A stretch of 64,000 nucleotides of DNA from Lysobacter capsici (GTDB lineage: Bacteria; Pseudomonadota; Gammaproteobacteria; Xanthomonadales; Xanthomonadaceae): NCBI RefSeq assembly GCF_014779555.2, contig NZ_CP094357.1, positions 5,828,001-5,892,000 on the forward strand, written 5' to 3'. Both the position numbers and the translations under genes were made by a program. Below, piece after piece: positions 1-64,000 of this stretch. Numbering within the stretch: the first letter of the stretch is position 1; each line of letters opens with the position of its first letter. Under the pieces are notes generated by a model. The model made no database searches and was not told where the DNA came from. It worked only from the letters and a program-made list of their open reading frames with translations.

Positions 1-131
1 TTCGGGTGCATGCGCGACGCCTGGCCGCCCCTGCAGGAGCGGCGCGAGCCGCGACCGCGCCACCACGACTGCCGCGCAACGACCGGCCGCCACCGTTCAC
101 ACGGCACTGCACCGCACCGCTGCGCGATCGC

Positions 132-1040
132 TCAATCGACCTTGGACAGCTTCAGCGCCGATTCCATCACCCGGAACAGCCGCTTCACTTCCGCGCTCAT
201 CAGCGCGAAACGCGCGTCGAGTTCGGCGCGCACGCCGTCGCTGTCGCTGTTTTCGAGCTGATCCACGGCGCCGTCGAGCAGCTTGAACTTGCGCACCACC
301 AGGTCTTCGCCGATCACGAACGACACGTGATCGTCCAAGGTCAGGGCCAGGCGCGTGACCTGCTTGCCGGTTTCCAGGTGCTTGGCGATTTCGTCGCTTT
401 CCAGCTCCTGGCGCTGGCATTTGACCACCGCGCCCTGATCGACCGGATCGCGCAGTTCGCATTCATCGCCCAGGCTGATGCCGTCGGGCAATTCCTCGCC
501 GGCGACCCAGCCGGTCAGGATCGAACGCGGCGCGATTTCGGCGTTCAACGGCAACGCCGGGAAGCTGCCGACCGCGCGGCGGATTTCGCTGATCACGTTC
601 TCGCCGGTCTTGCGGCTGGAGGTGTCGACGATCACCAGGCCGTGTTCGAGATCGATGATCGCGTCGGTGCGGCCGGGCTTGATGAAGGCGCGCGGCATCA
701 GATCGACGATCAATTCGTCCTTGAGCCGCTTGCGGGTGCGGCCGCCGGGCTTGCGGCCTTCCTTCTGCTCGATCTCGGCCAGTTTCTTGGCCAGCATGTC
801 GTTGACGACCGCGCCCGGCAGCAGCCGGTCTTCGCTGCCGACGGTGATCCAGATCGCGTCGCCGATGCGGTTGAGCATCTGCGCGTCCTCGGTGGCGCGG
901 CTGAACGGCGAGATGAAGCCGCGCGAGGACAGCTCTAGCGGGCCGACCGGCTTGAGCGCGCACTCTTCCAGGCCTTTTTCGAGATCGTCGAGTTTGTGGG
1001 TGGTGGGGAAGCGGAAGAAGGTCAGGTTGCGAAAGAACAT
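132..1040 (-). CDS. rdgC: Recombination-associated protein RdgC
   Basis: The 302-residue product has the full length and the conserved opening (MFFRNLTFFRF) of the RdgC family. RdgC forms a ring-shaped dimer that binds double-stranded DNA non-specifically and modulates RecA-dependent recombination and replication-fork repair. The visible sequence is intact, with the family-typical segment LTFFRFP followed by GFISPF near residue 45 and no signal peptide or membrane segment, as expected for a nucleoid-associated cytoplasmic protein. It is transcribed alone toward the left edge. Its upstream side holds a palindromic repeat pair rather than an obvious operon partner. The ATG start is the only sensible one for the family N-terminus; a strong Shine-Dalgarno sequence is not obvious. 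Confidence 0.95.
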   Translation of the reverse strand: MFFRNLTFFRFPTTHKLDDLEKGLEECALKPVGPLELSSRGFISPFSRATEDAQMLNRIGDAIWITVGSEDRLLPGAVVNDMLAKKLAEIEQKEGRKPGGRTRKRLKDELIVDLMPRAFIKPGRTDAIIDLEHGLVIVDTSSRKTGENVISEIRRAVGSFPALPLNAEIAPRSILTGWVAGEELPDGISLGDECELRDPVDQGAVVKCQRQELESDEIAKHLETGKQVTRLALTLDDHVSFVIGEDLVVRKFKLLDGAVDQLENSDSDGVRAELDARFALMSAEVKRLFRVMESALKLSKVD

Positions 1041-1048
1041 TGGGAGGC

Positions 1049-1090
1049 CGGGAATGGGGAATGGAGGGTCGGGAATCGGCGGCTCGCGGG
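1049..1090. repeat. Degenerate heptanucleotide tract
   Basis: About six units in a 7-base register of the type GGGAATG/GGGAATC lie just upstream of rdgC. They are the reverse-complement kin of the AATCCCC/AATCCCG heptads at 50822-50877. The tract is short and partly decayed, so the call rests on the shared unit and period. Confidence 0.45.
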
Positions 1091-1102
1091 CCGCTCTTGT
1101 TC

Positions 1103-1211
1103 GTCATTCCCGCGAAGGCGGGAAGCCAGAGATTTCAAGCGTTCTCGCACGAAAGGCCCTGGAGGTTCGGCTCCGCCGAAGTGAAGCGGAGCCCGCCTTC
1201 GCGGGAATGAC
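1103..1211. repeat. REP pair, CCCGCGAAGGCGGG family
   Basis: Two inverted copies of a palindromic element (GTCATTCCCGCGAAGGCGGG at 1103 and its complement ending at 1211) flank about 65 bases. The same family occurs at 28404, 30740, 33139 and 56791. The structure is typical of bacterial REP doublets between genes and could fold into a long hairpin between ttcA and rdgC. Confidence 0.85.
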
Positions 1212-1228
1212 GGCTGGGAGATTCTGGG

Positions 1229-2137
1229 TTAGCCAACTTGCGAGGTATTCGTTTCGACGGATGCCTCATCGAGCCACACAGGCGCATCGACGACGGGCGC
1301 GGCACCCGCCTTGCCCAGCCCCAGAAAATCGAACAGCTTGGGATCGCTCAGCTGCGACGGCCGGATATCGCCCAGCGCGCGCGAAATGGTCTCGATGCGG
1401 CCCGGCGTCTCGCGTTCCCAGGCATCCATCATGCGCTTGACCTGCTTGCGCTGCAGATTTTCCTGCGAGCCGCACAGGTTGCACGGGATGATCGGAAACG
1501 CCTTGACCGCCGCGTAGTCGACGATGTCGTCCTCGCGCACATAGGCCAGCGGCCGGATCACCACGTGCTTGCCGTCGTCGGACAGCAGCTTGGGCGGCAT
1601 GCCGCTGAGCTTGGCGTGGAAGAACAGGTTCAGGAAGAACGTGGCGACCAAGTCGTCGCGATGATGCCCGAGCGCGATCTTGGTGAAGCCTTGCTCCGCC
1701 GCGTAGGTGTACAGCGCCCCGCGCCGCAGCCGCGAACACAGCGAGCACATGGTCTTGCCTTCCGGCACGACCCGCGTGACCACCGAGTAGGTGTCCTGCT
1801 CGAGGATCTTGTACGCCACCCCGATCGATTCCAGGTACGCCGGCAGCACGTGTTCGGGGAAGTCGGGCTGCTTCTGGTCCAGGTTGACCGCGACCAGTTC
1901 GAACTTCACCGGCGCCTTCTTCTGCAGCTGCAGGAGAATGTCCAGCAAGGTGTAACTGTCCTTGCCGCCGGACAGGCAGACCATGACCTTGTCGCCTTCT
2001 TCGATCATGCCGAAGTCGGCGATGGCGCGGCCGACCTGATGGCGCAGGCGGGTGGCCAGGCGCTCGCCGTCGGCGACGCGGGCGGTGTCCGGGCGCGGGC
2101 GGCGGACGGGTTCGGCGAGGGGCAGGACGGTGCTCAT
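1229..2137 (-). CDS. ttcA: tRNA 2-thiocytidine biosynthesis protein TtcA
   Basis: TtcA is an ATP-dependent, iron-sulfur enzyme that thiolates cytidine 32 of certain tRNAs. The 302-residue sequence shows the PP-loop ATP-binding motif SGGKDS at residues 56-61, the CxxC pair C131/C134 and a second pair C219/C222 (PCNLCGSQ); these supply the family's cluster-binding cysteines. Length and motif order match the family. The N-terminus carries about 30 extra residues rich in Pro/Arg before the conserved core, which is common in this group. The gene stands between a REP doublet downstream and the divergently transcribed YdcH-like gene upstream. Confidence 0.95.
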
Positions 2138-2247
2138 GAGGCCGTCGATTCTACGCTACGGGTCGGTGAACGCGGCCGGCGCGGACGGCCGCGGCGGACC
2201 GTCGCCACCGATGACGGCCGCAAGGGCGGCGCGTTAAGCTCAGCGGC

Positions 2248-2457
2248 ATGACCGTCAGCACCGACTCCACCGAGATCGTCCGCCAGCTCGCCGAACTGCG
2301 GCTGGAGCATCGCGATCTCGACGCGGCCATCGACCGTCTGGCCCTGGATCCGCAGGCCGACGAGCTCACGGTCAAGCGGCTCAAGAAGCGCAAGCTGTGG
2401 CTGAAGGACTGCATCGCCCGGCTGGAAAGCGCGCTGATCCCCGACGAACCGGCCTGA
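2248..2457 (+). CDS. YdcH/DUF465 family small protein
   Basis: This 69-residue charged protein is almost entirely predicted helix (QLAELRLEHRDLDAAIDRL, then LKKRKLWLKDCIARLES). That is the two-helix pattern of the YdcH/DUF465 family, whose members are short helical-hairpin or coiled-coil proteins of uncertain function. There is no signal peptide. It starts about 110 bases from ttcA on the opposite strand, so the two probably have divergent promoters. The family assignment comes from the characteristic LExEHRxLDxxI and LKKxKLxLKDxI patterns; the physiological role is unknown. Confidence 0.85.
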   Translation: MTVSTDSTEIVRQLAELRLEHRDLDAAIDRLALDPQADELTVKRLKKRKLWLKDCIARLESALIPDEPA

Positions 2458-2583
2458 CCGCCGCCGCGCCCGCCGGCGCCGCCGATGTCAGGTTGGCGTG
2501 TCATGTCCATCTAGTGCGAAACCCAGCTGCAGCCGGCCCCGTCGCTCGTGCTAGGGTGCCGCCACTCGAAATCGGGCGGTTGC

Positions 2584-3207
2584 ATGGCGAATAAGGACGA
2601 ACTGGTCAAGGCGGCGCGCAACCCGTGGTGGCAAGGTGCCGCGGCGGTCGCGCTGATCGCGCTCGTGGTCACCTTCGCCCTGGGCGGCTTCAAGCAGGCC
2701 AAGAGCACCAGCAAGCCCCTGCCGCAGTATTCGGCCGGGCACCGCTACCAGGGCGGGGCGATGGCGGTGACGCCGCTGCGCGCCTGGGTCGCGCGTTACA
2801 AGCCCGGCGGCCAGGTCGACCGCTTCGATCCGGGCAAGCTGTACCTGGTGCTGCAGGTCGAGATCGAAAACCGCACGCCGCGCAGTTTCAACGGCTTCGG
2901 TTACCCGCGCGAGGACGTGATCCTGGTGTCGGCCACGCGCGAGCCGATCAAGCCCGACACGCTGCTGATGTCCGACGACCACAGCGTCGCCGCCGACCTG
3001 CATCCGCGCCTCAAGCAACGGGTCGATCTGGTCTGGAACCTGCCCAAGAATTACGTCCACGCGCCACGGCAGACCTGGGGCGTGTTCGCGCGCGACTACA
3101 AGGCCAAGGCCTATATCAACGACGAGGGCGCCTGGCTGCAGGGCAAGCCGGCGGCCAAGTTCCTGATTCCGGTGCAGGACCTGCGCGACCGGGCGGTGGC
3201 GCCATGA
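2584..3207 (+). CDS. Membrane-anchored protein of unknown function (operon gene 1)
   Basis: I do not recognise this 207-residue protein. It has a short basic cytoplasmic N-terminus, one membrane segment at about residues 18-34 and a soluble C-terminal domain of about 165 residues that is probably beta-rich and extracytoplasmic. The ATG at 2584 (MANKDELVK) was chosen over an in-frame ATG at 2548 because it places the membrane segment close to the N-terminus. The stop overlaps the next start (ATGA). It heads a three-gene operon in which every product has the same N-anchor plus beta-domain layout, which suggests a shared envelope function or paralogous origin. Confidence 0.75.
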   Translation: MANKDELVKAARNPWWQGAAAVALIALVVTFALGGFKQAKSTSKPLPQYSAGHRYQGGAMAVTPLRAWVARYKPGGQVDRFDPGKLYLVLQVEIENRTPRSFNGFGYPREDVILVSATREPIKPDTLLMSDDHSVAADLHPRLKQRVDLVWNLPKNYVHAPRQTWGVFARDYKAKAYINDEGAWLQGKPAAKFLIPVQDLRDRAVAP

Positions 3208-3830
3208 GCACGACGACGACCTCCGGTACCGGCATGCGCGCGCGCTGGCGTTGGCGCGATGCGCTGTGGATCGTGCTGGCGCTGATCGCGGTGGTCGCGC
3301 TGCGCAAGGGCGAGTCGAGCTACGAGCAACGCGACGCGCCGTTGGTGCAGCACGCGCGCGGCTCGGCGCGGGCCGAGGGCCGCAACTTCGCGGTCGAGGT
3401 CGGCAACGTCAAGGCCGCGCGCGCCTATCTGCTCAAGGGCGACTTCAGCCGCTCGGAGGATCTGCTGCTGCGCACCCCGGGGCTGTGGCTGTCGGTGCTG
3501 GCCAAGGTCGAATCGACCCAGCGGCCGGGCTACGTCAGCGCGCAATTGCTGACCCGCGACGGTCTGGTCTACGCCGCGTCCAGCGCCGAACGCCCCAAAC
3601 TCAAGGGCATCAACCTGAGCGAGCGTCCGGTCGCGCCGGGCCTGCCCGAGAACGGCGCCTGGTTCTTCGAAGTGCCGGCCGACCGGCTCGAAGGCGCGCA
3701 CCTGCAACTGTATTGGGGCAACGGCCTGCCGCAGGGCGGCGACAGCCTGGTCGACGTCGACCTGGGCATCGACGCGGCGCGCGCGCGCAAGCTGCTGGCC
3801 GAAGCGAAACCGGTATTGGATCTGCGCTGA
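3204..3830 (+). CDS. Membrane-anchored protein of unknown function (operon gene 2)
   Basis: This 208-residue product starts inside the stop of the previous gene (ATGA overlap), so the two are translationally coupled. It has a membrane segment at about residues 17-31 after a basic stretch (RARWRWR), then an extracytoplasmic domain of about 170 residues. No catalytic motif, cysteine cluster or known family signature is visible. The overall plan repeats that of its two neighbours. Function is unknown; a structural or sensory envelope role is only an inference from the layout. Confidence 0.75.
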   Translation: MSTTTTSGTGMRARWRWRDALWIVLALIAVVALRKGESSYEQRDAPLVQHARGSARAEGRNFAVEVGNVKAARAYLLKGDFSRSEDLLLRTPGLWLSVLAKVESTQRPGYVSAQLLTRDGLVYAASSAERPKLKGINLSERPVAPGLPENGAWFFEVPADRLEGAHLQLYWGNGLPQGGDSLVDVDLGIDAARARKLLAEAKPVLDLR

Positions 3831-4450
3831 TGAGCATCGAAATCCCCGCCAAGCCGGTCGTCGATCCCGCCCCCATCGGTTGGTGGCGGCGCAACACCGG
3901 CTGGCTGATCGGCACCGCGGTGCTCGGCGCCATCGCGATCTATGCGCCGTACCGCGACGCCTTGAACGAGTACCGCGACCGCAATCCGAGCATCGCGATC
4001 GACGCGCCGAAGCACGACTGGGTGCAATTCGAAGGCGCGCGTTGGCGCCTGGTTGAGGCCGAAGCGCTGGCCCCGCGCGATCCGCGCATCCTGGGCCCGC
4101 TACGCAAGGATGCCGGGGTGCTGCTGGTGCGCTTCGAAGTGATCCCCGATTCGGGCACCCCGATCAAGACCCTGGACACCTGTCGCGGCCGCATCGCCGA
4201 TGCGCAGGGCCGGCAATGGGAAGCCGGCCCGGTCGGCTTGCCGCGCCTGGGCGGGCCGAAACTGCCGACCAGTTGCGGCAGCGGTTACGACGCGCAATTC
4301 AAATCGGTGCTGGCGGTACCGGGCCGCCCGTTCGCGTTCCAGCACGCCTACGTGCTGCCGCGCACGCAGAAGCTGGAAGGACTGGAGGCGCGCATCGAAT
4401 TCGGCCCGCTGCAGAGGGCCAAGGGCCGCTACCTGCGTTTCAAGCTGTAA
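3830..4450 (+). CDS. Membrane-anchored protein of unknown function (operon gene 3)
   Basis: The start ATG shares one base with the preceding TGA stop, completing a run of three coupled genes. The 206-residue product has a single membrane segment at about residues 25-42 and a C-terminal beta-rich domain. Two cysteines (in DTCRGRI and LPTSCGSG) could form a disulfide outside the cytoplasm. The sentence-like core KDAGVLLVRFEVIPDSG resembles the immunoglobulin-like folds that many Gram-negative envelope proteins carry, but this is not enough to name a family. Confidence 0.75.
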   Translation: MSIEIPAKPVVDPAPIGWWRRNTGWLIGTAVLGAIAIYAPYRDALNEYRDRNPSIAIDAPKHDWVQFEGARWRLVEAEALAPRDPRILGPLRKDAGVLLVRFEVIPDSGTPIKTLDTCRGRIADAQGRQWEAGPVGLPRLGGPKLPTSCGSGYDAQFKSVLAVPGRPFAFQHAYVLPRTQKLEGLEARIEFGPLQRAKGRYLRFKL

Positions 4451-4511
4451 CGGCCGCGGCAAAGCGGGCGAGCGGCGAAGTCCGCGCGGGGCGGGGCTTC
4501 GGCCCTTCCGA

Positions 4512-5798
4512 TCAGGCGCGCGGCAAGCGCGCGATCGCGCGGTCGAACGTCGCCGCCAGCAACACCACGCGCAGCACATCGGTCAGCAGCGAGGTGCGGA
4601 ACGACAGCGGGGTATTGAGGAACACCGCGAACGGCTGGCCGATCACGCTCTGCCATTGCGGGTCCTTCGGACCGACGAACTGCTGCATCAGCCGCCACGA
4701 CCACGAGTCGATGTAGGCCAGCAGCTGCCAGCACACGCACAGGGTCAGCAAGGCCGGCAGGCCGGCGCGCAGCACCAGGCGCAGGCTGTTGACCACCGGC
4801 ACGCCCTTGCTGCTCCAGCCGGCGCTGGCCTTGTCGGCGAGCATGCGCAGGGTGAAATGCATCGACTTGAAGCGCTCGGCGACCCGGCCCAGGCGCTCGT
4901 CGGCCGCGTCGATGCGCTGCGCGCGGCGCAGGTCGATGCCATAGATGATCGCGGTGATCGCCAGCCAGATCAGCGGCAAGGCGATCGCGCCGGCCGCGGT
5001 CGAAACGAAATCCCACAGCGGCGCCAGCGCGCGCTTGCTCGGCGCCAGCAGCTTGAACAACGCGGTCGGGCTTTCCCACCACTCGGTCGCGGCGACATAG
5101 ACCACGCGCTCGTGCCACCAGTCCTGGCCGCTCTTGACCAACTGCGCGATCGCCGCCGCGCCGACGAACACCCAGTACGCCTCGCAACTGGTCGCCACCA
5201 CGTTCCACAGCGCATGGCCGGTCGCGGTCGCGCGGCGCTTGCTGAACCAGCGCACCACCCAGGCCACCGCGAGCGCGATCCACAAGCCCTTGAGTTTGAG
5301 CACCTGATGCAGGTTTTCCTTGTCCCACACGCTGAAGGTGTAATGGGTGCGGAAGTTGCGGCGCAGATCCTCGAGCAGGCCCCAGCCGGCGTAATAGGCG
5401 AAGAACGGCAGCATCGCGATCGCCAGCGCGGTGATCCATTGCTTGCGCACCGCCGCGGTATCGGGCGTGGTCGCGCCGCCGGCGAGCATCGGCAGCGACG
5501 GCCGCAACGACTGGAACATCAAGATAGTGCCGGCCAACTGGGTCACGATCAGCACCGACAGCACCGCGAACGACAGCAGCACCGAGCGCTCGCCGAGCTT
5601 GACCGACAGCTGCATCAACAGGTCGTAACAGACCCGCTGGGCGAAGAACCAGAACGCCAGCGCGGGCCAGTGGCGCCATAGCAGACGGGCGCTGAGCAGG
5701 GGGATTTCGAGCCACGGGTGGCTGCCGCCGCCATCACGTTCGAAGGACGGATCAGATGTCGCAGGCAACGTACTGGACGGGATCGTGTTCGTAGACAT
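4512..5798 (-). CDS. Polytopic membrane protein of unknown function
   Basis: This 428-residue protein has several hydrophobic segments (for example VLLSFAVLSVLIVTQLAGTIL, the stretch around residues 120-140, and ALPLIWLAITAIIYGI), so it is an integral inner-membrane protein with perhaps eight or more helices. Trp and Arg cluster at the segment ends. No transporter, kinase or enzyme motif is visible. It converges on the three-gene membrane-anchor operon from the opposite strand, with about 60 bases between the stops. No family was recognised. Confidence 0.7.
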   Translation of the reverse strand: MSTNTIPSSTLPATSDPSFERDGGGSHPWLEIPLLSARLLWRHWPALAFWFFAQRVCYDLLMQLSVKLGERSVLLSFAVLSVLIVTQLAGTILMFQSLRPSLPMLAGGATTPDTAAVRKQWITALAIAMLPFFAYYAGWGLLEDLRRNFRTHYTFSVWDKENLHQVLKLKGLWIALAVAWVVRWFSKRRATATGHALWNVVATSCEAYWVFVGAAAIAQLVKSGQDWWHERVVYVAATEWWESPTALFKLLAPSKRALAPLWDFVSTAAGAIALPLIWLAITAIIYGIDLRRAQRIDAADERLGRVAERFKSMHFTLRMLADKASAGWSSKGVPVVNSLRLVLRAGLPALLTLCVCWQLLAYIDSWSWRLMQQFVGPKDPQWQSVIGQPFAVFLNTPLSFRTSLLTDVLRVVLLAATFDRAIARLPRA

Positions 5799-5914
5799 CC
5801 GCGGGGCCGGATCGAAGTCGGCCGATGGTAACCCGCGTCGGCGCGGTTCTTGCAGTGACGAATATCAGAGACCCGGCCGGTGCCGGCCGGGTCGATGCGC
5901 TCGACGAAGGGCCG

Positions 5915-7180
5915 TCATTGACTCGCGGTCGGCGCGTCCTGCGCGGCGTTCTGTTCCGCCGTGGCAGCGTCGGCGCCGCGCACGGATGGCGGCGCGGGGC
6001 GATCGGCGGGCTTGGACTCCGTCACCGGCAACAGGCTGTAGCGGAAATTCAGGTTCACCGAACCGCCTTCGTTACGCGAGACGTAGACCCCACCCGGCAA
6101 CGCGCGAATCTGCCGATCGCCCGGTCGCTCGAACGCGTTGTCCAACTCTTTCGACGACCGCCGCGCCGGCAACTGCTGCGCATAGAGAGCATCGAGCATG
6201 CGCCCGAGTTCCGCTCCGGCCAGATCGATCGCCGAGCGCAGGCGCGCGCAATCGTTCTCGCTCCATAGCCGTGCGCGGCGCTGGTCCTCGATCTCCGCCG
6301 ACCAGCTCTCCTCGCGCGCGAGCTCCAGATTCTTTTCGTGCAGCTTGCGCGCGTCGGCGGCTTCGCGCAGTTCGGAGCTGCGTCCCACGCGGCCTTTTTC
6401 CTTGACCCGCGCGACCATCGCTTGCGCGCCGCTGTCGGCGAAACGCCGTTCTTCCTGCGCCACCAGTTGCTCTATCTCGGCGGCGGTCTTAGGCGGAAGG
6501 TCCAGCCAATCGGACACGACGATGAAGTGATCGCGCCACAACGGTTTCTTCCGCCACGCCGGCTTGGCCTCGCCCTCGGGCGCGTACGCGGCGACATCGA
6601 CCGAGGTCACCAGGGCGGTCAGGCCCGGAGACAGGCTCGAAGTGATGGTGAATATCTGCCGCGGTTGATCCTTGGGAATGCGTTTTTCCCACGCGTCGTC
6701 TTCGCCGTCGGTCAGGTTCACCGCCACGGCCGCGCCCCAGGGCGCGCGCGCGATCGCGTCGCGCACGGCCTGCTGCAAGGGCGCATCGACCGGCAGGTCG
6801 CACCGCGCCTGCTGGAGCGGTTGGTAAGCAGCGACGGCGCGGGTCTTGGCCTCGGAATACGCCGCGCCGTTGACGATCGCGCTCGCGATCAGCCCGCCGA
6901 GGACATTGACGCCTATCGCCTGCCCGGTGCTCATGCCGGAATTGAACTGCGGCGTGCCGCCCGGATAACCCGGCATGTAGCGCGACACATCCTGATAGAC
7001 GAAATCGATCTGCGGCCGCACTTGCCGATCGAGGGCGACGATATGCACCGGCAGACTCGCCGCGAGCGACGCGCGCTCGGATCGGTAGCCATCGATTTCC
7101 TTGCTGGCCGCCTGCGCGGCGGTGCTCAACGCGAGCATGAGCACGCCCGCCGCGAGCGGCGCAGTCTTGATCTTGATCAT
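5915..7180 (-). CDS. Secreted protein of unknown function
   Basis: The start was placed at the ATG giving MIKIKTAPLAAGVLMLALS, a typical signal peptide ending near AAQA-A (about residue 24). A Gly-rich ribosome-binding site (AGGGGGTTGGGGA) lies just upstream; a longer in-frame start at 7282 would bury the signal peptide. The mature protein of about 395 residues contains a Gly/Ala stretch near residue 95 (GVNVLGGLIASAIVNGA), which could be a membrane segment or glycine-zipper-like region, and a charged helical middle. No enzymatic motif is visible. It lies downstream of plsB on the same strand with a 145-base gap. Confidence 0.75.
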   Translation of the reverse strand: MIKIKTAPLAAGVLMLALSTAAQAASKEIDGYRSERASLAASLPVHIVALDRQVRPQIDFVYQDVSRYMPGYPGGTPQFNSGMSTGQAIGVNVLGGLIASAIVNGAAYSEAKTRAVAAYQPLQQARCDLPVDAPLQQAVRDAIARAPWGAAVAVNLTDGEDDAWEKRIPKDQPRQIFTITSSLSPGLTALVTSVDVAAYAPEGEAKPAWRKKPLWRDHFIVVSDWLDLPPKTAAEIEQLVAQEERRFADSGAQAMVARVKEKGRVGRSSELREAADARKLHEKNLELAREESWSAEIEDQRRARLWSENDCARLRSAIDLAGAELGRMLDALYAQQLPARRSSKELDNAFERPGDRQIRALPGGVYVSRNEGGSVNLNFRYSLLPVTESKPADRPAPPSVRGADAATAEQNAAQDAPTASQ

Positions 7181-7325
7181 GTCCCCAACCCCCTGTGGGC
7201 GCTTGCTCGGGCAAGCGCGATCTGCAACGGCTTCTCCCCCGAGAAGCCGCGCCAGTATCCACGCCCCAGTGGCCTGGAACAATCGCGCGACGCCGTGGCC
7301 GCGCGATGTCGTCGAACTACTGCGG

Positions 7326-10300
7326 TCAGGCCGCGGCCGGCGGCGTCTCCACCGCCGGCTTGGCCATCTCCGGACTGATCTTTTCGATCGTATGCCGCAG
7401 TTCGCGGCCGAGGATCACCTTGGCGTCCTTCGCCCACGCGTCCAGACGCTGGTCGAAGGCGAGCTTTCCTTCGCTGTCGGGCCACACCAGCTTGAGTTCG
7501 CGCAGTTTCTGGATGAAGCCGCGGAACAGGGTCTTGTCGAAGAATTCCGGCGCGGCCGGCGCGTACAGCAGCGACAGGCGCTGGGCGGCGAGCTGGCACA
7601 GGCTTTCGAGTTCGCCGGCCGACATCGTGCCCGGGCCGTTCTTCACCAGCACCGAGATGGCGATGTAATAGCGCTCGAACGCCTGTTGCAGCGAGTGGCC
7701 GATCGCGCGCAGGCGGAACACTTCGTCGGTCTGACCGGCGTTGCGCGCGAGGATGCCGCCGTCGTCGTCGCTGACCCGTTCCAGCAAACCTTCGCGCACG
7801 AACACGTCGACCGTGCGCGACAGGCGCTGGGTGAATTCCTCCTCGCTCCACGGCAGGAACAATTCGGCCTGCAGGAACGGGTACACGCTGCGGCCCAGCC
7901 GCAGCACGCCGGCCAGGCTCATGCGCCGGTTGTGCTGGAAGCAGCAGGCGATCCACGAGGCCGCGGTGAACAGGTGCAACACGTTGTTGCGGAAGTAGCT
8001 CAGCAACACCGCCTTGTCGTCGCCGTCGACGCCGAGCACGTCGCCGAGCGGATGGGCGACGCGTTGCAGCACGTTGATCTCTTCGCCGTGGGCGACGATT
8101 TCCTGCGGCGTGTGCGGGGTGACGGTGACGCGATCGGAATACGGCAGTTCGGCCAGCAAGGTCTTCGACAACGCGATCTGCGCGAGCAGGTCGGCCTCGC
8201 CCATCGCGTGCTTGGGCGTGGACAGCAGCGCCAGCGCGAGCAGGTTGATCGGATTGACGTCGGCGGCGCGGTTGACGTTGATCTGGATCTGTTCGGCCAA
8301 GGCATCGACCGTGGCCGACAGCCACGCCGGCTTGTCTTCCTCGTCGAGCGGACGGCCGTCCCACTCGGGCGCGTGCGCGGCGAGCATGTCGTTGAGCCGG
8401 ATCGGTTCGCCGAAGTTCACCACCACCTGGCCGTAGTTGGAGCGCAGCACCTTGGGAATGCCCCACAGCAGCTGCCAGATCGATTCCTTTTCCTTCGGCT
8501 TGCCCGACAGCTCGTCGAGGTAGCTGTTGCCTTCCATCAGCTTTTCGTAGCCGACGTAGATCGGCTGGAACAGCACCGGACGGGTCGGCTGGCGCAGGAA
8601 GCCGCGCACGGTCATCACGATCATGCCGCCCTTGGGCTGCAGCAATCGGCCGGTGCGTGAACGTCCGCCTTCGATGAAGTATTCGATCGAATAGCCGCCG
8701 GACACCAACTGCGCGACGTACTCGCTGAGGATCGCCGAATACAGCACGCTGCCGCGGATGCTGCGGCGGATGAAGAACGCGCCGCCGCGGCGCAGGATGC
8801 CGCCGATCACCGGCAGGTTGAGATTGATACCGGCGACGATGTGCGGCGGCACGATGCCCTTGGCGTAAAGCAGATAGCTCAGCAGCAGATAGTCCATGTG
8901 GCTGCGATGGCAGGGCACGTAGACGACTTCGTGGCCGGGCGCGTCCTGCTTGAGCTGGTCGAGGTGATGCACCAGTACGCCGCGATAGATGCGGTTCCAC
9001 ACCGGGGTGAGGATGAAGCTCAGCGAGCGCACCACCGGATGCGAATAATCGGCGGCGATTTCGTAGGCGATCGCGTGGGCTTTCTTCCACGCCTCGGCGC
9101 TGGAGCTGCTGTCGCGGCGGGCTTGATCGGCGATCGCCTCCTTGACCGGCTCGGCGGCGAGCACGCGATCGATCAGCATGCGCCGGGTCGACAGGTCGGG
9201 CCCGATCACCGCCGCGCGGATGCGGCGGAAGTGGGTGCGCAGCACGCGCGAAAGCTTGCGCACGGTGCGTTCGGGTTCCAGCCCTTCGTCGACGATGCCG
9301 CGCAGCGACACCGGCGGCGAGAACCGGACCATGGTGTGGCGGCCGTTGAGCGCGATCGCGAGCAGCCGGCGGAAGCGGCCGACCAGGGTCCAGTTTTCCG
9401 AGAACAGCACCGAGAACCAGCCGCTGCTGCGGTCGGGCGCGCGGCCGACGAAGATCGACACGGGCACCAGTTGCACGTCCAGCGCCGGGTCGGCGCGGTG
9501 CGCGTCGAGCAGGCGCGCGAGCGAGCCCGAATGGGTCTTGGCCGAAGGCGGGCCGGACGGCGCCAGGGTGCCGGCGTTGCGCCGCGACAGCGCGACATAG
9601 GCGCGCTTGCGGCCCAGCGGATCGCCCGGCAGCGGCTGCAGCGGCGACGGCAGGCCGCTTTCGATGCAGGCGCGTTCGAGGATCAGCGCGTTGGACAGGC
9701 CGTAGTCCTCGAGCACGTAACAGACCGGGCGGCCGTTCCACTCCTCGGCGATGTGCTCGGCCGGGGTCTTGGGCTCGATCGTCAGCGACACCCACGGCGC
9801 CATCAGCTGGCCGAGCAGGCGCGCCCACCACGGGCGGTGCTTGGCGGCGGACTGGGGGGCCTGGGCGGACGGCTCCGGCGCGGACGGCGCGGGCGCGCCC
9901 ATCGGCAGTTCGGCCTGGTGGGTGGGTTCGTCGGGTTGTTGGCTGGCGGCGGGTGCGGCTTGCCGCGACTCGGCGGCGCCGGGTTCGCGGGTGGTCGTGG
10001 CCGGGTTCGCGGGCGCCGACGCGGGCGCTTCGGGCGCGGACGGCGCGGCCTGGGACGGCGCGATCCTGGACGGCTCGGCCGCGGCGGGTTCAACCGGCGC
10101 GGGTTCGGTCGAGTCGGATTCGGTCGGGCCAGCGTCGGCGGGCGGCGCGGCGGTGCCCGGCAACGAGGTCGCGCCGGGCTCTAGGCCGGGCGCGGACGGG
10201 TCGTTGGGGTCGAGCCCGGGGTCGACGGGTGGGGTCGGTTCGGGCATGGCGGAAGGCGTGTCGGAAGAGGACGCCGGATCGGCATCGGCAACAGAGGGTT

Positions 10301-10397
10301 CGATCGGGTCGGTCGGCGCGCGTGCGCCAGCACCGTCGGTCGCGTGAGGATCGGCCGCGGCGGCGTCGGGAAAAGGCAGGGGCGTCTGTTTCGGCAT
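7326..10397 (-). CDS. plsB: Glycerol-3-phosphate 1-O-acyltransferase PlsB
   Basis: PlsB is the membrane-bound enzyme that acylates glycerol-3-phosphate at position 1, the first committed step of phospholipid synthesis. The acyltransferase HX4D motif is visible as HRSHMDYLL near residue 500, followed by the glycerol-phosphate-binding block EGGRSRTGR. Length is about 1023 residues against roughly 800-880 for most PlsB proteins. The excess is an N-terminal tail of about 190 residues that is almost only Pro, Ala, Ser, Asp and Glu and is probably disordered. The start was set at MPKQTPLPFP, which resembles related N-termini; an in-frame ATG nine bases upstream (10406) is equally possible. Confidence 0.95.
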   Translation of the reverse strand: MPKQTPLPFPDAAAADPHATDGAGARAPTDPIEPSVADADPASSSDTPSAMPEPTPPVDPGLDPNDPSAPGLEPGATSLPGTAAPPADAGPTESDSTEPAPVEPAAAEPSRIAPSQAAPSAPEAPASAPANPATTTREPGAAESRQAAPAASQQPDEPTHQAELPMGAPAPSAPEPSAQAPQSAAKHRPWWARLLGQLMAPWVSLTIEPKTPAEHIAEEWNGRPVCYVLEDYGLSNALILERACIESGLPSPLQPLPGDPLGRKRAYVALSRRNAGTLAPSGPPSAKTHSGSLARLLDAHRADPALDVQLVPVSIFVGRAPDRSSGWFSVLFSENWTLVGRFRRLLAIALNGRHTMVRFSPPVSLRGIVDEGLEPERTVRKLSRVLRTHFRRIRAAVIGPDLSTRRMLIDRVLAAEPVKEAIADQARRDSSSSAEAWKKAHAIAYEIAADYSHPVVRSLSFILTPVWNRIYRGVLVHHLDQLKQDAPGHEVVYVPCHRSHMDYLLLSYLLYAKGIVPPHIVAGINLNLPVIGGILRRGGAFFIRRSIRGSVLYSAILSEYVAQLVSGGYSIEYFIEGGRSRTGRLLQPKGGMIVMTVRGFLRQPTRPVLFQPIYVGYEKLMEGNSYLDELSGKPKEKESIWQLLWGIPKVLRSNYGQVVVNFGEPIRLNDMLAAHAPEWDGRPLDEEDKPAWLSATVDALAEQIQINVNRAADVNPINLLALALLSTPKHAMGEADLLAQIALSKTLLAELPYSDRVTVTPHTPQEIVAHGEEINVLQRVAHPLGDVLGVDGDDKAVLLSYFRNNVLHLFTAASWIACCFQHNRRMSLAGVLRLGRSVYPFLQAELFLPWSEEEFTQRLSRTVDVFVREGLLERVSDDDGGILARNAGQTDEVFRLRAIGHSLQQAFERYYIAISVLVKNGPGTMSAGELESLCQLAAQRLSLLYAPAAPEFFDKTLFRGFIQKLRELKLVWPDSEGKLAFDQRLDAWAKDAKVILGRELRHTIEKISPEMAKPAVETPPAAA

Positions 10398-10608
10398 CCC
10401 CGGCATTATGCCTATTCGGCTTCGGCGCGCGCCTGGGCCGAATGGGCGGCTGCCGAGCGGGGCGGGCGGGCAGACCGGGAGGTCTTCGTGCGCGCGAGGT
10501 CAGGTCCGCTTCGATCAGGTGCGGCACGGACCCGAAGCGGACTGAGCCGCAAGCCTGCGGCCTGATGGCCTTCCCGAAAAGACCCCGGAGCGCGCGCGCC
10601 TCGGCGGC

Positions 10609-11841
10609 CTAGCGGGGTTTCGGCGGCGCGGCGGCGGTGGGGCCGGCAGCGGTCGCCGCAGCAGCCGGCTTGGACGCCGCCGCGGGTGCCGCGCTGGTGG
10701 CGCCCGGCTTGATGGCGGGCTGGGCGGCCGCGGGCGTCGGCACGTTCGCGGCTTTGCCCGCGCCTGCCTGGGAACCTTCGGCTTTGGCCGCGGGCTCGGG
10801 GGTGTTTGCTTCGGCCGTGCCTGCCTCGGCCTTTCCTGATTCGGCCTTGCCTGCATCGGGCAGGGTCGCCGCCGGCCGGGCCGCTTCGACCTTGCCGGTG
10901 GCCGGCCTGGGCGGCGCCGATTTCCGGTTCGCCACGGCCCGCGCCCAGGCCGCCTGTTGCCCCGCCGCCGATGCCGCGCGCGGCGGCGCCTCGACCTCGG
11001 CCTGGGCGTGGCGCAGCACATCGCTGAGGTACCAGCGGTCCTGGCGGCGTTCGACCAGCACGTACGCGTCGACCGGTTCGCCGGCCAGCTGGTAGCGGAT
11101 GCGGACCCGCGCGGTGTCGCCGGTCTGTTCGGCCAGGGTGGCGTCGACGCTGTCCAGCGCCGCGTCCAGGTCCAGGCCGTAGCCGCCGAGCACCTGCTTG
11201 AGCCGCTCCACGAACGGGCCGAGCCGGCGCAGGCTGCGGTCCATGCCGTTGTGGGCGAAGGCGTCCGGCGCCGCCAGTCCGGTCGCGCGCGCGGCCGAGA
11301 CGAGCTGCGGAATCGCCGCGCGGCCCTTGGCCGAGTCGCCCAGCGAGGTGGTCTGCGCCCACTGGCTGATCGCGCCGATCAGCTGGGCGTGGTGGTCGCG
11401 CTCGGTGTCGCTGTAGACCGCCTCGCTGCGCACGTACTGGATCGCGAACACGCCCAGGGTCCTGGCCGCCGAATGCAGCTCGCCGTCGGCGCCGGCGAAC
11501 TGGCGGCGGAAGCTCGCCACCAGATCGCGCTCGGCGTTCTGCGCGGCCAGCGCGGCGATGAAGGTCGGGAAGCGGTCGTGCAGCGGCAGCTCGGTCAGCG
11601 GCCAGGTGGTGCGGCCCTCGCGCCAGGCGGTTTCCAGGCGCGCGTGCAGTTCCGGCGGCAGCGCATGGCGGGCGTAGCCGGCCAGGTCGTTGCGGCGCAG
11701 GTCGGCGACCAGTTGGGTGACCGCCTGGGTCGGCAGGCTCGCGACCGGCTCGGCCGGCGCCGGGTCCGGGCCGCAGCCGGCCGCCGCCACCAGCAGGGCG
11801 GTCGACAGGCAGATCATGCGGACGCGTCGGACGATGGACAT
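10609..11841 (-). CDS. Lipoprotein with Ala/Pro/Lys-rich C-terminal tail
   Basis: The product starts MSIVRRVRMICLS and has a lipoprotein signal peptide with cleavage before C23 (VAAAGC), so it should be lipidated in the envelope. The folded part spans about residues 30-295 and is helical; no named family was recognised. The last 110 residues are low-complexity (AEAGTAEAN-like units rich in Ala, Pro, Lys and Gly), as in wall- or envelope-spanning linkers. A longer frame from 11943 was rejected because it would put 34 residues before the signal peptide. The gene lies upstream of plsB on the same strand with a gap of about 200 bases in which I see nothing else. Confidence 0.75.
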   Translation of the reverse strand: MSIVRRVRMICLSTALLVAAAGCGPDPAPAEPVASLPTQAVTQLVADLRRNDLAGYARHALPPELHARLETAWREGRTTWPLTELPLHDRFPTFIAALAAQNAERDLVASFRRQFAGADGELHSAARTLGVFAIQYVRSEAVYSDTERDHHAQLIGAISQWAQTTSLGDSAKGRAAIPQLVSAARATGLAAPDAFAHNGMDRSLRRLGPFVERLKQVLGGYGLDLDAALDSVDATLAEQTGDTARVRIRYQLAGEPVDAYVLVERRQDRWYLSDVLRHAQAEVEAPPRAASAAGQQAAWARAVANRKSAPPRPATGKVEAARPAATLPDAGKAESGKAEAGTAEANTPEPAAKAEGSQAGAGKAANVPTPAAAQPAIKPGATSAAPAAASKPAAAATAAGPTAAAPPKPR

Positions 11842-12205
11842 CGGGTCTAAAGCTCGCAAGCGTGGCTCCCCAGGCCTGGGCTCCCCCAGGCGTGGGGCAT
11901 CTTGGCCGCGCGTCCGGGCCGGCACAAGCCGGGGCCGGCTCACGCTCGCTCACCGATCACGACGCCAGCCAGCACTTGCTGACGCGCGCGGTCGCTTCCA
12001 CGCGTTTTTTTGAAACGCCGAAAAGTGAACGAATCCAGCAGAAAAACCGCTGAACAGGCCGGAGCGGCGATCCCGTGACCCCTATCACCCCGTACAGGTC
12101 CAACCACCGATATGGTGCCGCTACTGGCATGCTTTATGCGTTCTAAACAGGCAAAACCGGCACATCTGTCGGTTCGCCAACGCGCTGTCGCGCAGGAGAA
12201 CGACC
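11842..12205. other. Intergenic region upstream of the pilus operon
   Basis: This 364-base stretch separates the divergently transcribed lipoprotein and pilus operon. Its left half holds a GC-rich imperfect inverted repeat around 11865-11900. Its right half is less GC-rich and contains the candidate sigma-54 promoter at 12125-12140 and a good ribosome-binding site (CAGGAGAACG) just before 12206. No gene is seen. Confidence 0.6.
12125..12140 (+). promoter_or_regulatory. Candidate sigma-54 (-24/-12) promoter of the pilus operon
   Basis: The sequence TGGCATGCTTTATGCG keeps the essential GG-N10-GC spacing of sigma-54 promoters and matches the consensus TGGCACG-N4-TTGC at most fixed positions (two mismatches within the boxes). 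It lies about 65 bases before the first pilus gene, leaving a leader of roughly 50 bases. Many pilus genes in this family use sigma-54, but an activator site was not identified. Confidence 0.45.
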
Positions 12206-12709
12206 ATGCGTCCCACCCCGACCTGTCTGTTCATCGCCGTCCTGGCCTTAGCCGGTGTCGGTCCCGCCTCGGCGGCCAACGACACCACCCAGTTCAACGT
12301 CACCATCACCATCACCAGCGTCTGCGACATCCACACCGTCGCCGCCACCAACGTCAACTTCGGCTCGGTCGCCTCGACCGCGACCAACGTCGACCAGCAG
12401 GGCCAGCTGACCATCAACTGCACCCCGGGCACGGCGTACACGATCGGGCTCGACAACGGCCAGAACGGCACCGACGTCAACAGCCGCAAGATGGCCTCCG
12501 GCGCCAACCTGGTGCCGTACCAGCTGTACCGGGCCGCCGCGCGCGGCGCTGGCGACGTGTGGGGCAGCACCACCGGCGTCGGCGGCAACGTCCTGGCCGG
12601 CAGCGGCACCGGCGCGGCGGTCAACGTGCCGGTCTACGGCCGGACCCCGAGCGCCAACTTTCCCACTGGTACTTACAATGACGTGGTGACCGCCACGGTG
12701 ACCTACTGA
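12206..12709 (+). CDS. Spore coat protein U-type pilus subunit
   Basis: This 167-residue secreted subunit has a signal peptide (residues 1-23, ending ASA-A) and one SCPU (spore coat U) domain. The family marks are the paired cysteines (SVCDI and INCTPG), the block YTIGLDNGQN and the C-terminal strand ending TATVTY, which is the donor/terminal strand for assembly. In Csu-type and related systems such subunits polymerise into thin adhesive pili used for attachment to abiotic surfaces. It is the first gene of a four-gene operon, preceded by a clear AGGAGA ribosome-binding site and the candidate sigma-54 promoter, and is probably the major subunit. Confidence 0.9.
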   Translation: MRPTPTCLFIAVLALAGVGPASAANDTTQFNVTITITSVCDIHTVAATNVNFGSVASTATNVDQQGQLTINCTPGTAYTIGLDNGQNGTDVNSRKMASGANLVPYQLYRAAARGAGDVWGSTTGVGGNVLAGSGTGAAVNVPVYGRTPSANFPTGTYNDVVTATVTY

Positions 12710-12722
12710 CCGGGCCGGGCCG

Positions 12723-13508
12723 ATGAGCGGCGGCCGGTGGCAACAGGCAGTCCGCGCCTCGGCCGCGTCCAGCGGGGCTCTGTCGGCCCTGCGCCCGCTC
12801 GCGCTCGGCCTGCTGCTGGCCCTGATCGCCGCGCCCGCCGGCGCGGCCGGGCTGCAGGTCACGCCCACCCTGCTGACCCTGCAGGCCCGCCAGAACGCCG
12901 ACGGCCTGTGGCTCAGCAATACCGGCACCACCACGTTGCAGGCCCAGGTGCGGGTGTTCCGCTGGACCCAGGCCAACGGCGAGGAACACTTCGAACCGAC
13001 CCAGGCGCTGACGATCAGCCCGCCGATGCTCGAACTGGCGCCCGGCGCGCGGCAACTGGTGCGGGTGATCCGGCTCGGCGCGCCGCCGGCGCGCGAGGAC
13101 AGCTACCGGCTGATCGTCGACGAACTGCCGCCCGACGACGCCAATCGCCCGCCCGGCCTGCAGTTTGTGTTGCGCTACTCGCTGCCGGTGTTCCTCGCCC
13201 CGGCCGGCGACGCCGCGCCGGCGCCGAAGCTGCGCGCGCAGCTGAGCTTCCAGGGCGAGCAAGTCCGCATTGAAGTCCGCAACGACGGCGATCAGCACGC
13301 ACAGCTGGCCGACCTGGTGTTCGTCGACAGCCACGGCACCCGGCATGCGCTGCAGTCCGGCCTGCTCGGTTACGCCCTGCCCGGCCAGCGCATGCGCTGG
13401 CCGCTGGCGGCCCCGGCCGAGCTGTTGCGCGGCGGCGGCACCCTCAAGGCGAGGATCAATGGCGAAGCCACCGAGCAGACGCTGGCGCTGGACCCGCCGG
13501 CTGGCTGA
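12723..13508 (+). CDS. Periplasmic pilus assembly chaperone (PapD-like)
   Basis: The 261-residue protein carries a signal peptide (hydrophobic core LRPLALGLLLALIAAP, cleavage near GAA-G) and the two immunoglobulin-like domains of fimbrial chaperones. Visible family features are the N-terminal strand GLQVTPTLLTL, the subunit-binding strand VRVFRWTQ, and the segment PPMLELAPGARQLVRVIR. It would cap SCPU subunits in the periplasm and deliver them to the usher encoded next. It begins 13 bases after the subunit gene and overlaps the usher start by about 50 bases, so it is co-translated. Confidence 0.9.
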   Translation: MSGGRWQQAVRASAASSGALSALRPLALGLLLALIAAPAGAAGLQVTPTLLTLQARQNADGLWLSNTGTTTLQAQVRVFRWTQANGEEHFEPTQALTISPPMLELAPGARQLVRVIRLGAPPAREDSYRLIVDELPPDDANRPPGLQFVLRYSLPVFLAPAGDAAPAPKLRAQLSFQGEQVRIEVRNDGDQHAQLADLVFVDSHGTRHALQSGLLGYALPGQRMRWPLAAPAELLRGGGTLKARINGEATEQTLALDPPAG

Positions 13509-15879
13509 CGCCATGCCGGCCGGCCTGCTCCTGGCGTCGCAGCTGGGCCACGCGGCGGAACCGCCGCCGCTGGCGGTGCTGCGCGCGGGCGAAGCGTTGG
13601 GCGGCGGATCGCTGAGCGCCACCGCGGCGGCGGCGAACATGGCGCTGTACCTGGAAGTCAGCCTCAACCAGACCGCGTACGGCCCGCCGCAGCCGTTCGA
13701 GCTGCGCGACGGCCGCCTGTACGCCAGCGTCGCCACCCTGCGCGCGATCGGTTTCCGCCTCGACGGCCACGACAGCGGCGAAACCCTGGCGCCCGACCGC
13801 CTGGCCGGCGTCAGCGTGCGCTACGACGCCGCCAGCCAGCGGGTCGCGATCGACGCGCCGCTGTCGCTGCTGGCGCTGGCGACCACCCGGCTCAACGCGC
13901 CCGGCGCCGATGTCCCGGTCGCCAGCGCCTCGCCCGGGCTGTTGCTCAACTACGACCTGTATTCCAGCCGCGACCGCCACGGCGACAGCACCAGCGCGTT
14001 CGCCGAACTGCGCGTGTTCGGCCTGGGCAGCGGCGTGTTCAGCCAGACCGCGGTGACCCGCAGTCACCAAAACGAGGACGACCCGCGCCGCACCGACTCG
14101 GTGCGCCTGGACAGCAGTTGGCGCTGGTCGGCGCCGGCCTCGATGGTCAGCGTGACCATCGGCGACGTGATCAGCGGCCAGCTCGACTGGACCCGGCCGC
14201 TGCGCCTGGGCGGGATCCGCATCGGCCGCGACTTCGGCCTGCAGCCCTACCGCATCACCACCCCGCTGCCGACCCTGCTGGGCGAAGTCGCGGTGCCGTC
14301 GGCGGTGGACCTGTACGTCAACGGCATCCGCCAATACAGCGGCGAGCTGTCGCCCGGGCCGTTCCAGCTGGCGACGATTCCCGGCATCACCGGCGCCGGC
14401 AACGCGCAACTGGTGGTCACCGATGCGTTCGGCCGCACCCGCACCCTCGACTTCCCGTTCTATGCCGCGCAACAGCTGCTGGCCAAGGGCCTGTCGGACG
14501 GGTCGCTGAGCCTGGGCCTGGCGCGCGAGGACTACGCGATCCGCTCGTTCGCCTACGGCCACGAACCCTTGCTCAGCGGCGACCTGCGTTACGGCGTCAG
14601 CGACCGCTTCACCGTCGAGGCGCATGGCGAAGGCGGCGACGGCGTGGTCAACGGCGGCGTGGGCGGGGTGTGGCTGCTCGGCCAGGCCGGGGTGATCAGC
14701 GGTTCGCTCGCGCACGGCCGCGACGGCGACGACGGCGGCTGGCTGTATGCGGCGGCGTACAACTGGAGCAACGGGCGCTTCAATATCTCCGCCGACACCC
14801 AACGCACCCGCGGCGACTACCGCGATCTCGCCTCGCGTTACGGACTGGGCGCGCCGCGCGTGAGCGAACGCGCGGTGGCGAGCTGGAGCGATACGCGCCT
14901 GGGCAGCCTCGGCCTGAGCTATGTGCGCCTGATCTATCGCGACGAACCGGCCGCGCGCTACGCCAGCGCGACCTGGAACCGCAGCTTCGGCGGCCGCGCC
15001 GCATTGAGCCTGTCGTACAACCAGAACCTGGATCGCGGCGAGGACCGCAACGTCTACCTGGGTTTCACCCTGAACCTGCAGGATCGCGACCGCCGCGCCA
15101 GCACCCAGATCAGCGTGTCGGCGCAGCGCAGCCGCGATCGCGACCAGGGCGTGATCGACCTCAGCCGCCCGGTGCCGGGCGACGGCGGCTTCGGCTGGCG
15201 GGTGCAGGCGCGCGGCGGCGACGGCGAGGAAGGCGGCCTGGCCGAGGCCGGTTGGCTGACCTCGTACGGCCGTTTCAACTTTGGCGTCGCGCGCCAGGGC
15301 GACAACGATTACGGCTACGCCAGCGCCAGCGGTTCGCTGGTGTGGATGGGCGGCCATGCCTTCGCCGCGCGCAACGTCAGCGACGCGTTCGCGGTGGTGT
15401 CCACCGGCGGCGTGGCCGACGTGCCGGTGCTGCTGGAAAACCGACCGATCGGCCGCAGCGATCGCGACGGCATGCTGCTGGTCACTCCGCTCAACGCCTG
15501 GCAACGCAACCGCATCGCGATCGATCCGATGGAACTGCCGGCCGATGTGCAACTCGGTCAGGTCGAAGTGCAGGCGACGCCGAAGGATCGCTCCGGCACC
15601 TTGGTGCGTTTCGCGATCGACAAGATCCGCCCGGCGGTATTGGTGCTGCGCGATGCCTCCGGCCAGCCGCTGCCGCTGGGCAGCCGCGTGCGCCTGAGCG
15701 ATGGCGGCGACGCGATCGTCGGCTACGACGGCGAGGCTTACCTCGATCGCGTGGGCGACGCCAACGACCTGCGCGTCGACACGCCGAGTGGCGGGTGCCG
15801 GGTGCGCTTCACGTATCCGCGGGGGCCGGGCATCCCGCGCATCGGCCCGCTGAGCTGCGTACCGGAGCGATCGCCATGA
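13459..15879 (+). CDS. Fimbrial outer-membrane usher
   Basis: The 806-residue product is an FimD/PapC/CsuD-class usher, the outer-membrane beta-barrel that secretes and orders chaperone-bound subunits. Visible features are the N-terminal domain (YLEVSLNQ), the plug/barrel region with PLRLGGIRIGRDFGLQPY, the segment DLYVNGIRQYSGELSPGPF that is typical of ushers, and the C-terminal domain with SRVRLSDGG. I chose the ATG at 13459 (MAKPPSRRWRW) because it gives a positively charged n-region before the hydrophobic core AGLLLASQLGHA and follows AGGCGAGG; the ATG at 13513 lacks both. The gene overlaps the chaperone by 50 bases and the next gene by ATGA. Confidence 0.9.
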   Translation: MAKPPSRRWRWTRRLADAMPAGLLLASQLGHAAEPPPLAVLRAGEALGGGSLSATAAAANMALYLEVSLNQTAYGPPQPFELRDGRLYASVATLRAIGFRLDGHDSGETLAPDRLAGVSVRYDAASQRVAIDAPLSLLALATTRLNAPGADVPVASASPGLLLNYDLYSSRDRHGDSTSAFAELRVFGLGSGVFSQTAVTRSHQNEDDPRRTDSVRLDSSWRWSAPASMVSVTIGDVISGQLDWTRPLRLGGIRIGRDFGLQPYRITTPLPTLLGEVAVPSAVDLYVNGIRQYSGELSPGPFQLATIPGITGAGNAQLVVTDAFGRTRTLDFPFYAAQQLLAKGLSDGSLSLGLAREDYAIRSFAYGHEPLLSGDLRYGVSDRFTVEAHGEGGDGVVNGGVGGVWLLGQAGVISGSLAHGRDGDDGGWLYAAAYNWSNGRFNISADTQRTRGDYRDLASRYGLGAPRVSERAVASWSDTRLGSLGLSYVRLIYRDEPAARYASATWNRSFGGRAALSLSYNQNLDRGEDRNVYLGFTLNLQDRDRRASTQISVSAQRSRDRDQGVIDLSRPVPGDGGFGWRVQARGGDGEEGGLAEAGWLTSYGRFNFGVARQGDNDYGYASASGSLVWMGGHAFAARNVSDAFAVVSTGGVADVPVLLENRPIGRSDRDGMLLVTPLNAWQRNRIAIDPMELPADVQLGQVEVQATPKDRSGTLVRFAIDKIRPAVLVLRDASGQPLPLGSRVRLSDGGDAIVGYDGEAYLDRVGDANDLRVDTPSGGCRVRFTYPRGPGIPRIGPLSCVPERSP

Positions 15880-16889
15880 ACCTGCGCCGCCTGATCGCCG
15901 TGTCGTGTGTGTTGCTCGCGCTGGCCGCGCCGATGCCGGCCTTTGCCGCGACCACCTGCACCGCGTCGATGACCAATCTCAACTTCCCCGCCACCACCGG
16001 CGCGATCAGCGACGCCAGCGCGACCCTGACCGTCACCTGCACCACCGGCGCGCTGTCGCTGCTGGCGCGGGCCAAGGTCAACATGTGCGTGAGCATCTTC
16101 AGCGGCACCGACGGCGGCGGTACCCTCAATCCGCGGCGCATGCTCAACGGCTTCAACGATCCCTTGCAGATGCAGCTGTACACCGACGCGGCGCGCAGCG
16201 CGATCTGGGGCGCGCGCGGCAATGGCACCGTGCCGAATTTCCTGCCATTGCAGTTCGACTACGCCGTGCCCGTGCTCGGCGGCACCCAGACCCTGAGCGC
16301 GACCCTGTACGGCCGCATCCCCGCGCAGAGCGCACTCAACGCCGGCACCTACAGCAACCGCTTCACCGGCGCGCTCGATACCCTGATCGAGTTCCGCTAC
16401 GCCGAGGCCCTGCTCGGCGATCCGCCGATGCCGGCCTCATGCACCACCGGCGGCAGCGCCGGCGCGCCCAGCCAGTTCCCCTTCACCGTCAACGGCTCGG
16501 TGCCCAACACCTGCACGCTCACGCCCAAGCCGGTGCCCGACCTCGCCTTCGGCAACGTGCCGGGCCTGATCACCGCCAACGTCGACCGCACCACCGCGAT
16601 CGGCCTGGTCTGCACCGGCCGCACGCCGTGGCAGATCGGCCTCAACAACGGCTTGAACGCGAGCGGCGCGGTGCGGCGCATGCGCAACGCCGGCGGCCAG
16701 TTCGTCAGCTACGAGCTGTACCGCGACAGCCCGCGCAGCCTGCGCTGGGGCAACACCCTGGGCAGCGACACCCTGGCCGGCACCGGCAGCGGCACCGCGC
16801 AATCGCTGACCGTGTACGGGCGGGTCGCGCCGCAGACGCCGAACGTGGGGACCTACAGCGATACGATCGTGGTGACGGTGACGTATTGA
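15876..16889 (+). CDS. Two-domain SCPU tip subunit/adhesin candidate
   Basis: The 337-residue protein has a signal peptide (residues 1-24, AFA-A) and two SCPU domains in tandem. The first runs to about residue 175 with cysteines TTCTASM and TVTCTTG; the second is marked by NTCTLTPKP, LVCTGRTPWQIGLNNG and a terminal VVTVTY strand. In Csu-like systems the last gene encodes a two-domain tip adhesin, which fits this position and layout. The start overlaps the usher stop (ATGA). The second domain is closer in sequence to the small subunit at 12206 than the first is, consistent with the second being the pilin-like joining domain. Confidence 0.85.
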   Translation: MNLRRLIAVSCVLLALAAPMPAFAATTCTASMTNLNFPATTGAISDASATLTVTCTTGALSLLARAKVNMCVSIFSGTDGGGTLNPRRMLNGFNDPLQMQLYTDAARSAIWGARGNGTVPNFLPLQFDYAVPVLGGTQTLSATLYGRIPAQSALNAGTYSNRFTGALDTLIEFRYAEALLGDPPMPASCTTGGSAGAPSQFPFTVNGSVPNTCTLTPKPVPDLAFGNVPGLITANVDRTTAIGLVCTGRTPWQIGLNNGLNASGAVRRMRNAGGQFVSYELYRDSPRSLRWGNTLGSDTLAGTGSGTAQSLTVYGRVAPQTPNVGTYSDTIVVTVTY

Positions 16890-17300
16890 TCGCGGTGCGT
16901 GGTCGCGGTGCGAGCAAGCGCGCCGATATCGTTCGGAACGCGGCAATGCTTGGAAACCGCAACCGGGCTGTTCCCGCGGGGCGATGTTGAAACCGTCTTG
17001 CGCTGGATTTTTCGCGCCGTGCGTCCGGGCATGCCGCCGTGGACCACGGGCGCCTTCATGGTTGAGGGCGCCAACTTAAAACGTCGGTTACGTGCCTTGA
17101 AGGTCGGTCGTCGTTGATGGCCGTCGACCGGTAGCCGTAACGTTCGCAGGCGGGTCGCAAGGTGATCGAGACGTCCGCGATGACGCGTCGGCAACGTCGC
17201 CTCGGTTCCGCTGTCGGCCCGCCAAGCCGCCGAGCGCCTGTCTCGTCACCCGGCGGGGACCGCTCGGGCAGCCGGCCTGGCCAGTTGGCGCGTCGACGCG
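16890..17300. other. Intergenic region with no gene seen
   Basis: About 410 bases separate the end of the pilus operon from the hairpin before the hydrolase gene. Codon-like periodicity is weak, no family-like reading frame was found on either strand, and no repeat of the families seen elsewhere is present. Confidence 0.5.
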
Positions 17301-17332
17301 CCGTCGGGGAGTGCCTGCGCACTCCCCGACGG
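17301..17332 (-). terminator. Strong hairpin downstream of the hydrolase gene
   Basis: A perfect 14-base-pair stem (CCGTCGGGGAGTGC with its complement) closes a four-base CTGC loop 15 bases after the hydrolase stop. No T-tract follows on either strand, so it could be a factor-assisted terminator or a 3'-stabilising structure rather than a classical intrinsic terminator. Confidence 0.55.
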
Positions 17333-17347
17333 CGGTCCTCGTCTGGA

Positions 17348-18118
17348 TTACTTCGCCGCCGCTCGCGCCGCTGCGACGATCACCTTGGCCACCGATTCCG
17401 GGTCGGACACCATCGGCACATGGCTGGTCGGCAGCACCGTGGTGGTCGCGCCGATCTTCTTGGCCAATGCGCGCTGCGCGCCCGGGTCGATCATGCGGTC
17501 CTGGGCGGCGACGATGTACCACGACGGCTTACTGGTCCATGCGGCCACGGTGACGGGCTGTTCGAAGTTGGCGCCGCGCACCGCGCCTTGGGTGGCGTGG
17601 ATCAGGTTGGCTTCCTCGGCGCTGACGTCCTGGGCGAAGTCGCGGGCGATCGCGTCGGCGGGCAGGGTCAGGTAACCGTCGGCGTCGGCGATGAAGTGGG
17701 CGAAGCCCGGCGGCGTCGGGAAGTCCTTGGTGTCGACCACCGGCGCGGCATTGAGCGAAGGCGCGAAGGCGGCGACGTAGACCAGGGCCTTGACCTTGTC
17801 GTGTCCACCGGCCTGGGTGATGACCGAGCCACCCCAGGAATGGCCGACCAGCACGACCGGGCCGGACTGCGCATTGACGACGCGGTTGGTGAAGGTCACG
17901 TCGTCTTCCAGCGAGGTCAGCGGGTTCTGCACCGCGACGGCGTTCAAGCCCTGGGCCTGGAGCAACGGGATGACCTTGTTCCACGACGAGCCGTCGGCGA
18001 AGGCGCCGTGGACCAGCACCACGGTCGGACGGGGCTTGGCGGTCGGGGCGGGAGTGGCGGCGGAAGCCGTGCCCAGGCTGAGGGAGGCGGCGAGGACCAG
18101 GGGGGCGAGGATGTTCAT
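17348..18118 (-). CDS. Secreted alpha/beta-hydrolase
   Basis: This 256-residue protein has a signal peptide (residues 1-20, ASA-A) followed by an alpha/beta-hydrolase fold. The oxyanion-hole motif HGAF, the nucleophile elbow GHSWGG, an acid residue in AAQDRMIDP and the catalytic histidine in SHVPMVSDP are all visible. It belongs to the group annotated as alpha/beta fold hydrolases related to esterases and EstC-like enzymes; its substrate cannot be told from sequence. It is transcribed divergently from an AraC-type regulator, which is its likely controller. Confidence 0.88.
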   Translation of the reverse strand: MNILAPLVLAASLSLGTASAATPAPTAKPRPTVVLVHGAFADGSSWNKVIPLLQAQGLNAVAVQNPLTSLEDDVTFTNRVVNAQSGPVVLVGHSWGGSVITQAGGHDKVKALVYVAAFAPSLNAAPVVDTKDFPTPPGFAHFIADADGYLTLPADAIARDFAQDVSAEEANLIHATQGAVRGANFEQPVTVAAWTSKPSWYIVAAQDRMIDPGAQRALAKKIGATTTVLPTSHVPMVSDPESVAKVIVAAARAAAK

Positions 18119-18166
18119 GTAGGCTCCTTGAGGATGGGATTGGCTGGACGGGCCGGGTCATTCCCG

Positions 18167-18208
18167 GTGACGTCACTATCCTCGCTACGACTGTCCTTTA
18201 AGTGACGT
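18167..18208. promoter_or_regulatory. Candidate operator repeats between hydrolase and AraC regulator
   Basis: The heptamer GTGACGT occurs twice in the same orientation, 35 bases apart (18167 and 18202). The first copy is part of the palindrome GTGACGTCAC. The pair sits in the 122-base divergent promoter region, where an AraC-family protein would be expected to bind. No binding data exist; this is inference from spacing and position. Confidence 0.35.
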
Positions 18209-18240
18209 AAAGTACAGATAACTTGCCATAGAGTCCAAAA

Positions 18241-19077
18241 ATGACCGACAGGCTCGAGGCCCTGCTGGCCCACTTCCCGGTGCGGGCATCGATCCTGCAC
18301 GCCGGCGCCCTGTGCGGCATCCACGAACTGCCGCCGCGCGGCACCCTGGGCCAGTTGCACCTGGTCCGGCGCGGCACCGTGGTCGTGCATCACGCCGCGG
18401 GCAAGCCGATCACGCTCACCGAGCCGAGCCTGCTGCTGTATCCGCGGCCCTGCGCCCATCGCTTCGTGATCGACGACCGCGAGGGCGCCGAGTTGGCCTG
18501 CGCCGACCTGGCGTTCGACGGCGCGGCCGAACATCCGCTGGTGGCTGCGTTGCCCGACCTCGTGTGCCTGCCGCTGGACCAACTGGGCAGCGCGCGCCCG
18601 TTGCTGGATCTGCTGTTCGAGGAGGCGTTCGACCAGCGCTGCGGTCGCGGCGAGGTGCTGGCGCGACTGTTCGAACTGGTGCTGATCCAGGTATTGCGGC
18701 ATCAGATGGAAGGACAGCGGGGGCAGGCGGGATTGATGTCGGGGCTCGCGCATCCGCGCCTGCGCCGCGCGATCACCGCGATGCACGAACGGCCGCGGGA
18801 CGACTGGACCCTGGAGGCGCTGGCCGCGACAGCCGGCATGTCGCGCAGCTCGTTCGCGCAAACGTTTCGCAGCACCGTGGGCAGCACGCCCGGCGAGTAC
18901 CTGCAGCGGTGGCGCATCTTGCTGGTGCAGAAGGGGCTGCGCAGCGGCAAACCCCTCAAGCTGCTGGTGGACGATGTGGGCTACGCGAGCGAGTCGGCCT
19001 TGTCGCGCGCGTTCAAAGCGCAGGTGGGGGTTTCGCCGAGGCAGTGGCGGGGACAGGCTGGTCCCAGTCCGCCGTGA
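18241..19077 (+). CDS. AraC-family transcriptional regulator
   Basis: The 278-residue protein has an N-terminal cupin-like sensing domain (about residues 10-150) and a C-terminal AraC DNA-binding domain with two helix-turn-helix units. The first is around WTLEALAATAGMSRSSFAQTFR and the second around LKLLVDDVGYASESALSRAFK, followed by the family signature GVSPRQWR. The cupin segment is typical of AraC proteins that respond to small molecules, often aldehydes or alcohols, but the ligand is unknown. Its divergent position beside the secreted hydrolase suggests it controls that gene and possibly itself. Confidence 0.9.
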   Translation: MTDRLEALLAHFPVRASILHAGALCGIHELPPRGTLGQLHLVRRGTVVVHHAAGKPITLTEPSLLLYPRPCAHRFVIDDREGAELACADLAFDGAAEHPLVAALPDLVCLPLDQLGSARPLLDLLFEEAFDQRCGRGEVLARLFELVLIQVLRHQMEGQRGQAGLMSGLAHPRLRRAITAMHERPRDDWTLEALAATAGMSRSSFAQTFRSTVGSTPGEYLQRWRILLVQKGLRSGKPLKLLVDDVGYASESALSRAFKAQVGVSPRQWRGQAGPSPP

Positions 19078-19189
19078 CTGAACCCGGCCTTCCCTGTCGA
19101 GGGCTGGGGCCAGACCCGGGGAGGACATCGACGCCATCGACCTTCAGACCCCGGGTGCCGCGGTGCTGTGCTCAATACGGAAGGCCGCA

Positions 19190-19324
19190 GGCAAAAGAAA
19201 AGGAGGCCGAAGCCTCCTTGCAAATCGGCTTGCGCCGATAGATTTCGAGTTGTGGCATGGCCCCGGCTGGCACCGGGATGGGCGCAGACTACCGCCGGGG
19301 GCTAGTTAATGCAACACTTGAAGT
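19190..19324 (-). ncRNA. Candidate structured small RNA
   Basis: On the minus strand an AT-rich promoter-like segment (TTGCAA at about 19353, TTATAG complementing 19331-19336) precedes about 135 bases with no reading frame but clear secondary structure. A long stem is built from GCCCCCGGC and GCCGGGG. A six-pair stem AUCGGC/GCCGAU is closed by a GCAA tetraloop. An intrinsic terminator (GGAGGC-UUCG-GCCUCC, then a U-rich tract) ends it. Two stable tetraloops and a perfect terminator argue for an independent RNA. It could instead be the 3' untranslated end of the upstream phosphatase transcript. No known RNA family was recognised. Confidence 0.5.
19191..19218 (-). terminator. Intrinsic terminator
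   Basis: The minus strand reads GGAGGC, TTCG loop, GCCTCC, then TTTTCTTTTG. The UUCG tetraloop, six-pair GC stem and U-tract make this a textbook rho-independent terminator. It serves the candidate small RNA and any read-through from the acid phosphatase gene. Confidence 0.85.
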
Positions 19325-19383
19325 GCTTCGCTATAACTTATTGATTTTAAATTGCAATCTGTCGCCAGAGCGACTGAGATCAC

Positions 19384-20313
19384 TCAGGGCGCCACATCCA
19401 GCGCGGCCCGCTTGGCCAGCCGGCGCGCATCGCGCGACTGGCTGTAGTCGTTGTTGAAGGTCATCGCCTCCCACGAGCCGTAGCTCGGGTTCGGCAGCAT
19501 CCACCAGCGTTCGCCGAACCAGTCGTGGTACTGCTCCAGCAGCGCGTCGCGGCCCTCGGGCGTGTTGGCCACGACCTGGACGAAGTCGCCCAGCTGGTCG
19601 CCGAACTGCATCAGCACGCGGTATTGCTTGCCGGCCAGCAGGCGACGGCAGTTCTTTTCGCTGCCGTTCTGCTCGCAGCCGTCGACCACCGTGCCCAGGC
19701 CGAGGAACACCGAATCGTCGGCGACCGGCAGGCCGGCCTGGCGCAGATTGGCCAAGGTCGCGTCCTTCAGATGCACCGCGCGGTTGGACAGGTACAGCAC
19801 GGTCACGCCCTTGGCCTGCGCGGCCTTGGCGAAATCGACCACGCCCGGCAGCGGCTTGGCCTTTTTCTCGGCGACCCAGGCGTCCCAGGTCACTTCGTCG
19901 TATTCCTTGCCGTCGCGGACCAGCCGCGCCTGATACGGCGAGTTGTCGAGCACGGTTTCGTCGACGTCCATCACCACCGCCGGCTTGAGGCCCTTGGCCG
20001 GATTGCCGCGCTCCTCGGGCACCAGCGCGTCCCAGTTGGGCTGCTTGAGGGCGACGTCGAGCTTGTCGGCGGCGGCGCGGTAGACCGTCTCGGTGGCCGC
20101 GCGGTATTCGACCGAACGCTGCATCCACAGCACGGCGTTGAGGTTGTCGTCGGCGCCGCCCGGCTTGGCGGCGGCCGGTGCCGTCGCGGGCTTGGCCTCG
20201 GCCGGCGTGGCGGACGCCGCGCTCGGCGGCGCCGGCTTGCAGGCGGCCAGGGCGAGCACGCAGGCGAGCGTGGTCAGGGGCAAGGCGCGGATAGGCATGC
20301 GCGGTCGGTCCAT
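19384..20313 (-). CDS. e(P4)-family acid phosphatase lipoprotein
   Basis: This is a class C/e(P4)-type acid phosphatase or 5'-nucleotidase of the HAD superfamily, anchored by lipid. A lipobox (ALAAC) precedes C25. The catalytic motif DVDETVLDN lies at about residues 116-124 (nucleophile and acid Asp pair). A second HAD motif is visible as VLYLSNR, and the acidic MQFGDQLGDF provides metal-binding residues. A low-complexity Ala/Pro linker (residues 26-55) follows the lipid anchor. Such enzymes release phosphate from nucleotides at the cell surface. The start at 20313 was chosen; ATGs at 20298 and 20367 are in frame, and 20298 also gives a valid lipoprotein signal. Confidence 0.9.
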   Translation of the reverse strand: MDRPRMPIRALPLTTLACVLALAACKPAPPSAASATPAEAKPATAPAAAKPGGADDNLNAVLWMQRSVEYRAATETVYRAAADKLDVALKQPNWDALVPEERGNPAKGLKPAVVMDVDETVLDNSPYQARLVRDGKEYDEVTWDAWVAEKKAKPLPGVVDFAKAAQAKGVTVLYLSNRAVHLKDATLANLRQAGLPVADDSVFLGLGTVVDGCEQNGSEKNCRRLLAGKQYRVLMQFGDQLGDFVQVVANTPEGRDALLEQYHDWFGERWWMLPNPSYGSWEAMTFNNDYSQSRDARRLAKRAALDVAP

Positions 20314-20412
20314 GGGAAAGGCGGGGAGTGTAGGCCGCGAGACAAAACGGTGTCGATTCTCGGCCATCCCGGCTTGGGCGCTGCGCGTGGCCCCACTCGG
20401 CGCGCCGCGGCG

Positions 20413-21060
20413 CTAGTCCGAAAGGCTGCAGGCCTCGAGGATCGGCTCGCCCGCCTCCTCGCCCGCGCCGGTGCAGTCCAGTTGGATCGACTGGCCCCGG
20501 CTCAATCCGGCCACGGCCTCGTCCGACAAGTTCCTGGCCCGCACCGGCCCGACGCCGCGATCGGTCAATTTCAGCAGCGGCTCATCGTTCGCATCGCGGC
20601 CGATGCTGGCGATCCGCCCCGACACGCGCAGCGCAGTGTCTTTGTAGAGCCAGTCGGCCGCCGCCGCATCCTCGCGGTAGGCCGTCGCAAGCGTGTTGAC
20701 GGCGACCTCGCGCGGGCTGGCGTCGGCGGCGCGGTCGATCTCCTGCGGGCTGTCGGCATTGCCGTTGTTCTCCAGCGCGGACATGGCCGACAGCCCGCCG
20801 AGCAGGAAAATCCAGCCGAACAGGTACACCAGCGGCGACACGATCAACGACGCCAGCAATTGGAACAAGCCGCCGAGCGCGCCGTGCTTGGCCATGCCCA
20901 CGATCGCCAGGATGAAAGCGGCCAGGTTCAACGGCCAGCCAATCAGCAGGCCGCTGCCCGGTATCGGGATCAGAAAACACACCCAGGCGATCACCAGGCA
21001 GATCCACGCGGCCCGGCCGGCGCCGTTCGGCGCGGGATGCGAAGGGGTCATTGCGTTCAT
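20413..21060 (-). CDS. Membrane protein with OB-fold (tRNA_anti-like) domain
   Basis: The 215-residue protein has two or three membrane helices in its first 95 residues (WICLVIAWVCFLIPIPG, LNLAAFILAIVGMA, VSPLVYLFGWIFLLGG). A soluble region of about 105 residues follows. The pattern YREDAAAADWLYKD, LRVSGRIASIGRD and a terminal LEACSLSD matches the tRNA_anti-like OB-fold family found in many envelope proteins of unknown role. Two cysteines (in LDCTG and LEACS) may form a disulfide. It is upstream of the acid phosphatase on the same strand (about 100 bases), but shared function is not evident. Confidence 0.7.
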   Translation of the reverse strand: MNAMTPSHPAPNGAGRAAWICLVIAWVCFLIPIPGSGLLIGWPLNLAAFILAIVGMAKHGALGGLFQLLASLIVSPLVYLFGWIFLLGGLSAMSALENNGNADSPQEIDRAADASPREVAVNTLATAYREDAAAADWLYKDTALRVSGRIASIGRDANDEPLLKLTDRGVGPVRARNLSDEAVAGLSRGQSIQLDCTGAGEEAGEPILEACSLSD

Positions 21061-21193
21061 CGAAACAGTCCTTGTCCAGGTGCCATGCGCTCGGCGTCAT
21101 GGGGATACCGATTATCCATCTCAACCAATGCGCAGGCCTGGTCGTGGATGGCGACTTACTCGCCGCCGCGGTGTCGGCGCATCGGCGCGCGCG

Positions 21194-21724
21194 TCAGCGT
21201 TGGCGCGACGCGGACGCGGCGGGCGCGGCCACATGCGCGATGCATTCGACCTCGACCTTCGCGCCCATCGCCAGGCCCGAGGCCGCCAGCGCGCTGCGCG
21301 CGGGGAACGGCGCGCTGAAGTGCTTGCGATAGACCTCGTTGAACGCCGGCCAGTCGCCGATATCGGCCAGGAACACCGTGCATTTGACGACATCGCGCAT
21401 CGACGCGCCGTGGCGTTCGAGCACAGTGCGGATATTGACCAGGGTCTGCTCGGCCTCGGCCTGGATACCGCCCTGAGCCAAGGCATTGCCGCTGCCCGGC
21501 ACGGTGCCGATCTGCCCCGACAGGAACAGCAGGTCGCCGCTGCGCACCGCTTCGGAGAACGGCAGCTTGGCCGCGGCCGGATCGGGCGAACTCAAGAATT
21601 CAGGCTTACGCGCGTCGCCCGCGCATGCGGCCTGCGCCGCGAACAACAGCGGCACGGCGATACCGAGGCGGGCGACGGAAACGCAGTGGATCGCGGCGGA
21701 TGCAATCGACGGGACGAGGCGCAT
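21194..21724 (-). CDS. Exported RidA-family protein
   Basis: The core (about residues 45-170) is a RidA/YjgF fold, shown by DLLFLSGQIG, LVNIRTVLERHGASMRDVVKCTVFL and the terminal VECIAHV. RidA proteins usually deaminate reactive enamines and imines in the cytoplasm. This copy has an N-terminal signal peptide (hydrophobic core LGIAVPLLFAAQAACA), so it is predicted to act in the periplasm. The catalytic Arg of classical RidA appears retained in the PFPARSALAASGL segment. Total length is 176 residues against about 130 for cytoplasmic RidA, the excess being the signal and linker. Confidence 0.85.
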   Translation of the reverse strand: MRLVPSIASAAIHCVSVARLGIAVPLLFAAQAACAGDARKPEFLSSPDPAAAKLPFSEAVRSGDLLFLSGQIGTVPGSGNALAQGGIQAEAEQTLVNIRTVLERHGASMRDVVKCTVFLADIGDWPAFNEVYRKHFSAPFPARSALAASGLAMGAKVEVECIAHVAAPAASASRQR

Positions 21725-21806
21725 GCGGACTCCGGTTCGATACGGTGTGGGTGACTACGATGCCGCGATCATCGACGCGACGCTTCGCCCTGGCCAGTGC
21801 CCGCGC

Positions 21807-22346
21807 TCAATCGGCGTCGGTTTCGAGCGCGTCGCGGGTCAGCCGGAAGCGCCAGAAATCGCGGGTTCGGCCTTGCACGATGCGCAGGCCGCGCACCAAT
21901 TCGTCGCGCCGGAAGCCGCATTTCTCCAGCACATGCTGGCTGGCCAGATTGACGTCGAGGCAATAGGCCTCGACGTAGTCGTAGCCGCGGATGTCCAGAC
22001 CCCAGTCGGCGATCGCCAGACAGGCTTCGCTGGCGATCCCGCGGCCCCAGTGCTCGGGATGCAGGTTGTAGGCGATCTCGCCGCCGCGCGGCGCGTCCCA
22101 GACGGTGTGGAAACCGACCGTGCCGATCAACTCGTCCAGGTCGTCGACGATCGCGAACAACGCGGGCGCGTCGTGATCGAACGGTCGCGACGCGATGATT
22201 TCCGGATACAGCACCTCGATGCCGTCGAGCTTCCAGCTGGTGTGCTCGACCGCGCCCGGCAGCGACAGGTAGGCGAACCAGGCCGGCGCATCGGCCATCG
22301 TCATCGGACGCAGGTGCAGGCCGACGCGATGCAGCCGCGGCATCAT
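21807..22346 (-). CDS. GNAT-family N-acetyltransferase (RimJ/RimL type)
   Basis: This 179-residue protein has the GNAT fold. The acetyl-CoA-binding segment is GRGIASEACLAIADWGL, and the preceding strand is EIAYNLHPEHWGRG, as in RimJ/RimL-like acetyltransferases; VNLASQHVLEKCGFRRD is the usual C-terminal motif. The start ATG at 22346 overlaps the stop of the upstream acetyltransferase gene (ATGA), so the two are translationally coupled. A longer in-frame start at 22412 lies within the upstream gene and was not used. The substrate is unknown. Confidence 0.88.
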   Translation of the reverse strand: MMPRLHRVGLHLRPMTMADAPAWFAYLSLPGAVEHTSWKLDGIEVLYPEIIASRPFDHDAPALFAIVDDLDELIGTVGFHTVWDAPRGGEIAYNLHPEHWGRGIASEACLAIADWGLDIRGYDYVEAYCLDVNLASQHVLEKCGFRRDELVRGLRIVQGRTRDFWRFRLTRDALETDAD

Positions 22347-22852
22347 GCCGGCGGTGCGCCCGGCACCGGCGCGACCTGCAGCGACACTTGCTTGGCGCCG
22401 TCGGCGACCCATTGCGTGCCGACCTCATTGAAGCCGTAGCGCGCGTGGAAGCGGCTCGACACTTCATTGAACGGGACGATGTAGAACTCGCAGGTCACCT
22501 GCTCGAAGCCGCGCTCGCGCGCGAACGCGAACAGATCGTCGTAAAGCAGGCCTCCGAGCCGGCGGCCCTGATGACTGCCGGCCACGGCGATGCGGTCGAC
22601 GTAGAGAAAGGCCGGATAGCGCTGCGAAAACCACAGGTAATTGGGGCTGTCGTAGTCGGCGCCCTGCGCGAACGCGAGCAGGAACGCGACCACGCTGTCG
22701 CCGTCGCAGGCGACACGGTGATAGACCGATTCGCGATCGAGCTTGGCCAGTCGCTCGGCATCGAGCGGGCTCATCAGCGCTTCGGATTCGAGGTTGAGGG
22801 CGAGGATCGCCGGGTAATCGGCGGCGGTGACGGGGCGGATGCGCAGGCTCAT
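22343..22852 (-). CDS. GNAT-family N-acetyltransferase
   Basis: The 169-residue protein shows the GNAT core: strand YVDRIAVAGSHQGRRLGGLLYDDLF holds the acetyl-CoA phosphate-binding loop (Q-x-x-x-x-G), and FNEVSSRFHARYGFNEVG is the C-terminal motif. The N-terminal segment MSLRIRPVTAADYPAILALN is typical of the family. It is the first gene of a two-gene unit with another GNAT enzyme, their coding regions overlapping by four bases. No substrate can be assigned. Confidence 0.88.
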   Translation of the reverse strand: MSLRIRPVTAADYPAILALNLESEALMSPLDAERLAKLDRESVYHRVACDGDSVVAFLLAFAQGADYDSPNYLWFSQRYPAFLYVDRIAVAGSHQGRRLGGLLYDDLFAFARERGFEQVTCEFYIVPFNEVSSRFHARYGFNEVGTQWVADGAKQVSLQVAPVPGAPPA

Positions 22853-22951
22853 GCGGGCAGTATGCGCGAGCGGTCGCTGCGTGTGCGCATGGGGTTTGAC
22901 GTCGTGTGCCTGCGACGTCGGGATCGATGCGTGCGCCGGGGCGTGCGGTTA

Positions 22952-23034
22952 CGCGGTCGCGGCTTGCGCCGCTCCTACAGGGCGCGACCGAAGCATGGTG
23001 GCTACCTGTAGGAGCGGCGCAAGCCGCGACCGCG
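22952..23034. repeat. REP pair, GTAGGAGCGGCGCAAGCCGC family
   Basis: Two inverted copies of CTGTAGGAGCGGCGCAAGCC plus its GCGACCGCG extension (22952-22980 and 23006-23034) surround a 25-base spacer. The same family recurs at 37785-37876, 39269-39297 and, in an altered form, in the 142-bp array at 61494. It resembles the well-known xanthomonad/pseudomonad REPs. Confidence 0.85.
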
Positions 23035-23094
23035 CCACCGCGACCACGACGTCACGCCACGCAAACAACACCGCCGCAAGACGCCATGCCTGGA

Positions 23095-24117
23095 TCAGGT
23101 AGGCGTCCCCACCTCATCCCAATCCTGCTCATCGAACCGCAACAACCAATTCAAGGCGTAATGCCGCTCGTACACCACGCTGGGATGCAGACCGATCGGC
23201 GGCTCGCGTTCGTCCAGGCGCGCCTGCCGCACCAGCCAATGCCGCCGGTACAGGCCGTCGAGCGCGTCCAGCAACTCCGGCAGCGGCCGCAAGCTCGCCT
23301 GCGCGATCCGCGCTTCGTCGGCATGATCGATCGCGATGCGCGCGATCTGTCCGGCATCGCAGATCGCGGTCGGCGGCGGCAAGGCCTCGCTCAGGCCCAG
23401 CGCCCATTGCAGCAAGGCGGCGCTTTCGTAACGCCAGCCGTGGTTGGCCCAGGTTTCCTCGTCGGGCGCGTCGCGCTCGATGAAGTCGCGCTCGGCCGGG
23501 GTCAGCGCGGCCACGCCGGCGCCGAGTCTGGTGGCGATGTCCTGCAACGACAGCGGTTCGGAACTCAGCGATTCGGCGCGCACCGCGACCGCGCACAGCG
23601 CGAGCATGCGGCGCATGGTTTCCTCGGGCGTACGCAGGCGAACCTCGCCCGCGCCGAGCACCGGCGGCAGATGCGCCGGCGACTGCGCGCCCAGGCGTTC
23701 GAGTTCGGCTTCGCTGCGCGCCTTGCGTTCGCGCGCATCGGGCGGGTACGGCAAGGCCGCATCGGCCTCGACCGCCGGATCGCCCTGGCTCGCCAGCACA
23801 TTGCCGGCGGCGTCGCGCACGCTGCCGTCGGGCAGGAAGCACAGCACGTTGGCGGCCTCGCCCCAGGCGGCGAGCGCGTCGAAGTCCTGATCCTCGACTT
23901 CGAAGCTGTAGTGGGTCTGCACGCGTTGCAGATGGCGCAGCACGCCGAAGGTGCGCGCGTCCATGCCTTCGACGGTGCCGAGCACGTAGCCGACGAAGCC
24001 TTGCAGGTGCGGCACCAGTTCCGGATCGCTGCGATCGCGGCGGGCCGGCGGTTCGCGCAGGAACCGCGGTTCCGGCGGCGAGGCGAGCGTGGAATAGGCG
24101 TTGATCAGCAGGCTCAT
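23095..24117 (-). CDS. DUF4272 domain-containing protein
   Basis: The 340-residue protein fits the DUF4272 family: a C-terminal block with RVLALCAVAVRAE-type helix, FIERDAPDEETWANHGWRYESAALLQWALGL and the closing YERHYALNWLLRF. There is no signal peptide, so it is probably cytoplasmic; its function is unknown. The start at 24117 gives MSLLINAYSTL; the frame is open upstream to 24210, but that segment shows no family similarity. It is flanked by repeats on both sides. Confidence 0.8.
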   Translation of the reverse strand: MSLLINAYSTLASPPEPRFLREPPARRDRSDPELVPHLQGFVGYVLGTVEGMDARTFGVLRHLQRVQTHYSFEVEDQDFDALAAWGEAANVLCFLPDGSVRDAAGNVLASQGDPAVEADAALPYPPDARERKARSEAELERLGAQSPAHLPPVLGAGEVRLRTPEETMRRMLALCAVAVRAESLSSEPLSLQDIATRLGAGVAALTPAERDFIERDAPDEETWANHGWRYESAALLQWALGLSEALPPPTAICDAGQIARIAIDHADEARIAQASLRPLPELLDALDGLYRRHWLVRQARLDEREPPIGLHPSVVYERHYALNWLLRFDEQDWDEVGTPT

Positions 24118-24260
24118 GGCGTTGCACGTTCGCGGGGACGATGCGGGCAAGACTAGCCGATTCGGGGCTTGGATTCGTGGGGATTGGTTGGGTTGTGGGA
24201 CGAGAAGCAAATCCCCCGGCGCGGTGGCATGCGTGGCTTCGTTTCAATCGCGCAGGCGCC

Positions 24261-24282
24261 CGCCCCCTTTTTCAAAGTGGGC
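24261..24282. repeat. CCCTTTTTCAAAG-family palindrome
   Basis: CGCCCCCTTTTTCAAAGTGG followed by GC forms an imperfect hairpin. The same variant, with its upstream segment AAATCCCCCG-GCGC, appears in both copies of the 233-base duplication at 53368-53835, so the segment 24205-24282 is a diverged member of that longer unit. Confidence 0.7.
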
Positions 24283-24329
24283 TGATTGTCTGCGGGTTCT
24301 GTGGCTCTAAATACGCCGGGATACAACGC

Positions 24330-24546
24330 GGCTGGCGGCTGGCGGCTGGCGGCTGGCGGCTGACGGCTGACGGCTGGCGAACGGCGAACGGCGAACGGCG
24401 AACGGCGAACGGAACTATAAGCCAAGCCAACAGCCAACAGCCAACAGCGAACAGCGAACAGCGAACAGCGAACAGCGAACAGCGAACAGCGAACAGCGAA
24501 CAGCGAACAGCGAACAGCGAACAGCGAACAGCGAACAGCGAACAGC
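24330..24546. repeat. Heptanucleotide tandem array, 31 units
   Basis: The whole 217 bases keep one 7-base register. The order is GGCTGGC x4, GGCTGAC x2, GGCTGGC, GAACGGC x4, GAACGGA, ACTATAA, GCCAAGC, CAACAGC x3, then GAACAGC x14. Unit sequence changes in blocks while phase is kept, pointing to local expansions of successive variants. It lies between two genes that both end or start away from it and has no coding function that I can support. Confidence 0.95.
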
Positions 24547-24590
24547 GTTACCGCGACAGTCCGACGCACCCACCACCCGTTGCGCAAGCA

Positions 24591-24634
24591 TTCCCCCCTT
24601 TGAAAAAGGGGGGCCAGGGGGGATTTGCTTTTGC
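24591..24634. repeat. CCCTTTGAAAAAGGG-family palindrome
   Basis: TTCCCCCCTTTGAAAAAGGG and the following GGGCCAGGGGGGATTTGC form a hairpin plus tail. A near-identical copy lies between gltB and gltD at 48323. Confidence 0.85.
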
Positions 24635-24676
24635 TTTTGTTTTGTCTTGCTTCTACGCAAGAAGCAACCCAACCCC

Positions 24677-26656
24677 TCACCCCTCCAACAACGCCTTGAT
24701 CGCCGCAAACCCCGCCGTAGCGCGCTCATGCTTGCGCGCCGCATCGGCGACCGGATCGGCGCCGTCGCGCTGCATCTCCTCGGCCGGCAGTTCGTCGATG
24801 AAGCGGCTCGGCTTGAGCCGGATGCGCTCGCCCCAGCGCTGGGTTTCGCGCGCATACGACAGGTACAGCGCTTCCTTGGCGCGGGTGATGCCCACGTACA
24901 TCAGGCGCCGTTCCTCATCGAGGTGACCCTCGTCCAGGCTGGCGTCGTGCGGCAGGTTGCCGTCTTCCACGCCGACGATGAACACATAACGGAACTCCAG
25001 CCCCTTCGCCGCATGCAGGGTCATCAGGCGCACCTGGTTGCCGGCGTCGCCCTTGTCGGCATGCGACAGCAAGGCCAGCTGCGCGGCCAGTTCGCCCGGG
25101 CCCGAGCCCTTGCCGCCGTCGAACCAGCCCGACAACTCGGCCAGATTTTCCTTGCGCCGCTGGAACGAGGCCTCGTCCTTGCACTGGGCGCGGATCGACG
25201 CCAGCAGGCCGCTGCGTTCGGCCAGCACGCCGACCAGTTCGGCCGGGCTGATCTTCTGCGCTTCGCTGCGCAGGAAGCGCACGATCTGCACGAACCCGTC
25301 GAGCGCATTGCCGGCGCGCGGGGTCAGCTGCTTGATCGCGTTGATCGATTCGGCCATGCGCGACATCGGCATCTGCGCGTGCTGGGCCATCTCGGCCAGC
25401 TTGGCCAGGGTGGTCGCGCCGATCTCGCGCTTGGGCGAGGTGACCGCGCGCAGGAACGCCGCGTCGTCGTCGGGGTTGGCGATCAGCCGCAGCCACGACA
25501 GCGCGTCCTTGACCTCATGCCGCTCCAAAAACGCGGTACCGCCGCTGAGGTGATACGGCACGCGCAGCAACTGTAGGGCTTTTTCCAGCGCGCGGCTTTG
25601 GTGGTTGCCGCGGAACAGGATGCAGAAATCCATCCAAGGCGCTTCGTTCTTCTGCGCCAGGAACTGGATCTCGGCGGCGACCTTCTCCGCCTCGTGGGCG
25701 CTGTCGCGGCATTCCCAAACGCGGATGCGCTCGCCGTCGGCCTGATCGCTCCACAGGGTCTTGGGATGTTCGTGCGGGTTGTTGGCGATCAGGGCGTTGG
25801 CCGCGCGCAGCACCCGGTTGCTGCAACGGTAGTTCTGTTCGAGCTTGATGATTTCCAGGTTCGGATAATCCTTGCCCAGCTCCAGCAGATTGTCCGGATT
25901 GGCGCCGCGCCAGGCGTAGATCGACTGGTCGTCGTCGCCCACGCAGGTGAACAGGCCGCGCGGCCCGGCGATGGCCTTGAGCAGGCGGTACTGGGCGTCG
26001 TTGGTGTCCTGGCACTCGTCGACCAGCAGATAACCGATGCGTTCGCGCCAGGCCAGCTGCACCTCGGTATCGGCTTCCAGCAACTGCACCGGCAGGCGGA
26101 TCAGGTCGTCGAAATCGACCGCGTTGAACGTGCTCAAACGCGCCTGGTACAACTGGTACAACACCGCCGCTTCCATCTCGCGCGGGCTGCGCGATTCGGC
26201 CAGCGCCTGTTCCGGCGACAAGCCGGCGTTCTTCGCGCGCGAGATCAGGTTGCGCATGTCGTCGATCACGTCGGGCTTGGTGCCGGCCGGCAGCAGGTCC
26301 TTGATCTGGGCGTTGCTGTCGTCGCTGTCGAACACGCTGAAGCCGCGGCGCAGGCCGAGCTTGGCGTGTTCGAACTGCAGGAATTTCAGCCCCAGCGCGT
26401 GGAAGGTGCAGATGGTCAGGCCTTCGGCGCCGTCGCCCTTGATCCGCTTGGCCACGCGCTCGCGCATTTCCTTGGCTGACTTGTTGGTGAAGGTGATCGC
26501 GGCGATGCGCTTGGCCGGCATCCGGCCCGAGGCGATCAGGTGGGCGATCTTCTCGACGATCACGCGGGTCTTGCCGCTGCCGGCGCCGGCCAGCACGAGC
26601 AAGGGGCCCTCGATGGCGAGAACGGCGGCGCGTTGGGGGGGATTGAGGCCGTGCAT
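24677..26656 (-). CDS. rep: ATP-dependent DNA helicase Rep
   Basis: Rep is a superfamily 1A 3'-5' helicase that clears proteins ahead of the replication fork and helps restart stalled forks. The 659-residue protein shows LNPPQRAAV (Q motif), the Walker A AGAGSGKTR (about residues 22-30), DECQDTN (motif II), GDDDQSIYAWRGA (motif III), QNYRC (motif IV), LMTLHAAKGLEF (motif V) and VGITRAKEALYLSYA (motif VI). Length matches Rep, not the longer UvrD. The stop lies only a few bases from a repeat-rich region. A divergent promoter region of about 195 bases separates it from the Sel1 gene. Confidence 0.95.
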   Translation of the reverse strand: MHGLNPPQRAAVLAIEGPLLVLAGAGSGKTRVIVEKIAHLIASGRMPAKRIAAITFTNKSAKEMRERVAKRIKGDGAEGLTICTFHALGLKFLQFEHAKLGLRRGFSVFDSDDSNAQIKDLLPAGTKPDVIDDMRNLISRAKNAGLSPEQALAESRSPREMEAAVLYQLYQARLSTFNAVDFDDLIRLPVQLLEADTEVQLAWRERIGYLLVDECQDTNDAQYRLLKAIAGPRGLFTCVGDDDQSIYAWRGANPDNLLELGKDYPNLEIIKLEQNYRCSNRVLRAANALIANNPHEHPKTLWSDQADGERIRVWECRDSAHEAEKVAAEIQFLAQKNEAPWMDFCILFRGNHQSRALEKALQLLRVPYHLSGGTAFLERHEVKDALSWLRLIANPDDDAAFLRAVTSPKREIGATTLAKLAEMAQHAQMPMSRMAESINAIKQLTPRAGNALDGFVQIVRFLRSEAQKISPAELVGVLAERSGLLASIRAQCKDEASFQRRKENLAELSGWFDGGKGSGPGELAAQLALLSHADKGDAGNQVRLMTLHAAKGLEFRYVFIVGVEDGNLPHDASLDEGHLDEERRLMYVGITRAKEALYLSYARETQRWGERIRLKPSRFIDELPAEEMQRDGADPVADAARKHERATAGFAAIKALLEG

Positions 26657-26852
26657 GAGGTCTACGTCGCCGACGGAAGGCCGGCCCGGCGCGGCAGTTT
26701 ATATGACCGCGGGGCCGGGCCGCGCCGCCGCGAGGTCGCCGCCGCTGGGACGAAGCGGGCGAAATTCGCAACCGATGCGATTGGCGCCACAGGCGCCGCG
26801 GCGTATGGTTGGCGGCATCGCAGCGACGGTCCGCGCGGACCGAGGGGACGTC

Positions 26853-27608
26853 ATGAAACGCTTCGCCGCCATCGCATTGGGCCTGTGCAGCCTGGGTCTT
26901 TGCAGCTTGAGTCTGTACAGTTCCGCCGCGCTCGCCGCCAGCGACGCGCCGCCGCAGGCCGCCGCGGTCGGCGCCGAAAGCGATCTGATGACCCGCGACG
27001 AGTACGACAAGCGCAGCCGCGTCGCGCTGACCCATCCCAACGAGCTGTGGCGCCTGTACGGCAGCCGCGCCGCCGCGCGCGGCGACTGGGACGACGCGTT
27101 CCGGCATTTCCGCCGCGCCGCCGGCTTCGCCGACAAATATTCGCAGCACCGCCTGAGCCTGATGTACTGGCACGGCGTGGGCGCCCCGCGCGACCGCGCG
27201 CTGGCCTACGCCTGGGCCGACGTCGCCGCCGAACGCCAGTACCCGCAGTTCCTGCTGCTGCGCGAGAAGATGTGGCTGGAGCTCGACGAAGCCGAACGCG
27301 CCCGCGCGCTGCGCGAGGGCCAGGCGATCTACGACCGCTACGGCGACCAGGCCGCCAAGCCGCGCTTCGAGCGCGCCATGGCCCAATCCAGGCGCCAGAT
27401 CACCGGCAGCCGCCTGGGCGATGTCGGCAAACTGCAAGTGTTCGCGCCCGGCCCGACCGGCTGGACCGATCCGGGCACGGTCGACCTCAACCAGATGTTG
27501 AACGAGTGGCGCTGGGACAGCGGCCGCTACTGGGCCGCCGAGGACGTGATCTGGCGCCACGGCAATGTCGAGGTCGGGCCGACCGAGGTCGCGCCGCGCA
27601 GCCAGTAG
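26853..27608 (+). CDS. Secreted Sel1-repeat protein
   Basis: The 251-residue product has a signal peptide (MKRFAAIALGLCSLGLCSL, cleavage near ALA-A) and one or two Sel1-like helical repeats centred on DAFRHFRRAAGFADKYSQHRL and LMYWHGVGAPRDRALAYAWADVAAERQ. Sel1 proteins usually act as scaffolds for envelope complexes. The start follows CGAGGGGACG, a good ribosome-binding site. The C-terminal 90 residues, with DPGTVDLNQMLNEWRWDSG, show no known domain. Confidence 0.8.
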   Translation: MKRFAAIALGLCSLGLCSLSLYSSAALAASDAPPQAAAVGAESDLMTRDEYDKRSRVALTHPNELWRLYGSRAAARGDWDDAFRHFRRAAGFADKYSQHRLSLMYWHGVGAPRDRALAYAWADVAAERQYPQFLLLREKMWLELDEAERARALREGQAIYDRYGDQAAKPRFERAMAQSRRQITGSRLGDVGKLQVFAPGPTGWTDPGTVDLNQMLNEWRWDSGRYWAAEDVIWRHGNVEVGPTEVAPRSQ

Positions 27609-27744
27609 CCCGCGTCGCGGCGGTCGAATCGGCCCGGGCGGCCTTGCGCGGCCGGGATGTCGGGTCGTCCGCGACCGTGCGAAAACCGCGCCGATCGCCG
27701 CGTCAAGTCTGTAGCGCCGCGCCCGCGCGGCCTAAACTGGCCGC

Positions 27745-28371
27745 ATGGCCAAGCTCTATTTCTATTATTCGGCGATGAACGCCGGCAAGACCACGACCCT
27801 GCTGCAGTCGGCGCACAACTACCGCGAACGCGGCATGCGCGTGGCGATCCTGACCCCGCGCCTGGACCACCGCGCCGGCAGCGGCACGGTCGCCTCGCGG
27901 ATCGGCCTGCGCGCCGACGGCATCGCCTTCGAGCACGACCAGGACCTGGAAGCGCTGATTCGCGCCGACATCGCCGCGCACGGCGCGCTGCATTGCGTGC
28001 TGGTCGACGAGGCGCAGTTCATGACCCGCTCGCAGGTCTGGCAGCTCAGCGAGATCGTCGACCAGTTGCGCATCCCGGTGCTGTGCTACGGCCTGCGCAC
28101 CGATTTCCGCGGCGAATTGTTCGAAGGCAGCCAGTACCTGCTGGCCTGGGCCGACGAGCTGACCGAGATCAAGACCATCTGCCATTCCGGCAAGAAGGCG
28201 ACCATGACCGTGCGCGTGGACGAAGCCGGACGCGCGGTGCACGACGGTCCGCAGGTCGAGATCGGCGGCAACGAGTCCTACATTTCGGTATCGCGCGCCG
28301 AGTACAAGAAGGTGATGCGCGGCGAGGGAACGATCGAGCCGTTGCAGCGCTCGCTGGCGCTGTCGGATTGA
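27745..28371 (+). CDS. tdk: Thymidine kinase
   Basis: Thymidine kinase phosphorylates thymidine in the pyrimidine salvage pathway. The 208-residue protein has the P-loop [11 protein letters not shown] (residues 9-19), the conserved VLVDEAQF near residue 92, and the thymidine-binding lasso region [23 protein letters not shown]. In the zinc-binding lasso the usual cysteines are mostly absent: the pattern reads ICHSGKK where many enzymes have ICHCGRK, and SVSRAEY where others have SVCRKHY. The gene is followed by a REP doublet. Confidence 0.95.
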
Positions 28372-28403
28372 GCCAGGGCGGGCGCGACGCGACGCGTTTG
28401 CCC

Positions 28404-28487
28404 GTCATCCCCGCGAAGGCGGGGATCCAGCGCTTCACCGAGGCATGATTGTGAAGTCTCTGGATCCCCGCCTTCGCGGGGGATGAC
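28404..28487. repeat. REP pair, CCCGCGAAGGCGGG family
   Basis: GTCATCCCCGCGAAGGCGGG (28404) and the inverted copy ending GCGGGGGATGAC (28487) enclose about 30 bases. It lies between the convergent tdk and nucleotidyltransferase genes and may serve as a shared transcription end. Confidence 0.85.
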
Positions 28488-28536
28488 GAGCAACCGCAAA
28501 CGACTTGCCGGCCATGCTCGACGCTCCTGTCCGCGC

Positions 28537-29361
28537 TCAGGCCAACGCAGCGCGGAAGAAGTCATCCAGCCGATCGGCATTGCCCTTCCCCGCCGCCAGC
28601 ACCGGCGACGCCGCCTGCATGCGCTCAAGCTCGGCCTCGAGGAAATCGCTGATCGCCGCGATCCGCGGCCCGGCCGCGACCTCGGCGCTTTGCCGCTTGC
28701 GCACCAGCAAGGCATCGACCGCCTCGCGCACCGGCCCGTCGGGCAACAGCCGCGCCAGCAGATCCTCGAACGCCATCGGCGGCGGCCCCTCGGCGCGCTC
28801 GATCCACTGGCAGGCCAGCACCGGACGCAGCACGTACAGGTACTTCTTGGTCCGAATCTCCTCGCCCTGCAGATGACCGCGGAAAGTTCCCCTGGCCATG
28901 CTCAGGTAGTGATGCCACGCCGCGACCGGCGAATAGAACTCTTCGGCCAGGGTCCGCAACCCCGCGCTGAGCGCGCCGTCCTCGCGGTACACGATCGGCG
29001 AACGCAGCCATTCCGACAGGGTCGGATTGGATTTCGACAACAGCCGCAGGGCCTTGCGCAGGTCCCAGCCGCTGACGTCCAGCTCGCTGTCGATCGGCAG
29101 CTCGATCACGTCACGCTGCGGCTCGTTGGGGCCGCAGCGTTCGTTGACCGTCAGATACCACGGCTGCTTATGCACATAGACGAAGCGCGCGTCGTAATCG
29201 CTGTCGGGCGAGGAAAAGCCCCAGCCGCGGCTGCCCGATTCGCAGGCATAAACGATCCGCACATCGTGATCGCGCTCTATCGCCGCCAGCGCGTCGAGCA
29301 CGGCCCGGCGCTTGTCGTCGGCGATGGGGTGAATCTCGTGGTGGCGGGAAGGATCGGACAT
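28537..29361 (-). CDS. RlaP/YcgL-type nucleotidyltransferase-domain protein
   Basis: The 274-residue protein belongs to the predicted nucleotidyltransferases of COG3541 (PF10127, RlaP). The polymerase-beta-like motif is YACESGSRGWGFSSPDSDYDARFVYV (GS followed by DxD), which would bind metal and nucleotide. The family C-terminal block runs from EWLRSPIVYRED to KKYLYVLRPVLACQWIE. The biological role of this group is not established. The start at 29361 (MSDPSRHHEIH) was preferred to a farther in-frame ATG at 29403. Confidence 0.85.
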   Translation of the reverse strand: MSDPSRHHEIHPIADDKRRAVLDALAAIERDHDVRIVYACESGSRGWGFSSPDSDYDARFVYVHKQPWYLTVNERCGPNEPQRDVIELPIDSELDVSGWDLRKALRLLSKSNPTLSEWLRSPIVYREDGALSAGLRTLAEEFYSPVAAWHHYLSMARGTFRGHLQGEEIRTKKYLYVLRPVLACQWIERAEGPPPMAFEDLLARLLPDGPVREAVDALLVRKRQSAEVAAGPRIAAISDFLEAELERMQAASPVLAAGKGNADRLDDFFRAALA

Positions 29362-29493
29362 GACGGCGACGCGGGTTCGGGGCGGGCCAGTGTAGCCGCG
29401 CATGGCGGCTTCATCGTCGCCTCACCCGGACCGGTCACGCTGCGCCCGCGCTGTCGTATCGTTGACCGCACCGCCCACCGACCGATCCGTCCC

Positions 29494-30003
29494 ATGCCCA
29501 CGATCCAAACCGAACGCCTGCTGCTGAGCGAACTCACGCCCGACGATGCCGGCTTCATCCTGCAACTGCTCAACGAACCGTCCTTCCTCGACAACATCGG
29601 CGACCGCGGCGTGCGCGATCTCGACGGCGCGGTGCGCTACATCCTCGACGGTCCGGTCAACAGCTACGCGCGCTACGGCCATGGCCTGCTGCGGGTGTCG
29701 CTGCGCGACAGCGGCGAACCGATCGGCATGTGCGGGCTGCTCAAGCGCGACACCCTGCCCGACGCCGACCTGGGTTACGCCTTCCTTCCGCGCCACTGGT
29801 CGCGCGGCTACGCGATCGAATCGGGCACCGCGGTGCTGCAGCACGCGCGCGAGGTGCTGGCCCTGCCGCGCGTGCTCGGCCTCGTCGACCCGGCCAATCA
29901 ACCGTCGATCAAGGTGCTCGAACGGCTCGGCCTGCGCTTCGAGCGCGAGCTGCGCATGGGCGAGGAAGACCTGCACGTGTTCACCACCGAAGCGGCCGCC
30001 TGA
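29494..30003 (+). CDS. GNAT-family N-acetyltransferase (RimJ/RimL type)
   Basis: The 169-residue protein begins IQTERLLLSELTPDDAGFI, the usual RimJ-like opening. It has the acetyl-CoA-binding stretch DLGYAFLPRHWSRGYAIESGTAVL and the closing block VDPANQPSIKVLERLGLRFE. It is followed directly, without a gap, by the YiiX-like gene (TGA then GTG), so the two are likely co-transcribed. The substrate is unknown. Confidence 0.88.
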   Translation: MPTIQTERLLLSELTPDDAGFILQLLNEPSFLDNIGDRGVRDLDGAVRYILDGPVNSYARYGHGLLRVSLRDSGEPIGMCGLLKRDTLPDADLGYAFLPRHWSRGYAIESGTAVLQHAREVLALPRVLGLVDPANQPSIKVLERLGLRFERELRMGEEDLHVFTTEAAA

Positions 30004-30609
30004 GTGCGCCTGATTGTCGCCGTCGCGATCGCGTGGTCCCTGCTGTGCGCGGGCTGCGCCGCCGCGCAAGTTCCGGCCGTGCGCGACGGCGACCTGATCT
30101 TCCAGACCTCGCGCTCGACGCAGAGCCTGGCGATCCAGCGCGCGACCGGTTCGCGTTACAGCCATATGGGCGTGATCGTGCACCAAGGCGGCAAGCCCTA
30201 TGTGTTCGAAGCGATCGGGCCGACCGTCTACACCCCGCTGGCGCGCTGGATCGCGCGCGGCGAAGGCGGCCACTACGTGCTCAAGCGCCTGCGCACGCCG
30301 CTGAGCGCGCCGCAGCAGGCGAAACTGCGCGCGCAGGCGAAGGCGTTGAGCGGCCGGCCCTACGATCTGACCTTCGAATGGTCCGATAGCAAGCTGTACT
30401 GCTCGGAAGTAGTGTGGAAAATGTACGAGCGCGCGCTCGGCATCCGCATCGGCGAGTTGCAGCGGCTGGGCAGTTTCAAACTCGACGATCCCGCGGTGAA
30501 GGCCAAGCTGCGCGAACGCTACGGCGCCCGCGTGCCGCTGGCCGAACCGGTGATCTCGCCGGTGGCGATGTTCGAGTCGCCGTTGTTGACGACGGTGGCG
30601 TCGGACTGA
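30004..30609 (+). CDS. YiiX-like papain-fold cysteine hydrolase (NlpC/P60 clan)
   Basis: The 201-residue product opens with a lipoprotein or secretion signal (IAWSLLCAGC). The domain resembles the permuted papain-like YiiX/YebB family: RDGDLIFQTS, the catalytic His in SRYSHMGVIV, and the nucleophile Cys in SKLYCSEVVWKMYERALG. Such proteins are thought to act on amide or thioester bonds in the envelope. It begins with GTG immediately after the preceding stop. Confidence 0.82.
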   Translation: MRLIVAVAIAWSLLCAGCAAAQVPAVRDGDLIFQTSRSTQSLAIQRATGSRYSHMGVIVHQGGKPYVFEAIGPTVYTPLARWIARGEGGHYVLKRLRTPLSAPQQAKLRAQAKALSGRPYDLTFEWSDSKLYCSEVVWKMYERALGIRIGELQRLGSFKLDDPAVKAKLRERYGARVPLAEPVISPVAMFESPLLTTVASD

Positions 30610-30739
30610 GCGGCGGGCCACGGCCTTCAGCGCGATGCCGCAGGCCGATTGCGATCGGTCTCACCGCGCTGACCGAACAAGATCGGCGCTGAGACTCATC
30701 CCACAAAGGATCTCGCCGCAACGGCGATGCCCTTTGCTC

Positions 30740-30766
30740 GTCATCCCCGCGAAGGCGGGGATCCAG
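30740..30766. repeat. Single REP, CCCGCGAAGGCGGG family
   Basis: One unpaired copy (GTCATCCCCGCGAAGGCGGG plus GATCCAG) lies between two convergent genes. The neighbouring 30660-30725 has no second arm. Confidence 0.8.
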
Positions 30767-30879
30767 AGACTTCAGCGCAATGCCGCAGACCAATGACGAT
30801 GGCCTTGCCTAGGCTTATCCAACCCCGCAGAGCTGAGCCCCATGCACGAAGACAGCGCAGCCCCTGCGCGCCGCAAGGT

Positions 30880-31512
30880 TTACCTGCGCCAGACCAGACA
30901 ACGATTGTTCGCCGGCATCGCCACATCCGCCACCAATCGCAGGCCGATCCGCGCGGCCAGCGTATCCACCGCTTCAAAGTCGCGCACCCCCGACACTGGA
31001 TCGCGCGCCTTCAGCCATCCATCGAACTCGCGATTGCTGTCGCTGCTGAACTGCCCGCCGTAGTTGAACGGTCCGTACACCACGACCGTGGCGTCCTTCG
31101 CCAGCACCGCATCCAGGCCGGCGAACAAGGCCTCGACCTGCGGCCATCCCATGATGTGCAGGGTATTGGCGCTGAACACCGCATCGAAACCGACCACACC
31201 GTCGTCGCCCGCATCCGGCAACACCGGCATCGGCGCGAATCCCGGCCGCGGCGCCGTCACCGCCTGCAACTCGATCGCCGCCGGCGTATTCGGCAAGCCC
31301 GCCTCGTCCAGCCACATCCCGATGCCCGGCAAATACGACGCACCGTCCGAGCACTGCCACACCAGCCACGGCATCGCCGCGGCGAAATGCACCGCGTGCT
31401 GACCGGTGCCGCTGCCGATTTCCAGCACCTGGCGGCGATCGGCGAACTGCTCGCGCAGCACCGCCAGGATCGGCTCGCGGTTGCGCTCGCAGGAAGGGGA
31501 ATGCGGTTTCAT
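30880..31512 (-). CDS. DUF938 family SAM-dependent methyltransferase-like protein
   Basis: The 210-residue protein has the Rossmann methyltransferase motif LEIGSGTGQHAVHFA (residues 30-44) and the family-specific blocks FSANTLHIMGW and VYGPFNYGGQFSSDSNREFDGWLK, which identify DUF938. Substrate and role are unknown. It is followed downstream by a REP-containing spacer. An ATG start at 31512 gives MKPHSPSCERNR, the usual DUF938 opening with the conserved cysteine. Confidence 0.88.
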   Translation of the reverse strand: MKPHSPSCERNREPILAVLREQFADRRQVLEIGSGTGQHAVHFAAAMPWLVWQCSDGASYLPGIGMWLDEAGLPNTPAAIELQAVTAPRPGFAPMPVLPDAGDDGVVGFDAVFSANTLHIMGWPQVEALFAGLDAVLAKDATVVVYGPFNYGGQFSSDSNREFDGWLKARDPVSGVRDFEAVDTLAARIGLRLVADVAMPANNRCLVWRR

Positions 31513-31557
31513 GGCGATGACGGTGTCTGTCGATGAACCCAGGTACGGACGCCTACC

Positions 31558-33006
31558 TTAGCCCGCCCGCGCCGCCGCGAACGCCAAGCCCGACACCACG
31601 CCTAAGGACGCATCGCCGGCCACCTGCCTGGCCTGCGGGAAACAGCGACGCACCGCTTCGCGCACGTATGGTGCGCGCGACATGCCACCGGTCAGGAACA
31701 CCGCCGCGGGCGGTTCGCCGATCTGCGCGCCGACTTCGGCCAGCAGTTCGGTCAGATAACCCAGGAACGGATCGGCGGCCCGGGCCAGATCGTCGGCGCT
31801 GGAGGCCAGGGCCAGGCCGCGCTCGATGTAGTCGAGTTCGGCGCGGCTGTCCGAGGCGCTGCTCAATACGATCTTGGTCGATTCCACCGCCCGGCTCAGA
31901 CGGGTGGTGTTGCCGGTCTGCTGCAGCGCGATCAGGCGCGGGCCGAACGGCGCGTCGACCTCGCGGTAGGCGTCGCGGCGCTGGAAATCGCGCTGGCGGA
32001 CCACGTCGTGCACGGTCGCGGCTTCGACGAAATGATGCGCGGGCACGCGGGTCGCGCCCTTGCCGAACAGCGGCATGAACCGCGACAGGCTCAGCGACAG
32101 GTCGACGTCGACGCCGCCGCGCGCGATGCCCCACGAACCGAGCACCACCGGCGCCTGCGCGCCGCCGACCTCGGCCAGGGTGATGTCGGTGGTGCCGCCG
32201 CCGATGTCGACCACCAAGGTGCGATGCCGGTGCGCGCTCTGCGCGTGATAGCCCAGCGCCGCGGCGACCGGTTCTTCGAGAAACTCGACCTCGTCGAAAC
32301 CCGCGCCGGCCGCGGCTTCGGTCAGGATCGCCAGGGCCTGATCGCCACCGGCCGCGCCGAGCGAGCTGCGGAACTGCACCGGCCGGCCGAGCACCGCCGA
32401 ACGCACGTTGGCGCCGAGCTGCTGGCTCGCGCTCAGGCGGATGTGTTCGAGGATGTAGCCGGCGATGCCGACGATGGTCTGGCGCACGTGCGGCGCGAGC
32501 TGATAACCCAGCATCGACTTGGGCGATTGCACCAGGTTGCCGAAGCCTTCGCTCAGGTAAGCCTCGACCGCGTCTTCGCCATAGACCGCGTTCTGCAGGC
32601 TCGCCGCCGAGGCGCGCGCTTCGCGTACTTGCTGCTCCAGCCATTGCCGGCGCACCGCGCGGATGGCGTCGCGGCGCAGATCGGTTTCCGAACGCTGCGC
32701 CGGGGCCAGGATCAGCGCCAATGCGGCTTCGCGCTGATCGGCGGGCAGGCGCGCGGCCTGCTCGCGCCGCGCCTGGGCCTCGTTGAGCGCGCGGGTCTGG
32801 GCGCTGCGCGCGTTGCGCACCAGGCTGTCGACTTCGGCCTCGAGCGCGTCGGTCAGTTCGAACTGACTCGGGTCGGGCACGGCTTCGGGGAAATACACCG
32901 TGGTGCGGAACTGGCGTTCCTCGCCGAAGGCGACGGTGCGCACCGCGCCGTCGATCACCGCGGCGGCGGCGGAATAGCTGGTGCCGAAATCGATGCCGAT
33001 CTTCAT
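31558..33006 (-). CDS. YegD-like Hsp70-family ATPase
   Basis: The 482-residue protein is an actin-like/Hsp70 ATPase: phosphate-1 loop GIDFGTSYSAA (residues 4-14), phosphate-2 loop VVDIGGGTTDI, and the adenosine loop FLTGGMSRAPYV. It lacks the roughly 200-residue C-terminal substrate-binding domain of DnaK, like E. coli YegD. A long charged insertion rich in Arg, Glu and Gln (about residues 65-140) could form a coiled coil. Its clients are not known. It is separated from the DUF938 gene by about 45 bases on the same strand, so the two may be co-transcribed. Confidence 0.88.
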   Translation of the reverse strand: MKIGIDFGTSYSAAAAVIDGAVRTVAFGEERQFRTTVYFPEAVPDPSQFELTDALEAEVDSLVRNARSAQTRALNEAQARREQAARLPADQREAALALILAPAQRSETDLRRDAIRAVRRQWLEQQVREARASAASLQNAVYGEDAVEAYLSEGFGNLVQSPKSMLGYQLAPHVRQTIVGIAGYILEHIRLSASQQLGANVRSAVLGRPVQFRSSLGAAGGDQALAILTEAAAGAGFDEVEFLEEPVAAALGYHAQSAHRHRTLVVDIGGGTTDITLAEVGGAQAPVVLGSWGIARGGVDVDLSLSLSRFMPLFGKGATRVPAHHFVEAATVHDVVRQRDFQRRDAYREVDAPFGPRLIALQQTGNTTRLSRAVESTKIVLSSASDSRAELDYIERGLALASSADDLARAADPFLGYLTELLAEVGAQIGEPPAAVFLTGGMSRAPYVREAVRRCFPQARQVAGDASLGVVSGLAFAAARAG

Positions 33007-33327
33007 GACGCGGGGGTCTGGGGTGCGGCGCGCAAGGATACTCGGTGCGCGCCACTACCACCTGAATTGTCCGGCGTGCTTCGAGGTCAGTGGGAATTAT
33101 TGAAGGCCGCTGCCCCCGATTTCCGCGTCACTACAGCCGTCATTCCCGCGAACGCGGGAATCCAGTGTCTTTAACCGTAGCCACACGAAAGTCGCTGGAT
33201 TCCCGCGTTCGCGGGAATGACGTCGGAAAGAATGTCGCGGTGGAGCCCTGGATCCCCGCCTTCGCGGGGATGACGAGCAAAGACAGATTCGGCAAAGCCT
33301 TCGCGATTCCCGATCACACCAACGCGA
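33007..33327. other. Intergenic region with REP cluster
   Basis: No gene is seen in these 321 bases. Three arms of the CCCGCGAA(G/C)GCGGG family lie at 33139, 33195 and 33248; the first two pair with each other as a doublet and the third is of the other subtype. Confidence 0.8.
33139..33274. repeat. REP doublet plus single arm
   Basis: The doublet (33139-33221) has the variant GTCATTCCCGCGAACGCGGG, also found at 56791. The single arm (33248-33274) has the GAAGGCGGGG variant, as at 28404. Two subtypes of the family are therefore side by side. Confidence 0.85.
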
Positions 33328-33822
33328 CTAAACCTTCCCCAACCGCCGCCGCAACAACACCAGATCGTCCTCGGACAAATCCCCCACCGGCAAAGTCAGA
33401 AACTGCGCCTTGGAAGTGAACAGCATCCAGTAACCCGGCCGCTCCCACACTTCGATCAGGCCGGACCACGGGATCGACGCCGAGCCGACCCCGGATTCGA
33501 TCATCAAGGCCTCGTCGGCGAACGCGAACGTCGCCTCGGCCGCCGGCATGTTGCGCAATTTGCCCACCGTATTGCGGTGATGCACGCGCCACACCACCGC
33601 CAGCAACAGCGGCGGCATCAGCACGACGATGCTCAGCGCGCCCACCAGCCAGCCCCGATCCCCGCGCCACAGCAGGAACACCACGAACACGAGCAAGGCC
33701 GACGCGGCGAGCCACAAGCCCTTCTCGGCGACGACCACCCGCCGCCACACGAAGGTGCGCACCGCGTCGCGCACCATCGCTTCGGTGTAGACCACCCGGT
33801 GCCGCGCTTGCGATTCGCTCAA
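33328..33822 (-). CDS. YcxB-like membrane protein, TTG start
   Basis: This 164-residue protein has two membrane helices (around GLWLAASALLVFVVFLLW and GALSIVVLMPPLLLAVVW) and a C-terminal YcxB-like domain ending in a pleckstrin-type pattern (FAFADEALMIESG, SIPWSGLIEVWERPGYWMLFTSKAQFLTLPV). The start was set at TTG 33822 because a strong AAGGAGG box lies eight bases upstream (33830-33836). No ATG gives the full domain, and the farther ATG at 34053 would overlap the mrfA start region. Function is unknown. Confidence 0.75.
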   Translation of the reverse strand: MSESQARHRVVYTEAMVRDAVRTFVWRRVVVAEKGLWLAASALLVFVVFLLWRGDRGWLVGALSIVVLMPPLLLAVVWRVHHRNTVGKLRNMPAAEATFAFADEALMIESGVGSASIPWSGLIEVWERPGYWMLFTSKAQFLTLPVGDLSEDDLVLLRRRLGKV

Positions 33823-33961
33823 GGTCCTGCCTCCTTCATCGTGGAATCTCAGCGGCTGCGGGCCCGGCCGGCGCCGCACCGGCGTCGATCCGGCACGGCA
33901 CCGTCTCACACACTGAGATCGCCGTCGCGTACAACGAGACTCCGCCCCTGCCGTCGCCGCC

Positions 33962-36451
33962 ATGTCCGCCCTGATCGACCCGTCCTCGCGCGATCTCGTC
34001 CCCTCGCCCGCCGCGGCCCGCGCGCTGGCCCGCAGCGACAGCGAGGAAGCCATCGACGCCCGCCACGGCGGCGCGCTGGCGCAGCGCCTGCAGCGCCGCT
34101 ACCGCGACCGCATCACCGGCAGTTTCACCATCCCCGGGCGCGAAGGCCGCTACGCGCCGCTGCCCGAGGACCTGCCCGAATCGCTCAAGGCCGCGCTGCG
34201 CGCGCGCGGCATCGACCGCCTCTACAGCCACCAGGCGCAGGCCTGGGACGCGACCCAGGCCGGCGAGCACGTCGCCGTGGTCACCCCGACCGCCTCGGGC
34301 AAGTCGCTGTGCTACACCCTGCCGGTGGTGGCCGCGGCGATGACCCGCGGGGCCAAGGCGCTGTACCTGTTTCCGACCAAGGCCCTGGCCCAGGACCAGG
34401 TCGCCGAGTTGCTGGAGCTCAACCGCGCCGGCGACCTGGGGGTCAAGGCCTTCACCTTCGACGGCGACACCCCCGGCGAAGCGCGCCAGGCGATCCGCCT
34501 GCACGGCGACATCGTCGTGTCCAACCCCGACATGCTGCATCAGGCGATCCTGCCGCATCACACCAAGTGGGCGCAGTTCTTCGAGAACCTGCGCTACATC
34601 GTGATCGACGAGATCCACACCTACCGCGGCGTGTTCGGCAGCCACGTCGCCGGGGTGCTGCGGCGCCTGCAACGGATCTGCGCGTTCTACGGCGTCGCCC
34701 CGCAATTCATCCTGTGCTCGGCGACGATCGGCAATCCCAAGGCCCACGCCGAGGCGCTGATCGAACAACCGGTGCGCGCGATCCTGGATTCGGGCGCGCC
34801 GACCGGCGACAAGCACGTGCTGCTGTGGAACCCGCCGGTGGTCAACGCCGACCTGGGCCTGCGCGCGTCGGCGCGCTCGCAGAGCAACCGGATCGCGCGC
34901 ATCGCGATCAAGGCGGGGTTGAAGACGCTCATCTTCGCCCAGACCCGGCTGATGGTCGAAGTGCTGACCAAGTACCTCAAGGACGTGTTCGATCACGACC
35001 CGCGCAAGCCCGCGCGCATCCGCGCCTACCGCGGCGGCTATCTGCCGAGCGAGCGCCGCGAGGCCGAACGCGCGATGCGCGACGGCCGCATCGACGGCAT
35101 CGTCTCGACTTCGGCGCTGGAACTGGGCGTGGACATCGGCAGTCTCGACGTGGTCGTGCTCAACGGCTATCCGGGCTCGGTCGCAGCCACTTGGCAGCGC
35201 TTCGGCCGCGCCGGCCGGCGCCAGCAGCCGTCGCTGGGCATCCTGGTCGCCAGCTCGCAGCCGCTCGATCAATACGTCGTGCGGCATCCGGATTTCTTCG
35301 CCGACGCCTCGCCCGAACATGCGCGCATCGCGCCGGACCAGCCGCTGATCCTGTTCGATCACATCCGCTGCGCCGCGTTCGAACTGCCGTTCCAGCACGG
35401 CGAGAATTTCGGCCCGATCGATCCGGAAGTGTTCCTCGAAGCCCTGGCCGAAACCGGCGTGGTGCATCGCGAAGGCGAGCGCTGGGAATGGATCGCCGAC
35501 AGCTACCCGGCCAACGCGGTCAGCCTGCGCTCGGTCGCCGACGGCAATTTCGTCGTGGTCGATCGCAGCGACGGGCGCCAGGTCATCATCGCCGAGGTCG
35601 ATTACTCGGCCGCCGCGCTGACCCTGTACGAAGGCGCGATCCACATGATCCAGTCGGTGCCGTATCAGGTCGAACGCCTCGACTGGGACGGCCGCAAGGC
35701 TTATGTGACCCGCACCCACGTCGACTACTACACCGACTCGATCGACTACACCAAGCTCAAGGTGCTCGAACGTTTCGACGGTGGTGAGGCCGGCCGCGGC
35801 GACAGCCATCACGGCGAAGTGCATGTGGTCCGGCGCGTGGCCGGTTACAAGAAGATTCGTTACTACACCCACGAAAGCATCGGCTACGGGCCGGTCAATC
35901 TGCCCGATCAGGAACTGCACACGACCGCGGTGTGGTGGCAGCTGCCGCAGGGCGTGCTGCTGTCGCGCTTCGGCTCCAGGCACGAGGCGCTGGACGGGTT
36001 CCTCGGCGCCGCGCATGCGCTGCACATCGTCGCCACGGTCGCGGTGATGGCCGATGCGCGCGACCTGCAGAAGTCGGTCGGCAACGGCGACGGCGCGTGG
36101 TTCGCGACTCAGGACGCGAACGGCCGCGGCCAGCTGCGCGGCGGCGAACACGAGGCGCCGCTCGGCGGCCCGGTGGCGATGCTGGAAGTGCAGCAGTTCG
36201 TGCCGACCGTGTACCTGTACGACAACTTCCCCGGCGGCGTGGGCTTGAGCGAGCCGCTGTGGCTGCGCCAGGCCGAACTGGTCGGCCGCGCGCTGGAATT
36301 GGTCGAACGCTGCGACTGCCGCGCCGGCTGCCCGGCCTGCGTCGGCCCGGTGCTGGCGGCCGACGAAGACCGCGAACAGACGACGCCGCGGTCGCTGGCC
36401 TTGCAGGTGCTGCGCTTGTTGAGTGGGCACGACGACGGCGACCTCGCATGA
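33962..36451 (+). CDS. mrfA: MrfA-like superfamily 2 DNA-repair helicase
   Basis: The 829-residue protein matches the DEAD/DEAH helicase group with a C-terminal DUF1998 domain (YprA/MrfA and Lhr-like). Visible motifs are TPTASGKSL (Walker A, residues 108-116), DEIH (216-219), SATIGNP, the helicase-C block LELGVDIGSLDVVV and QRFGRAGRR (motif VI). The C-terminal cysteine cluster CDCRAGCPACVG starts at residue 784 (C784, C786, C790, C793), as in MrfA where it binds zinc. In Bacillus subtilis MrfA works with the MrfB exonuclease to repair mitomycin C damage. Here the next gene encodes an MrfB-like nuclease and starts within this stop (ATGA), which strongly supports the assignment. Confidence 0.88.
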   Translation: MSALIDPSSRDLVPSPAAARALARSDSEEAIDARHGGALAQRLQRRYRDRITGSFTIPGREGRYAPLPEDLPESLKAALRARGIDRLYSHQAQAWDATQAGEHVAVVTPTASGKSLCYTLPVVAAAMTRGAKALYLFPTKALAQDQVAELLELNRAGDLGVKAFTFDGDTPGEARQAIRLHGDIVVSNPDMLHQAILPHHTKWAQFFENLRYIVIDEIHTYRGVFGSHVAGVLRRLQRICAFYGVAPQFILCSATIGNPKAHAEALIEQPVRAILDSGAPTGDKHVLLWNPPVVNADLGLRASARSQSNRIARIAIKAGLKTLIFAQTRLMVEVLTKYLKDVFDHDPRKPARIRAYRGGYLPSERREAERAMRDGRIDGIVSTSALELGVDIGSLDVVVLNGYPGSVAATWQRFGRAGRRQQPSLGILVASSQPLDQYVVRHPDFFADASPEHARIAPDQPLILFDHIRCAAFELPFQHGENFGPIDPEVFLEALAETGVVHREGERWEWIADSYPANAVSLRSVADGNFVVVDRSDGRQVIIAEVDYSAAALTLYEGAIHMIQSVPYQVERLDWDGRKAYVTRTHVDYYTDSIDYTKLKVLERFDGGEAGRGDSHHGEVHVVRRVAGYKKIRYYTHESIGYGPVNLPDQELHTTAVWWQLPQGVLLSRFGSRHEALDGFLGAAHALHIVATVAVMADARDLQKSVGNGDGAWFATQDANGRGQLRGGEHEAPLGGPVAMLEVQQFVPTVYLYDNFPGGVGLSEPLWLRQAELVGRALELVERCDCRAGCPACVGPVLAADEDREQTTPRSLALQVLRLLSGHDDGDLA

Positions 36452-37737
36452 GTCTGACCCTGGCCAAATTGCGGGCGCTGCAGCGGCAGGCTGGGCGGGC
36501 TGAGGCGGAGGTTGCGTCTGCGCCGGAGGGGAAAGCGAATCTCCCCCGGCCCCTCTTTTCCAAAGAGGGGAGACCAGCGGATGCGTCGGCTACCGAATCT
36601 CACCGCGAAGTCGTCGGCCACGACGCCGTTGCCGACACCATCCAGAAAGAGGCCGCCTTTTCGAACCGCGACGCCAGCGCTCCCCTCTTTGGAAAAGAGG
36701 GGTTGGGGGAGATTCGCTCTTCGCACACGTCAGTCGATACGACCCCGCTCGCGGCGCATCCCCGCCCACCCACTGACACAAGCCCAAGCCGCGACGCAAG
36801 CGCTCCCCTCTTCGGAAAAGAAGGGTTGGGCGAGATCCGTTCTTCGCGCACCGACATCGATGCACTGCGCCGCCTGATCGCCTTGCGCGAACGCAAGCCC
36901 AGCGCCGCATCCGCGCCCACCGACGCAGCCGCGGCACCGCAGACCGCGCCGCCCCGCGCGTTCCCACGATCCGTCCCCGCCCATTCCGGCAACGCGAACC
37001 CGACACCCAACCGCAACCTGCGCGCCCTGCCCGCCGAGCGCTCGCTCCCAGGCGAAGAAATCGCCCCCGGCCTGCATCTGATCCAGGCGCACCTGCCGCT
37101 GCCGACACCCGCGCAATCGCTGCCGCTCGCGTTCGCCAAGCGCCCCGACGACGCGCTCGACCCGCGTCGACTGCTGTTCTTCGACACCGAAACCACCGGC
37201 CTGGCCGGCGGCACCGGCACCCGCGCCTTCATGATCGGCGCCGCCGACTGGTATCACGATCGGCAACTCGGCGACGGCCTGCGCATCCGCCAGTTGATGA
37301 TCTCCACCTTGTCCGCCGAACCGGCGATGCTGCGCGCCTTCGCCCAGTGGATCGAACCGGGCACGGTGCTGTCGAGCTACAACGGCCGCTGCTACGACAC
37401 GCCGCTGTTGAACACGCGTTATCGCCTGGCGCGCATCGCCAATCCGCTGAGCGGACTGGATCACGTCGACCTGCTGTTCCCGACCCGGCGGATGTACCGC
37501 GGCGTGTGGGAAAACTGCCGGCTGGCGACCATGGAGCGCGAATTGCTGCACATCGTGCGCGAGGACGACCTGCCCGGTTCGCAGGCGCCGGCGGCATGGC
37601 TGCATTACCTGCGCGGCGGGTCGTCGGCGTTGCTGCGTCGGGTGGCGGCGCATAACCATCAGGACGTGGTGACCTTGGCGCAGCTGATGCTCAAGTTGAT
37701 CGAGGCCTACGACGAGCGCGCGTTGGCTTCGGCGTAG
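36448..37737 (+). CDS. mrfB: MrfB-like DEDDh exonuclease with in-frame repeat insertions
   Basis: The 429-residue protein has a C-terminal RNase H-like YprB/MrfB exonuclease domain (about residues 235-425). Catalytic motifs are FDTETTG (D246, E248), SYNGRCYD (D317) and AHNHQD (D406 with nearby H402/H404). It should degrade damaged DNA strands unwound by MrfA. The N-terminal 200 residues are unusual: three copies of a dispersed palindromic repeat have been inserted in frame, encoding PLFSKEG at 35-41 and two copies of RDASAPLFGKEGLGEIRSS at 75-93 and 115-133. The rest of that region is low-complexity. The start overlaps the mrfA stop, so the pair is coupled. Confidence 0.88.
   Translation: MSLTLAKLRALQRQAGRAEAEVASAPEGKANLPRPLFSKEGRPADASATESHREVVGHDAVADTIQKEAAFSNRDASAPLFGKEGLGEIRSSHTSVDTTPLAAHPRPPTDTSPSRDASAPLFGKEGLGEIRSSRTDIDALRRLIALRERKPSAASAPTDAAAAPQTAPPRAFPRSVPAHSGNANPTPNRNLRALPAERSLPGEEIAPGLHLIQAHLPLPTPAQSLPLAFAKRPDDALDPRRLLFFDTETTGLAGGTGTRAFMIGAADWYHDRQLGDGLRIRQLMISTLSAEPAMLRAFAQWIEPGTVLSSYNGRCYDTPLLNTRYRLARIANPLSGLDHVDLLFPTRRMYRGVWENCRLATMERELLHIVREDDLPGSQAPAAWLHYLRGGSSALLRRVAAHNHQDVVTLAQLMLKLIEAYDERALASA
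36533..36572. repeat. CCCTCTTTTCCAAAGAGGG palindrome inside mrfB
   Basis: AAAGCGAATC(TCCCCC) followed by GGCCCCTCTTTTCCAAAGAG forms the same hairpin as the intergenic family members. It is read through in frame in mrfB. Confidence 0.85.
36677..36722. repeat. Palindrome inside mrfB, copy 2
   Basis: The unit CTCCCCTCTTTGGAAAAGAG plus GGGTTGGGGGAGATTCGC is in opposite orientation to copy 1. It encodes RDASAPLFGKEGLGEIRSS together with its left flank. Confidence 0.85.
36799..36844. repeat. Palindrome inside mrfB, copy 3
   Basis: A diverged copy (CTCCCCTCTTCGGAAAAGAA) of the second insertion, 122 bases on. It keeps the protein reading and 15-20 bases of the flanks, so copies 2 and 3 probably arose by local duplication. 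Confidence 0.8.
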
Positions 37738-38128
37738 CGCCGGCGCGAATCACGGCTTCGTAATGACGACGCGATCTGTCGCGACGCGGTCGCGGCTCGC
37801 GCCGCTCCTACAGGTAGCCGCCCGACCTTCGCGATGTGTGTTTCCCCCTGTAGGAGCGGCGCAAGCCGCGACCGCGCCACAACGACCACGACGCCACCAT
37901 CCGCAACGCCGACGCGATCGCCAACACCGACTCCGACTCCGACAGCAACGCAATCGCGATCGCCGCCGCACCACACCCGCGCATGAACACACCGCGCATC
38001 CCGCCGAATCGCGACCATCGCCGTGTCGCATCGCCCCGCTACACTGCGCGCCCCGGCCTTCATGCGCCGCACACGCCGCCGCCCGCAGGCTCGCGGCACC
38101 GATCCGCCGAGCAGCCAGGAGCCTCGCC
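37738..38128. other. Intergenic region with REP pair
   Basis: No gene is supported in these 391 bases. It holds one REP doublet (37785-37876) and a stretch of low-complexity GAC/GAT-rich sequence upstream of the first I78-like gene. Confidence 0.7.
37785..37876. repeat. REP pair, GTAGGAGCGGCGCAAGCCGC family
   Basis: Inverted arms 37785-37813 and 37848-37876 flank a 34-base spacer. The right arm matches the one at 22952-23034 almost base for base. Confidence 0.85.
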
Positions 38129-38434
38129 ATGTCCCCGAATACCGTCCTTCGCACCGCCCTTCCGATCGCCGCGCTGAGCCTCGCCCTGGCCGCGTGCGCG
38201 ACGCCGATTCCGCCGACCAACATCAGCCCGGCCAGCTGCAACGCCGAGGCCGCGCGCTGGGCGATCGGCCGCGCCCCCGACGAAGCCACCATCGAGCGCG
38301 CCCGCACCGAAACCGGCAGCCGTTCGGTTCGCGTGCTCAAGCCCGGCATGGCCGCGACGATGGACTTCCAGCAGGACCGTCTGAACATCGACGTCAACGA
38401 ACGCGGCGCGATCACCGGCCTGCGTTGCGGCTGA
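38129..38434 (+). CDS. I78-family peptidase inhibitor-like lipoprotein
   Basis: The 101-residue product has a lipoprotein signal with Cys in ALAACAT and an I78-like inhibitor domain. The family pattern is C-N-A then A-x-x-x-G, IERARTETGSRSVRVLKPG, MDFQQDRLNIDVNERGAI and the terminal RCG. I78 proteins inhibit subtilisin-like and related serine peptidases. The start follows CCAGGAGCC, a clear ribosome-binding site. A second copy of the same family lies 235 bases downstream. Lysobacter secretes many proteases, so a self-protection role is an attractive inference, not shown here. Confidence 0.85.
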   Translation: MSPNTVLRTALPIAALSLALAACATPIPPTNISPASCNAEAARWAIGRAPDEATIERARTETGSRSVRVLKPGMAATMDFQQDRLNIDVNERGAITGLRCG

Positions 38435-38669
38435 GTTTCGTCCGTTCGAATGCGTACGCGAACGCACCGATCCGACTCGGTGCGTTCGCTGTGGATCGCC
38501 AGCGCTCGCACCACCCAATGCGGATAACGCCGCGCGCGCTGTGAACGAAGTCGCGGATCGCGCGATCGGGTTTCCGCGTTAACCCTGGACACAGCCACTG
38601 CGGCGCAGGCTCGCCCCATCGTGCCGCGCGGGCATTCCGCCCTGCGCGGCGTCGCTGAAGGAGATCGCC

Positions 38670-39089
38670 ATGTCGAACCGGATCGGCCCGCTGTTCCCGC
38701 TGCGCCTTCATAACCTACCCGCCGCCCGCCTGCTGTCGGGCGCGGTATTGGCCGCGACCCTGCCCCTGGCGATGGCCGCCTGCGCCGGACTGCGCCCCAC
38801 CGAAGAAATGCCCAGTTCGGCCGAACAGGGCGGCGCGGTCGAACCGATCGCCCCGGGCGAACCGCACCCCATGCCCGCGCCGCGCACCTGCAACGCCGAC
38901 GCGGCCAAGGCCGCGCTGGTCGGCAAGACCGCCGACGCCGCCACGGTCGAACGCGCGCGCACCCAGGCCGGCGGCCACACCGTGCGCGTGCTCAAGCCGG
39001 GCCAGGCGATCACCAAGGAATACATGGACGGTCGGGTCAACGTGCATGTCGACGAGAACAACGTGATCGTCGATGTGGGTTGCGGCTGA
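38670..39089 (+). CDS. I78-family peptidase inhibitor-like lipoprotein, second copy
   Basis: The 139-residue protein has a basic n-region, a signal ending in LAMAAC and a linker of about 30 residues, then the I78 core: CNADAAKAALVGK, VERARTQAGGHTVRVLKPGQAIT, DGRVNVHVDENNVIVDVGCG. It is longer than its upstream neighbour because of the linker. The ribosome-binding site GAAGGAGATC lies upstream. The two paralogs differ enough to suggest different targets or an old duplication. Confidence 0.85.
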   Translation: MSNRIGPLFPLRLHNLPAARLLSGAVLAATLPLAMAACAGLRPTEEMPSSAEQGGAVEPIAPGEPHPMPAPRTCNADAAKAALVGKTADAATVERARTQAGGHTVRVLKPGQAITKEYMDGRVNVHVDENNVIVDVGCG

Positions 39090-39520
39090 GCACGCGAGCC
39101 CACGCAACGCGCTACGAACGCCTGCGACGATAGCGAAGCACGCCACGGCCGCGACCCCGCATTCGCCAAGCGAGCCACAACATCGCCCCGCGTGACGCAA
39201 GAAACCCCGGTGCAACGCCGCGTCCCCGCGCGGCGTTTCACCCATCACTGCCGTTGTGTCGATGCCCCCTGTAGGAGCGGCGCAAGCCGCGACCGCGCCA
39301 CCCCGACCACGACGCAGCCCCGCCGTCGCGCCGACATCCCGGACACCGAGCTCGCAAACCTGGCGACCGACACGCGCCCCGCGGCGACACCGCGGCCGCA
39401 ACCATGAATCTCGCCGAATACCGCGCAAATCCATCGGCCCACAACACCGCCGCCGCATCGAAGCAGCGCCAACCAACTACGTGCTCTAAACTGCGACCAT
39501 CGTCCGCGAGGGTCACCACC
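39090..39520. other. Intergenic region with a single REP
   Basis: These 431 bases before the ribonuclease gene contain no supported gene. One unpaired GTAGGAGCGGCGCAAGCCGC arm lies at 39269-39297; the remainder shows no repeat of the other families. Confidence 0.6.
39269..39297. repeat. Single REP, GTAGGAGCGGCGCAAGCCGC family
   Basis: One arm, CTGTAGGAGCGGCGCAAGCC followed by GCGACCGCG, without a partner within 150 bases. Confidence 0.85.
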
Positions 39521-39982
39521 ATGCGCCGCAACCTGTGGCTGATCGCCGCCGTACTCCTGATCGGCCTATGGGCATGGTCCCAGCATTCAGCGCGTACGCC
39601 GGTCGCGACATCCGCCTCGGACAGCGCGTCGCACCGCGAACAGGGCCCCGTCGGCAACGACACGGTGCGCGGCGACGACAGGCGCGGCGACGCCTACCCC
39701 GCCTTCCTGCCCCGCGAAGCCCACGACGTCCTGCGCCGCATCGCCGCGGGCGGCCCGTTCGACCATCGCCAGGACGGGAGCACCTTCCAGAACCGCGAGA
39801 ATCGCCTGCCGAAACAGCCGCGCGGTTACTACCGCGAGTACACGGTGGAGACGCCCGGCTCGGACGATCGCGGCGCGCGCCGCATCGTCACCGGCGGCGA
39901 TCCGCCGCGCGAGTATTTCTACAGCGACGATCACTACCGCAGCTTCCGGCGCTTCGACCTTGCCGAAGGAGCCTCGCGATGA
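39521..39982 (+). CDS. Barnase-type (N1/T1) guanyl-specific ribonuclease
   Basis: The 153-residue protein begins with a hydrophobic segment (residues 4-20) that is a signal peptide or anchor. The C-terminal domain matches the microbial ribonuclease fold: TFQNRENRLPKQPRGYYREYTVETPG with the catalytic Glu (E106), RGARRIVTGG with the catalytic Arg, and DDHYRSFRRFD with the catalytic His (H138). The mature enzyme would be secreted or periplasmic and cleave RNA after G. It overlaps the barstar-like inhibitor gene by four bases, the classical toxin/inhibitor arrangement. Start ATG 39521 gives the best signal sequence. Confidence 0.9.
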   Translation: MRRNLWLIAAVLLIGLWAWSQHSARTPVATSASDSASHREQGPVGNDTVRGDDRRGDAYPAFLPREAHDVLRRIAAGGPFDHRQDGSTFQNRENRLPKQPRGYYREYTVETPGSDDRGARRIVTGGDPPREYFYSDDHYRSFRRFDLAEGASR

Positions 39983-40416
39983 GCGCCATCGATCCGCGCG
40001 AACTGCTCGCCGATCCGGCCCAGGCCGGCGCCTATTTCATCGATGCGCGCGACGCGCGCGCGCTGGCCGACGCCGCGACCGAACTGGAGTTCGCGCTGGC
40101 GCGGGTCGATTTCAGCGATTGCACGGGTAAAGACGACGCGCTCGAACGCATCGCGCGCGCACTGCGTTTTCCCGCCTGGTTCGGCGGCAACTGGGATGCG
40201 CTCAACGACAGCGTCAACGACCTGTCGTGGTGGCCGGCGCCGGGCTATGTGCTGCTGATCGAACACGCCGGCGCGTGGCAGGCGCAGCACAGCGACGACG
40301 CGGCGACCCTGATCGAAATCCTCAACGACGCCGCCCAGGACTGGGCGAAAGCGCGCACCGCGTTCTGGGCGCTGCTGCCGTTGCCGCAGGCCGAACTGGC
40401 GCAGATGGCGCCGTGA
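39979..40416 (+). CDS. Barstar-family ribonuclease inhibitor
   Basis: This 145-residue cytoplasmic protein has the barstar fold: FIDARDARALADAATELEFALARVDFSDCTGKDDALERIARALRFP and then AWFGGNWDALNDSVNDLSWWP, which contains the family's hallmark WFGGNWDALNDSV. It binds and masks the active site of the ribonuclease. Its start ATG lies inside the ribonuclease stop (ATGA), so inhibitor and enzyme are made together. It is followed closely by the end of the topoisomerase gene on the other strand (30-base gap). Confidence 0.92.
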   Translation: MSAIDPRELLADPAQAGAYFIDARDARALADAATELEFALARVDFSDCTGKDDALERIARALRFPAWFGGNWDALNDSVNDLSWWPAPGYVLLIEHAGAWQAQHSDDAATLIEILNDAAQDWAKARTAFWALLPLPQAELAQMAP

Positions 40417-40446
40417 TCGCCCTGCCCGCGCCGGCCGCGCCCGCGC

Positions 40447-41529
40447 TCAGCCGGCGTGCTTGCGCGCCTGCTTGAGGAACCGCAGCGCCGCGCTTTCCCA
40501 CTGCAACTCGCTGCGCGCGCCGTCGGCGTAACGCGACAATCGGCCTTCGCGCCAACCGCTGAACACCGCCGGATCGATATAGGCCTTGCGGCAGACGCTC
40601 GGCGTATTGCGCAGCGCCTGCGCGACTTCGCCGATCACCGCGTTCTGCGCGAGCAGCAGCGCGCGCTCACTCGGCTTGCCGGTGCGCGAGGGCTCGGGCA
40701 GCGGCAACTCGGCCAGACGCCGGAACGCGGCCAGGGTGCCGCCCCAGGTGCGGAAGTCCTTGGCGGTGAAGTCCGCGCCCATGGCCTCGTGCAGGTAGGC
40801 GTTGACCGCGCCGGAATCCACCGGTTGCAGACGGCCGTCGTCGTCACGGTACTGAAACAGCGCCTGCCCCGGCAGCTGCTGACAACGACGCACCTGCGCG
40901 ACCAGCTTGGCGTTGTCGAGTTCGACCTCCAGCGCCAGCCCGCCCTTGCCGCGAAAACGAAACCGCGCGCGGCCGCCGCGCAGGAAATCGACATGGCGAT
41001 TGCGCAAGGTGGTCAGGCCGAACGAGCGGTTGCTGCGCGCGTATTCGTGATTGCCCACGCGCAACAAGGTTTCGGCCATCACCGCGACCACGATCGCCAG
41101 CACCTTGTCGCGCGGGAAGCCCGGCAACTTGAGGTCGCGCCGCACTTTGCGCCGCAGCGCCGGCAAGGCCCGGCCGAAGGCGATCACGCGTTCGAACTTG
41201 CCTTCGTCGCGGGTCTGCCGCCATTGCGGGTGATAACGGTATTGCTTGCGCCCGCGCGCATCGCGACCGGTGGCCTGCAGATGGCCGCGCGCGTCGGTGC
41301 AGATCCACACCTGCGTATAGGCCGGCGGGATCGCCAGCGCGCGGATGCGTTCGAGGGTTTTCGCCGCGCTCACCGCCCGCCCGCGCGGATCGCGATAGAC
41401 GAAGCCGCGGCCGGCGCGGCGGCGCTCGATGCCCGGCTCGCCGTCGTTGACGTAACGCAGGCCGGCCGCGCGCGCGGCGCGGCGGTTGGCGACCGCGGGC
41501 AAGGCTGCGGAAGATTTGGACTGGCTCAT
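40447..41529 (-). CDS. DNA topoisomerase IB
   Basis: This eukaryotic-type topoisomerase IB relaxes supercoils through a transient 3'-phosphotyrosyl link. The 360-residue protein shows the catalytic-domain blocks: RVGNHEYARSNRSFGLTTLR (containing one of the active-site Arg), FTAKDFRTWGGTLAAF, and the active-site Tyr in SVCRKAYIDP (Y317). It resembles the shorter bacterial and poxviral enzymes. It is monocistronic and lies between the barstar gene and a small lipoprotein gene. Confidence 0.92.
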   Translation of the reverse strand: MSQSKSSAALPAVANRRAARAAGLRYVNDGEPGIERRRAGRGFVYRDPRGRAVSAAKTLERIRALAIPPAYTQVWICTDARGHLQATGRDARGRKQYRYHPQWRQTRDEGKFERVIAFGRALPALRRKVRRDLKLPGFPRDKVLAIVVAVMAETLLRVGNHEYARSNRSFGLTTLRNRHVDFLRGGRARFRFRGKGGLALEVELDNAKLVAQVRRCQQLPGQALFQYRDDDGRLQPVDSGAVNAYLHEAMGADFTAKDFRTWGGTLAAFRRLAELPLPEPSRTGKPSERALLLAQNAVIGEVAQALRNTPSVCRKAYIDPAVFSGWREGRLSRYADGARSELQWESAALRFLKQARKHAG

Positions 41530-41602
41530 GGCCCAGCAATACGGGCCGCCGCGTCAAGGTCGCGACAAGGATGCGGATCGGCCGCCGCCGAACCCTAACG
41601 GT

Positions 41603-41836
41603 TCAGCGTGGCGCGTCGTCCTTCTTCTTGAAGTCGACCTTCTCGCCCTTGCTGTCGCTGTTCCATTTGGCCTCGGTCTTGCGCTCGCACCACGCGGGCG
41701 GGGTTTCGCCCGGACGGGTCGGGCCGCTGGCGCATTCGGGCCGCGCATCCACCGCGGCATTGGTGTCGCGGTACTCGACGCCGCCGCAGGCGCTCAGCGC
41801 CACGGCGGCAAGAAGCGGAACGATCAAAGCACGCAT
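41603..41836 (-). CDS. Small lipoprotein of unknown function
   Basis: This 77-residue protein begins MRALIVPLLAAVALSAC, a short lipoprotein signal with the Cys at 17, preceded by a good AGGAGA ribosome-binding site. The rest is hydrophilic with two further cysteines (C35 and C50) and a Lys/Asp-rich tail. No family was recognised. The open frame continues upstream as a shadow inside the transporter gene, but the real product is this short one. Confidence 0.75.
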   Translation of the reverse strand: MRALIVPLLAAVALSACGGVEYRDTNAAVDARPECASGPTRPGETPPAWCERKTEAKWNSDSKGEKVDFKKKDDAPR

Positions 41837-41922
41837 GAGAACTCTCCTGATCAATACCCGCGACCTTGCCGGCCGCGCGCCGCGCCCACCTGTGCCATCG
41901 GTCAGGTAGGGCAATGGCATAT

Positions 41923-43194
41923 TCAGACGGCCGCTTCGGCTTCCGCCGCCGCGGGCGTCGTCGCCGGCACGCGCGCGTAACGCCACGCGATCAGCAGGCC
42001 GATGCACAGCAGGATCGCGGCGATGAACCACGGCGCGCCCGGCAGATGGATCGGCGAGGTCTTGCCGATGAAGTAACCGAAGCTGCCGGCGAACAGCGCC
42101 GGGCCGAGCACGCCGGCCAGCGAGATCAGGCTCATCAGCGCGCCCTGGATGCGGCCTTGCTCGCTCGGGCCGACCTGACGGGTGACCAGCGCCTGGGTCG
42201 CCGGCGCGGCCATCGCCCACAGCGCGCTGATCGGCAGGCCGATCAGGAACAGCGTGCCGACATCGGCCAGACCATAGATGACGAAACCGACCACGCCGCA
42301 GCCCAGACCGAGCAGCAAGGTGCGGCGTTCGCCGAGTCTGGCCACCACGCGCCCGATCAAACCGACGTTGACGATGATGTTGCACACGCCCACCACCAGC
42401 AGCACCCAGCCGACTTCGCGCAGACCCCAGTGATATTGGTAATCGGCGAACAGCACGAAGATGCTCGGATACACGTAGTGCGCCATGTTGGCGATGAACA
42501 CCACCGCGGCCAGGCCGAACACCTGCGGGTAGCGCTTGAGCAGCATCAGCGAACCGAACGGGTTGGCGTGCGCCCAGTCGAAGCGCGCGGTGCGCTTTTC
42601 CTTCGGCAGCGATTCGGGCAGCACGAACAGGCCGTAGAAAAAGTTCAGCAGCGCCAGCCCGGCGGCGAACCAGAACGGCAGGCGCAGGTCGACTTCGCCC
42701 AGGTAGGCGCCGATCAGCGGCCCGACCACGAAGCCCACGCCGAACGCCGCGCCGATCATGCCGAAGCTCTTGGCGCGCTGCTCGGGCGGGGTGATGTCGG
42801 CGATGTAGGCGTTGGCGGTGGTGAAGCTGGCCGCGGTGATGCCGGAAATGATCCGGCCGATCAGCAGCAGCGGCAGGGTGTCGACCACCGCCATCAGCAC
42901 GAAATCCAGGCCTAGGCCCAGGCACGACAGCAGGATCACCGGACGCCGGCCGTAGCGGTCCGACAGGCTGCCCTGGATCGGCGAGAACACGAACTGGATC
43001 AGCGCGAACACCGTGCCGAACAGCCCGACCCAATAGGCCGCGCGCGCGGTGTCGCCGTCGACGAAGCGCTCGATCAGGTGCGGCAGCACCGGAATGATCA
43101 GGCCGAACGACAGCACGTCGATCAGCACGGTGACGAAAATGAAGACGAGCGCAGCTCGACGCGCGCCCGGGGCGGGAGCGGAAGACGTGGTCAT
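41923..43194 (-). CDS. MFS transporter, tetracycline-resistance (Tet/TCR) type
   Basis: The 423-residue protein has twelve predicted membrane helices. The Tet-family signatures are GLIIPVLPHLIERF (first helix), the loop 2-3 motif SDRYGRRPVILLS (G-x-x-x-DRxGRR), and ANAYIADITPPEQRAKSFGMIGAAFGVGFVVGP (motif C). Such pumps export tetracyclines or other drugs with proton exchange, but this group also contains metabolite exporters, so resistance is not proven. It is divergently transcribed from gltB over a 488-base region that contains strong inverted repeats. Confidence 0.9.
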   Translation of the reverse strand: MTTSSAPAPGARRAALVFIFVTVLIDVLSFGLIIPVLPHLIERFVDGDTARAAYWVGLFGTVFALIQFVFSPIQGSLSDRYGRRPVILLSCLGLGLDFVLMAVVDTLPLLLIGRIISGITAASFTTANAYIADITPPEQRAKSFGMIGAAFGVGFVVGPLIGAYLGEVDLRLPFWFAAGLALLNFFYGLFVLPESLPKEKRTARFDWAHANPFGSLMLLKRYPQVFGLAAVVFIANMAHYVYPSIFVLFADYQYHWGLREVGWVLLVVGVCNIIVNVGLIGRVVARLGERRTLLLGLGCGVVGFVIYGLADVGTLFLIGLPISALWAMAAPATQALVTRQVGPSEQGRIQGALMSLISLAGVLGPALFAGSFGYFIGKTSPIHLPGAPWFIAAILLCIGLLIAWRYARVPATTPAAAEAEAAV

Positions 43195-43682
43195 GGGGTA
43201 GGCGGCCGCCTGAGGGGATAACAGTCGGCGCAGTCTAGCGCGCGGTCGCGCAAGCGGCAGGGACGTTTGTCATGCGCAGATGGTTTCGCGCGTTACCAAT
43301 TGTCTCGCGGCCCGGTGATTTTCCCATTGCGATCATCGACTTGGAAAAACCGCTGTGAGCGCGCGCGCTCACAAAACCGGCCCCCGTGCCGGGATCGCAA
43401 TTCCCGCGTCCGGGAGTGAATTGCCGCATCGCACAATTTGTGATTTATTCGGAGCACGCTCGGTTTCAAGGCCGTCGGTACGGGATCGTCTCCCTTGCCA
43501 TTGGCGGATGCGCCCTGCGTGCGGGCCACACGGCCACGCGCTGAACGACACAGCGACATCGCGAAGACTTCGCATTGGGAACCCATCAGGAATCCGGCAC
43601 TAAAACCATCGGCACCCCACAACCCAATGCGTAGCGGTAGCGAGCTAGCGATCCACGGAACACCCACGGTCCCGGAGATGCG
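43195..43682. other. Divergent control region between the MFS gene and gltB
   Basis: No gene is supported in this 488-base region. It contains a 20-base perfect palindrome (43354-43373), an inverted pair GCAATTC/GAATTGC (43397-43424), and an A/T-richer stretch CACAATTTGTGATTTATT near 43432. These are candidate regulator-binding sites for the pump gene, gltB or both. Confidence 0.5.
43354..43373. promoter_or_regulatory. 20-base perfect palindrome, candidate operator
   Basis: The sequence TGTGAGCGCGCGCGCTCACA is a perfect inverted repeat 160 bases before the pump gene and 310 bases before gltB. Its half-site TGTGA is like that of CRP-type proteins, but the spacing between half-sites is ten rather than six, so a CRP or Clp site is not supported. 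A TetR-family or other dimeric repressor is as likely. Confidence 0.4.
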
Positions 43683-46600
43683 ATGCAAGCCAAGCAACAA
43701 AGCCCCAGCCAACAGGGCCTCTACGACCCCCGCGACGAGCGGGACGCCTGCGGTTTCGGGCTGATCGCGCAACTCGACGATCGCCCCAGCCGCGCCCTGG
43801 TCGACCGCGCCCTGGAGGCGCTGTCGCGCATGACCCATCGCGGCGGCGTCGCCGCCGACGGGCTCAGCGGCGACGGCTGCGGCCTGCTGATTCGCCAGCC
43901 CGACGCGTTCTTGCGCCTGATCGCGCGCGAAGCCAACATCCGGCCCGGCCCGCATTTCGCCGCCGGCCTGGTGTTCCTGCCTCACGATCCCGAGCAGGCC
44001 ACGATCGCCCGCGACACCCTCAACGACACCCTGCGCGCCGAAGGCATGCGCGTCACCGGTTGGCGCGTGGTGCCGGTCAATCTCGACGCCTGCGGCGATC
44101 TGGCGCGCAAGACCATGCCGCGGATCGAGCAGATCTTCGTCGACGCGGCCGCGCCGTTCGATCCGGCCGGTTTCCAGCGTTCGCTGTTCCTGGCGCGCCG
44201 CCGCGCCGAACAGCGCCTGCATGCGATCAAAGACTTTTATGTGGTCAGCCTGTCCTCGGCCAGCATCGGCTACAAGGGCATGGTGCTGCCGGATCGGCTG
44301 ATGCAGTTGTATCCGGACCTGCAACGCGCCGAACTGGCCGCGAGCGCGGTCGTGTTCCACCAGCGCTTCTCCACCAACACCACGCCGCGCTGGCCGCTGG
44401 CGCAGCCGTTCCGCCTGCTCGCCCACAACGGCGAGATCAACACCATCGCCGGCAATCGCGCCTGGGCGCAGGTGCGCGCGCACGCCTGGCGCACGCCGAC
44501 CCTGGACCTGCGCGAGTTCGATCAGATCGTCAGCACCGACGGCTCGGATTCGCAGAGCCTGGACAACATGCTCGAGGTGCTGCAGGCCGGCGGCATGGAC
44601 CTGCTCAAGGCGATGCGCATCCTGATCCCGCCGGCGACCCAGTCGCTGGAGTACAAGGACGCCGACCTCGCCGCGTTCTACGAGTATTACGCGCTCAACA
44701 CCGACCCGTGGGACGGCCCGGCCGGCATCGTCACCTGCGACGGCCGCTATGCCGCCTGCACGCTCGACCGCAACGGTCTGCGCCCGGCGCGCTGGCTGCG
44801 TTCGCGCGACCGCCACTTCCTGATCGCCTCGGAAGCCGGGGTGTGGGAACTGCCGGTCGAGGAGATCGAAGCCAAGGGCAAGCTCGGCCCGGGCGAGATG
44901 ATCGCCGCCGACCTGTATCAGGGCGAATTGCTCGACTCCGACGCGATCGACCGCATCAACCGCGCGCGCGCGCCGTACAAGCGCTGGCTCAAGCAGGGCA
45001 TGACCTACCTGCACAGCGAGCTGATCGATCCCAACCTCGCCGCCGAACCGTTCGATCCGGAAACCCTCGCCGGTTTTCAGAAGCTGTTCCAGCTGACCCG
45101 CGAAGAACGCGAGCAGGTGCTGCGCCCGCTGGCCGAGATCGAACAGGAAGCCACCGGCTCGATGGGCGACGACGTGCCGATGGCGGTGCTGTCGCAACAG
45201 GTGCGGCCGCTGTACGACCACTTCCGCCAGGCCTTCGCGCAAGTCACCAACCCGCCGATGGACCCGCTGCGCGAGGACTGCGTGATGTCGCTGGCGACCC
45301 AGATCGGGCGCGAGGGCAACGTGTTCGTCGACGGGCCGAACAACGTCGGCCATATCCATCTCAACTCGCCGGTACTCGCGCAACGCAAGCTGCGCCAGCT
45401 GCTGTCGATGGCGCCGTACGATCAGTCGCATCGCTACATCGACTTGAACTACACCGCCGAGGAAGGGCTCAAGGCCGCGATCTTGCGGCTGTGCCTGGAA
45501 GCCGAAGAGGCCACCCGCGAAGGCATCGTGCTGCTGATCGTCACCGATAGGCGCCCGCGCCGCGACGCGCTGATGATGCATGCGCTGCTCGCCACCGGCG
45601 CGATCCACCAGCACTTGAGCAAGGTCGGCCTGCGCTGCGAAGCCAACCTCATCATCGAGACCGGCACCGCGCGCGATCCGCATCACTTCGCCTGTCTGAT
45701 CGGTTTCGGCGCGACCGCGGTGTATCCGTATCTGGCCTATCAGACCCTGCACGATCTGGGCGCGCGCGGCATCCTGCGCACCAAGCACGGCGAAGTCGCG
45801 CAGATCGGCCGCAGCTACCGGCGCGCGATCAAGAAGGGCCTGCTCAAGATCATTTCGAAGATGGGCATCGCGACCATCGGCAGTTACCGCGGCGCGCAGT
45901 TGTTCGAAATCATCGGCCTGGATAAGGAAGTCGTCGACCTGTGCTTCACCGGCGCGCCTTCGCGCATCGCCGGCGCGGGGTTCGACCTGTTGCAGCAGGA
46001 CAATCAGACCCTGGCCGACATCGGCTGGGACGCGAATCGTCTGCCGGAGATCGGCGGCCTGCTCAAGTACACGCCCGGCGGCGAATACCATCTGTTCAAT
46101 CCCGACGTGGTCACGCGCCTGCAACGCGCGGTCGGCAGCGGCGATTGGGCGGACTGGCAGCATTACGCCGAAGCGGTCAACGAACGCCCGACCGCGGCAC
46201 TGCGCGATCTGCTCGAACTCAACGCCGATCCGGCCAAGGCGATTCCGCTCGATCAGGTCGAGCCGGTCGCCGACATCGTGCGCCGCTTCGATTCGGCGGC
46301 GATGAGTCTGGGCGCGTTGTCGCCCGAAGCGCACGAAGCGCTGGCGATCGCGATGAATCGCTTGGGCGGGCGTTCGAACTCGGGCGAAGGCGGCGAAGAT
46401 CCGGCGCGTTATCGCACCGACAAAGTGTCGAAGATCAAGCAGATCGCCTCGGGCCGGTTTGGCGTCACGCCGGAATACTTGGTCAACGCCGAAGTGCTGC
46501 AGATCAAGATCGCCCAGGGCGCCAAGCCCGGCGAAGGTGGTCAGCTACCGGGCCACAAGGTCAACGAGCTGATCGCGCGATTGCGTTATGCGATGCCGGG

Positions 46601-48152
46601 CATCGGCCTGATTTCGCCGCCGCCGCATCACGACATCTATTCGATCGAGGATCTGGCGCAGTTGATTCACGACTTGCGCCAGGTCAATCCGCAGGCGTTG
46701 ATCTCGGTCAAGCTGGTGTCGCACGCGGGCGTGGGCACCATCGCTACCGGCGTGGCAAAGGCCGGCGCTGACTTGGTCACCGTGTCCGGCCACGACGGCG
46801 GCACCGGCGCGAGCCCGCTGTCGTCGATCCGTTATGCCGGTACGCCGTGGGAACTGGGTTTGGCCGAAGCGCGCCAGGCCCTGATCGCCAACGATCTGCG
46901 CGAACGGGTGATCCTTCAAACCGATGGCGGCCTGAAGAGCGGCCTGGACGTGATCAAGGCCGCGCTGCTCGGCGCGGAGAGTTTCGGTTTCGGCACCGCG
47001 CCGATGATCGCGCTGGGCTGCAAGTACCTGCGCATCTGCCATCTCAACAATTGCGCGACCGGCGTGGCCACCCAGGATGCCGGCCTGCGCCGCGAGCATT
47101 TCACCGGCCTGCCCGAGCGGGTGGAGAATTTCTTCCGCCTGCTCGCCGAGGAAGTGCGGCATTGGCTGGCCTCGCTCGGCGTGCGCACGCTCGGCGAAAT
47201 CGTCGGCCGCACCGATCTGCTCAAGCAAAGCGAAGGCGACAGCGCGCGTCAGCAGCGGCTGGACTTGTCGCCGTTGCTGGCCGGTTCCGGCCTCGCCCAC
47301 GGCGGCCATTGCGGCATGCCGGCGCCGGCGGCCGAACCCGACGGCCTGTCGGCGCAGCTCGAAGCCGATCTGGCCGAGGCGATCGCGAACAAGGCCGGCG
47401 GCGATTACAGCTACAAGATCCGCAACACCGACCGCAGCATCGGCGCGCGCCTGTCCGGGCGGATCGCGCGCGCGCACGGCGATCGCGGCATGAGCGATGC
47501 GCCGATCACCTTGCGCTTCAGCGGCACCGCCGGACAGAGCTTCGGCGCGTTCCAGGCCGGCGGTCTGCAGTTCGAATTGTCGGGCGAAGCCAACGATTAC
47601 GTCGGCAAGGGCATGGCGGGCGGACGCATCGTGCTGCGTCCGCCGGTCGGCGCGCGCTATGTCGCCAACGAGACGCCGATCCTCGGCAACACCTGCCTGT
47701 ACGGCGCCACCGGCGGCGAGCTGTACGCGGCCGGCCGCGCCGGCGAACGCTTCGCCGTGCGCAATTCCGGCGCGACCGCGGTGGTCGAGGGCGCCGGCGA
47801 TCACTGCTGCGAGTACATGACCGGCGGCGTGGTCGCGGTGCTGGGCCGCACCGGTTTGAATTTCGGCGCGGGCTTTACCGGCGGCATGGCGTATGTGCTC
47901 GATACCGAGCGCGATTTCGTCGATCGCTACAACCACGAGTTGATCGACATCCTGCGCATCTCGGCCGACGGCTTCGAACATCACCGCTCGCATCTGCACG
48001 ATCTGCTGGAGACGCATGTGGCCTTGACCGGCAGCGTGTGGGCGCGGCGGATTCTCGATGAGATGCGCGATTATCTGGGCAAGTTCTGGCTGGTGAAGCC
48101 CAAGGCGGCGAGTCTGGAGTCGCTGGCTGAGACGTTGAGGAGTGCGGCGTGA
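43683..48152 (+). CDS. gltB: Glutamate synthase large (alpha) subunit
   Basis: This subunit hydrolyses glutamine and, with electrons from GltD, makes two glutamates from 2-oxoglutarate. The 1489-residue protein matches the family's length. After a 22-residue propeptide (ending DERDA) C23 becomes the N-terminal nucleophile of the class II amidotransferase domain (residues 23 to about 420). A central domain follows, then the FMN-binding synthase domain around KPGEGGQLPGHKV and VTVSGHDGGTGASPLSS. The 3Fe-4S cysteines lie in GCKYLRICHLNNCATG, and the C-terminal beta-helix domain has repeated G-x-x-G units. It is followed by gltD after a repeat-filled gap. Confidence 0.97.
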   Translation: MQAKQQSPSQQGLYDPRDERDACGFGLIAQLDDRPSRALVDRALEALSRMTHRGGVAADGLSGDGCGLLIRQPDAFLRLIAREANIRPGPHFAAGLVFLPHDPEQATIARDTLNDTLRAEGMRVTGWRVVPVNLDACGDLARKTMPRIEQIFVDAAAPFDPAGFQRSLFLARRRAEQRLHAIKDFYVVSLSSASIGYKGMVLPDRLMQLYPDLQRAELAASAVVFHQRFSTNTTPRWPLAQPFRLLAHNGEINTIAGNRAWAQVRAHAWRTPTLDLREFDQIVSTDGSDSQSLDNMLEVLQAGGMDLLKAMRILIPPATQSLEYKDADLAAFYEYYALNTDPWDGPAGIVTCDGRYAACTLDRNGLRPARWLRSRDRHFLIASEAGVWELPVEEIEAKGKLGPGEMIAADLYQGELLDSDAIDRINRARAPYKRWLKQGMTYLHSELIDPNLAAEPFDPETLAGFQKLFQLTREEREQVLRPLAEIEQEATGSMGDDVPMAVLSQQVRPLYDHFRQAFAQVTNPPMDPLREDCVMSLATQIGREGNVFVDGPNNVGHIHLNSPVLAQRKLRQLLSMAPYDQSHRYIDLNYTAEEGLKAAILRLCLEAEEATREGIVLLIVTDRRPRRDALMMHALLATGAIHQHLSKVGLRCEANLIIETGTARDPHHFACLIGFGATAVYPYLAYQTLHDLGARGILRTKHGEVAQIGRSYRRAIKKGLLKIISKMGIATIGSYRGAQLFEIIGLDKEVVDLCFTGAPSRIAGAGFDLLQQDNQTLADIGWDANRLPEIGGLLKYTPGGEYHLFNPDVVTRLQRAVGSGDWADWQHYAEAVNERPTAALRDLLELNADPAKAIPLDQVEPVADIVRRFDSAAMSLGALSPEAHEALAIAMNRLGGRSNSGEGGEDPARYRTDKVSKIKQIASGRFGVTPEYLVNAEVLQIKIAQGAKPGEGGQLPGHKVNELIARLRYAMPGIGLISPPPHHDIYSIEDLAQLIHDLRQVNPQALISVKLVSHAGVGTIATGVAKAGADLVTVSGHDGGTGASPLSSIRYAGTPWELGLAEARQALIANDLRERVILQTDGGLKSGLDVIKAALLGAESFGFGTAPMIALGCKYLRICHLNNCATGVATQDAGLRREHFTGLPERVENFFRLLAEEVRHWLASLGVRTLGEIVGRTDLLKQSEGDSARQQRLDLSPLLAGSGLAHGGHCGMPAPAAEPDGLSAQLEADLAEAIANKAGGDYSYKIRNTDRSIGARLSGRIARAHGDRGMSDAPITLRFSGTAGQSFGAFQAGGLQFELSGEANDYVGKGMAGGRIVLRPPVGARYVANETPILGNTCLYGATGGELYAAGRAGERFAVRNSGATAVVEGAGDHCCEYMTGGVVAVLGRTGLNFGAGFTGGMAYVLDTERDFVDRYNHELIDILRISADGFEHHRSHLHDLLETHVALTGSVWARRILDEMRDYLGKFWLVKPKAASLESLAETLRSAA

Positions 48153-48174
48153 TGGTGACGACGCGTCTGATCGG

Positions 48175-48218
48175 AAAAGCAAATCCCCCCTGCCCCCCTT
48201 TTTCAAAGGGGGGGACGG
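48175..48218. repeat. CCCTTTTTCAAAGGG-family palindrome
   Basis: AAAGCAAATCCCCCCTGCCC with CCCTTTTTCAAAGGGGGGG forms a hairpin with the flank AAAAGCAAA on both sides. It is the inverted neighbour of the copy at 48323 in the same gap. Confidence 0.85.
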
Positions 48219-48322
48219 CAAAAGCAAACGCGGTAGCTAGGAAGGTAACGACGATGGCCGGCAATTCGCGATTGGAGCACCCGAGCGAACACCTCCATAC
48301 CCGATCGAAAAAACCGATCGGG

Positions 48323-48364
48323 TTCCCCCCTTTGAAAAAGGGGGGCCAGGGGGGATTTGCTTTG
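48323..48364. repeat. CCCTTTGAAAAAGGG-family palindrome
   Basis: This copy is almost identical to the one at 24591-24634, including the tail GGGGGGATTTGCTTT. With the element at 48175 it makes an inverted pair in the gltB-gltD gap of 268 bases. Confidence 0.85.
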
Positions 48365-48378
48365 GCTGTTGCTTCTAA

Positions 48379-49953
<1,575 letters not shown>

Positions 49954-49959
49954 CATTTT

Positions 49960-50083
49960 CCCTTCTCCCGCTGGCGGGAGAAGGTGCCCGAAGGGCGGAT
50001 GAGGGCGTGCGAAGCGGAAGAGACGGCGCGATCTGCAGTCGCCGCGCCCTCACCCCAACCCTCTCCCGCACGCGGGATAGGGG
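49960..50083. repeat. Inverted-end repeat element (CTCCCGCTGGCGGGAG family)
   Basis: The left end has TTCTCCCGCTGGCGGGAGAA and AGGGCGGATGAGGGCG. The right end has the inverse GCCCTCACCCCAACCCTCTC and CCGCACGCGGGA. The two ends enclose about 50 bases. It resembles dispersed elements common in Xanthomonas genomes and sits between the convergent gltD and folE genes. Confidence 0.8.
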
Positions 50084-50102
50084 GTAAATCGCGGGCGCTG
50101 AA

Positions 50103-50696
50103 TCAGCGTCCCGGACCCACGTCGATAAACCGCAGGAACTCCGCGCGCGTGCGCGCATCGTCGCGGAACATGCCGAGCATCTTCGAGGTGATCATGCTCA
50201 CGCCGCGCTTGTGCACGCCGCGGGTGGTCATGCATTCGTGCGCGCCCTCGATCACCACGCCCACGCCGAGCGGCTGCAGCACGTCCTGGATCGACTGGGC
50301 GATCTGCGCGGTCATCTTCTCCTGCACCTGGAAGCGCCGCGCATAGGTCTCGACCACGCGCGCCAGCTTGCTGATGCCGACCACCTTGCCGTTGGGCAGG
50401 TAGCCCACATGCGCCTTGCCGATGATCGGGGCCATGTGGTGCTCGCAATGGCTTTCGAACTCGATGTCGCGCAGCACGATCATTTCGTCGTAACCGGCGA
50501 CTTCCTCGAACGTCCGGGCCAGGTACTCGCGCGGATCGTCGGTGTAACCGCTGAACCAGTCGCCGTAGGCGGTAACCACGCGCTTGGGCGTGTCGAGCAG
50601 GCCCTCGCGGTCGGGATCCTCGCCGGCCCAGCTCAGCAGGACGCGGACCGCGGCTTCGGCCTGCTCGCGTGAGGGCTTGTTGTCGTTGTCGGCCAT
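50103..50696 (-). CDS. folE: GTP cyclohydrolase I
   Basis: FolE converts GTP to dihydroneopterin triphosphate, the first step of folate synthesis. The 197-residue protein has the zinc/substrate block [20 protein letters not shown] with the catalytic His/Cys cluster, [16 protein letters not shown], and the second zinc Cys in [17 protein letters not shown]. Length matches the unified type IA enzyme. The start at 50696 ([12 protein letters not shown]) was chosen; the open frame upstream to 50858 runs through a heptanucleotide repeat and is not coding. Confidence 0.96.
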
Positions 50697-50821
50697 GACG
50701 CGGCCTCTTGCGGGTGGGACCGGCATCCTACTCCACCGGGCCGTTCGCGCCGAGTGCGCCGGCCGCAACGCCGGGTTCCAGCCGCCGTGCCGCCCAACCC
50801 CGCAAGCCCGCGACTGCTGCG

Positions 50822-50877
50822 AATCCCCAATCCCCAATCCCCAATCCCCAATCCCCAATCCCGAATCCCGAATCCCG
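50822..50877. repeat. Heptanucleotide tandem array, 8 units
   Basis: AATCCCC x5 followed by AATCCCG x3 without any break in register, as in the larger heptad array at 24330. The unit switches once, consistent with block-wise spread of a variant. It lies upstream of folE and next to a terminator. Confidence 0.95.
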
Positions 50878-50914
50878 AAAATAAAAAAGGCCGCCCCGAT
50901 GAACCAGGGCGACC
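50878..50914 (-). terminator. Intrinsic terminator of the gene at 50967
   Basis: On the minus strand the stem GGTCGCCC/GGGCGGCC (one G-T pair) with a ten-base loop is followed by TTTTTTATTTT. It begins about 50 bases after the stop of the small protein gene at 50967 and is a convincing rho-independent terminator. Confidence 0.8.
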
Positions 50915-50966
50915 AGAAGCTCCCCGGGGGAGAGAGACCTAGGGAGATTGGCCAGCGCGCATGCTT

Positions 50967-51317
50967 TCAGCGCAAAGGCCGATCGAGCGCGTGCGGCAGG
51001 TTGCGCTCTATGTGGTGCCATCCGTCGCGCACCGCGTCGCGCGCTTCGGCCCAGTGCAATCGCGACGCGGCCCGGGCATGGCCCCAGCCGCGCGCCAGCT
51101 GCGCTTCGACGTCCTCGAAACGACGGCCGCCGCATTCCAGAAAGCTGTCGTAGCCGTAGCGATAGGCCGGTTCGTAGTCGGGCCATTCGCGACCGGCGCT
51201 GTAATAGGCGGCGAAGCGGAACTCACGATGGAAATGCTCGCGGTACTCGCCCGGATCGATCGCCCGGGCGACCTCCGCGCCGACGCCCTGTTCGTCGTGC
51301 TGGGTCATGGTGTGCAT
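50967..51317 (-). CDS. Small charged protein of unknown function
   Basis: This 116-residue protein is cytoplasmic and aromatic-rich, with the pattern REWPDYEPAYRYGYDSFLE and then RRFEDVEAQLARGWGHARAAS and AEARDAVRDGWHHIE. Proteins of this outline occur in stress-related loci of several bacteria, but I cannot name the family. The ATG at 51317 follows GGAAG; one at 51308 is also possible. It has its own intrinsic terminator. Confidence 0.7.
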   Translation of the reverse strand: MHTMTQHDEQGVGAEVARAIDPGEYREHFHREFRFAAYYSAGREWPDYEPAYRYGYDSFLECGGRRFEDVEAQLARGWGHARAASRLHWAEARDAVRDGWHHIERNLPHALDRPLR

Positions 51318-51475
51318 CAGCTTCCGTGTACGGCGCGTACGTCCATGCGGCCCACGCTAGGCCCAGGCGGATGCAATGCAGGTGAAGATTCGCCGCTAAT
51401 TCGGCGATATTCAGCTTGGGCCGGCGGCCCGCTCAGCAGCGTCACGGCCGCGTGATGGCGCCCTGTGCCGGTGGG

Positions 51476-53164
51476 TCATTCGGAATGCAGAATCACCGCG
51501 ACATCGCGGCCACTGTTCTGTGCCACGCTGATCGCGTTGCGCCCGGCCGAGGCCGCGCTGCGCAGCGCCACGCGGACCCGTTCGAACAACGCCGCCACCT
51601 GCTCGCCGCGCTGCGACATGGCCAGGCCGATGCTCACGCTCATGACGATTTCGTGGCTGTCGATGCGGAACGGGCGCTGCGCGAAGGTGTCGGCGATGCG
51701 TCGCGCGAGCAGTTCGCATTCGACCCGCTCGCATTCGCTGACGATGCCGAAGCAGTCGCCGTCGATGCGCGCGATGGTGTCGTCCGGACGCAGCACCCCG
51801 CGCATGCGCGCGAGCGCCTGCTGCAGCAGCGCGTCGCCGACCGCGCGGCCGTAGCGCGCGTTGACCTCGCCGAAGCCGTCCAGGTCGACCAGCAGCAGGC
51901 CGTAGGTATTGACGTTGAGGCTGCCTGGCGAGGACCAGGCCTCGAGCATCTGCTCGAGCACCTGGGCGTTGAGCGCGCCGGTCAGCGGGTCGCGTTCCAC
52001 CGACTGCCGCGCCAGCAGCAGGATGCGGTGGCGGTTGGCGGCGTGCTGGCTCAACGCCAGCGCGAGCACGGCCGATTCCAGCACCGCGGTCAGGGCCAGG
52101 CCGCGCTCGGCCCATTCGGCGTCCTGCAGGCCCAGGGTGTTGGCGGCGAGCGCGGCGGCGAACACCAGCATCGGGGTCCAGCCGAGCAGGTAATAACCGG
52201 CGTACGGCGCGCCCTTGCGCCAGGCCGCGACCGCGATCACCAGCATCAGCGGCACGCCGAGCAGCAACAGCGCGTTGCCGCCGATGTACCACCAATTGTA
52301 GGAATGTTCGCGCAGCACCAGCAGGACCAGCAGCCAGGCCATGTTGGCCCACTGGATGATGCGCAGCACCCAGGTGGTGCGCGGCATCAGCCGCGGCAGG
52401 TCGAGGAAGCGCAGGCTGAAGCCGATCTGGAAGATCGTGGCCAGGGTCGCCAGCGCCCAGCCGACCGCCGGTTCGCTGGCCAGGCTGGCCAGGCCCCACA
52501 TTTCCGAGGCGTCGCCGGACAACAGCAGCAGATAGGTCGCCATGCAGCCCAGGTAGGCGCCGTAGCCGAGGTAGACGAAGTCGCGGAACGCGACCCACAC
52601 CCCGACCATGGCCACCGCCATCAGCATCATCGCGGTGAACGCGGCGGCCATGAAGCGCGCGTCGCCGCGCTCCTGGCGGGCCAGTTCGGGAATGCTGGCG
52701 AAGGACAGGCGGATCTCGCTCATCGCCGCGCGGCCCTTGATCCGCAGATAGGCGACCGACGACGGCGGCCAGCCGTTGGGCAGGGCCAGCACCCAGCCGC
52801 GCCGCATCAGCGGCACGCCGCCGTGCTCGGCGTCCTCGACCTCGCGCGCGCCGGCGCCGGGCGGGTAATACAGCAGCGGCCCCATCGCACGCGGCCCGCG
52901 CAGGACCAGCAGCTGGCCGTCCTGGGCGCCGATCGAGCGTTGGCTGGTCAGGCGCAGCCAATACCCGGCGTCGCGCCGCGGCAGGCTGAAGCGGATCACG
53001 TCCTCGGGCCGTTCGGCGACCAGGCTGCGGATCACCGGCGCCCCGACCGGCGGCGCCTGCAGGTCGGTATCGGTCAGCAACACCTCGACCTTCAGCGATT
53101 GCGCCGCGGCCGGCAGACACAGGCAGGCCAACGCGATCAGCAGCGCCCACAGGCCAATACGCAT
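51476..53164 (-). CDS. 7TM membrane protein with degenerate GGDEF domain
   Basis: The 562-residue protein has a signal peptide (residues 1-21), an extracytoplasmic domain of about 150 residues resembling 7TMR-DISM sensory modules, and about seven membrane helices (residues 170-375). A C-terminal diguanylate-cyclase-like domain (about 395-555) has DPLTGALN and LVDLDGFGEVNARYGRAVGD in place. The signature loop, however, reads RIDGDCFGIV where active enzymes have R-x-G-G-(D/E)-E-F, so two key positions are changed. The enzyme is probably inactive or a c-di-GMP/GTP sensor rather than a synthase. Confidence 0.88.
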   Translation of the reverse strand: MRIGLWALLIALACLCLPAAAQSLKVEVLLTDTDLQAPPVGAPVIRSLVAERPEDVIRFSLPRRDAGYWLRLTSQRSIGAQDGQLLVLRGPRAMGPLLYYPPGAGAREVEDAEHGGVPLMRRGWVLALPNGWPPSSVAYLRIKGRAAMSEIRLSFASIPELARQERGDARFMAAAFTAMMLMAVAMVGVWVAFRDFVYLGYGAYLGCMATYLLLLSGDASEMWGLASLASEPAVGWALATLATIFQIGFSLRFLDLPRLMPRTTWVLRIIQWANMAWLLVLLVLREHSYNWWYIGGNALLLLGVPLMLVIAVAAWRKGAPYAGYYLLGWTPMLVFAAALAANTLGLQDAEWAERGLALTAVLESAVLALALSQHAANRHRILLLARQSVERDPLTGALNAQVLEQMLEAWSSPGSLNVNTYGLLLVDLDGFGEVNARYGRAVGDALLQQALARMRGVLRPDDTIARIDGDCFGIVSECERVECELLARRIADTFAQRPFRIDSHEIVMSVSIGLAMSQRGEQVAALFERVRVALRSAASAGRNAISVAQNSGRDVAVILHSE

Positions 53165-53367
53165 ACCCCGGTCCGCCCTCGTATCGGTGAGCGTCGCAGT
53201 CTAGCCCGAGTCGATCCAGCTTTGGGGTGGCCTGGGTGTGCCGAAGGCACGGTCGCCTTGGGCCGTGGCGTGGGGCAGACATCCACAGCTCGGGGCACGG
53301 TGCGGATGGGGTGGCGGTCGTCAGATCACCGCTGAATGTTGCTGTTTCTATTGCTGTTGCTGTCGCT

Positions 53368-53600
53368 GTTGCCGTTCCCCCCTTTGGAAAAGGGGGGCTG
53401 GGGGGGATTCGCTTTTCGATCCGGTCGCCACGCCAAACGCAAAAGCGAATCCCCCGCGCACCGATCACTTCCGCGCAACCAACCCGCACTGGCGCTCGCC
53501 CTCTTTTACAAAGTGGGCGCCAACTTTCGCGCGCGACATCGGCAGGGTGCCGGCCTTGCATCGATCGACCCTGCATGCATCGCCATCCGAAACCCTAGGC
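53368..53600. repeat. 233-base direct repeat, copy 1
   Basis: The unit contains CCCCCCTTTGGAAAAGGGGG, the inverted pair GGATTCGCTTTT/AAAAGCGAATCC around 53405-53453, and the half palindrome CCCTCTTTTACAAAGTGGGC near 53500. Copy 2 follows directly with the same order and a 233-base offset. Confidence 0.9.
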
Positions 53601-53835
53601 TTTTGCTGTTCCCCTCTTTGGAAAAGGGGGGCTGGGGGGATTCGCTTTTCGATCCGGTCGCCACGCCAAACGCAAAAGCGAATCCCCCGCGCACCGATCA
53701 CTTCCGCGCGACCAACCTGCATCGGCGCTCGCCCCCTTTTACAAAGTGGGCACCGACTTTCGCGCGCTACATCGGCAAGGTGTGGAACCTGCATCCATCG
53801 ACACCACATCCATCACCATCGGAAGTCAGCCGCGC
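53601..53835. repeat. 233-base direct repeat, copy 2
   Basis: It keeps the two palindromes and the inverted GGATTCGCTTTT/AAAAGCGAATCC pair at the same spacing as copy 1, with scattered substitutions concentrated in the last 60 bases. The duplication therefore predates some mutation. Confidence 0.9.
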
Positions 53836-53866
53836 AAGCCAATAGCCCCGCAAGCATCAACCCGCC

Positions 53867-54859
53867 TCACCCACCCCGATCGCTGCGCAATTCCTTCACC
53901 CGACGCTCGTTGCCCGCCGCCGCGCGCGCGGCGACCACGCTGAAGGCCACGATGCCCAGCATCACCACGCAGGCGCCGACCAGGGCCCGCCCCTGCGGCC
54001 AGGCTTCGCCCAGCCACAGCGCGCCGATCACGGTGGCGAACAGGATCTCCGCGGCCTGCATGGCCTCGGCCGCGGCCAGCGCGGTGGGGTCGTTGCGCAC
54101 CATGCCGGTGGCCTGGAAGAACAACACGGTCGCGATCACGCCCGCGCTCAAGGCCACGCCCGCGGCCAGGCCGATCTGACCCATCGGCGGCGCCCCGGCC
54201 TCGACGCCGGCATACACCGCCAGCGCCCACCACAGCGGTTGGCTCGCCAGGGTCATGCCGAATACGCGCTGAGTCGCGTTGAGCTCGATCCCGGCCTGCT
54301 CCAGATGCAGCAACAACCCACGGTTGCCGAGCGGATAGGCGACCGCCGACACCGCCACGCAGATCAGCGCGATCCAGCCGGCGCGATCGAGCGTCCCGCC
54401 GCCATGACCGAACTGCAGCAGCAACACGCCGGCCACGATCACCGCGCCGATCAGCAACGCCGGCCACGGCACCTTCGCCCGTGCATCGCGATACAGCAAA
54501 GGCGCGCACAGCATGCCGGCGATCACGGTGAGCTGGAAGGTCGCGGCGATCAGCCACGACGGCCCGCTCGACGCGGCGTAACTCAGGCAGACATAGAACA
54601 GAACGAAACCGATCCCGCTCCACAGCAGCCACGGCCCGGGATGCGCGCGAATCGCCCGCCACACCGGACGCACGCCGCCAAGCAGCGGCATCACCAGCAA
54701 CAGCATCGGCAGCGTCAACAGATAACGCAGCGCCGCGGTCCAGGCCCAATGCCCGCCGTCGTTGGCGGCGGCGCGATTGAGCACGTAGGTGCAGGTGAAG
54801 AACAAGGCCGCGGCGAGCGCGATCAGCACCGCCCACAGCGCCCGACGGCGATCGCTCAC
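53867..54859 (-). CDS. DMT-superfamily multidrug-efflux-like transporter
   Basis: The 330-residue protein has ten predicted helices and matches the EamA/EmrE-like DMT exporters (PF13536 group). The first repeat is around WAVLIALAAALFFTCTYVLNRAA, and the second begins near AGWIALICVAVSAVAYPLGNRGLLL. It starts with GTG overlapping the bioC stop (GTGA), so it is the last gene of the biotin operon. Substrate is unknown; export of a drug or a biotin-pathway compound can only be guessed from the position. Confidence 0.85.
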   Translation of the reverse strand: MSDRRRALWAVLIALAAALFFTCTYVLNRAAANDGGHWAWTAALRYLLTLPMLLLVMPLLGGVRPVWRAIRAHPGPWLLWSGIGFVLFYVCLSYAASSGPSWLIAATFQLTVIAGMLCAPLLYRDARAKVPWPALLIGAVIVAGVLLLQFGHGGGTLDRAGWIALICVAVSAVAYPLGNRGLLLHLEQAGIELNATQRVFGMTLASQPLWWALAVYAGVEAGAPPMGQIGLAAGVALSAGVIATVLFFQATGMVRNDPTALAAAEAMQAAEILFATVIGALWLGEAWPQGRALVGACVVMLGIVAFSVVAARAAAGNERRVKELRSDRGG

Positions 54860-55767
54860 GAGCGCGGCCTGATCCGGATGCTCGACACCGGCACCTGCAC
54901 TTCATCGACTCCGCCCACGCGAATCGGCGTGCCCGGCTCGGGGCCCCAGGCGTGCGCGTAGATCACTTCCCAGGTCGCCGGCAGTTGGCCGTTGTCGCCG
55001 CGCAAGGCTTCGTACGCCTGCGCGGCGCGGGCGAAACGCTCGCGCCCGGTCAGCGCGCGCCGGCGCGTGCTCATCGCATTGGTCGCGCCGAGCGTGCGCA
55101 GCTCGCGCATCAGATGCCCCAGGTCGGGATGACCCAGAGTGAATTCGTCGCGATCGAGCACCGGATTCTTGAACCCCGCGGCGATCAGCGCATCGCCGAA
55201 CTGGGCGATCGACGGGAACAGGCTTACGTGCGGCGCGGCGTCCGCTTCGGCGAACGCACCACGCAATTCGTACAGCGTGTCCGGACCGAAGGTCGACACC
55301 AACAGCAAGCCGCCGGGCTTGAGCACACGGCGGAAACCGGCGAATACCGCCGGCAAATCCTCGACCCATTGCAGGCACAGATTCGAAAACAGCACATCGA
55401 CGCTGCCATCGCGCAACGGCAGCGCGCGCGCATCGGCGCAGACCGGATCGGGCCGGCGCGCACCGCCGAGCAGACGCGGACGCCAGCCGCCGTCGCCGAA
55501 ATGGCCGCGCGCTTCGCGCAGCATCGGCAGGGCGAGATCGAGCGCGATCACCTGCGCGCGCGGCCAGCGTTTCTGCATCGCCGCGCTCAGATGACCGGGG
55601 CCGCAGCCGATATCGACCACGACCTCGGGCGCGCGATCGTCGAGGTATTCCAGGGTTTCCGACAGGCGCGCGCCGACTTCGCGCTGCAACGCGGCGGCGC
55701 CGTCGTAGCCGTGCGCGGCGCGCGAGAACGAACGGCGAACCTGGCGGTGGTCGAACAAATCGGTCAT
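54856..55767 (-). CDS. bioC: Malonyl-[acyl-carrier-protein] O-methyltransferase BioC
   Basis: BioC methylates malonyl-ACP so that it can enter fatty-acid synthesis and become the pimeloyl moiety of biotin. The 303-residue protein starts with MTDLFDHRQVRRSFSRAAHGYD, the BioC opening, and has the SAM-binding loop VVVDIGCGPGHLSAAM. The following LDLALPMLREAR and LFSNLCLQWVEDLPAVF are class I methyltransferase motifs. It lies downstream of bioH on the same strand (83-base gap) and upstream of the DMT gene. Confidence 0.93.
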   Translation of the reverse strand: MTDLFDHRQVRRSFSRAAHGYDGAAALQREVGARLSETLEYLDDRAPEVVVDIGCGPGHLSAAMQKRWPRAQVIALDLALPMLREARGHFGDGGWRPRLLGGARRPDPVCADARALPLRDGSVDVLFSNLCLQWVEDLPAVFAGFRRVLKPGGLLLVSTFGPDTLYELRGAFAEADAAPHVSLFPSIAQFGDALIAAGFKNPVLDRDEFTLGHPDLGHLMRELRTLGATNAMSTRRRALTGRERFARAAQAYEALRGDNGQLPATWEVIYAHAWGPEPGTPIRVGGVDEVQVPVSSIRIRPRS

Positions 55768-55850
55768 GACGGTATCAACTGCACAATGCGGTAAACGGGT
55801 GGGCGGCGATGGAGCGGTCGGTTTGAGCGAGCGCCCAGCGCGCGCGAGGA

Positions 55851-56660
55851 TCAGGCCTGCGCGCTGCGCGCGGAGGCGACGGCGCCGGTGTCGTCGACGA
55901 AGCTTTCGATCAGCTGCGCGACCTGATCGGTCGCGCCGAGGAACGGCGCGTGACCGGCATGCGCGATCACTTCGCTGCGTCCGCCCGGCGCCAGCGCGGC
56001 CGCGGCCGGCATCGCGCCGGACGGCACCAGGCGATCGCGGCGGCCGGAAATCCACAGGCTCGGCACCTGCAACCGCGGCAGTTCCTCGCGCACGTCGAAT
56101 TCGTCCAGCAGCACGAGCCCTTCCTGCAAGGTCCGCGCGGCCGGCTCGCCGCGCGCGAAGGCCTGCTGTTTCAGGCTGCGCAATTCCTCCTGCGCGCTCG
56201 GCGAGCCCAGTGCTTCCAGCGCGAGAAAACCTTCCAGGGTGCCGCGGAAATCGCGATCGAGTGCTTGCCCGAAATTGCGGAACAGATCGGGCGAAACCCC
56301 GTGCGTCCAATCCTCGCCGACCACGAAGCGCGGCGAAGAGGCGATCAGGATCAGGCCGCGCACGTGCCGCGGATGGTCCAGGCCGGCGCGCAGCGCGACC
56401 TGGCCGCCGAGCGACCAGCCCAGCCAATACGCGTCGGGAATGCGCGCGACCAGATCGGCGGCGAGCGCGCGCGGGTCCAGCGGCGTGCCGTCGTCGCGCG
56501 CGTGGCCGTGGCCGGGCAGGTCGATCAGATGCACGGTGAACCGCGCGGCGAGGCGTTCGACCAGCGGCGCGAACAGGCCGCCGTGCATGGCCCAGCCGTG
56601 GATCAGGGCGATGGCCGGACGACCGCTGTCGGGAGGGGCGCCGGTGGTTTCGATGTACAT
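55851..56660 (-). CDS. bioH: Pimeloyl-[acyl-carrier-protein] methyl ester esterase BioH
   Basis: BioH removes the methyl group from pimeloyl-ACP methyl ester, ending the chain-elongation phase of biotin synthesis. The 269-residue protein has the oxyanion motif HGWAMHGGLF, the nucleophile elbow GWSLGGQ with Ser, the acid Asp in SGRRDRLVP, and the catalytic His in HAGHAPFL. The GWSLGG elbow is the BioH signature. The start at 56660 (MYIETTG) was chosen; the frame is open to 56795, but that segment has no family similarity and runs into a REP. Confidence 0.93.
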   Translation of the reverse strand: MYIETTGAPPDSGRPAIALIHGWAMHGGLFAPLVERLAARFTVHLIDLPGHGHARDDGTPLDPRALAADLVARIPDAYWLGWSLGGQVALRAGLDHPRHVRGLILIASSPRFVVGEDWTHGVSPDLFRNFGQALDRDFRGTLEGFLALEALGSPSAQEELRSLKQQAFARGEPAARTLQEGLVLLDEFDVREELPRLQVPSLWISGRRDRLVPSGAMPAAAALAPGGRSEVIAHAGHAPFLGATDQVAQLIESFVDDTGAVASARSAQA

Positions 56661-56790
56661 GGGGGAAAGAAAGTCCGTGTTGCTTTGCTTGCTGGATTGC
56701 CGGGCGCGGCGTTGGGTCGTGTCGCGCTCGCTTTGTTTTTGTTGTGGCGTTCGCTCAACTGCGAAGCCGCGGTCGCTGATATTTTTTGCC

Positions 56791-56873
56791 GTCATTCCCG
56801 CGAACGCGGGAATCCAGCGACTTTCTTGCCAGTTCGATTAAAGGCACTGGATTCCCGCGTTCGCGGGAATGAC
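56791..56873. repeat. REP pair, CCCGCGAACGCGGG variant
   Basis: Inverted arms GTCATTCCCGCGAACGCGGG (56791) and its complement (ending 56873) lie between the ACT gene and bioH, inside the biotin operon. The same variant occurs at 33139. Confidence 0.85.
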
Positions 56874-56939
56874 GGCCGGGAAAATTCGCAGCGATGAGGG
56901 ATTGAGAAACATGTCGTGTGTGAGTCGGCCTCCATCCAC

Positions 56940-57394
56940 TCAAACGCCACCCGCAGCGCCCTCACCCCGCAACCCATGCAACGCCCGCACCGCCTCCTCG
57001 CGCCGATCCACCGGCACCAGCAGATGATCGTGATGAAACCCGGCCAGCACATTGCAGGCGATGCCGCGCTCGGCCAGCGCCCGCGACACCGCGGCGGTCA
57101 GGCCCACCGCCTGCAGCGCCGAATGCACGCGCAAACTCAACCAGGCGGCGACGAAGTCGTAACCCAGGCCGCGCGCATCGGCATCCTCGCGGCGCAGCAC
57201 GCAGGTCAGTCCTTCGTCCTCGACCACGCTGGCGTGCGCGAGTTCGAGCGGCAGGCTCCGCGATCGCGCGGCGCTGACGAATACGTATTCGCCTTCGCGC
57301 ACATCGACCTGCAGGCTCGCCAGCATCGTCGCCAGATCGGTCTGCGGCCCGCCGCGCACTTGCGAATCGGAACCGGCGGACGCGGCGCCCTCGC

Positions 57395-57398
<4 letters not shown>
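56940..57398 (-). CDS. ACT-domain protein (COG3602/DUF2241)
   Basis: The 152-residue protein matches the tandem ACT-like family COG3602. The first unit runs around [27 protein letters not shown], and the second has [62 protein letters not shown] domains bind small metabolites and regulate enzymes or transcription. Its start overlaps the bioF stop (ATGA), so it is translated with the biotin genes, but a link to biotin metabolism is not established. Confidence 0.85.
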
Positions 57399-58627
<1,229 letters not shown>

Positions 58628-58658
58628 CGCGGGCTGCTCGTCGCGTTACTGCGCCGCT

Positions 58659-59699
58659 TCAGGCGGCGCAGGTGTGGGCGGGTACTTCGTCTTCCTCAAT
58701 ACTCGCATGGACGGTGCCCGCGGTCTCGACGATTTGCATCGGCCGCAGGCCCAGGCGGGCGAACAGGGCCATGTCGCGCTCGGTGTCCGGGTTGCCGGTG
58801 GTCAGCAGCTTTTCGCCGTAGAAGATCGAATTGGCGCCGGCCAGGAAGCACAGGGCCTGCAGTTCGTCGCTCATCGACTCGCGCCCGGCCGACAGGCGCA
58901 CCATCGACTTGGGCATCAACAGCCGCGCAACTGCGATGGTGCGCACAAATTCGAAGGGATCGAGCTCGGCGGTGCCGGCCAGCGGGGTGCCTTCGACCTG
59001 GACCAGCCGGTTGATCGGCACCGAATCGGGGTGCGCGGGCAGGTTGGCCAGGGTCTGCAGCAGGCCGGCGCGCTGGCCGCGCGACTCGCCCATGCCGACG
59101 ATGCCGCCGCAGCAGGTCTTCATGCCGACATCGCGCACGTGCTCGAGCGTGTCCAGGCGGTCCTGGAACTCGCGGGTGTGGATGATCTCGTTGTAGAAAT
59201 CCGGCGCGGTGTCGAGGTTGTGGTTGTAGTAGTCCAGCCCGGCCGCCTTGAGCGACTTGGCCTGATCGCCCGAGAGCATGCCCAGGGTGGCGCAGGTCTC
59301 CAGGCCCAGCGCCTTGACCTCGCGGATCATCGCCGCGACCTTCGGGATATCGCGGTCCTTCGGCGAGCGCCAGGCCGCGCCCATGCAGAAGCGCGAGGCG
59401 CCGGCGGCCTTGGCCTGCCTGGCTTTCTCCAGCACCGCCTCGGTGCTCATCAACTTGGTCGCATCGACGCCGGTGTGGTAGCGCGCGGCCTGCGGGCAGT
59501 AGCTGCAGTCTTCCGGGCAACCGCCGGTCTTGACCGACAGCAGGGTGCTGACCTGGACCTCGGCCGGATCGAAATTCTCCCGGTGCACGCTGGCGGCGCG
59601 GTGCAGCAACTCGGGGAAGGACAGATCGAACAGCGCGCGTACTTCGGCGCGGGACCAGTCGTGGCGGAGCACAGTCGGGGCTTGGGGCGGGGTTTGCAC
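58659..59699 (-). CDS. bioB: Biotin synthase BioB
   Basis: BioB is a radical-SAM enzyme that inserts sulfur into dethiobiotin. The radical-SAM cluster motif is [10 protein letters not shown] (C-x3-C-x2-C), preceded by [13 protein letters not shown]. The biotin-synthase block [13 protein letters not shown] and the C-terminal [14 protein letters not shown] complete the family pattern. The start was set at GTG 59699: it follows GGAG by nine bases and gives 346 residues, the usual length. The BirA operator and promoter at 59773-59828 lie upstream, which excludes the in-frame ATG at 59951. GTG 59714 and GTG 59672 are other possibilities. Confidence 0.95.
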
Positions 59700-59772
59700 G
59701 GGGGCTGGCTCCACAGCGGGGACGTCACTGACGGCGGGCAAGGGGGAGACCGAGGCGCGCCTCGGAGCCGGC

Positions 59773-59801
59773 AGTCTGGGAAGACGGCGGGTTGCTGTCA
59801 A
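59773..59801 (-). promoter_or_regulatory. Candidate bioB promoter
   Basis: On the minus strand TTGACA (complement of 59796-59801) is followed by 17 bases and CAGACT (complement of 59773-59778). The -35 box lies inside the right arm of the BirA operator, so a bound BirA dimer would block RNA polymerase. The predicted start of transcription is near 59765. Confidence 0.6.
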
Positions 59802-59828
59802 CCGATTCGGGGTGAATCTGGTTGACAG
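59795..59828. promoter_or_regulatory. BirA biotin operator
   Basis: The inverted repeat CTGTCAACC-N16-GGTTGACAG is perfect, and it matches the BirA operator layout known from E. coli (TTGTAAACC-N16-GGTTTACAA) in arm length, spacing and the central AACC/GGTT cores. It is placed at the bioB promoter. This is the strongest regulatory signal in the window and indicates BirA-dependent repression by biotin. Confidence 0.85.
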
Positions 59829-59832
59829 GATT

Positions 59833-59852
59833 GGGCGGGGTGGATGGGTGGG
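59833..59852 (+). other. Possible G-quadruplex sequence
   Basis: GGGCGGGGTGGATGGGTGGG has four runs of three or more G within 20 bases, immediately next to the BirA operator. Further GGGT units follow to about 59900. Folding is plausible but untested. Confidence 0.3.
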
Positions 59853-60312
59853 TCCGAGGCGGTGGGTCCAAGGCGATGGGTCGGGCGGTGGGTCGGAGGA
59901 TTCGGGCGGTTTGATCGAAAGGCGGCGGAGCTTGGGCGCTTCGCCATGCACAGGTCGTGGCGCTGCCGGTTTCGGGGTGGCGGATTCGGCGGGCCCGCCA
60001 TGTCGTGTGGGAGCGGGCTACCGCGCCGGGGCTTTTGGTAAGACGGACTCGGCGGTTTGCCGGCTCGTCATACAGAGCGGCTGCGGCGCCTGGTGGGGCG
60101 ACAAAGAGGCCGCACCGTCATCCTGGCGTCTGCAAATCCGCGAAGGCCGCGGGACCTGTTTGAGTGAAACCCTCACTCCCGACGCATCGATACGAATGCG
60201 AGTCGCGGCCGGCCCGGTCGAGCGCCCATCGCCGACGATCGCGGCGTTTTCCGACATCGCCGCCAGAACCTCGCCGACACAGGCCGGCCGCCGGTGCGGC
60301 CATGCTGCGGAC
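59853..60312. other. Divergent region between the biotin operon and comF
   Basis: No gene is supported here. The left third has GGTGGGTC-like units at irregular 11-20 base spacing; the right part is ordinary GC-rich sequence leading into the comF start. No promoter for comF could be defined. Confidence 0.5.
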
Positions 60313-61443
60313 ATGATCCTCCACGCCCTGGCGGGCCGCGCCCGACGCTTCGACGAACTCTGGCGGCGGGCGGGCTGGTCGCTGTGGCCGCCGCGTTGCC
60401 TGGTCTGCGCCGAACCCGGGCGGGACGGCCGCGACCTGTGCGGCGCTTGCTGCGCGGCGTGGCCGCGGGCGGGATCGGCCTGTGTGCGATGCGCGATGCC
60501 GTTGCCGGTCGTAACGCTGGCGGACGATGGAGATTCGTCGCGGGCGGGAGCCGGCGTCGTCGGTTCGCGAATTGCAGCGATGGAGCCTGCAACCGAACGG
60601 GGCGATGACGCGGATCAGCCACGGCTTGCGCGTATGGCATCGGTCGGTGGCGACGGATCGCTGTCGGATCCTCGCGTCGATCCGCATGCCGGTGCCGGGT
60701 CCGACTGGTTCGCGCGCCACCCCGCTCCACTGTGCGGCGCCTGCCTGCGCAGGCCGCCGCCGCTGGATAGCGTCCGCGCCGCCTGTCTTTACCGCTCACC
60801 GGTCGATCGCCTGCTGCCGCGTTTCAAGTTCCATCGCGACCTGGCCGCCGGGCGACTGCTCGCCACGATGATGGGCGAGGCCTTCGCGCCGCTGCTCGAC
60901 GACATGGCATGGATATCGGACTGGCCCACGACCGCGACCCGCCGTATCGATGCTGATTCAGCCGCATCGACGGATGTCCCGCTGCCGCGACCCGACAGTG
61001 CGAACACCGCACTGCGGCGACCGAACGACGCCGGCATCGCCGCGCGAACGCGCGCCCGGGCCTTGGCGCTCGCGCACGATGGCACCGTCGCGCCCCCAGT
61101 GCTGGTCCCGATTCCGCTGCACCGCGGCCGCCTGCGCGAGCGCGGTTACGATCAGGCGCTGGAATTGGCGCGGCCGCTGGCGCGATGCCTCGACTTGCCG
61201 CTGCAGGCGCAGGCCCTGGTGCGCGTACGCGACACCAGCGCCCAATCCCGACTCGACGCTAGCCAGCGTCGGCGCAACCTGCGCGATGCGTTCGCCTGGA
61301 ACCGCGACATCGCGATGCCGGCGCATGTGGTGCTGATCGACGACGTCATGACCACCGGCGCGACCCTGCACTCGGCCGCGCGCGCCTTGCGCCGCGCGGG
61401 TGCGGTGCGGGTCGATGCATGGGTATGCGCGCGCGTGCTGTAA
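60313..61443 (+). CDS. ComF-family phosphoribosyltransferase-fold protein, enlarged
   Basis: ComF proteins are involved in DNA uptake and join a zinc-finger region to a phosphoribosyltransferase fold. The 376-residue product has cysteine pairs CLVC (29/32), CGAC (43/46), CVRC (57/60) and CGAC (141/144). The PRTase block is VLVPIPLHRGRLRERGYDQALELA, and the pyrophosphate-binding motif is VLIDDVMTTGATLHSA. Usual ComF proteins have about 230-250 residues; here two low-complexity insertions (about residues 61-138 and 203-255) account for the extra length. The frame and motifs are intact, so it may still be functional. Confidence 0.85.
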   Translation: MILHALAGRARRFDELWRRAGWSLWPPRCLVCAEPGRDGRDLCGACCAAWPRAGSACVRCAMPLPVVTLADDGDSSRAGAGVVGSRIAAMEPATERGDDADQPRLARMASVGGDGSLSDPRVDPHAGAGSDWFARHPAPLCGACLRRPPPLDSVRAACLYRSPVDRLLPRFKFHRDLAAGRLLATMMGEAFAPLLDDMAWISDWPTTATRRIDADSAASTDVPLPRPDSANTALRRPNDAGIAARTRARALALAHDGTVAPPVLVPIPLHRGRLRERGYDQALELARPLARCLDLPLQAQALVRVRDTSAQSRLDASQRRRNLRDAFAWNRDIAMPAHVVLIDDVMTTGATLHSAARALRRAGAVRVDAWVCARVL

Positions 61444-61493
61444 GCGGACGCCACCACGCACAGACCACCCACAACGCATTCCACACCCCAAAC

Positions 61494-62446
61494 TGTAGGA
61501 TCTGCGCAAGCTGCGACCGCGAACCCACCCGTCGCGGCGAACCCGCCAGAACGCGGTCGCGACTCACGTCGCTCCTACAGTCGCTGCGATGCGACCACGC
61601 AAGACCATGCAGCAAAATTCCGACGCAAACCCGACTGTAGGAGCTGCGTAAGCTGCGACCGCGTACCAACCCCTCGCGGCGAACCTGTCAGAACGCGGTC
61701 GCGACTCACGTCGCTCCTACAGTCGCTGCGATACGACCACGCAAGACCATGCGGCAAAATTCCAACGCAAACCCGACTGTAGGAGCTGCGTAAGCTGCGA
61801 CCGCGAACCAACCCCGCGCGGCGAACCTGCCAGAACGCGGTCGCGACTCGCGTCGCTCCTACAGTCGCTTCGATGCGACCGCGTAAATCCATGCAGCAAA
61901 ATTCCGACGCAAACCCGACTGCAGGAGCTGCGCAAGCTGCGACCGCGAACCCACCCGTCGCGGCGAACCTGTCAGAACGCGGTCGCGACTCGCGTCGCTC
62001 CTACAGTCGCTGCGATGCGAGCACGCAAGACCATGCGGCAAAATTCCGACGCAAACCCGACTGTAGGAGCTGCGTAAGCTGCGACCGCGAACCAACCCCT
62101 CGCGGCGAACCTGCCAGAACGCGGTCGCGACTCGCGTCGCTCCTACAGTCGCTGCGATGCGACCGCGTAAATCCATGCGGCAAAATTCCGACGCACACCC
62201 GACTGTAGGAGCTGCGCAAGCTGCGGCCGCGAACCAACCCCGCGCGGCGAACCTGCCAGAACGCGGTCGCGACTCGCGTCGCTCCTACAGTCGCTGCGAT
62301 GCGACCACGCAAGACCATGCGGCAAAATTCCGACGCACATCCGACTGTAGGAGCTGCGCAAGCTGCGACCGCGAATCCATCCGTCGCGGCGAACGTGTCA
62401 GAACGCGGTCGCGACTTACGTCGCTCCTACAGCCGCTCCCACAGTC
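61494..62446. repeat. Tandem array of 142-base units carrying REP arms
   Basis: Seven copies begin at 61494, 61636, 61778, 61920, 62062, 62204 and 62346, each exactly 142 bases apart. Every unit has TGTAGGAGCTGCGYAAGCTG at its left and the inverse CGTCGCTCCTACAG to the right, so it is a REP doublet, plus a conserved core (CAAGACCATG, GCAAAATTCCGACGC). A decayed eighth unit follows to about 62490. The short frames inside are repeats of the same peptide and not genes. Confidence 0.95.
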
Positions 62447-62537
62447 GCTGTAACGCAACCATGCGAAGCCACGCAGCAAATAATCGGTGCGGCGACGTAC
62501 GGACCATGAGACCCGTGTCCGAACGCCACCAATCCCA

Positions 62538-64000
62538 TCAATCGACCACGGCCACATCCTTGCGCGCAGCCCCGACCTGGATCGTCCAGCTGCGCGAATG
62601 CACCAGCAGACCGCCGGCCATCGCCGGTTTCACGAACGCGGTCTGATCGGTCGCGCGCAGTTCCAGCGTGCGCGTCGCGGGCGTGGCGGCATCCTGGCGG
62701 AAGTCGTAACTCGCCGCGGTCGCGCCGGAGATCGCCACGCCGTCGAGGTACCACTGCAAGGCCACCGTGCCGATGCTCGGCCGCAGCACCGTCGCGGCGA
62801 AGCGCTTGGTGCTGCCGCGCGCGTAAGCGACCGCCGCCGCGGGCGACGGCGATTCGGTGCCCGGTTCGATCAGATCGATGCCGGCCGCGGGCGAACCGAA
62901 GCCGCCGCGGTACAGCATGCGCACGTACTCCTGCCGGCATACCGGGCAGAAGCTGGTCCCCAGCGCGCGCATCAGGCAGCTGTTGTCGACAGGCCGGTAC
63001 ATGCCGGTGCTCTTGTAGCGCGCGCCTTCGAACAGACCGGTGCCGGCGGTGCCGTCCGGGGTCGGGATCGGCAGCCCGGCGGTGAACCAGCTGCGCCACT
63101 TCACCAGGCTGGCGTTGCTCTGGTTGGTGACGTTGGCCTCGCACAGCGCGCTGCCGCTGATGTCGCTGCAGACCGGGTAGCCGGGGTACGCGCTTTCGTA
63201 TTCGTCGGCCAGGCCGTGGAAGCTGTGGCCGAATTCGTGGATCGCGATCAAGGCCGCGCTGCTGTGCGCCGAGATCACCGCGAACGACCCGCCGGCGCCG
63301 CCGTAGACCGGGTCGTTGACCGTCACCAGGATCTTGTCCCAGTCCGGAAACCCGGCCGCGGCCGCCATCACCTTGGACGAACGCGCGGTCAGCAGGCGAT
63401 GGATCTGGCTGGTGCAGAAGGTCGCATCCAGCGCGGTAGTCACGAACTGGCCGGCGCGCGGATCGGTGCGCGCGGCGGTGTCGGCGCAGCAACTGGTACC
63501 GGTGCAGCCGGCCTGATACGGCGGATGGTCGGCGCCGGACTGCGACGAGGCGACGAAGCCGGGCTGCCAGTTCACGAAGCTTTGATAGTCCTTGTACGGA
63601 CTGACGTTGAACATCGCCGTCTTCAGCGCCGCGACGTTGCTGTTGAACGTGGCCTGCTCGGCGCTGGTGTAGCCGTCGCCGAGCACCAGGATGTCGAGCC
63701 GGTTGGCCGAGTTCGCGGCCTTGACCACCGCGGACTGCGAATCGACCTTGGCATCGGCCGACCACGGCGTGCTTGCGCGCGCGGTCGTCGCGAGCGGCAG
63801 TTGCGAGGAGCGGATCGCCAACTCACGCAGATCGATGCGCTGCGCGGACTTCGCCGCGCCGTTGCCGATCAGTTCGATTTCATCGGCTTCGTCCAGCGGC
63901 ACGCGCACCACGAAGGCCCGATGCGGATCGGGCACCATCGGATGCGCGTCGATCGCGCCGTCGCCGTGTTCGGGATCATGGGCGAATTCGGCGCGGATGA
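62538..64000 (-). CDS. M64-family (IgA peptidase-like) secreted zinc metallopeptidase, 5' end missing
   Basis: The 487 visible residues are the C-terminal part of a larger protein; the frame is open to the end of the window, so the start and any signal peptide lie beyond it. The zinc motif HEFGHSFHGLADEYE (63225-63239 encodes HEFGH) fits HExxH-x-x-G-x-x-D/E. The preceding LDILVLGDGYTSAEQATF and VSPYKDYQSFVNW are typical of peptidase family M64. Cysteines (e.g. CTGTSCCADT, FCPVCRQEYVR) suggest disulfides. A C-terminal beta-sandwich (about the last 110 residues) could bind substrate or matrix. Such enzymes digest proteins outside the cell. Confidence 0.88.
   Translation of the reverse strand, partial: IRAEFAHDPEHGDGAIDAHPMVPDPHRAFVVRVPLDEADEIELIGNGAAKSAQRIDLRELAIRSSQLPLATTARASTPWSADAKVDSQSAVVKAANSANRLDILVLGDGYTSAEQATFNSNVAALKTAMFNVSPYKDYQSFVNWQPGFVASSQSGADHPPYQAGCTGTSCCADTAARTDPRAGQFVTTALDATFCTSQIHRLLTARSSKVMAAAAGFPDWDKILVTVNDPVYGGAGGSFAVISAHSSAALIAIHEFGHSFHGLADEYESAYPGYPVCSDISGSALCEANVTNQSNASLVKWRSWFTAGLPIPTPDGTAGTGLFEGARYKSTGMYRPVDNSCLMRALGTSFCPVCRQEYVRMLYRGGFGSPAAGIDLIEPGTESPSPAAAVAYARGSTKRFAATVLRPSIGTVALQWYLDGVAISGATAASYDFRQDAATPATRTLELRATDQTAFVKPAMAGGLLVHSRSWTIQVGAARKDVAVVD

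Follow-up and report, generated by a model that had tools for sequence, protein, structure and literature searches.

The mrfB gene of the soil bacterium Lysobacter capsici contains, in frame, three copies of a palindromic repeat of about 45 bp that otherwise lies mainly between genes. The gene is located in the 64,000-nucleotide stretch of contig NZ_CP094357.1 that was analysed (positions 5,828,001 to 5,892,000; the window). We consider it probable that the units derive from an old REP-like insertion that the linker of the protein tolerated, and that was locally duplicated, homogenized while the repeat family was abundant, and eroded afterwards. The repeat would most likely have entered mrfB once, presumably by transposition, in the ancestor of one Lysobacter clade, either as an inverted pair or as a unit soon turned into one. 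It would have been tolerated because the landing site is a disordered linker and none of the six frames of the consensus contains a stop. Local recombination may later have duplicated or removed the plus-oriented copy, giving 1 to 4 units per gene. As long as the family is abundant, in-gene copies would remain near the consensus, the arms of the long hairpin probably templating each other's repair and direct copies converting each other; once the family is extinct in a genome, they would erode into ordinary linker peptide.

The assignment of mrfB (Table 1) rests on its DnaQ-type exonuclease domain (PF13482) and on the adjoining MrfA helicase, in which a domain search found DEAD, Helicase_C and MrfA Zn-binding (PF09369) domains. 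A covariance-model search, the source of the bit scores for the units, recovered all three copies described in an earlier note on this DNA, the third of them degenerate, and in-frame translation returned the peptides read there, PLFSKEG once and RDASAPLFGKEGLGEIRSS twice. Copy 1 is oriented opposite to copies 2 and 3. Copies 1 and 2 form inverted arms of 39 nt, 95% complementary and separated by 107 nt, and the RNA fold of 36500-36860 has z = -5.6. Copies 2 and 3 belong to a 63-bp direct repeat (89% identical), consistent with the local duplication proposed for them, although their spacing is 123 bp (41 codons) rather than 122. Exact CCCTCTTT...AAAGAGGG palindromes occur twice in the whole window, both times in mrfB (36551 and 36683), with none expected by chance (100 shuffles). 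That the units are chance palindromes in low-complexity coding sequence, or artefacts of assembly or collapsed repeats, can hardly be entertained: several assemblies are drafts, and a deletion in one of them (G014) is possibly an assembly error, but shuffles give zero matches and mrfB units are present in four single-contig genomes (G000, the present genome, G001, G003 and G008). Rfam returned three matches at E < 1, all far under the gathering score; one of them, to an miRNA family, spans copies 1 and 2 (E 0.0001) and was taken as a chance hairpin match.

Table 1. Features of the mrfAB locus and other repeat units in the window (positions are those of the window).
Feature	Position	Strand	Remarks
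mrfA	33962-36451		neighbour of mrfB; stop overlapped by mrfB
mrfB, 429 aa, MrfB-like DEDDh-type exonuclease	36448..37737	+	RNase_H_2 PF13482, E 3e-38
Linker segment, aa 20-135	36505..36852	+	predicted structure: largely disordered; contains all 3 units
Palindromic unit copy 1	36529..36573	-	68.4 bits, E 1.7e-22; reads KANLPRPLFSKEG in mrfB frame
Long inverted repeat (copies 1 + 2)	36534..36718		arms 36534-36572 and 36680-36718
Palindromic unit copy 2	36679..36723	+	74.8 bits, E 7e-25; reads APLFGKEGLGEIRSS in mrfB frame
Palindromic unit copy 3	36802..36846	+	58.3 bits, E 8.9e-19; DNA degenerate, peptide same
Predicted helix DALRRLIALRE, aa 137-147	36856..36888	+	predicted structure; shortly past copy 3
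Nuclease domain	37174..37698	+	RNase_H_2, aa 243-417; without units
Other family unit	24590..24634	+	47.9 bits
Inverted family pair	48173..48366		48173-48216 minus, 48322-48366 plus; 45.2 and 47.6 bits
Direct family pair	53374..53651	+	53374-53418 and 53608-53651; 60 and 52.7 bits

The insertions are confined to the linker, as had been claimed, and spare the nuclease domain. Block means of pLDDT are 36-57 across residues 21-140, a region flanked by helices at residues 2-14 and 137-147, the latter with an LRR motif common to orthologues. Residues M1, S2, L8, L11, Q14, A15 and G16 of the N-terminal helix are invariant or nearly so among 41 MrfB sequences. Because these conserved residues lie upstream of the units, translation of mrfB begins before them and the units are truly coding.

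The genome holds at least 150 copies of the family, whose consensus, GCTCCCCTCTTTGGAAAAGAGGGGTTGGGGGAGATTCGCTTTTC, is a variant of the dominant CCCCCCTTT...AAAGGGGGG form. Those listed fall into 102 clusters, 62 of them single units and many of the others inverted pairs; among the copies listed, neighbours less than 260 bp apart make up 23 inverted and 18 direct pairs, and the spacers of inverted pairs have almost no BLAST matches to one another. Of the 150 listed copies, 63 are flanked by convergent genes and 8 by divergent ones. Like the consensus, 69 of these 150 are open in all six frames, compared with 3% of base shuffles; the figure of 30% for random 45-mers from the genome indicates that composition accounts for part of the openness. 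In its high copy number, inverted pairs and extragenic position the family is REPIN-like, and convergent intergenic sites and three Y1 genes in this genome would also suit a classic REPIN mobilized by a RAYT (Y1) transposase. Such mobilization is nevertheless highly improbable and was rejected on tag, Y1 position and co-occurrence among genomes. The GTAG tag is absent from the consensus of an 18-copy alignment and from the dominant form, as CGTC is from the unit consensus and the dominant form; no listed unit lies within 5 kb of any of the three Y1 genes; at E 0.001 no Y1 (PF01797) match was obtained in G008, a genome with 145 units; and the unit-free genomes G004, G005, G015, G017 and G019 each have 2-4 PF01797 matches. 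The search for a link to Y1 (RAYT) genes yielded no mobilizing enzyme for the family.

The family had been described as otherwise intergenic, and this is mostly so. The mrfB copies, which served as positive control, escaped a strict gene caller based on codon usage, and a looser stop-to-stop test was used instead, by which 19 of the 150 listed copies fall within a called gene's open frame. Four are certainly coding (three in mrfB, one in hisB), in five no start codon precedes the unit, and ten are undecided, nine being possible 5' extensions and one lying on the 3' side; read strictly, the description fails on the hisB copy and may fail on these ten. The product of hisB is a histidine-making enzyme. 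Its unit sits within the IGPD domain, in a reading frame different from that of mrfB. Across the 20 genomes of the genus, five have a unit-bearing insert of 55-65 aa and 10 a unit-free one of 16-47 aa, while the remaining five, the same basal genomes whose mrfB has no units, have no insert. Since the unit-free extension of this loop is commoner than the unit, the unit may have entered a pre-existing loop. TTCG was seen by eye on both sides of the insert in 10 of the 15 insert-bearing genomes, the others being G000 (TTTG on the left side), G001, G002, G006 and G007. The proposal that a mainly intergenic repeat has become protein sequence is supported, in mrfB within a disordered linker and with local duplication, and in hisB as a second case with insert-free congeners.

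Nine of the 20 genomes of the genus, including this one, have units in mrfB (21 copies of at least 20 bits). Units are absent from the five basal genomes, where the nuclease is preceded by 109-114 residues compared with 243 here; unit-free orthologues thus exist, and the peptide is not common to all orthologues, a possibility that the earlier note had raised against itself. A clean empty site, which it had also sought, was not readable in any mrfB orthologue, since the linker of congeners without units is much shorter and does not align to the junction. The units are spread over three lineages within a single Lysobacter clade, so the insertion looks old, not recent. Within the clade, mrfB carries intact units (at least 45 bits) in 7 of 8 genomes rich in the family and in none of the 7 poor in it, a contrast weaker than its p value because the family-poor lineages represent only two independent losses. 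The family-rich exception is G014, in which alone the pair is clearly lost; the loss looks like an excision between TCTCCCC repeats that shifts the frame, in an assembly of about 70 contigs where the deletion could be an error. In the five enzymogenes-type genomes the units have probably eroded: FGP[DE]GL is retained in all five, and the peptide of this region matches copy 3 at 5-6 of 15 residues in three of them (p about 0.0002-0.002) and, ungapped, at 1 of 15 in the other two. Eighty mrfB loci were also collected, of which 27 from distant groups (L063-L089) were left out of the unit search; among the 53 kept, the linker start was found in 42 and not in 10, and L059 gave no match. The structure alignment took in 40 of the 42, the two left out being very long. 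None of the 53 reached 20 bits with the unit model, with weak matches (14.5-19.5 bits) in L019, L031, L034, L036 and L060. An mrfB match was obtained in three of eight genomes of other genera, none of the three with a unit match at E 0.01, and mrfB as a recurrent unit target in other genera was rejected on this count.

Copies 1 and 2 differ between G000 and G010 at 2 of 90 sites and the spacers at 57 of 183 (p 2e-9), while 13 of 100 fourfold sites in the nuclease differ; synonymous sites of the two copies share the low divergence. Not every in-gene copy is held to the consensus: copy 3 differs by 16-24% among G000, G003 and G010, and copy 1 by 9-11% against G003. The near identity of copies 1 and 2, synonymous sites included, could also reflect selection, at the level of the nucleic acid, for a long hairpin that acts in the mrfB transcript or DNA (through translation, stability or a palindrome-binding protein), as the fold z score and a proposal, in passages of PMC3733652, that REPs are RNA elements would allow. 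We find this quite improbable, because unit number (0-4) and spacing differ among species with the gene intact, and G016 has a single unit and hence no inverted pairing.

Homogenization by template switching and conversion would instead reach beyond genes. Between two sister species, 32 orthologous units outside coding sequence have a mean identity of 0.93 (random paralogues 0.87, best paralogue 0.96), and the DNA flanking the inspected non-coding units is often unalignable between these species. Of the 23 inverted pairs, 16 share the loop base where 7.9 would be expected (p 0.0003), and so do both arms of the pair 48173..48366 (G000 5876173); it is shared by 17 of 18 direct pairs as well, a concordance that would also follow if pair members were born together. 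Two inverted pairs differ between species, both with concordant arms in G003. The suggestion of a mobile or template-switching repeat has statistical support in its second part, from the homogenized inverted arms; as to mobility, no transposition event was seen among 41 G000 units placed in G003 under a demand of rough collinearity (within 90 kb), 36 with an orthologue and five without a match. Six G000/G003 intervals inspected for a clean empty site gave none, three lacking the unit in badly aligned sequence and three keeping it.

Selection might act on the peptide, PLFxKEGLGEIRSS being a binding motif of the MrfB linker (for the MrfA helicase, for example) and the intergenic copies incidental. 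The mrfB units read so far share a single reading frame, the peptide lies near the conserved LRR helix and FGP[DE]GL persists in the enzymogenes-type genomes, but we regard a binding motif as unlikely: non-coding units are also conserved between species, two lineages have lost or eroded the peptide (G006/G007, and the five-genome clade that keeps part of it), five congeners and the outside loci read do without it, and the hisB unit is in another frame. The peptide encoded by the units is probably without function.

In-frame palindromes, including those in repair genes, are already published. According to passages of PMC6649704 and PMC10969869, Rickettsia palindromic elements (RPEs) are short palindromic repeats that occur intergenically and also, in frame, within unrelated protein-coding genes, with repeat identity lost over time. 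The Lysobacter unit resembles them in mode: copies are intergenic and genic, identity seems to decay, and in-frame copies occur in more than one unrelated gene (mrfB and hisB) that has unit-free orthologues. RPEs are, however, about 150 bp long, in ten families with nearly half of the copies in ORFs (passages of PMC10969869), whereas the present unit is about 45 bp and clearly coding in four of 150 listed copies. GTAG/CGTC REPs, in the part of PMC3733652 consulted, are likewise mostly intergenic, chiefly between convergent or co-directional genes, and form dimers; those inside ORFs are prominent in DNA synthesis and repair genes (uvrA, uvrB, recBCD, dnaE2), and the passages on them do not name mrfB or hisB. 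Our unit shares the intergenic bias, the pairing and the presence in a repair ORF, but has neither tag and no tie to a Y1 transposase. Template switching homogenizes the arms of coding inverted repeats in yeast (passages of PMC8604942), and inverted arms in nematomorph mitochondrial genes are kept alike (passages of PMC6649704); those arms are native gene sequence, whereas the mrfB arms belong to an interspersed repeat family. Enterobacterial RU/MITE elements, held to be mobile, also contribute open frames to proteins but are longer, at 103-168 bp (passages of PMC2759123).

The orthologues offer a natural series from repeat DNA to protein (genes that the repeat never entered, and others in which it is intact, partly eroded, probably eroded altogether, or excised), outside Rickettsia and extending to a second protein with the insert inside its catalytic domain. 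Family-rich and family-poor sister species make selection versus homogenization of coding palindromes directly testable. More speculatively, a palindrome family not spread by RAYT might run hairpin-driven concerted evolution inside proteins too, in-gene copies being rewritten to the current consensus, the intervening linker changing faster than the synonymous rate, and disordered peptide being left when the family dies; if so, the repeat history of a lineage could be read in its MrfB and HisB proteins. That a large part of an MrfB linker can stem from repeats calls for caution in motif hunting there. Palindromic units are not mentioned in the passages of PMC11194089 on Bacillus subtilis MrfB, the DEDDh exonuclease of the MrfAB repair pair, whose unstructured N-terminus precedes the nuclease; the two proteins share this nuclease and a disordered N-terminus, and the B. 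subtilis protein differs by a C-terminal TPR domain.

The presence of the palindromic unit in mrfB is real. A covariance model of the ~45-bp unit, built from 18 copies, matched the gene three times, within the 6.24-Mb, single-contig source genome (G000; window at 5,828,001-5,892,000), and the three early in-frame copies described in the earlier note were thus recovered. Copies 1 and 2 form inverted arms of 39 nt. Copies 2 and 3 form a direct repeat of 63 bp, in agreement with the proposal that the two later copies are locally duplicated, although their offset is 123 bp (41 codons) and not 122. The exact palindrome of the mrfB units had no further occurrence in the window, where none is expected by chance.

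Positions of mrfB and its three palindromic units in the window
Feature	Position	Strand	Remark
mrfB	36448-37737	+	start overlaps the stop of the adjacent helicase gene mrfA
unit copy 1	36529-36573	minus	covariance-model match within first 135 mrfB codons
unit copy 2	36679-36723	plus	covariance-model match within first 135 mrfB codons
unit copy 3	36802-36846	plus	covariance-model match within first 135 mrfB codons

N-terminal helix residues ahead of the units were invariant or nearly so among 41 MrfB sequences, which places the start codon upstream of the units; judged from sequence, the units lie within the protein. The nearest named MrfB relative found, with 88% in its best segment, belongs to Lysobacter enzymogenes. 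In a structure predicted from a 41-row alignment (mean pLDDT 72.8), all three unit peptides fell in a very-low-confidence stretch, about aa 20-135, flanked by helices at aa 2-14 and 137-147, and the model becomes confident at about aa 200, consistent with the claim that the insertions are confined to a linker outside the nuclease. The unstructured N-terminus of B. subtilis MrfB has been modelled wrapping MrfA, according to one report (PMC11194089).

Each of 20 genomes of the genus, G000 included, contained one mrfB match, and nine carried mrfB units of at least 20 bits: three each in G000, G010, G003 and G002, four in G001, two in G008, and one each in G016, G006 and G007. Five unit-free genomes with short linkers (G009, G011, G012, G013 and G018) fall outside the remaining 15 in the tree. 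Since units occur in three lineages (G001/G002, G006/G007/G016 and G000/G003/G010/G008), one old insertion into mrfB is the simplest account. The ortholog alignment proposed earlier thus revealed units in some mrfB genes and their absence from the five basal genomes; the outcome named as refuting, the peptide in every ortholog, was not what was seen. Among 53 mrfB loci kept from outside this set (L010-L062, of which L010 comes from an enzymogenes-type Lysobacter), none had a unit match of at least 20 bits and five had weak ones, and none of the 42 with a readable linker encoded a PLFxKEG-like peptide. One of the 53, from a Lysobacterales MAG (L060), has another coding-looking repeat (PLPSRERGRGEGG) upstream of mrfB at 3457-3690, with weak matches to the unit model (14.5-17.1 bits).

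Retention of the unit varied with the family's abundance. Within the 15-genome clade, intact mrfB units (at least 45 bits) were present in seven of eight genomes with many unit matches (all but G014) versus none of seven with few or none (p 0.001, with only two independent losses). G006 and G007 have 7 units genome-wide and a strongly eroded mrfB copy (22-23 bits); their relative G016 has 149 units and a 54-bit copy. In mrfB of these three genomes (L105, L104 and L108, respectively) a linker helix segment, LRRLIALRERKP, is doubled, a further local duplication in that linker. Enzymogenes-type genomes (G004, G005, G015, G017 and G019) had no unit match anywhere, and their MrfB carries FGPDGL or FGPEGL close to the position of copy 3. 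Against unit-bearing orthologs, 5-6 of 15 residues match in three of these five proteins, where shuffling gives about 1 on average (p 0.0002-0.002). An ungapped comparison of the remaining two gives 1 of 15, with the motif displaced by two residues. We take the peptide to be a putative eroded unit, the alternative being an older look-alike peptide.

The mrfB of G014, sister to G008, lacks the segment spanning copy 1 through the plus copy, save a 16.8-bit remnant. By eye, the junction lies at TCTCCCC, present in G008 both in copy 1 and just past the plus copy, which would fit slippage across the hairpin. The N-terminal frame of this gene (L093) is out of register with the nuclease frame, and the nuclease part is still open. 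The G014 assembly is a draft with about 70 contigs, so the deletion may be an assembly error.

Covariance-model search found at least 150 copies in G000, the majority of a sister form, CCCCCCTTT...AAAGGGGGG; the mrfB form (CCCCTCTTT) is rare, with seven copies at up to 3 mismatches, three of them within mrfB. The 150 listed copies lie in 102 clusters with both inverted and direct neighbours and, by our own gene calling, the neighbouring genes are convergent for 63, co-directional for 79 and divergent for 8. Four are clearly coding, and a further 15 lie in the open frame of called genes (5 without a preceding start, 10 undecided). The family had been called otherwise intergenic, which holds for most listed copies but not for one more clearly coding copy, in hisB, with the 10 undecided besides. 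Distribution is patchy: 15 of the 20 genus genomes reached E 1e-6 or better, with 5 to at least 150 matches each, and five had none, and in a wider draw of 99 genomes from the taxonomic family 11 had matches at E 1e-8, from 6 of 54 genera. Neither the GTAG nor the CGTC tag of known REPs is present in the unit consensus or dominant form, and Rfam gave nothing near a gathering score. Units did not co-occur with Y1 (RAYT-type) transposases among the genomes compared; G008 has 145 units yet no Y1 match, and the five enzymogenes-type genomes, free of units, carry 2-4 each. Tandem arrays of units with a period of ~203-228 bp were seen in G000 at 2134034-2134990, 2726026-2726480 and 6199608-6200080, each spacer holding an inverted variant as companion (GAATCCCCCGCGC ... 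GCCCCCTTTTNCAAAGTGGGC, or close to it) that recurs in separate arrays. Certain intergenic units (e.g. 114649, 5852590 and 162364) lie amid simple tandem repeats (TAGCAC, GAACAGC, AAAGCC) that vary between sister species.

The fourth clearly coding copy lies inside the IGPD domain of hisB, between GRYGF and VLPMDE, and is read as SESPLAPLLQRGE, in a frame other than that of the mrfB units. The five basal genomes have no insert there, ten have 16-47 additional residues without a unit, and five have 55-65 with one; the loop was therefore extendable already before, or apart from, the unit. By eye, TTCG flanks the insert on both sides in 10 of 15 insert-bearing genomes, possibly a target duplication of the loop extension; G000 departs from this pattern, with TTTG on the left. 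In G002 (L260) and G001 (L261) the same loop has a tandem ESTLQ repeat in place of the unit.

The G000 and G010 genes differed at 2/90 sites in copies 1 and 2, 7/45 in copy 3, 57/183 in the spacers and 13/100 fourfold sites of the nuclease. Copies 1 and 2 changed more slowly than the spacers throughout the three species pairs (p at most 2.5e-5) and, in the single pair compared, more slowly than fourfold sites (p 0.006); spacers outpaced fourfold sites in both pairs compared (p 0.0008 and 0.004), although codon bias may slow the fourfold sites. Against G003, copy 1 diverged by 9-11%, near the fourfold value. Copy 3, at 16-24% among the three species, is not kept at consensus. Orthologous units of G000 and G003 (n=36) had a mean identity of 0.92, compared with 0.86 for random and 0.96 for best paralogues; non-coding ones (n=32) gave 0.93, 0.87 and 0.96. 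Non-coding copies are likewise kept, so unit conservation needs no peptide. The loop base was alike in 16/23 inverted neighbours (7.9 expected, p 0.0003), in 17/18 direct neighbours and, in G003, in 5/5 inverted pairs with both loops readable. G000 has G,G at 162364/162487 and G,C at 4075070/4075167, and the G003 counterparts have A in both arms of each pair. Such concordance is what arm-templated repair predicts. Birth of inverted units as a pair predicts it equally, and the loop base tracks orthology as well (18/34; 10.5 expected, p 0.0015).

The account we favour, and think reasonably probable, is that a REP-like unit entered mrfB in frame long ago and was then duplicated locally, and that the in-gene copies would be homogenised as long as the family thrives and erode once it no longer does; the divergence of copies 1 and 3 lowers our confidence slightly. 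The peptide or the hairpin may have a function, but the account does not require one. The phenomenon is known, since in-frame palindromes have been published from Rickettsia (as cited in PMC10969869 and PMC6649704); intragenic GTAG/CGTC REPs, often within repair genes, are likewise described in PMC3733652. Judged by title or abstract opening, literature on repetitive extragenic palindromic elements in Lysobacter held nothing on this family, and that on related topics nothing on mrfB or hisB units; within the literature searched, this family, its presence in mrfB and hisB and the erosion series seem to be new.

Other repeats were noted in the window. Just past the mrfB stop, at 37778-37883, a different palindrome forms an inverted pair whose 37-nt arms are 89% complementary; it contains CTGTAGGAGCGGC and so may be a GTAG-type REP pair. 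With up to 1 mismatch allowed, CTGTAGGAGCGGC occurs 19 times in the window, where 0.1 are expected, and an array at 61568-62444 accounts for many of these. An additional repeat-like stretch, seen in the ORF list only, lies at ~33120-33290 (estimated coordinates), with open frames RHSRERGNPV / IPAFAGMT.
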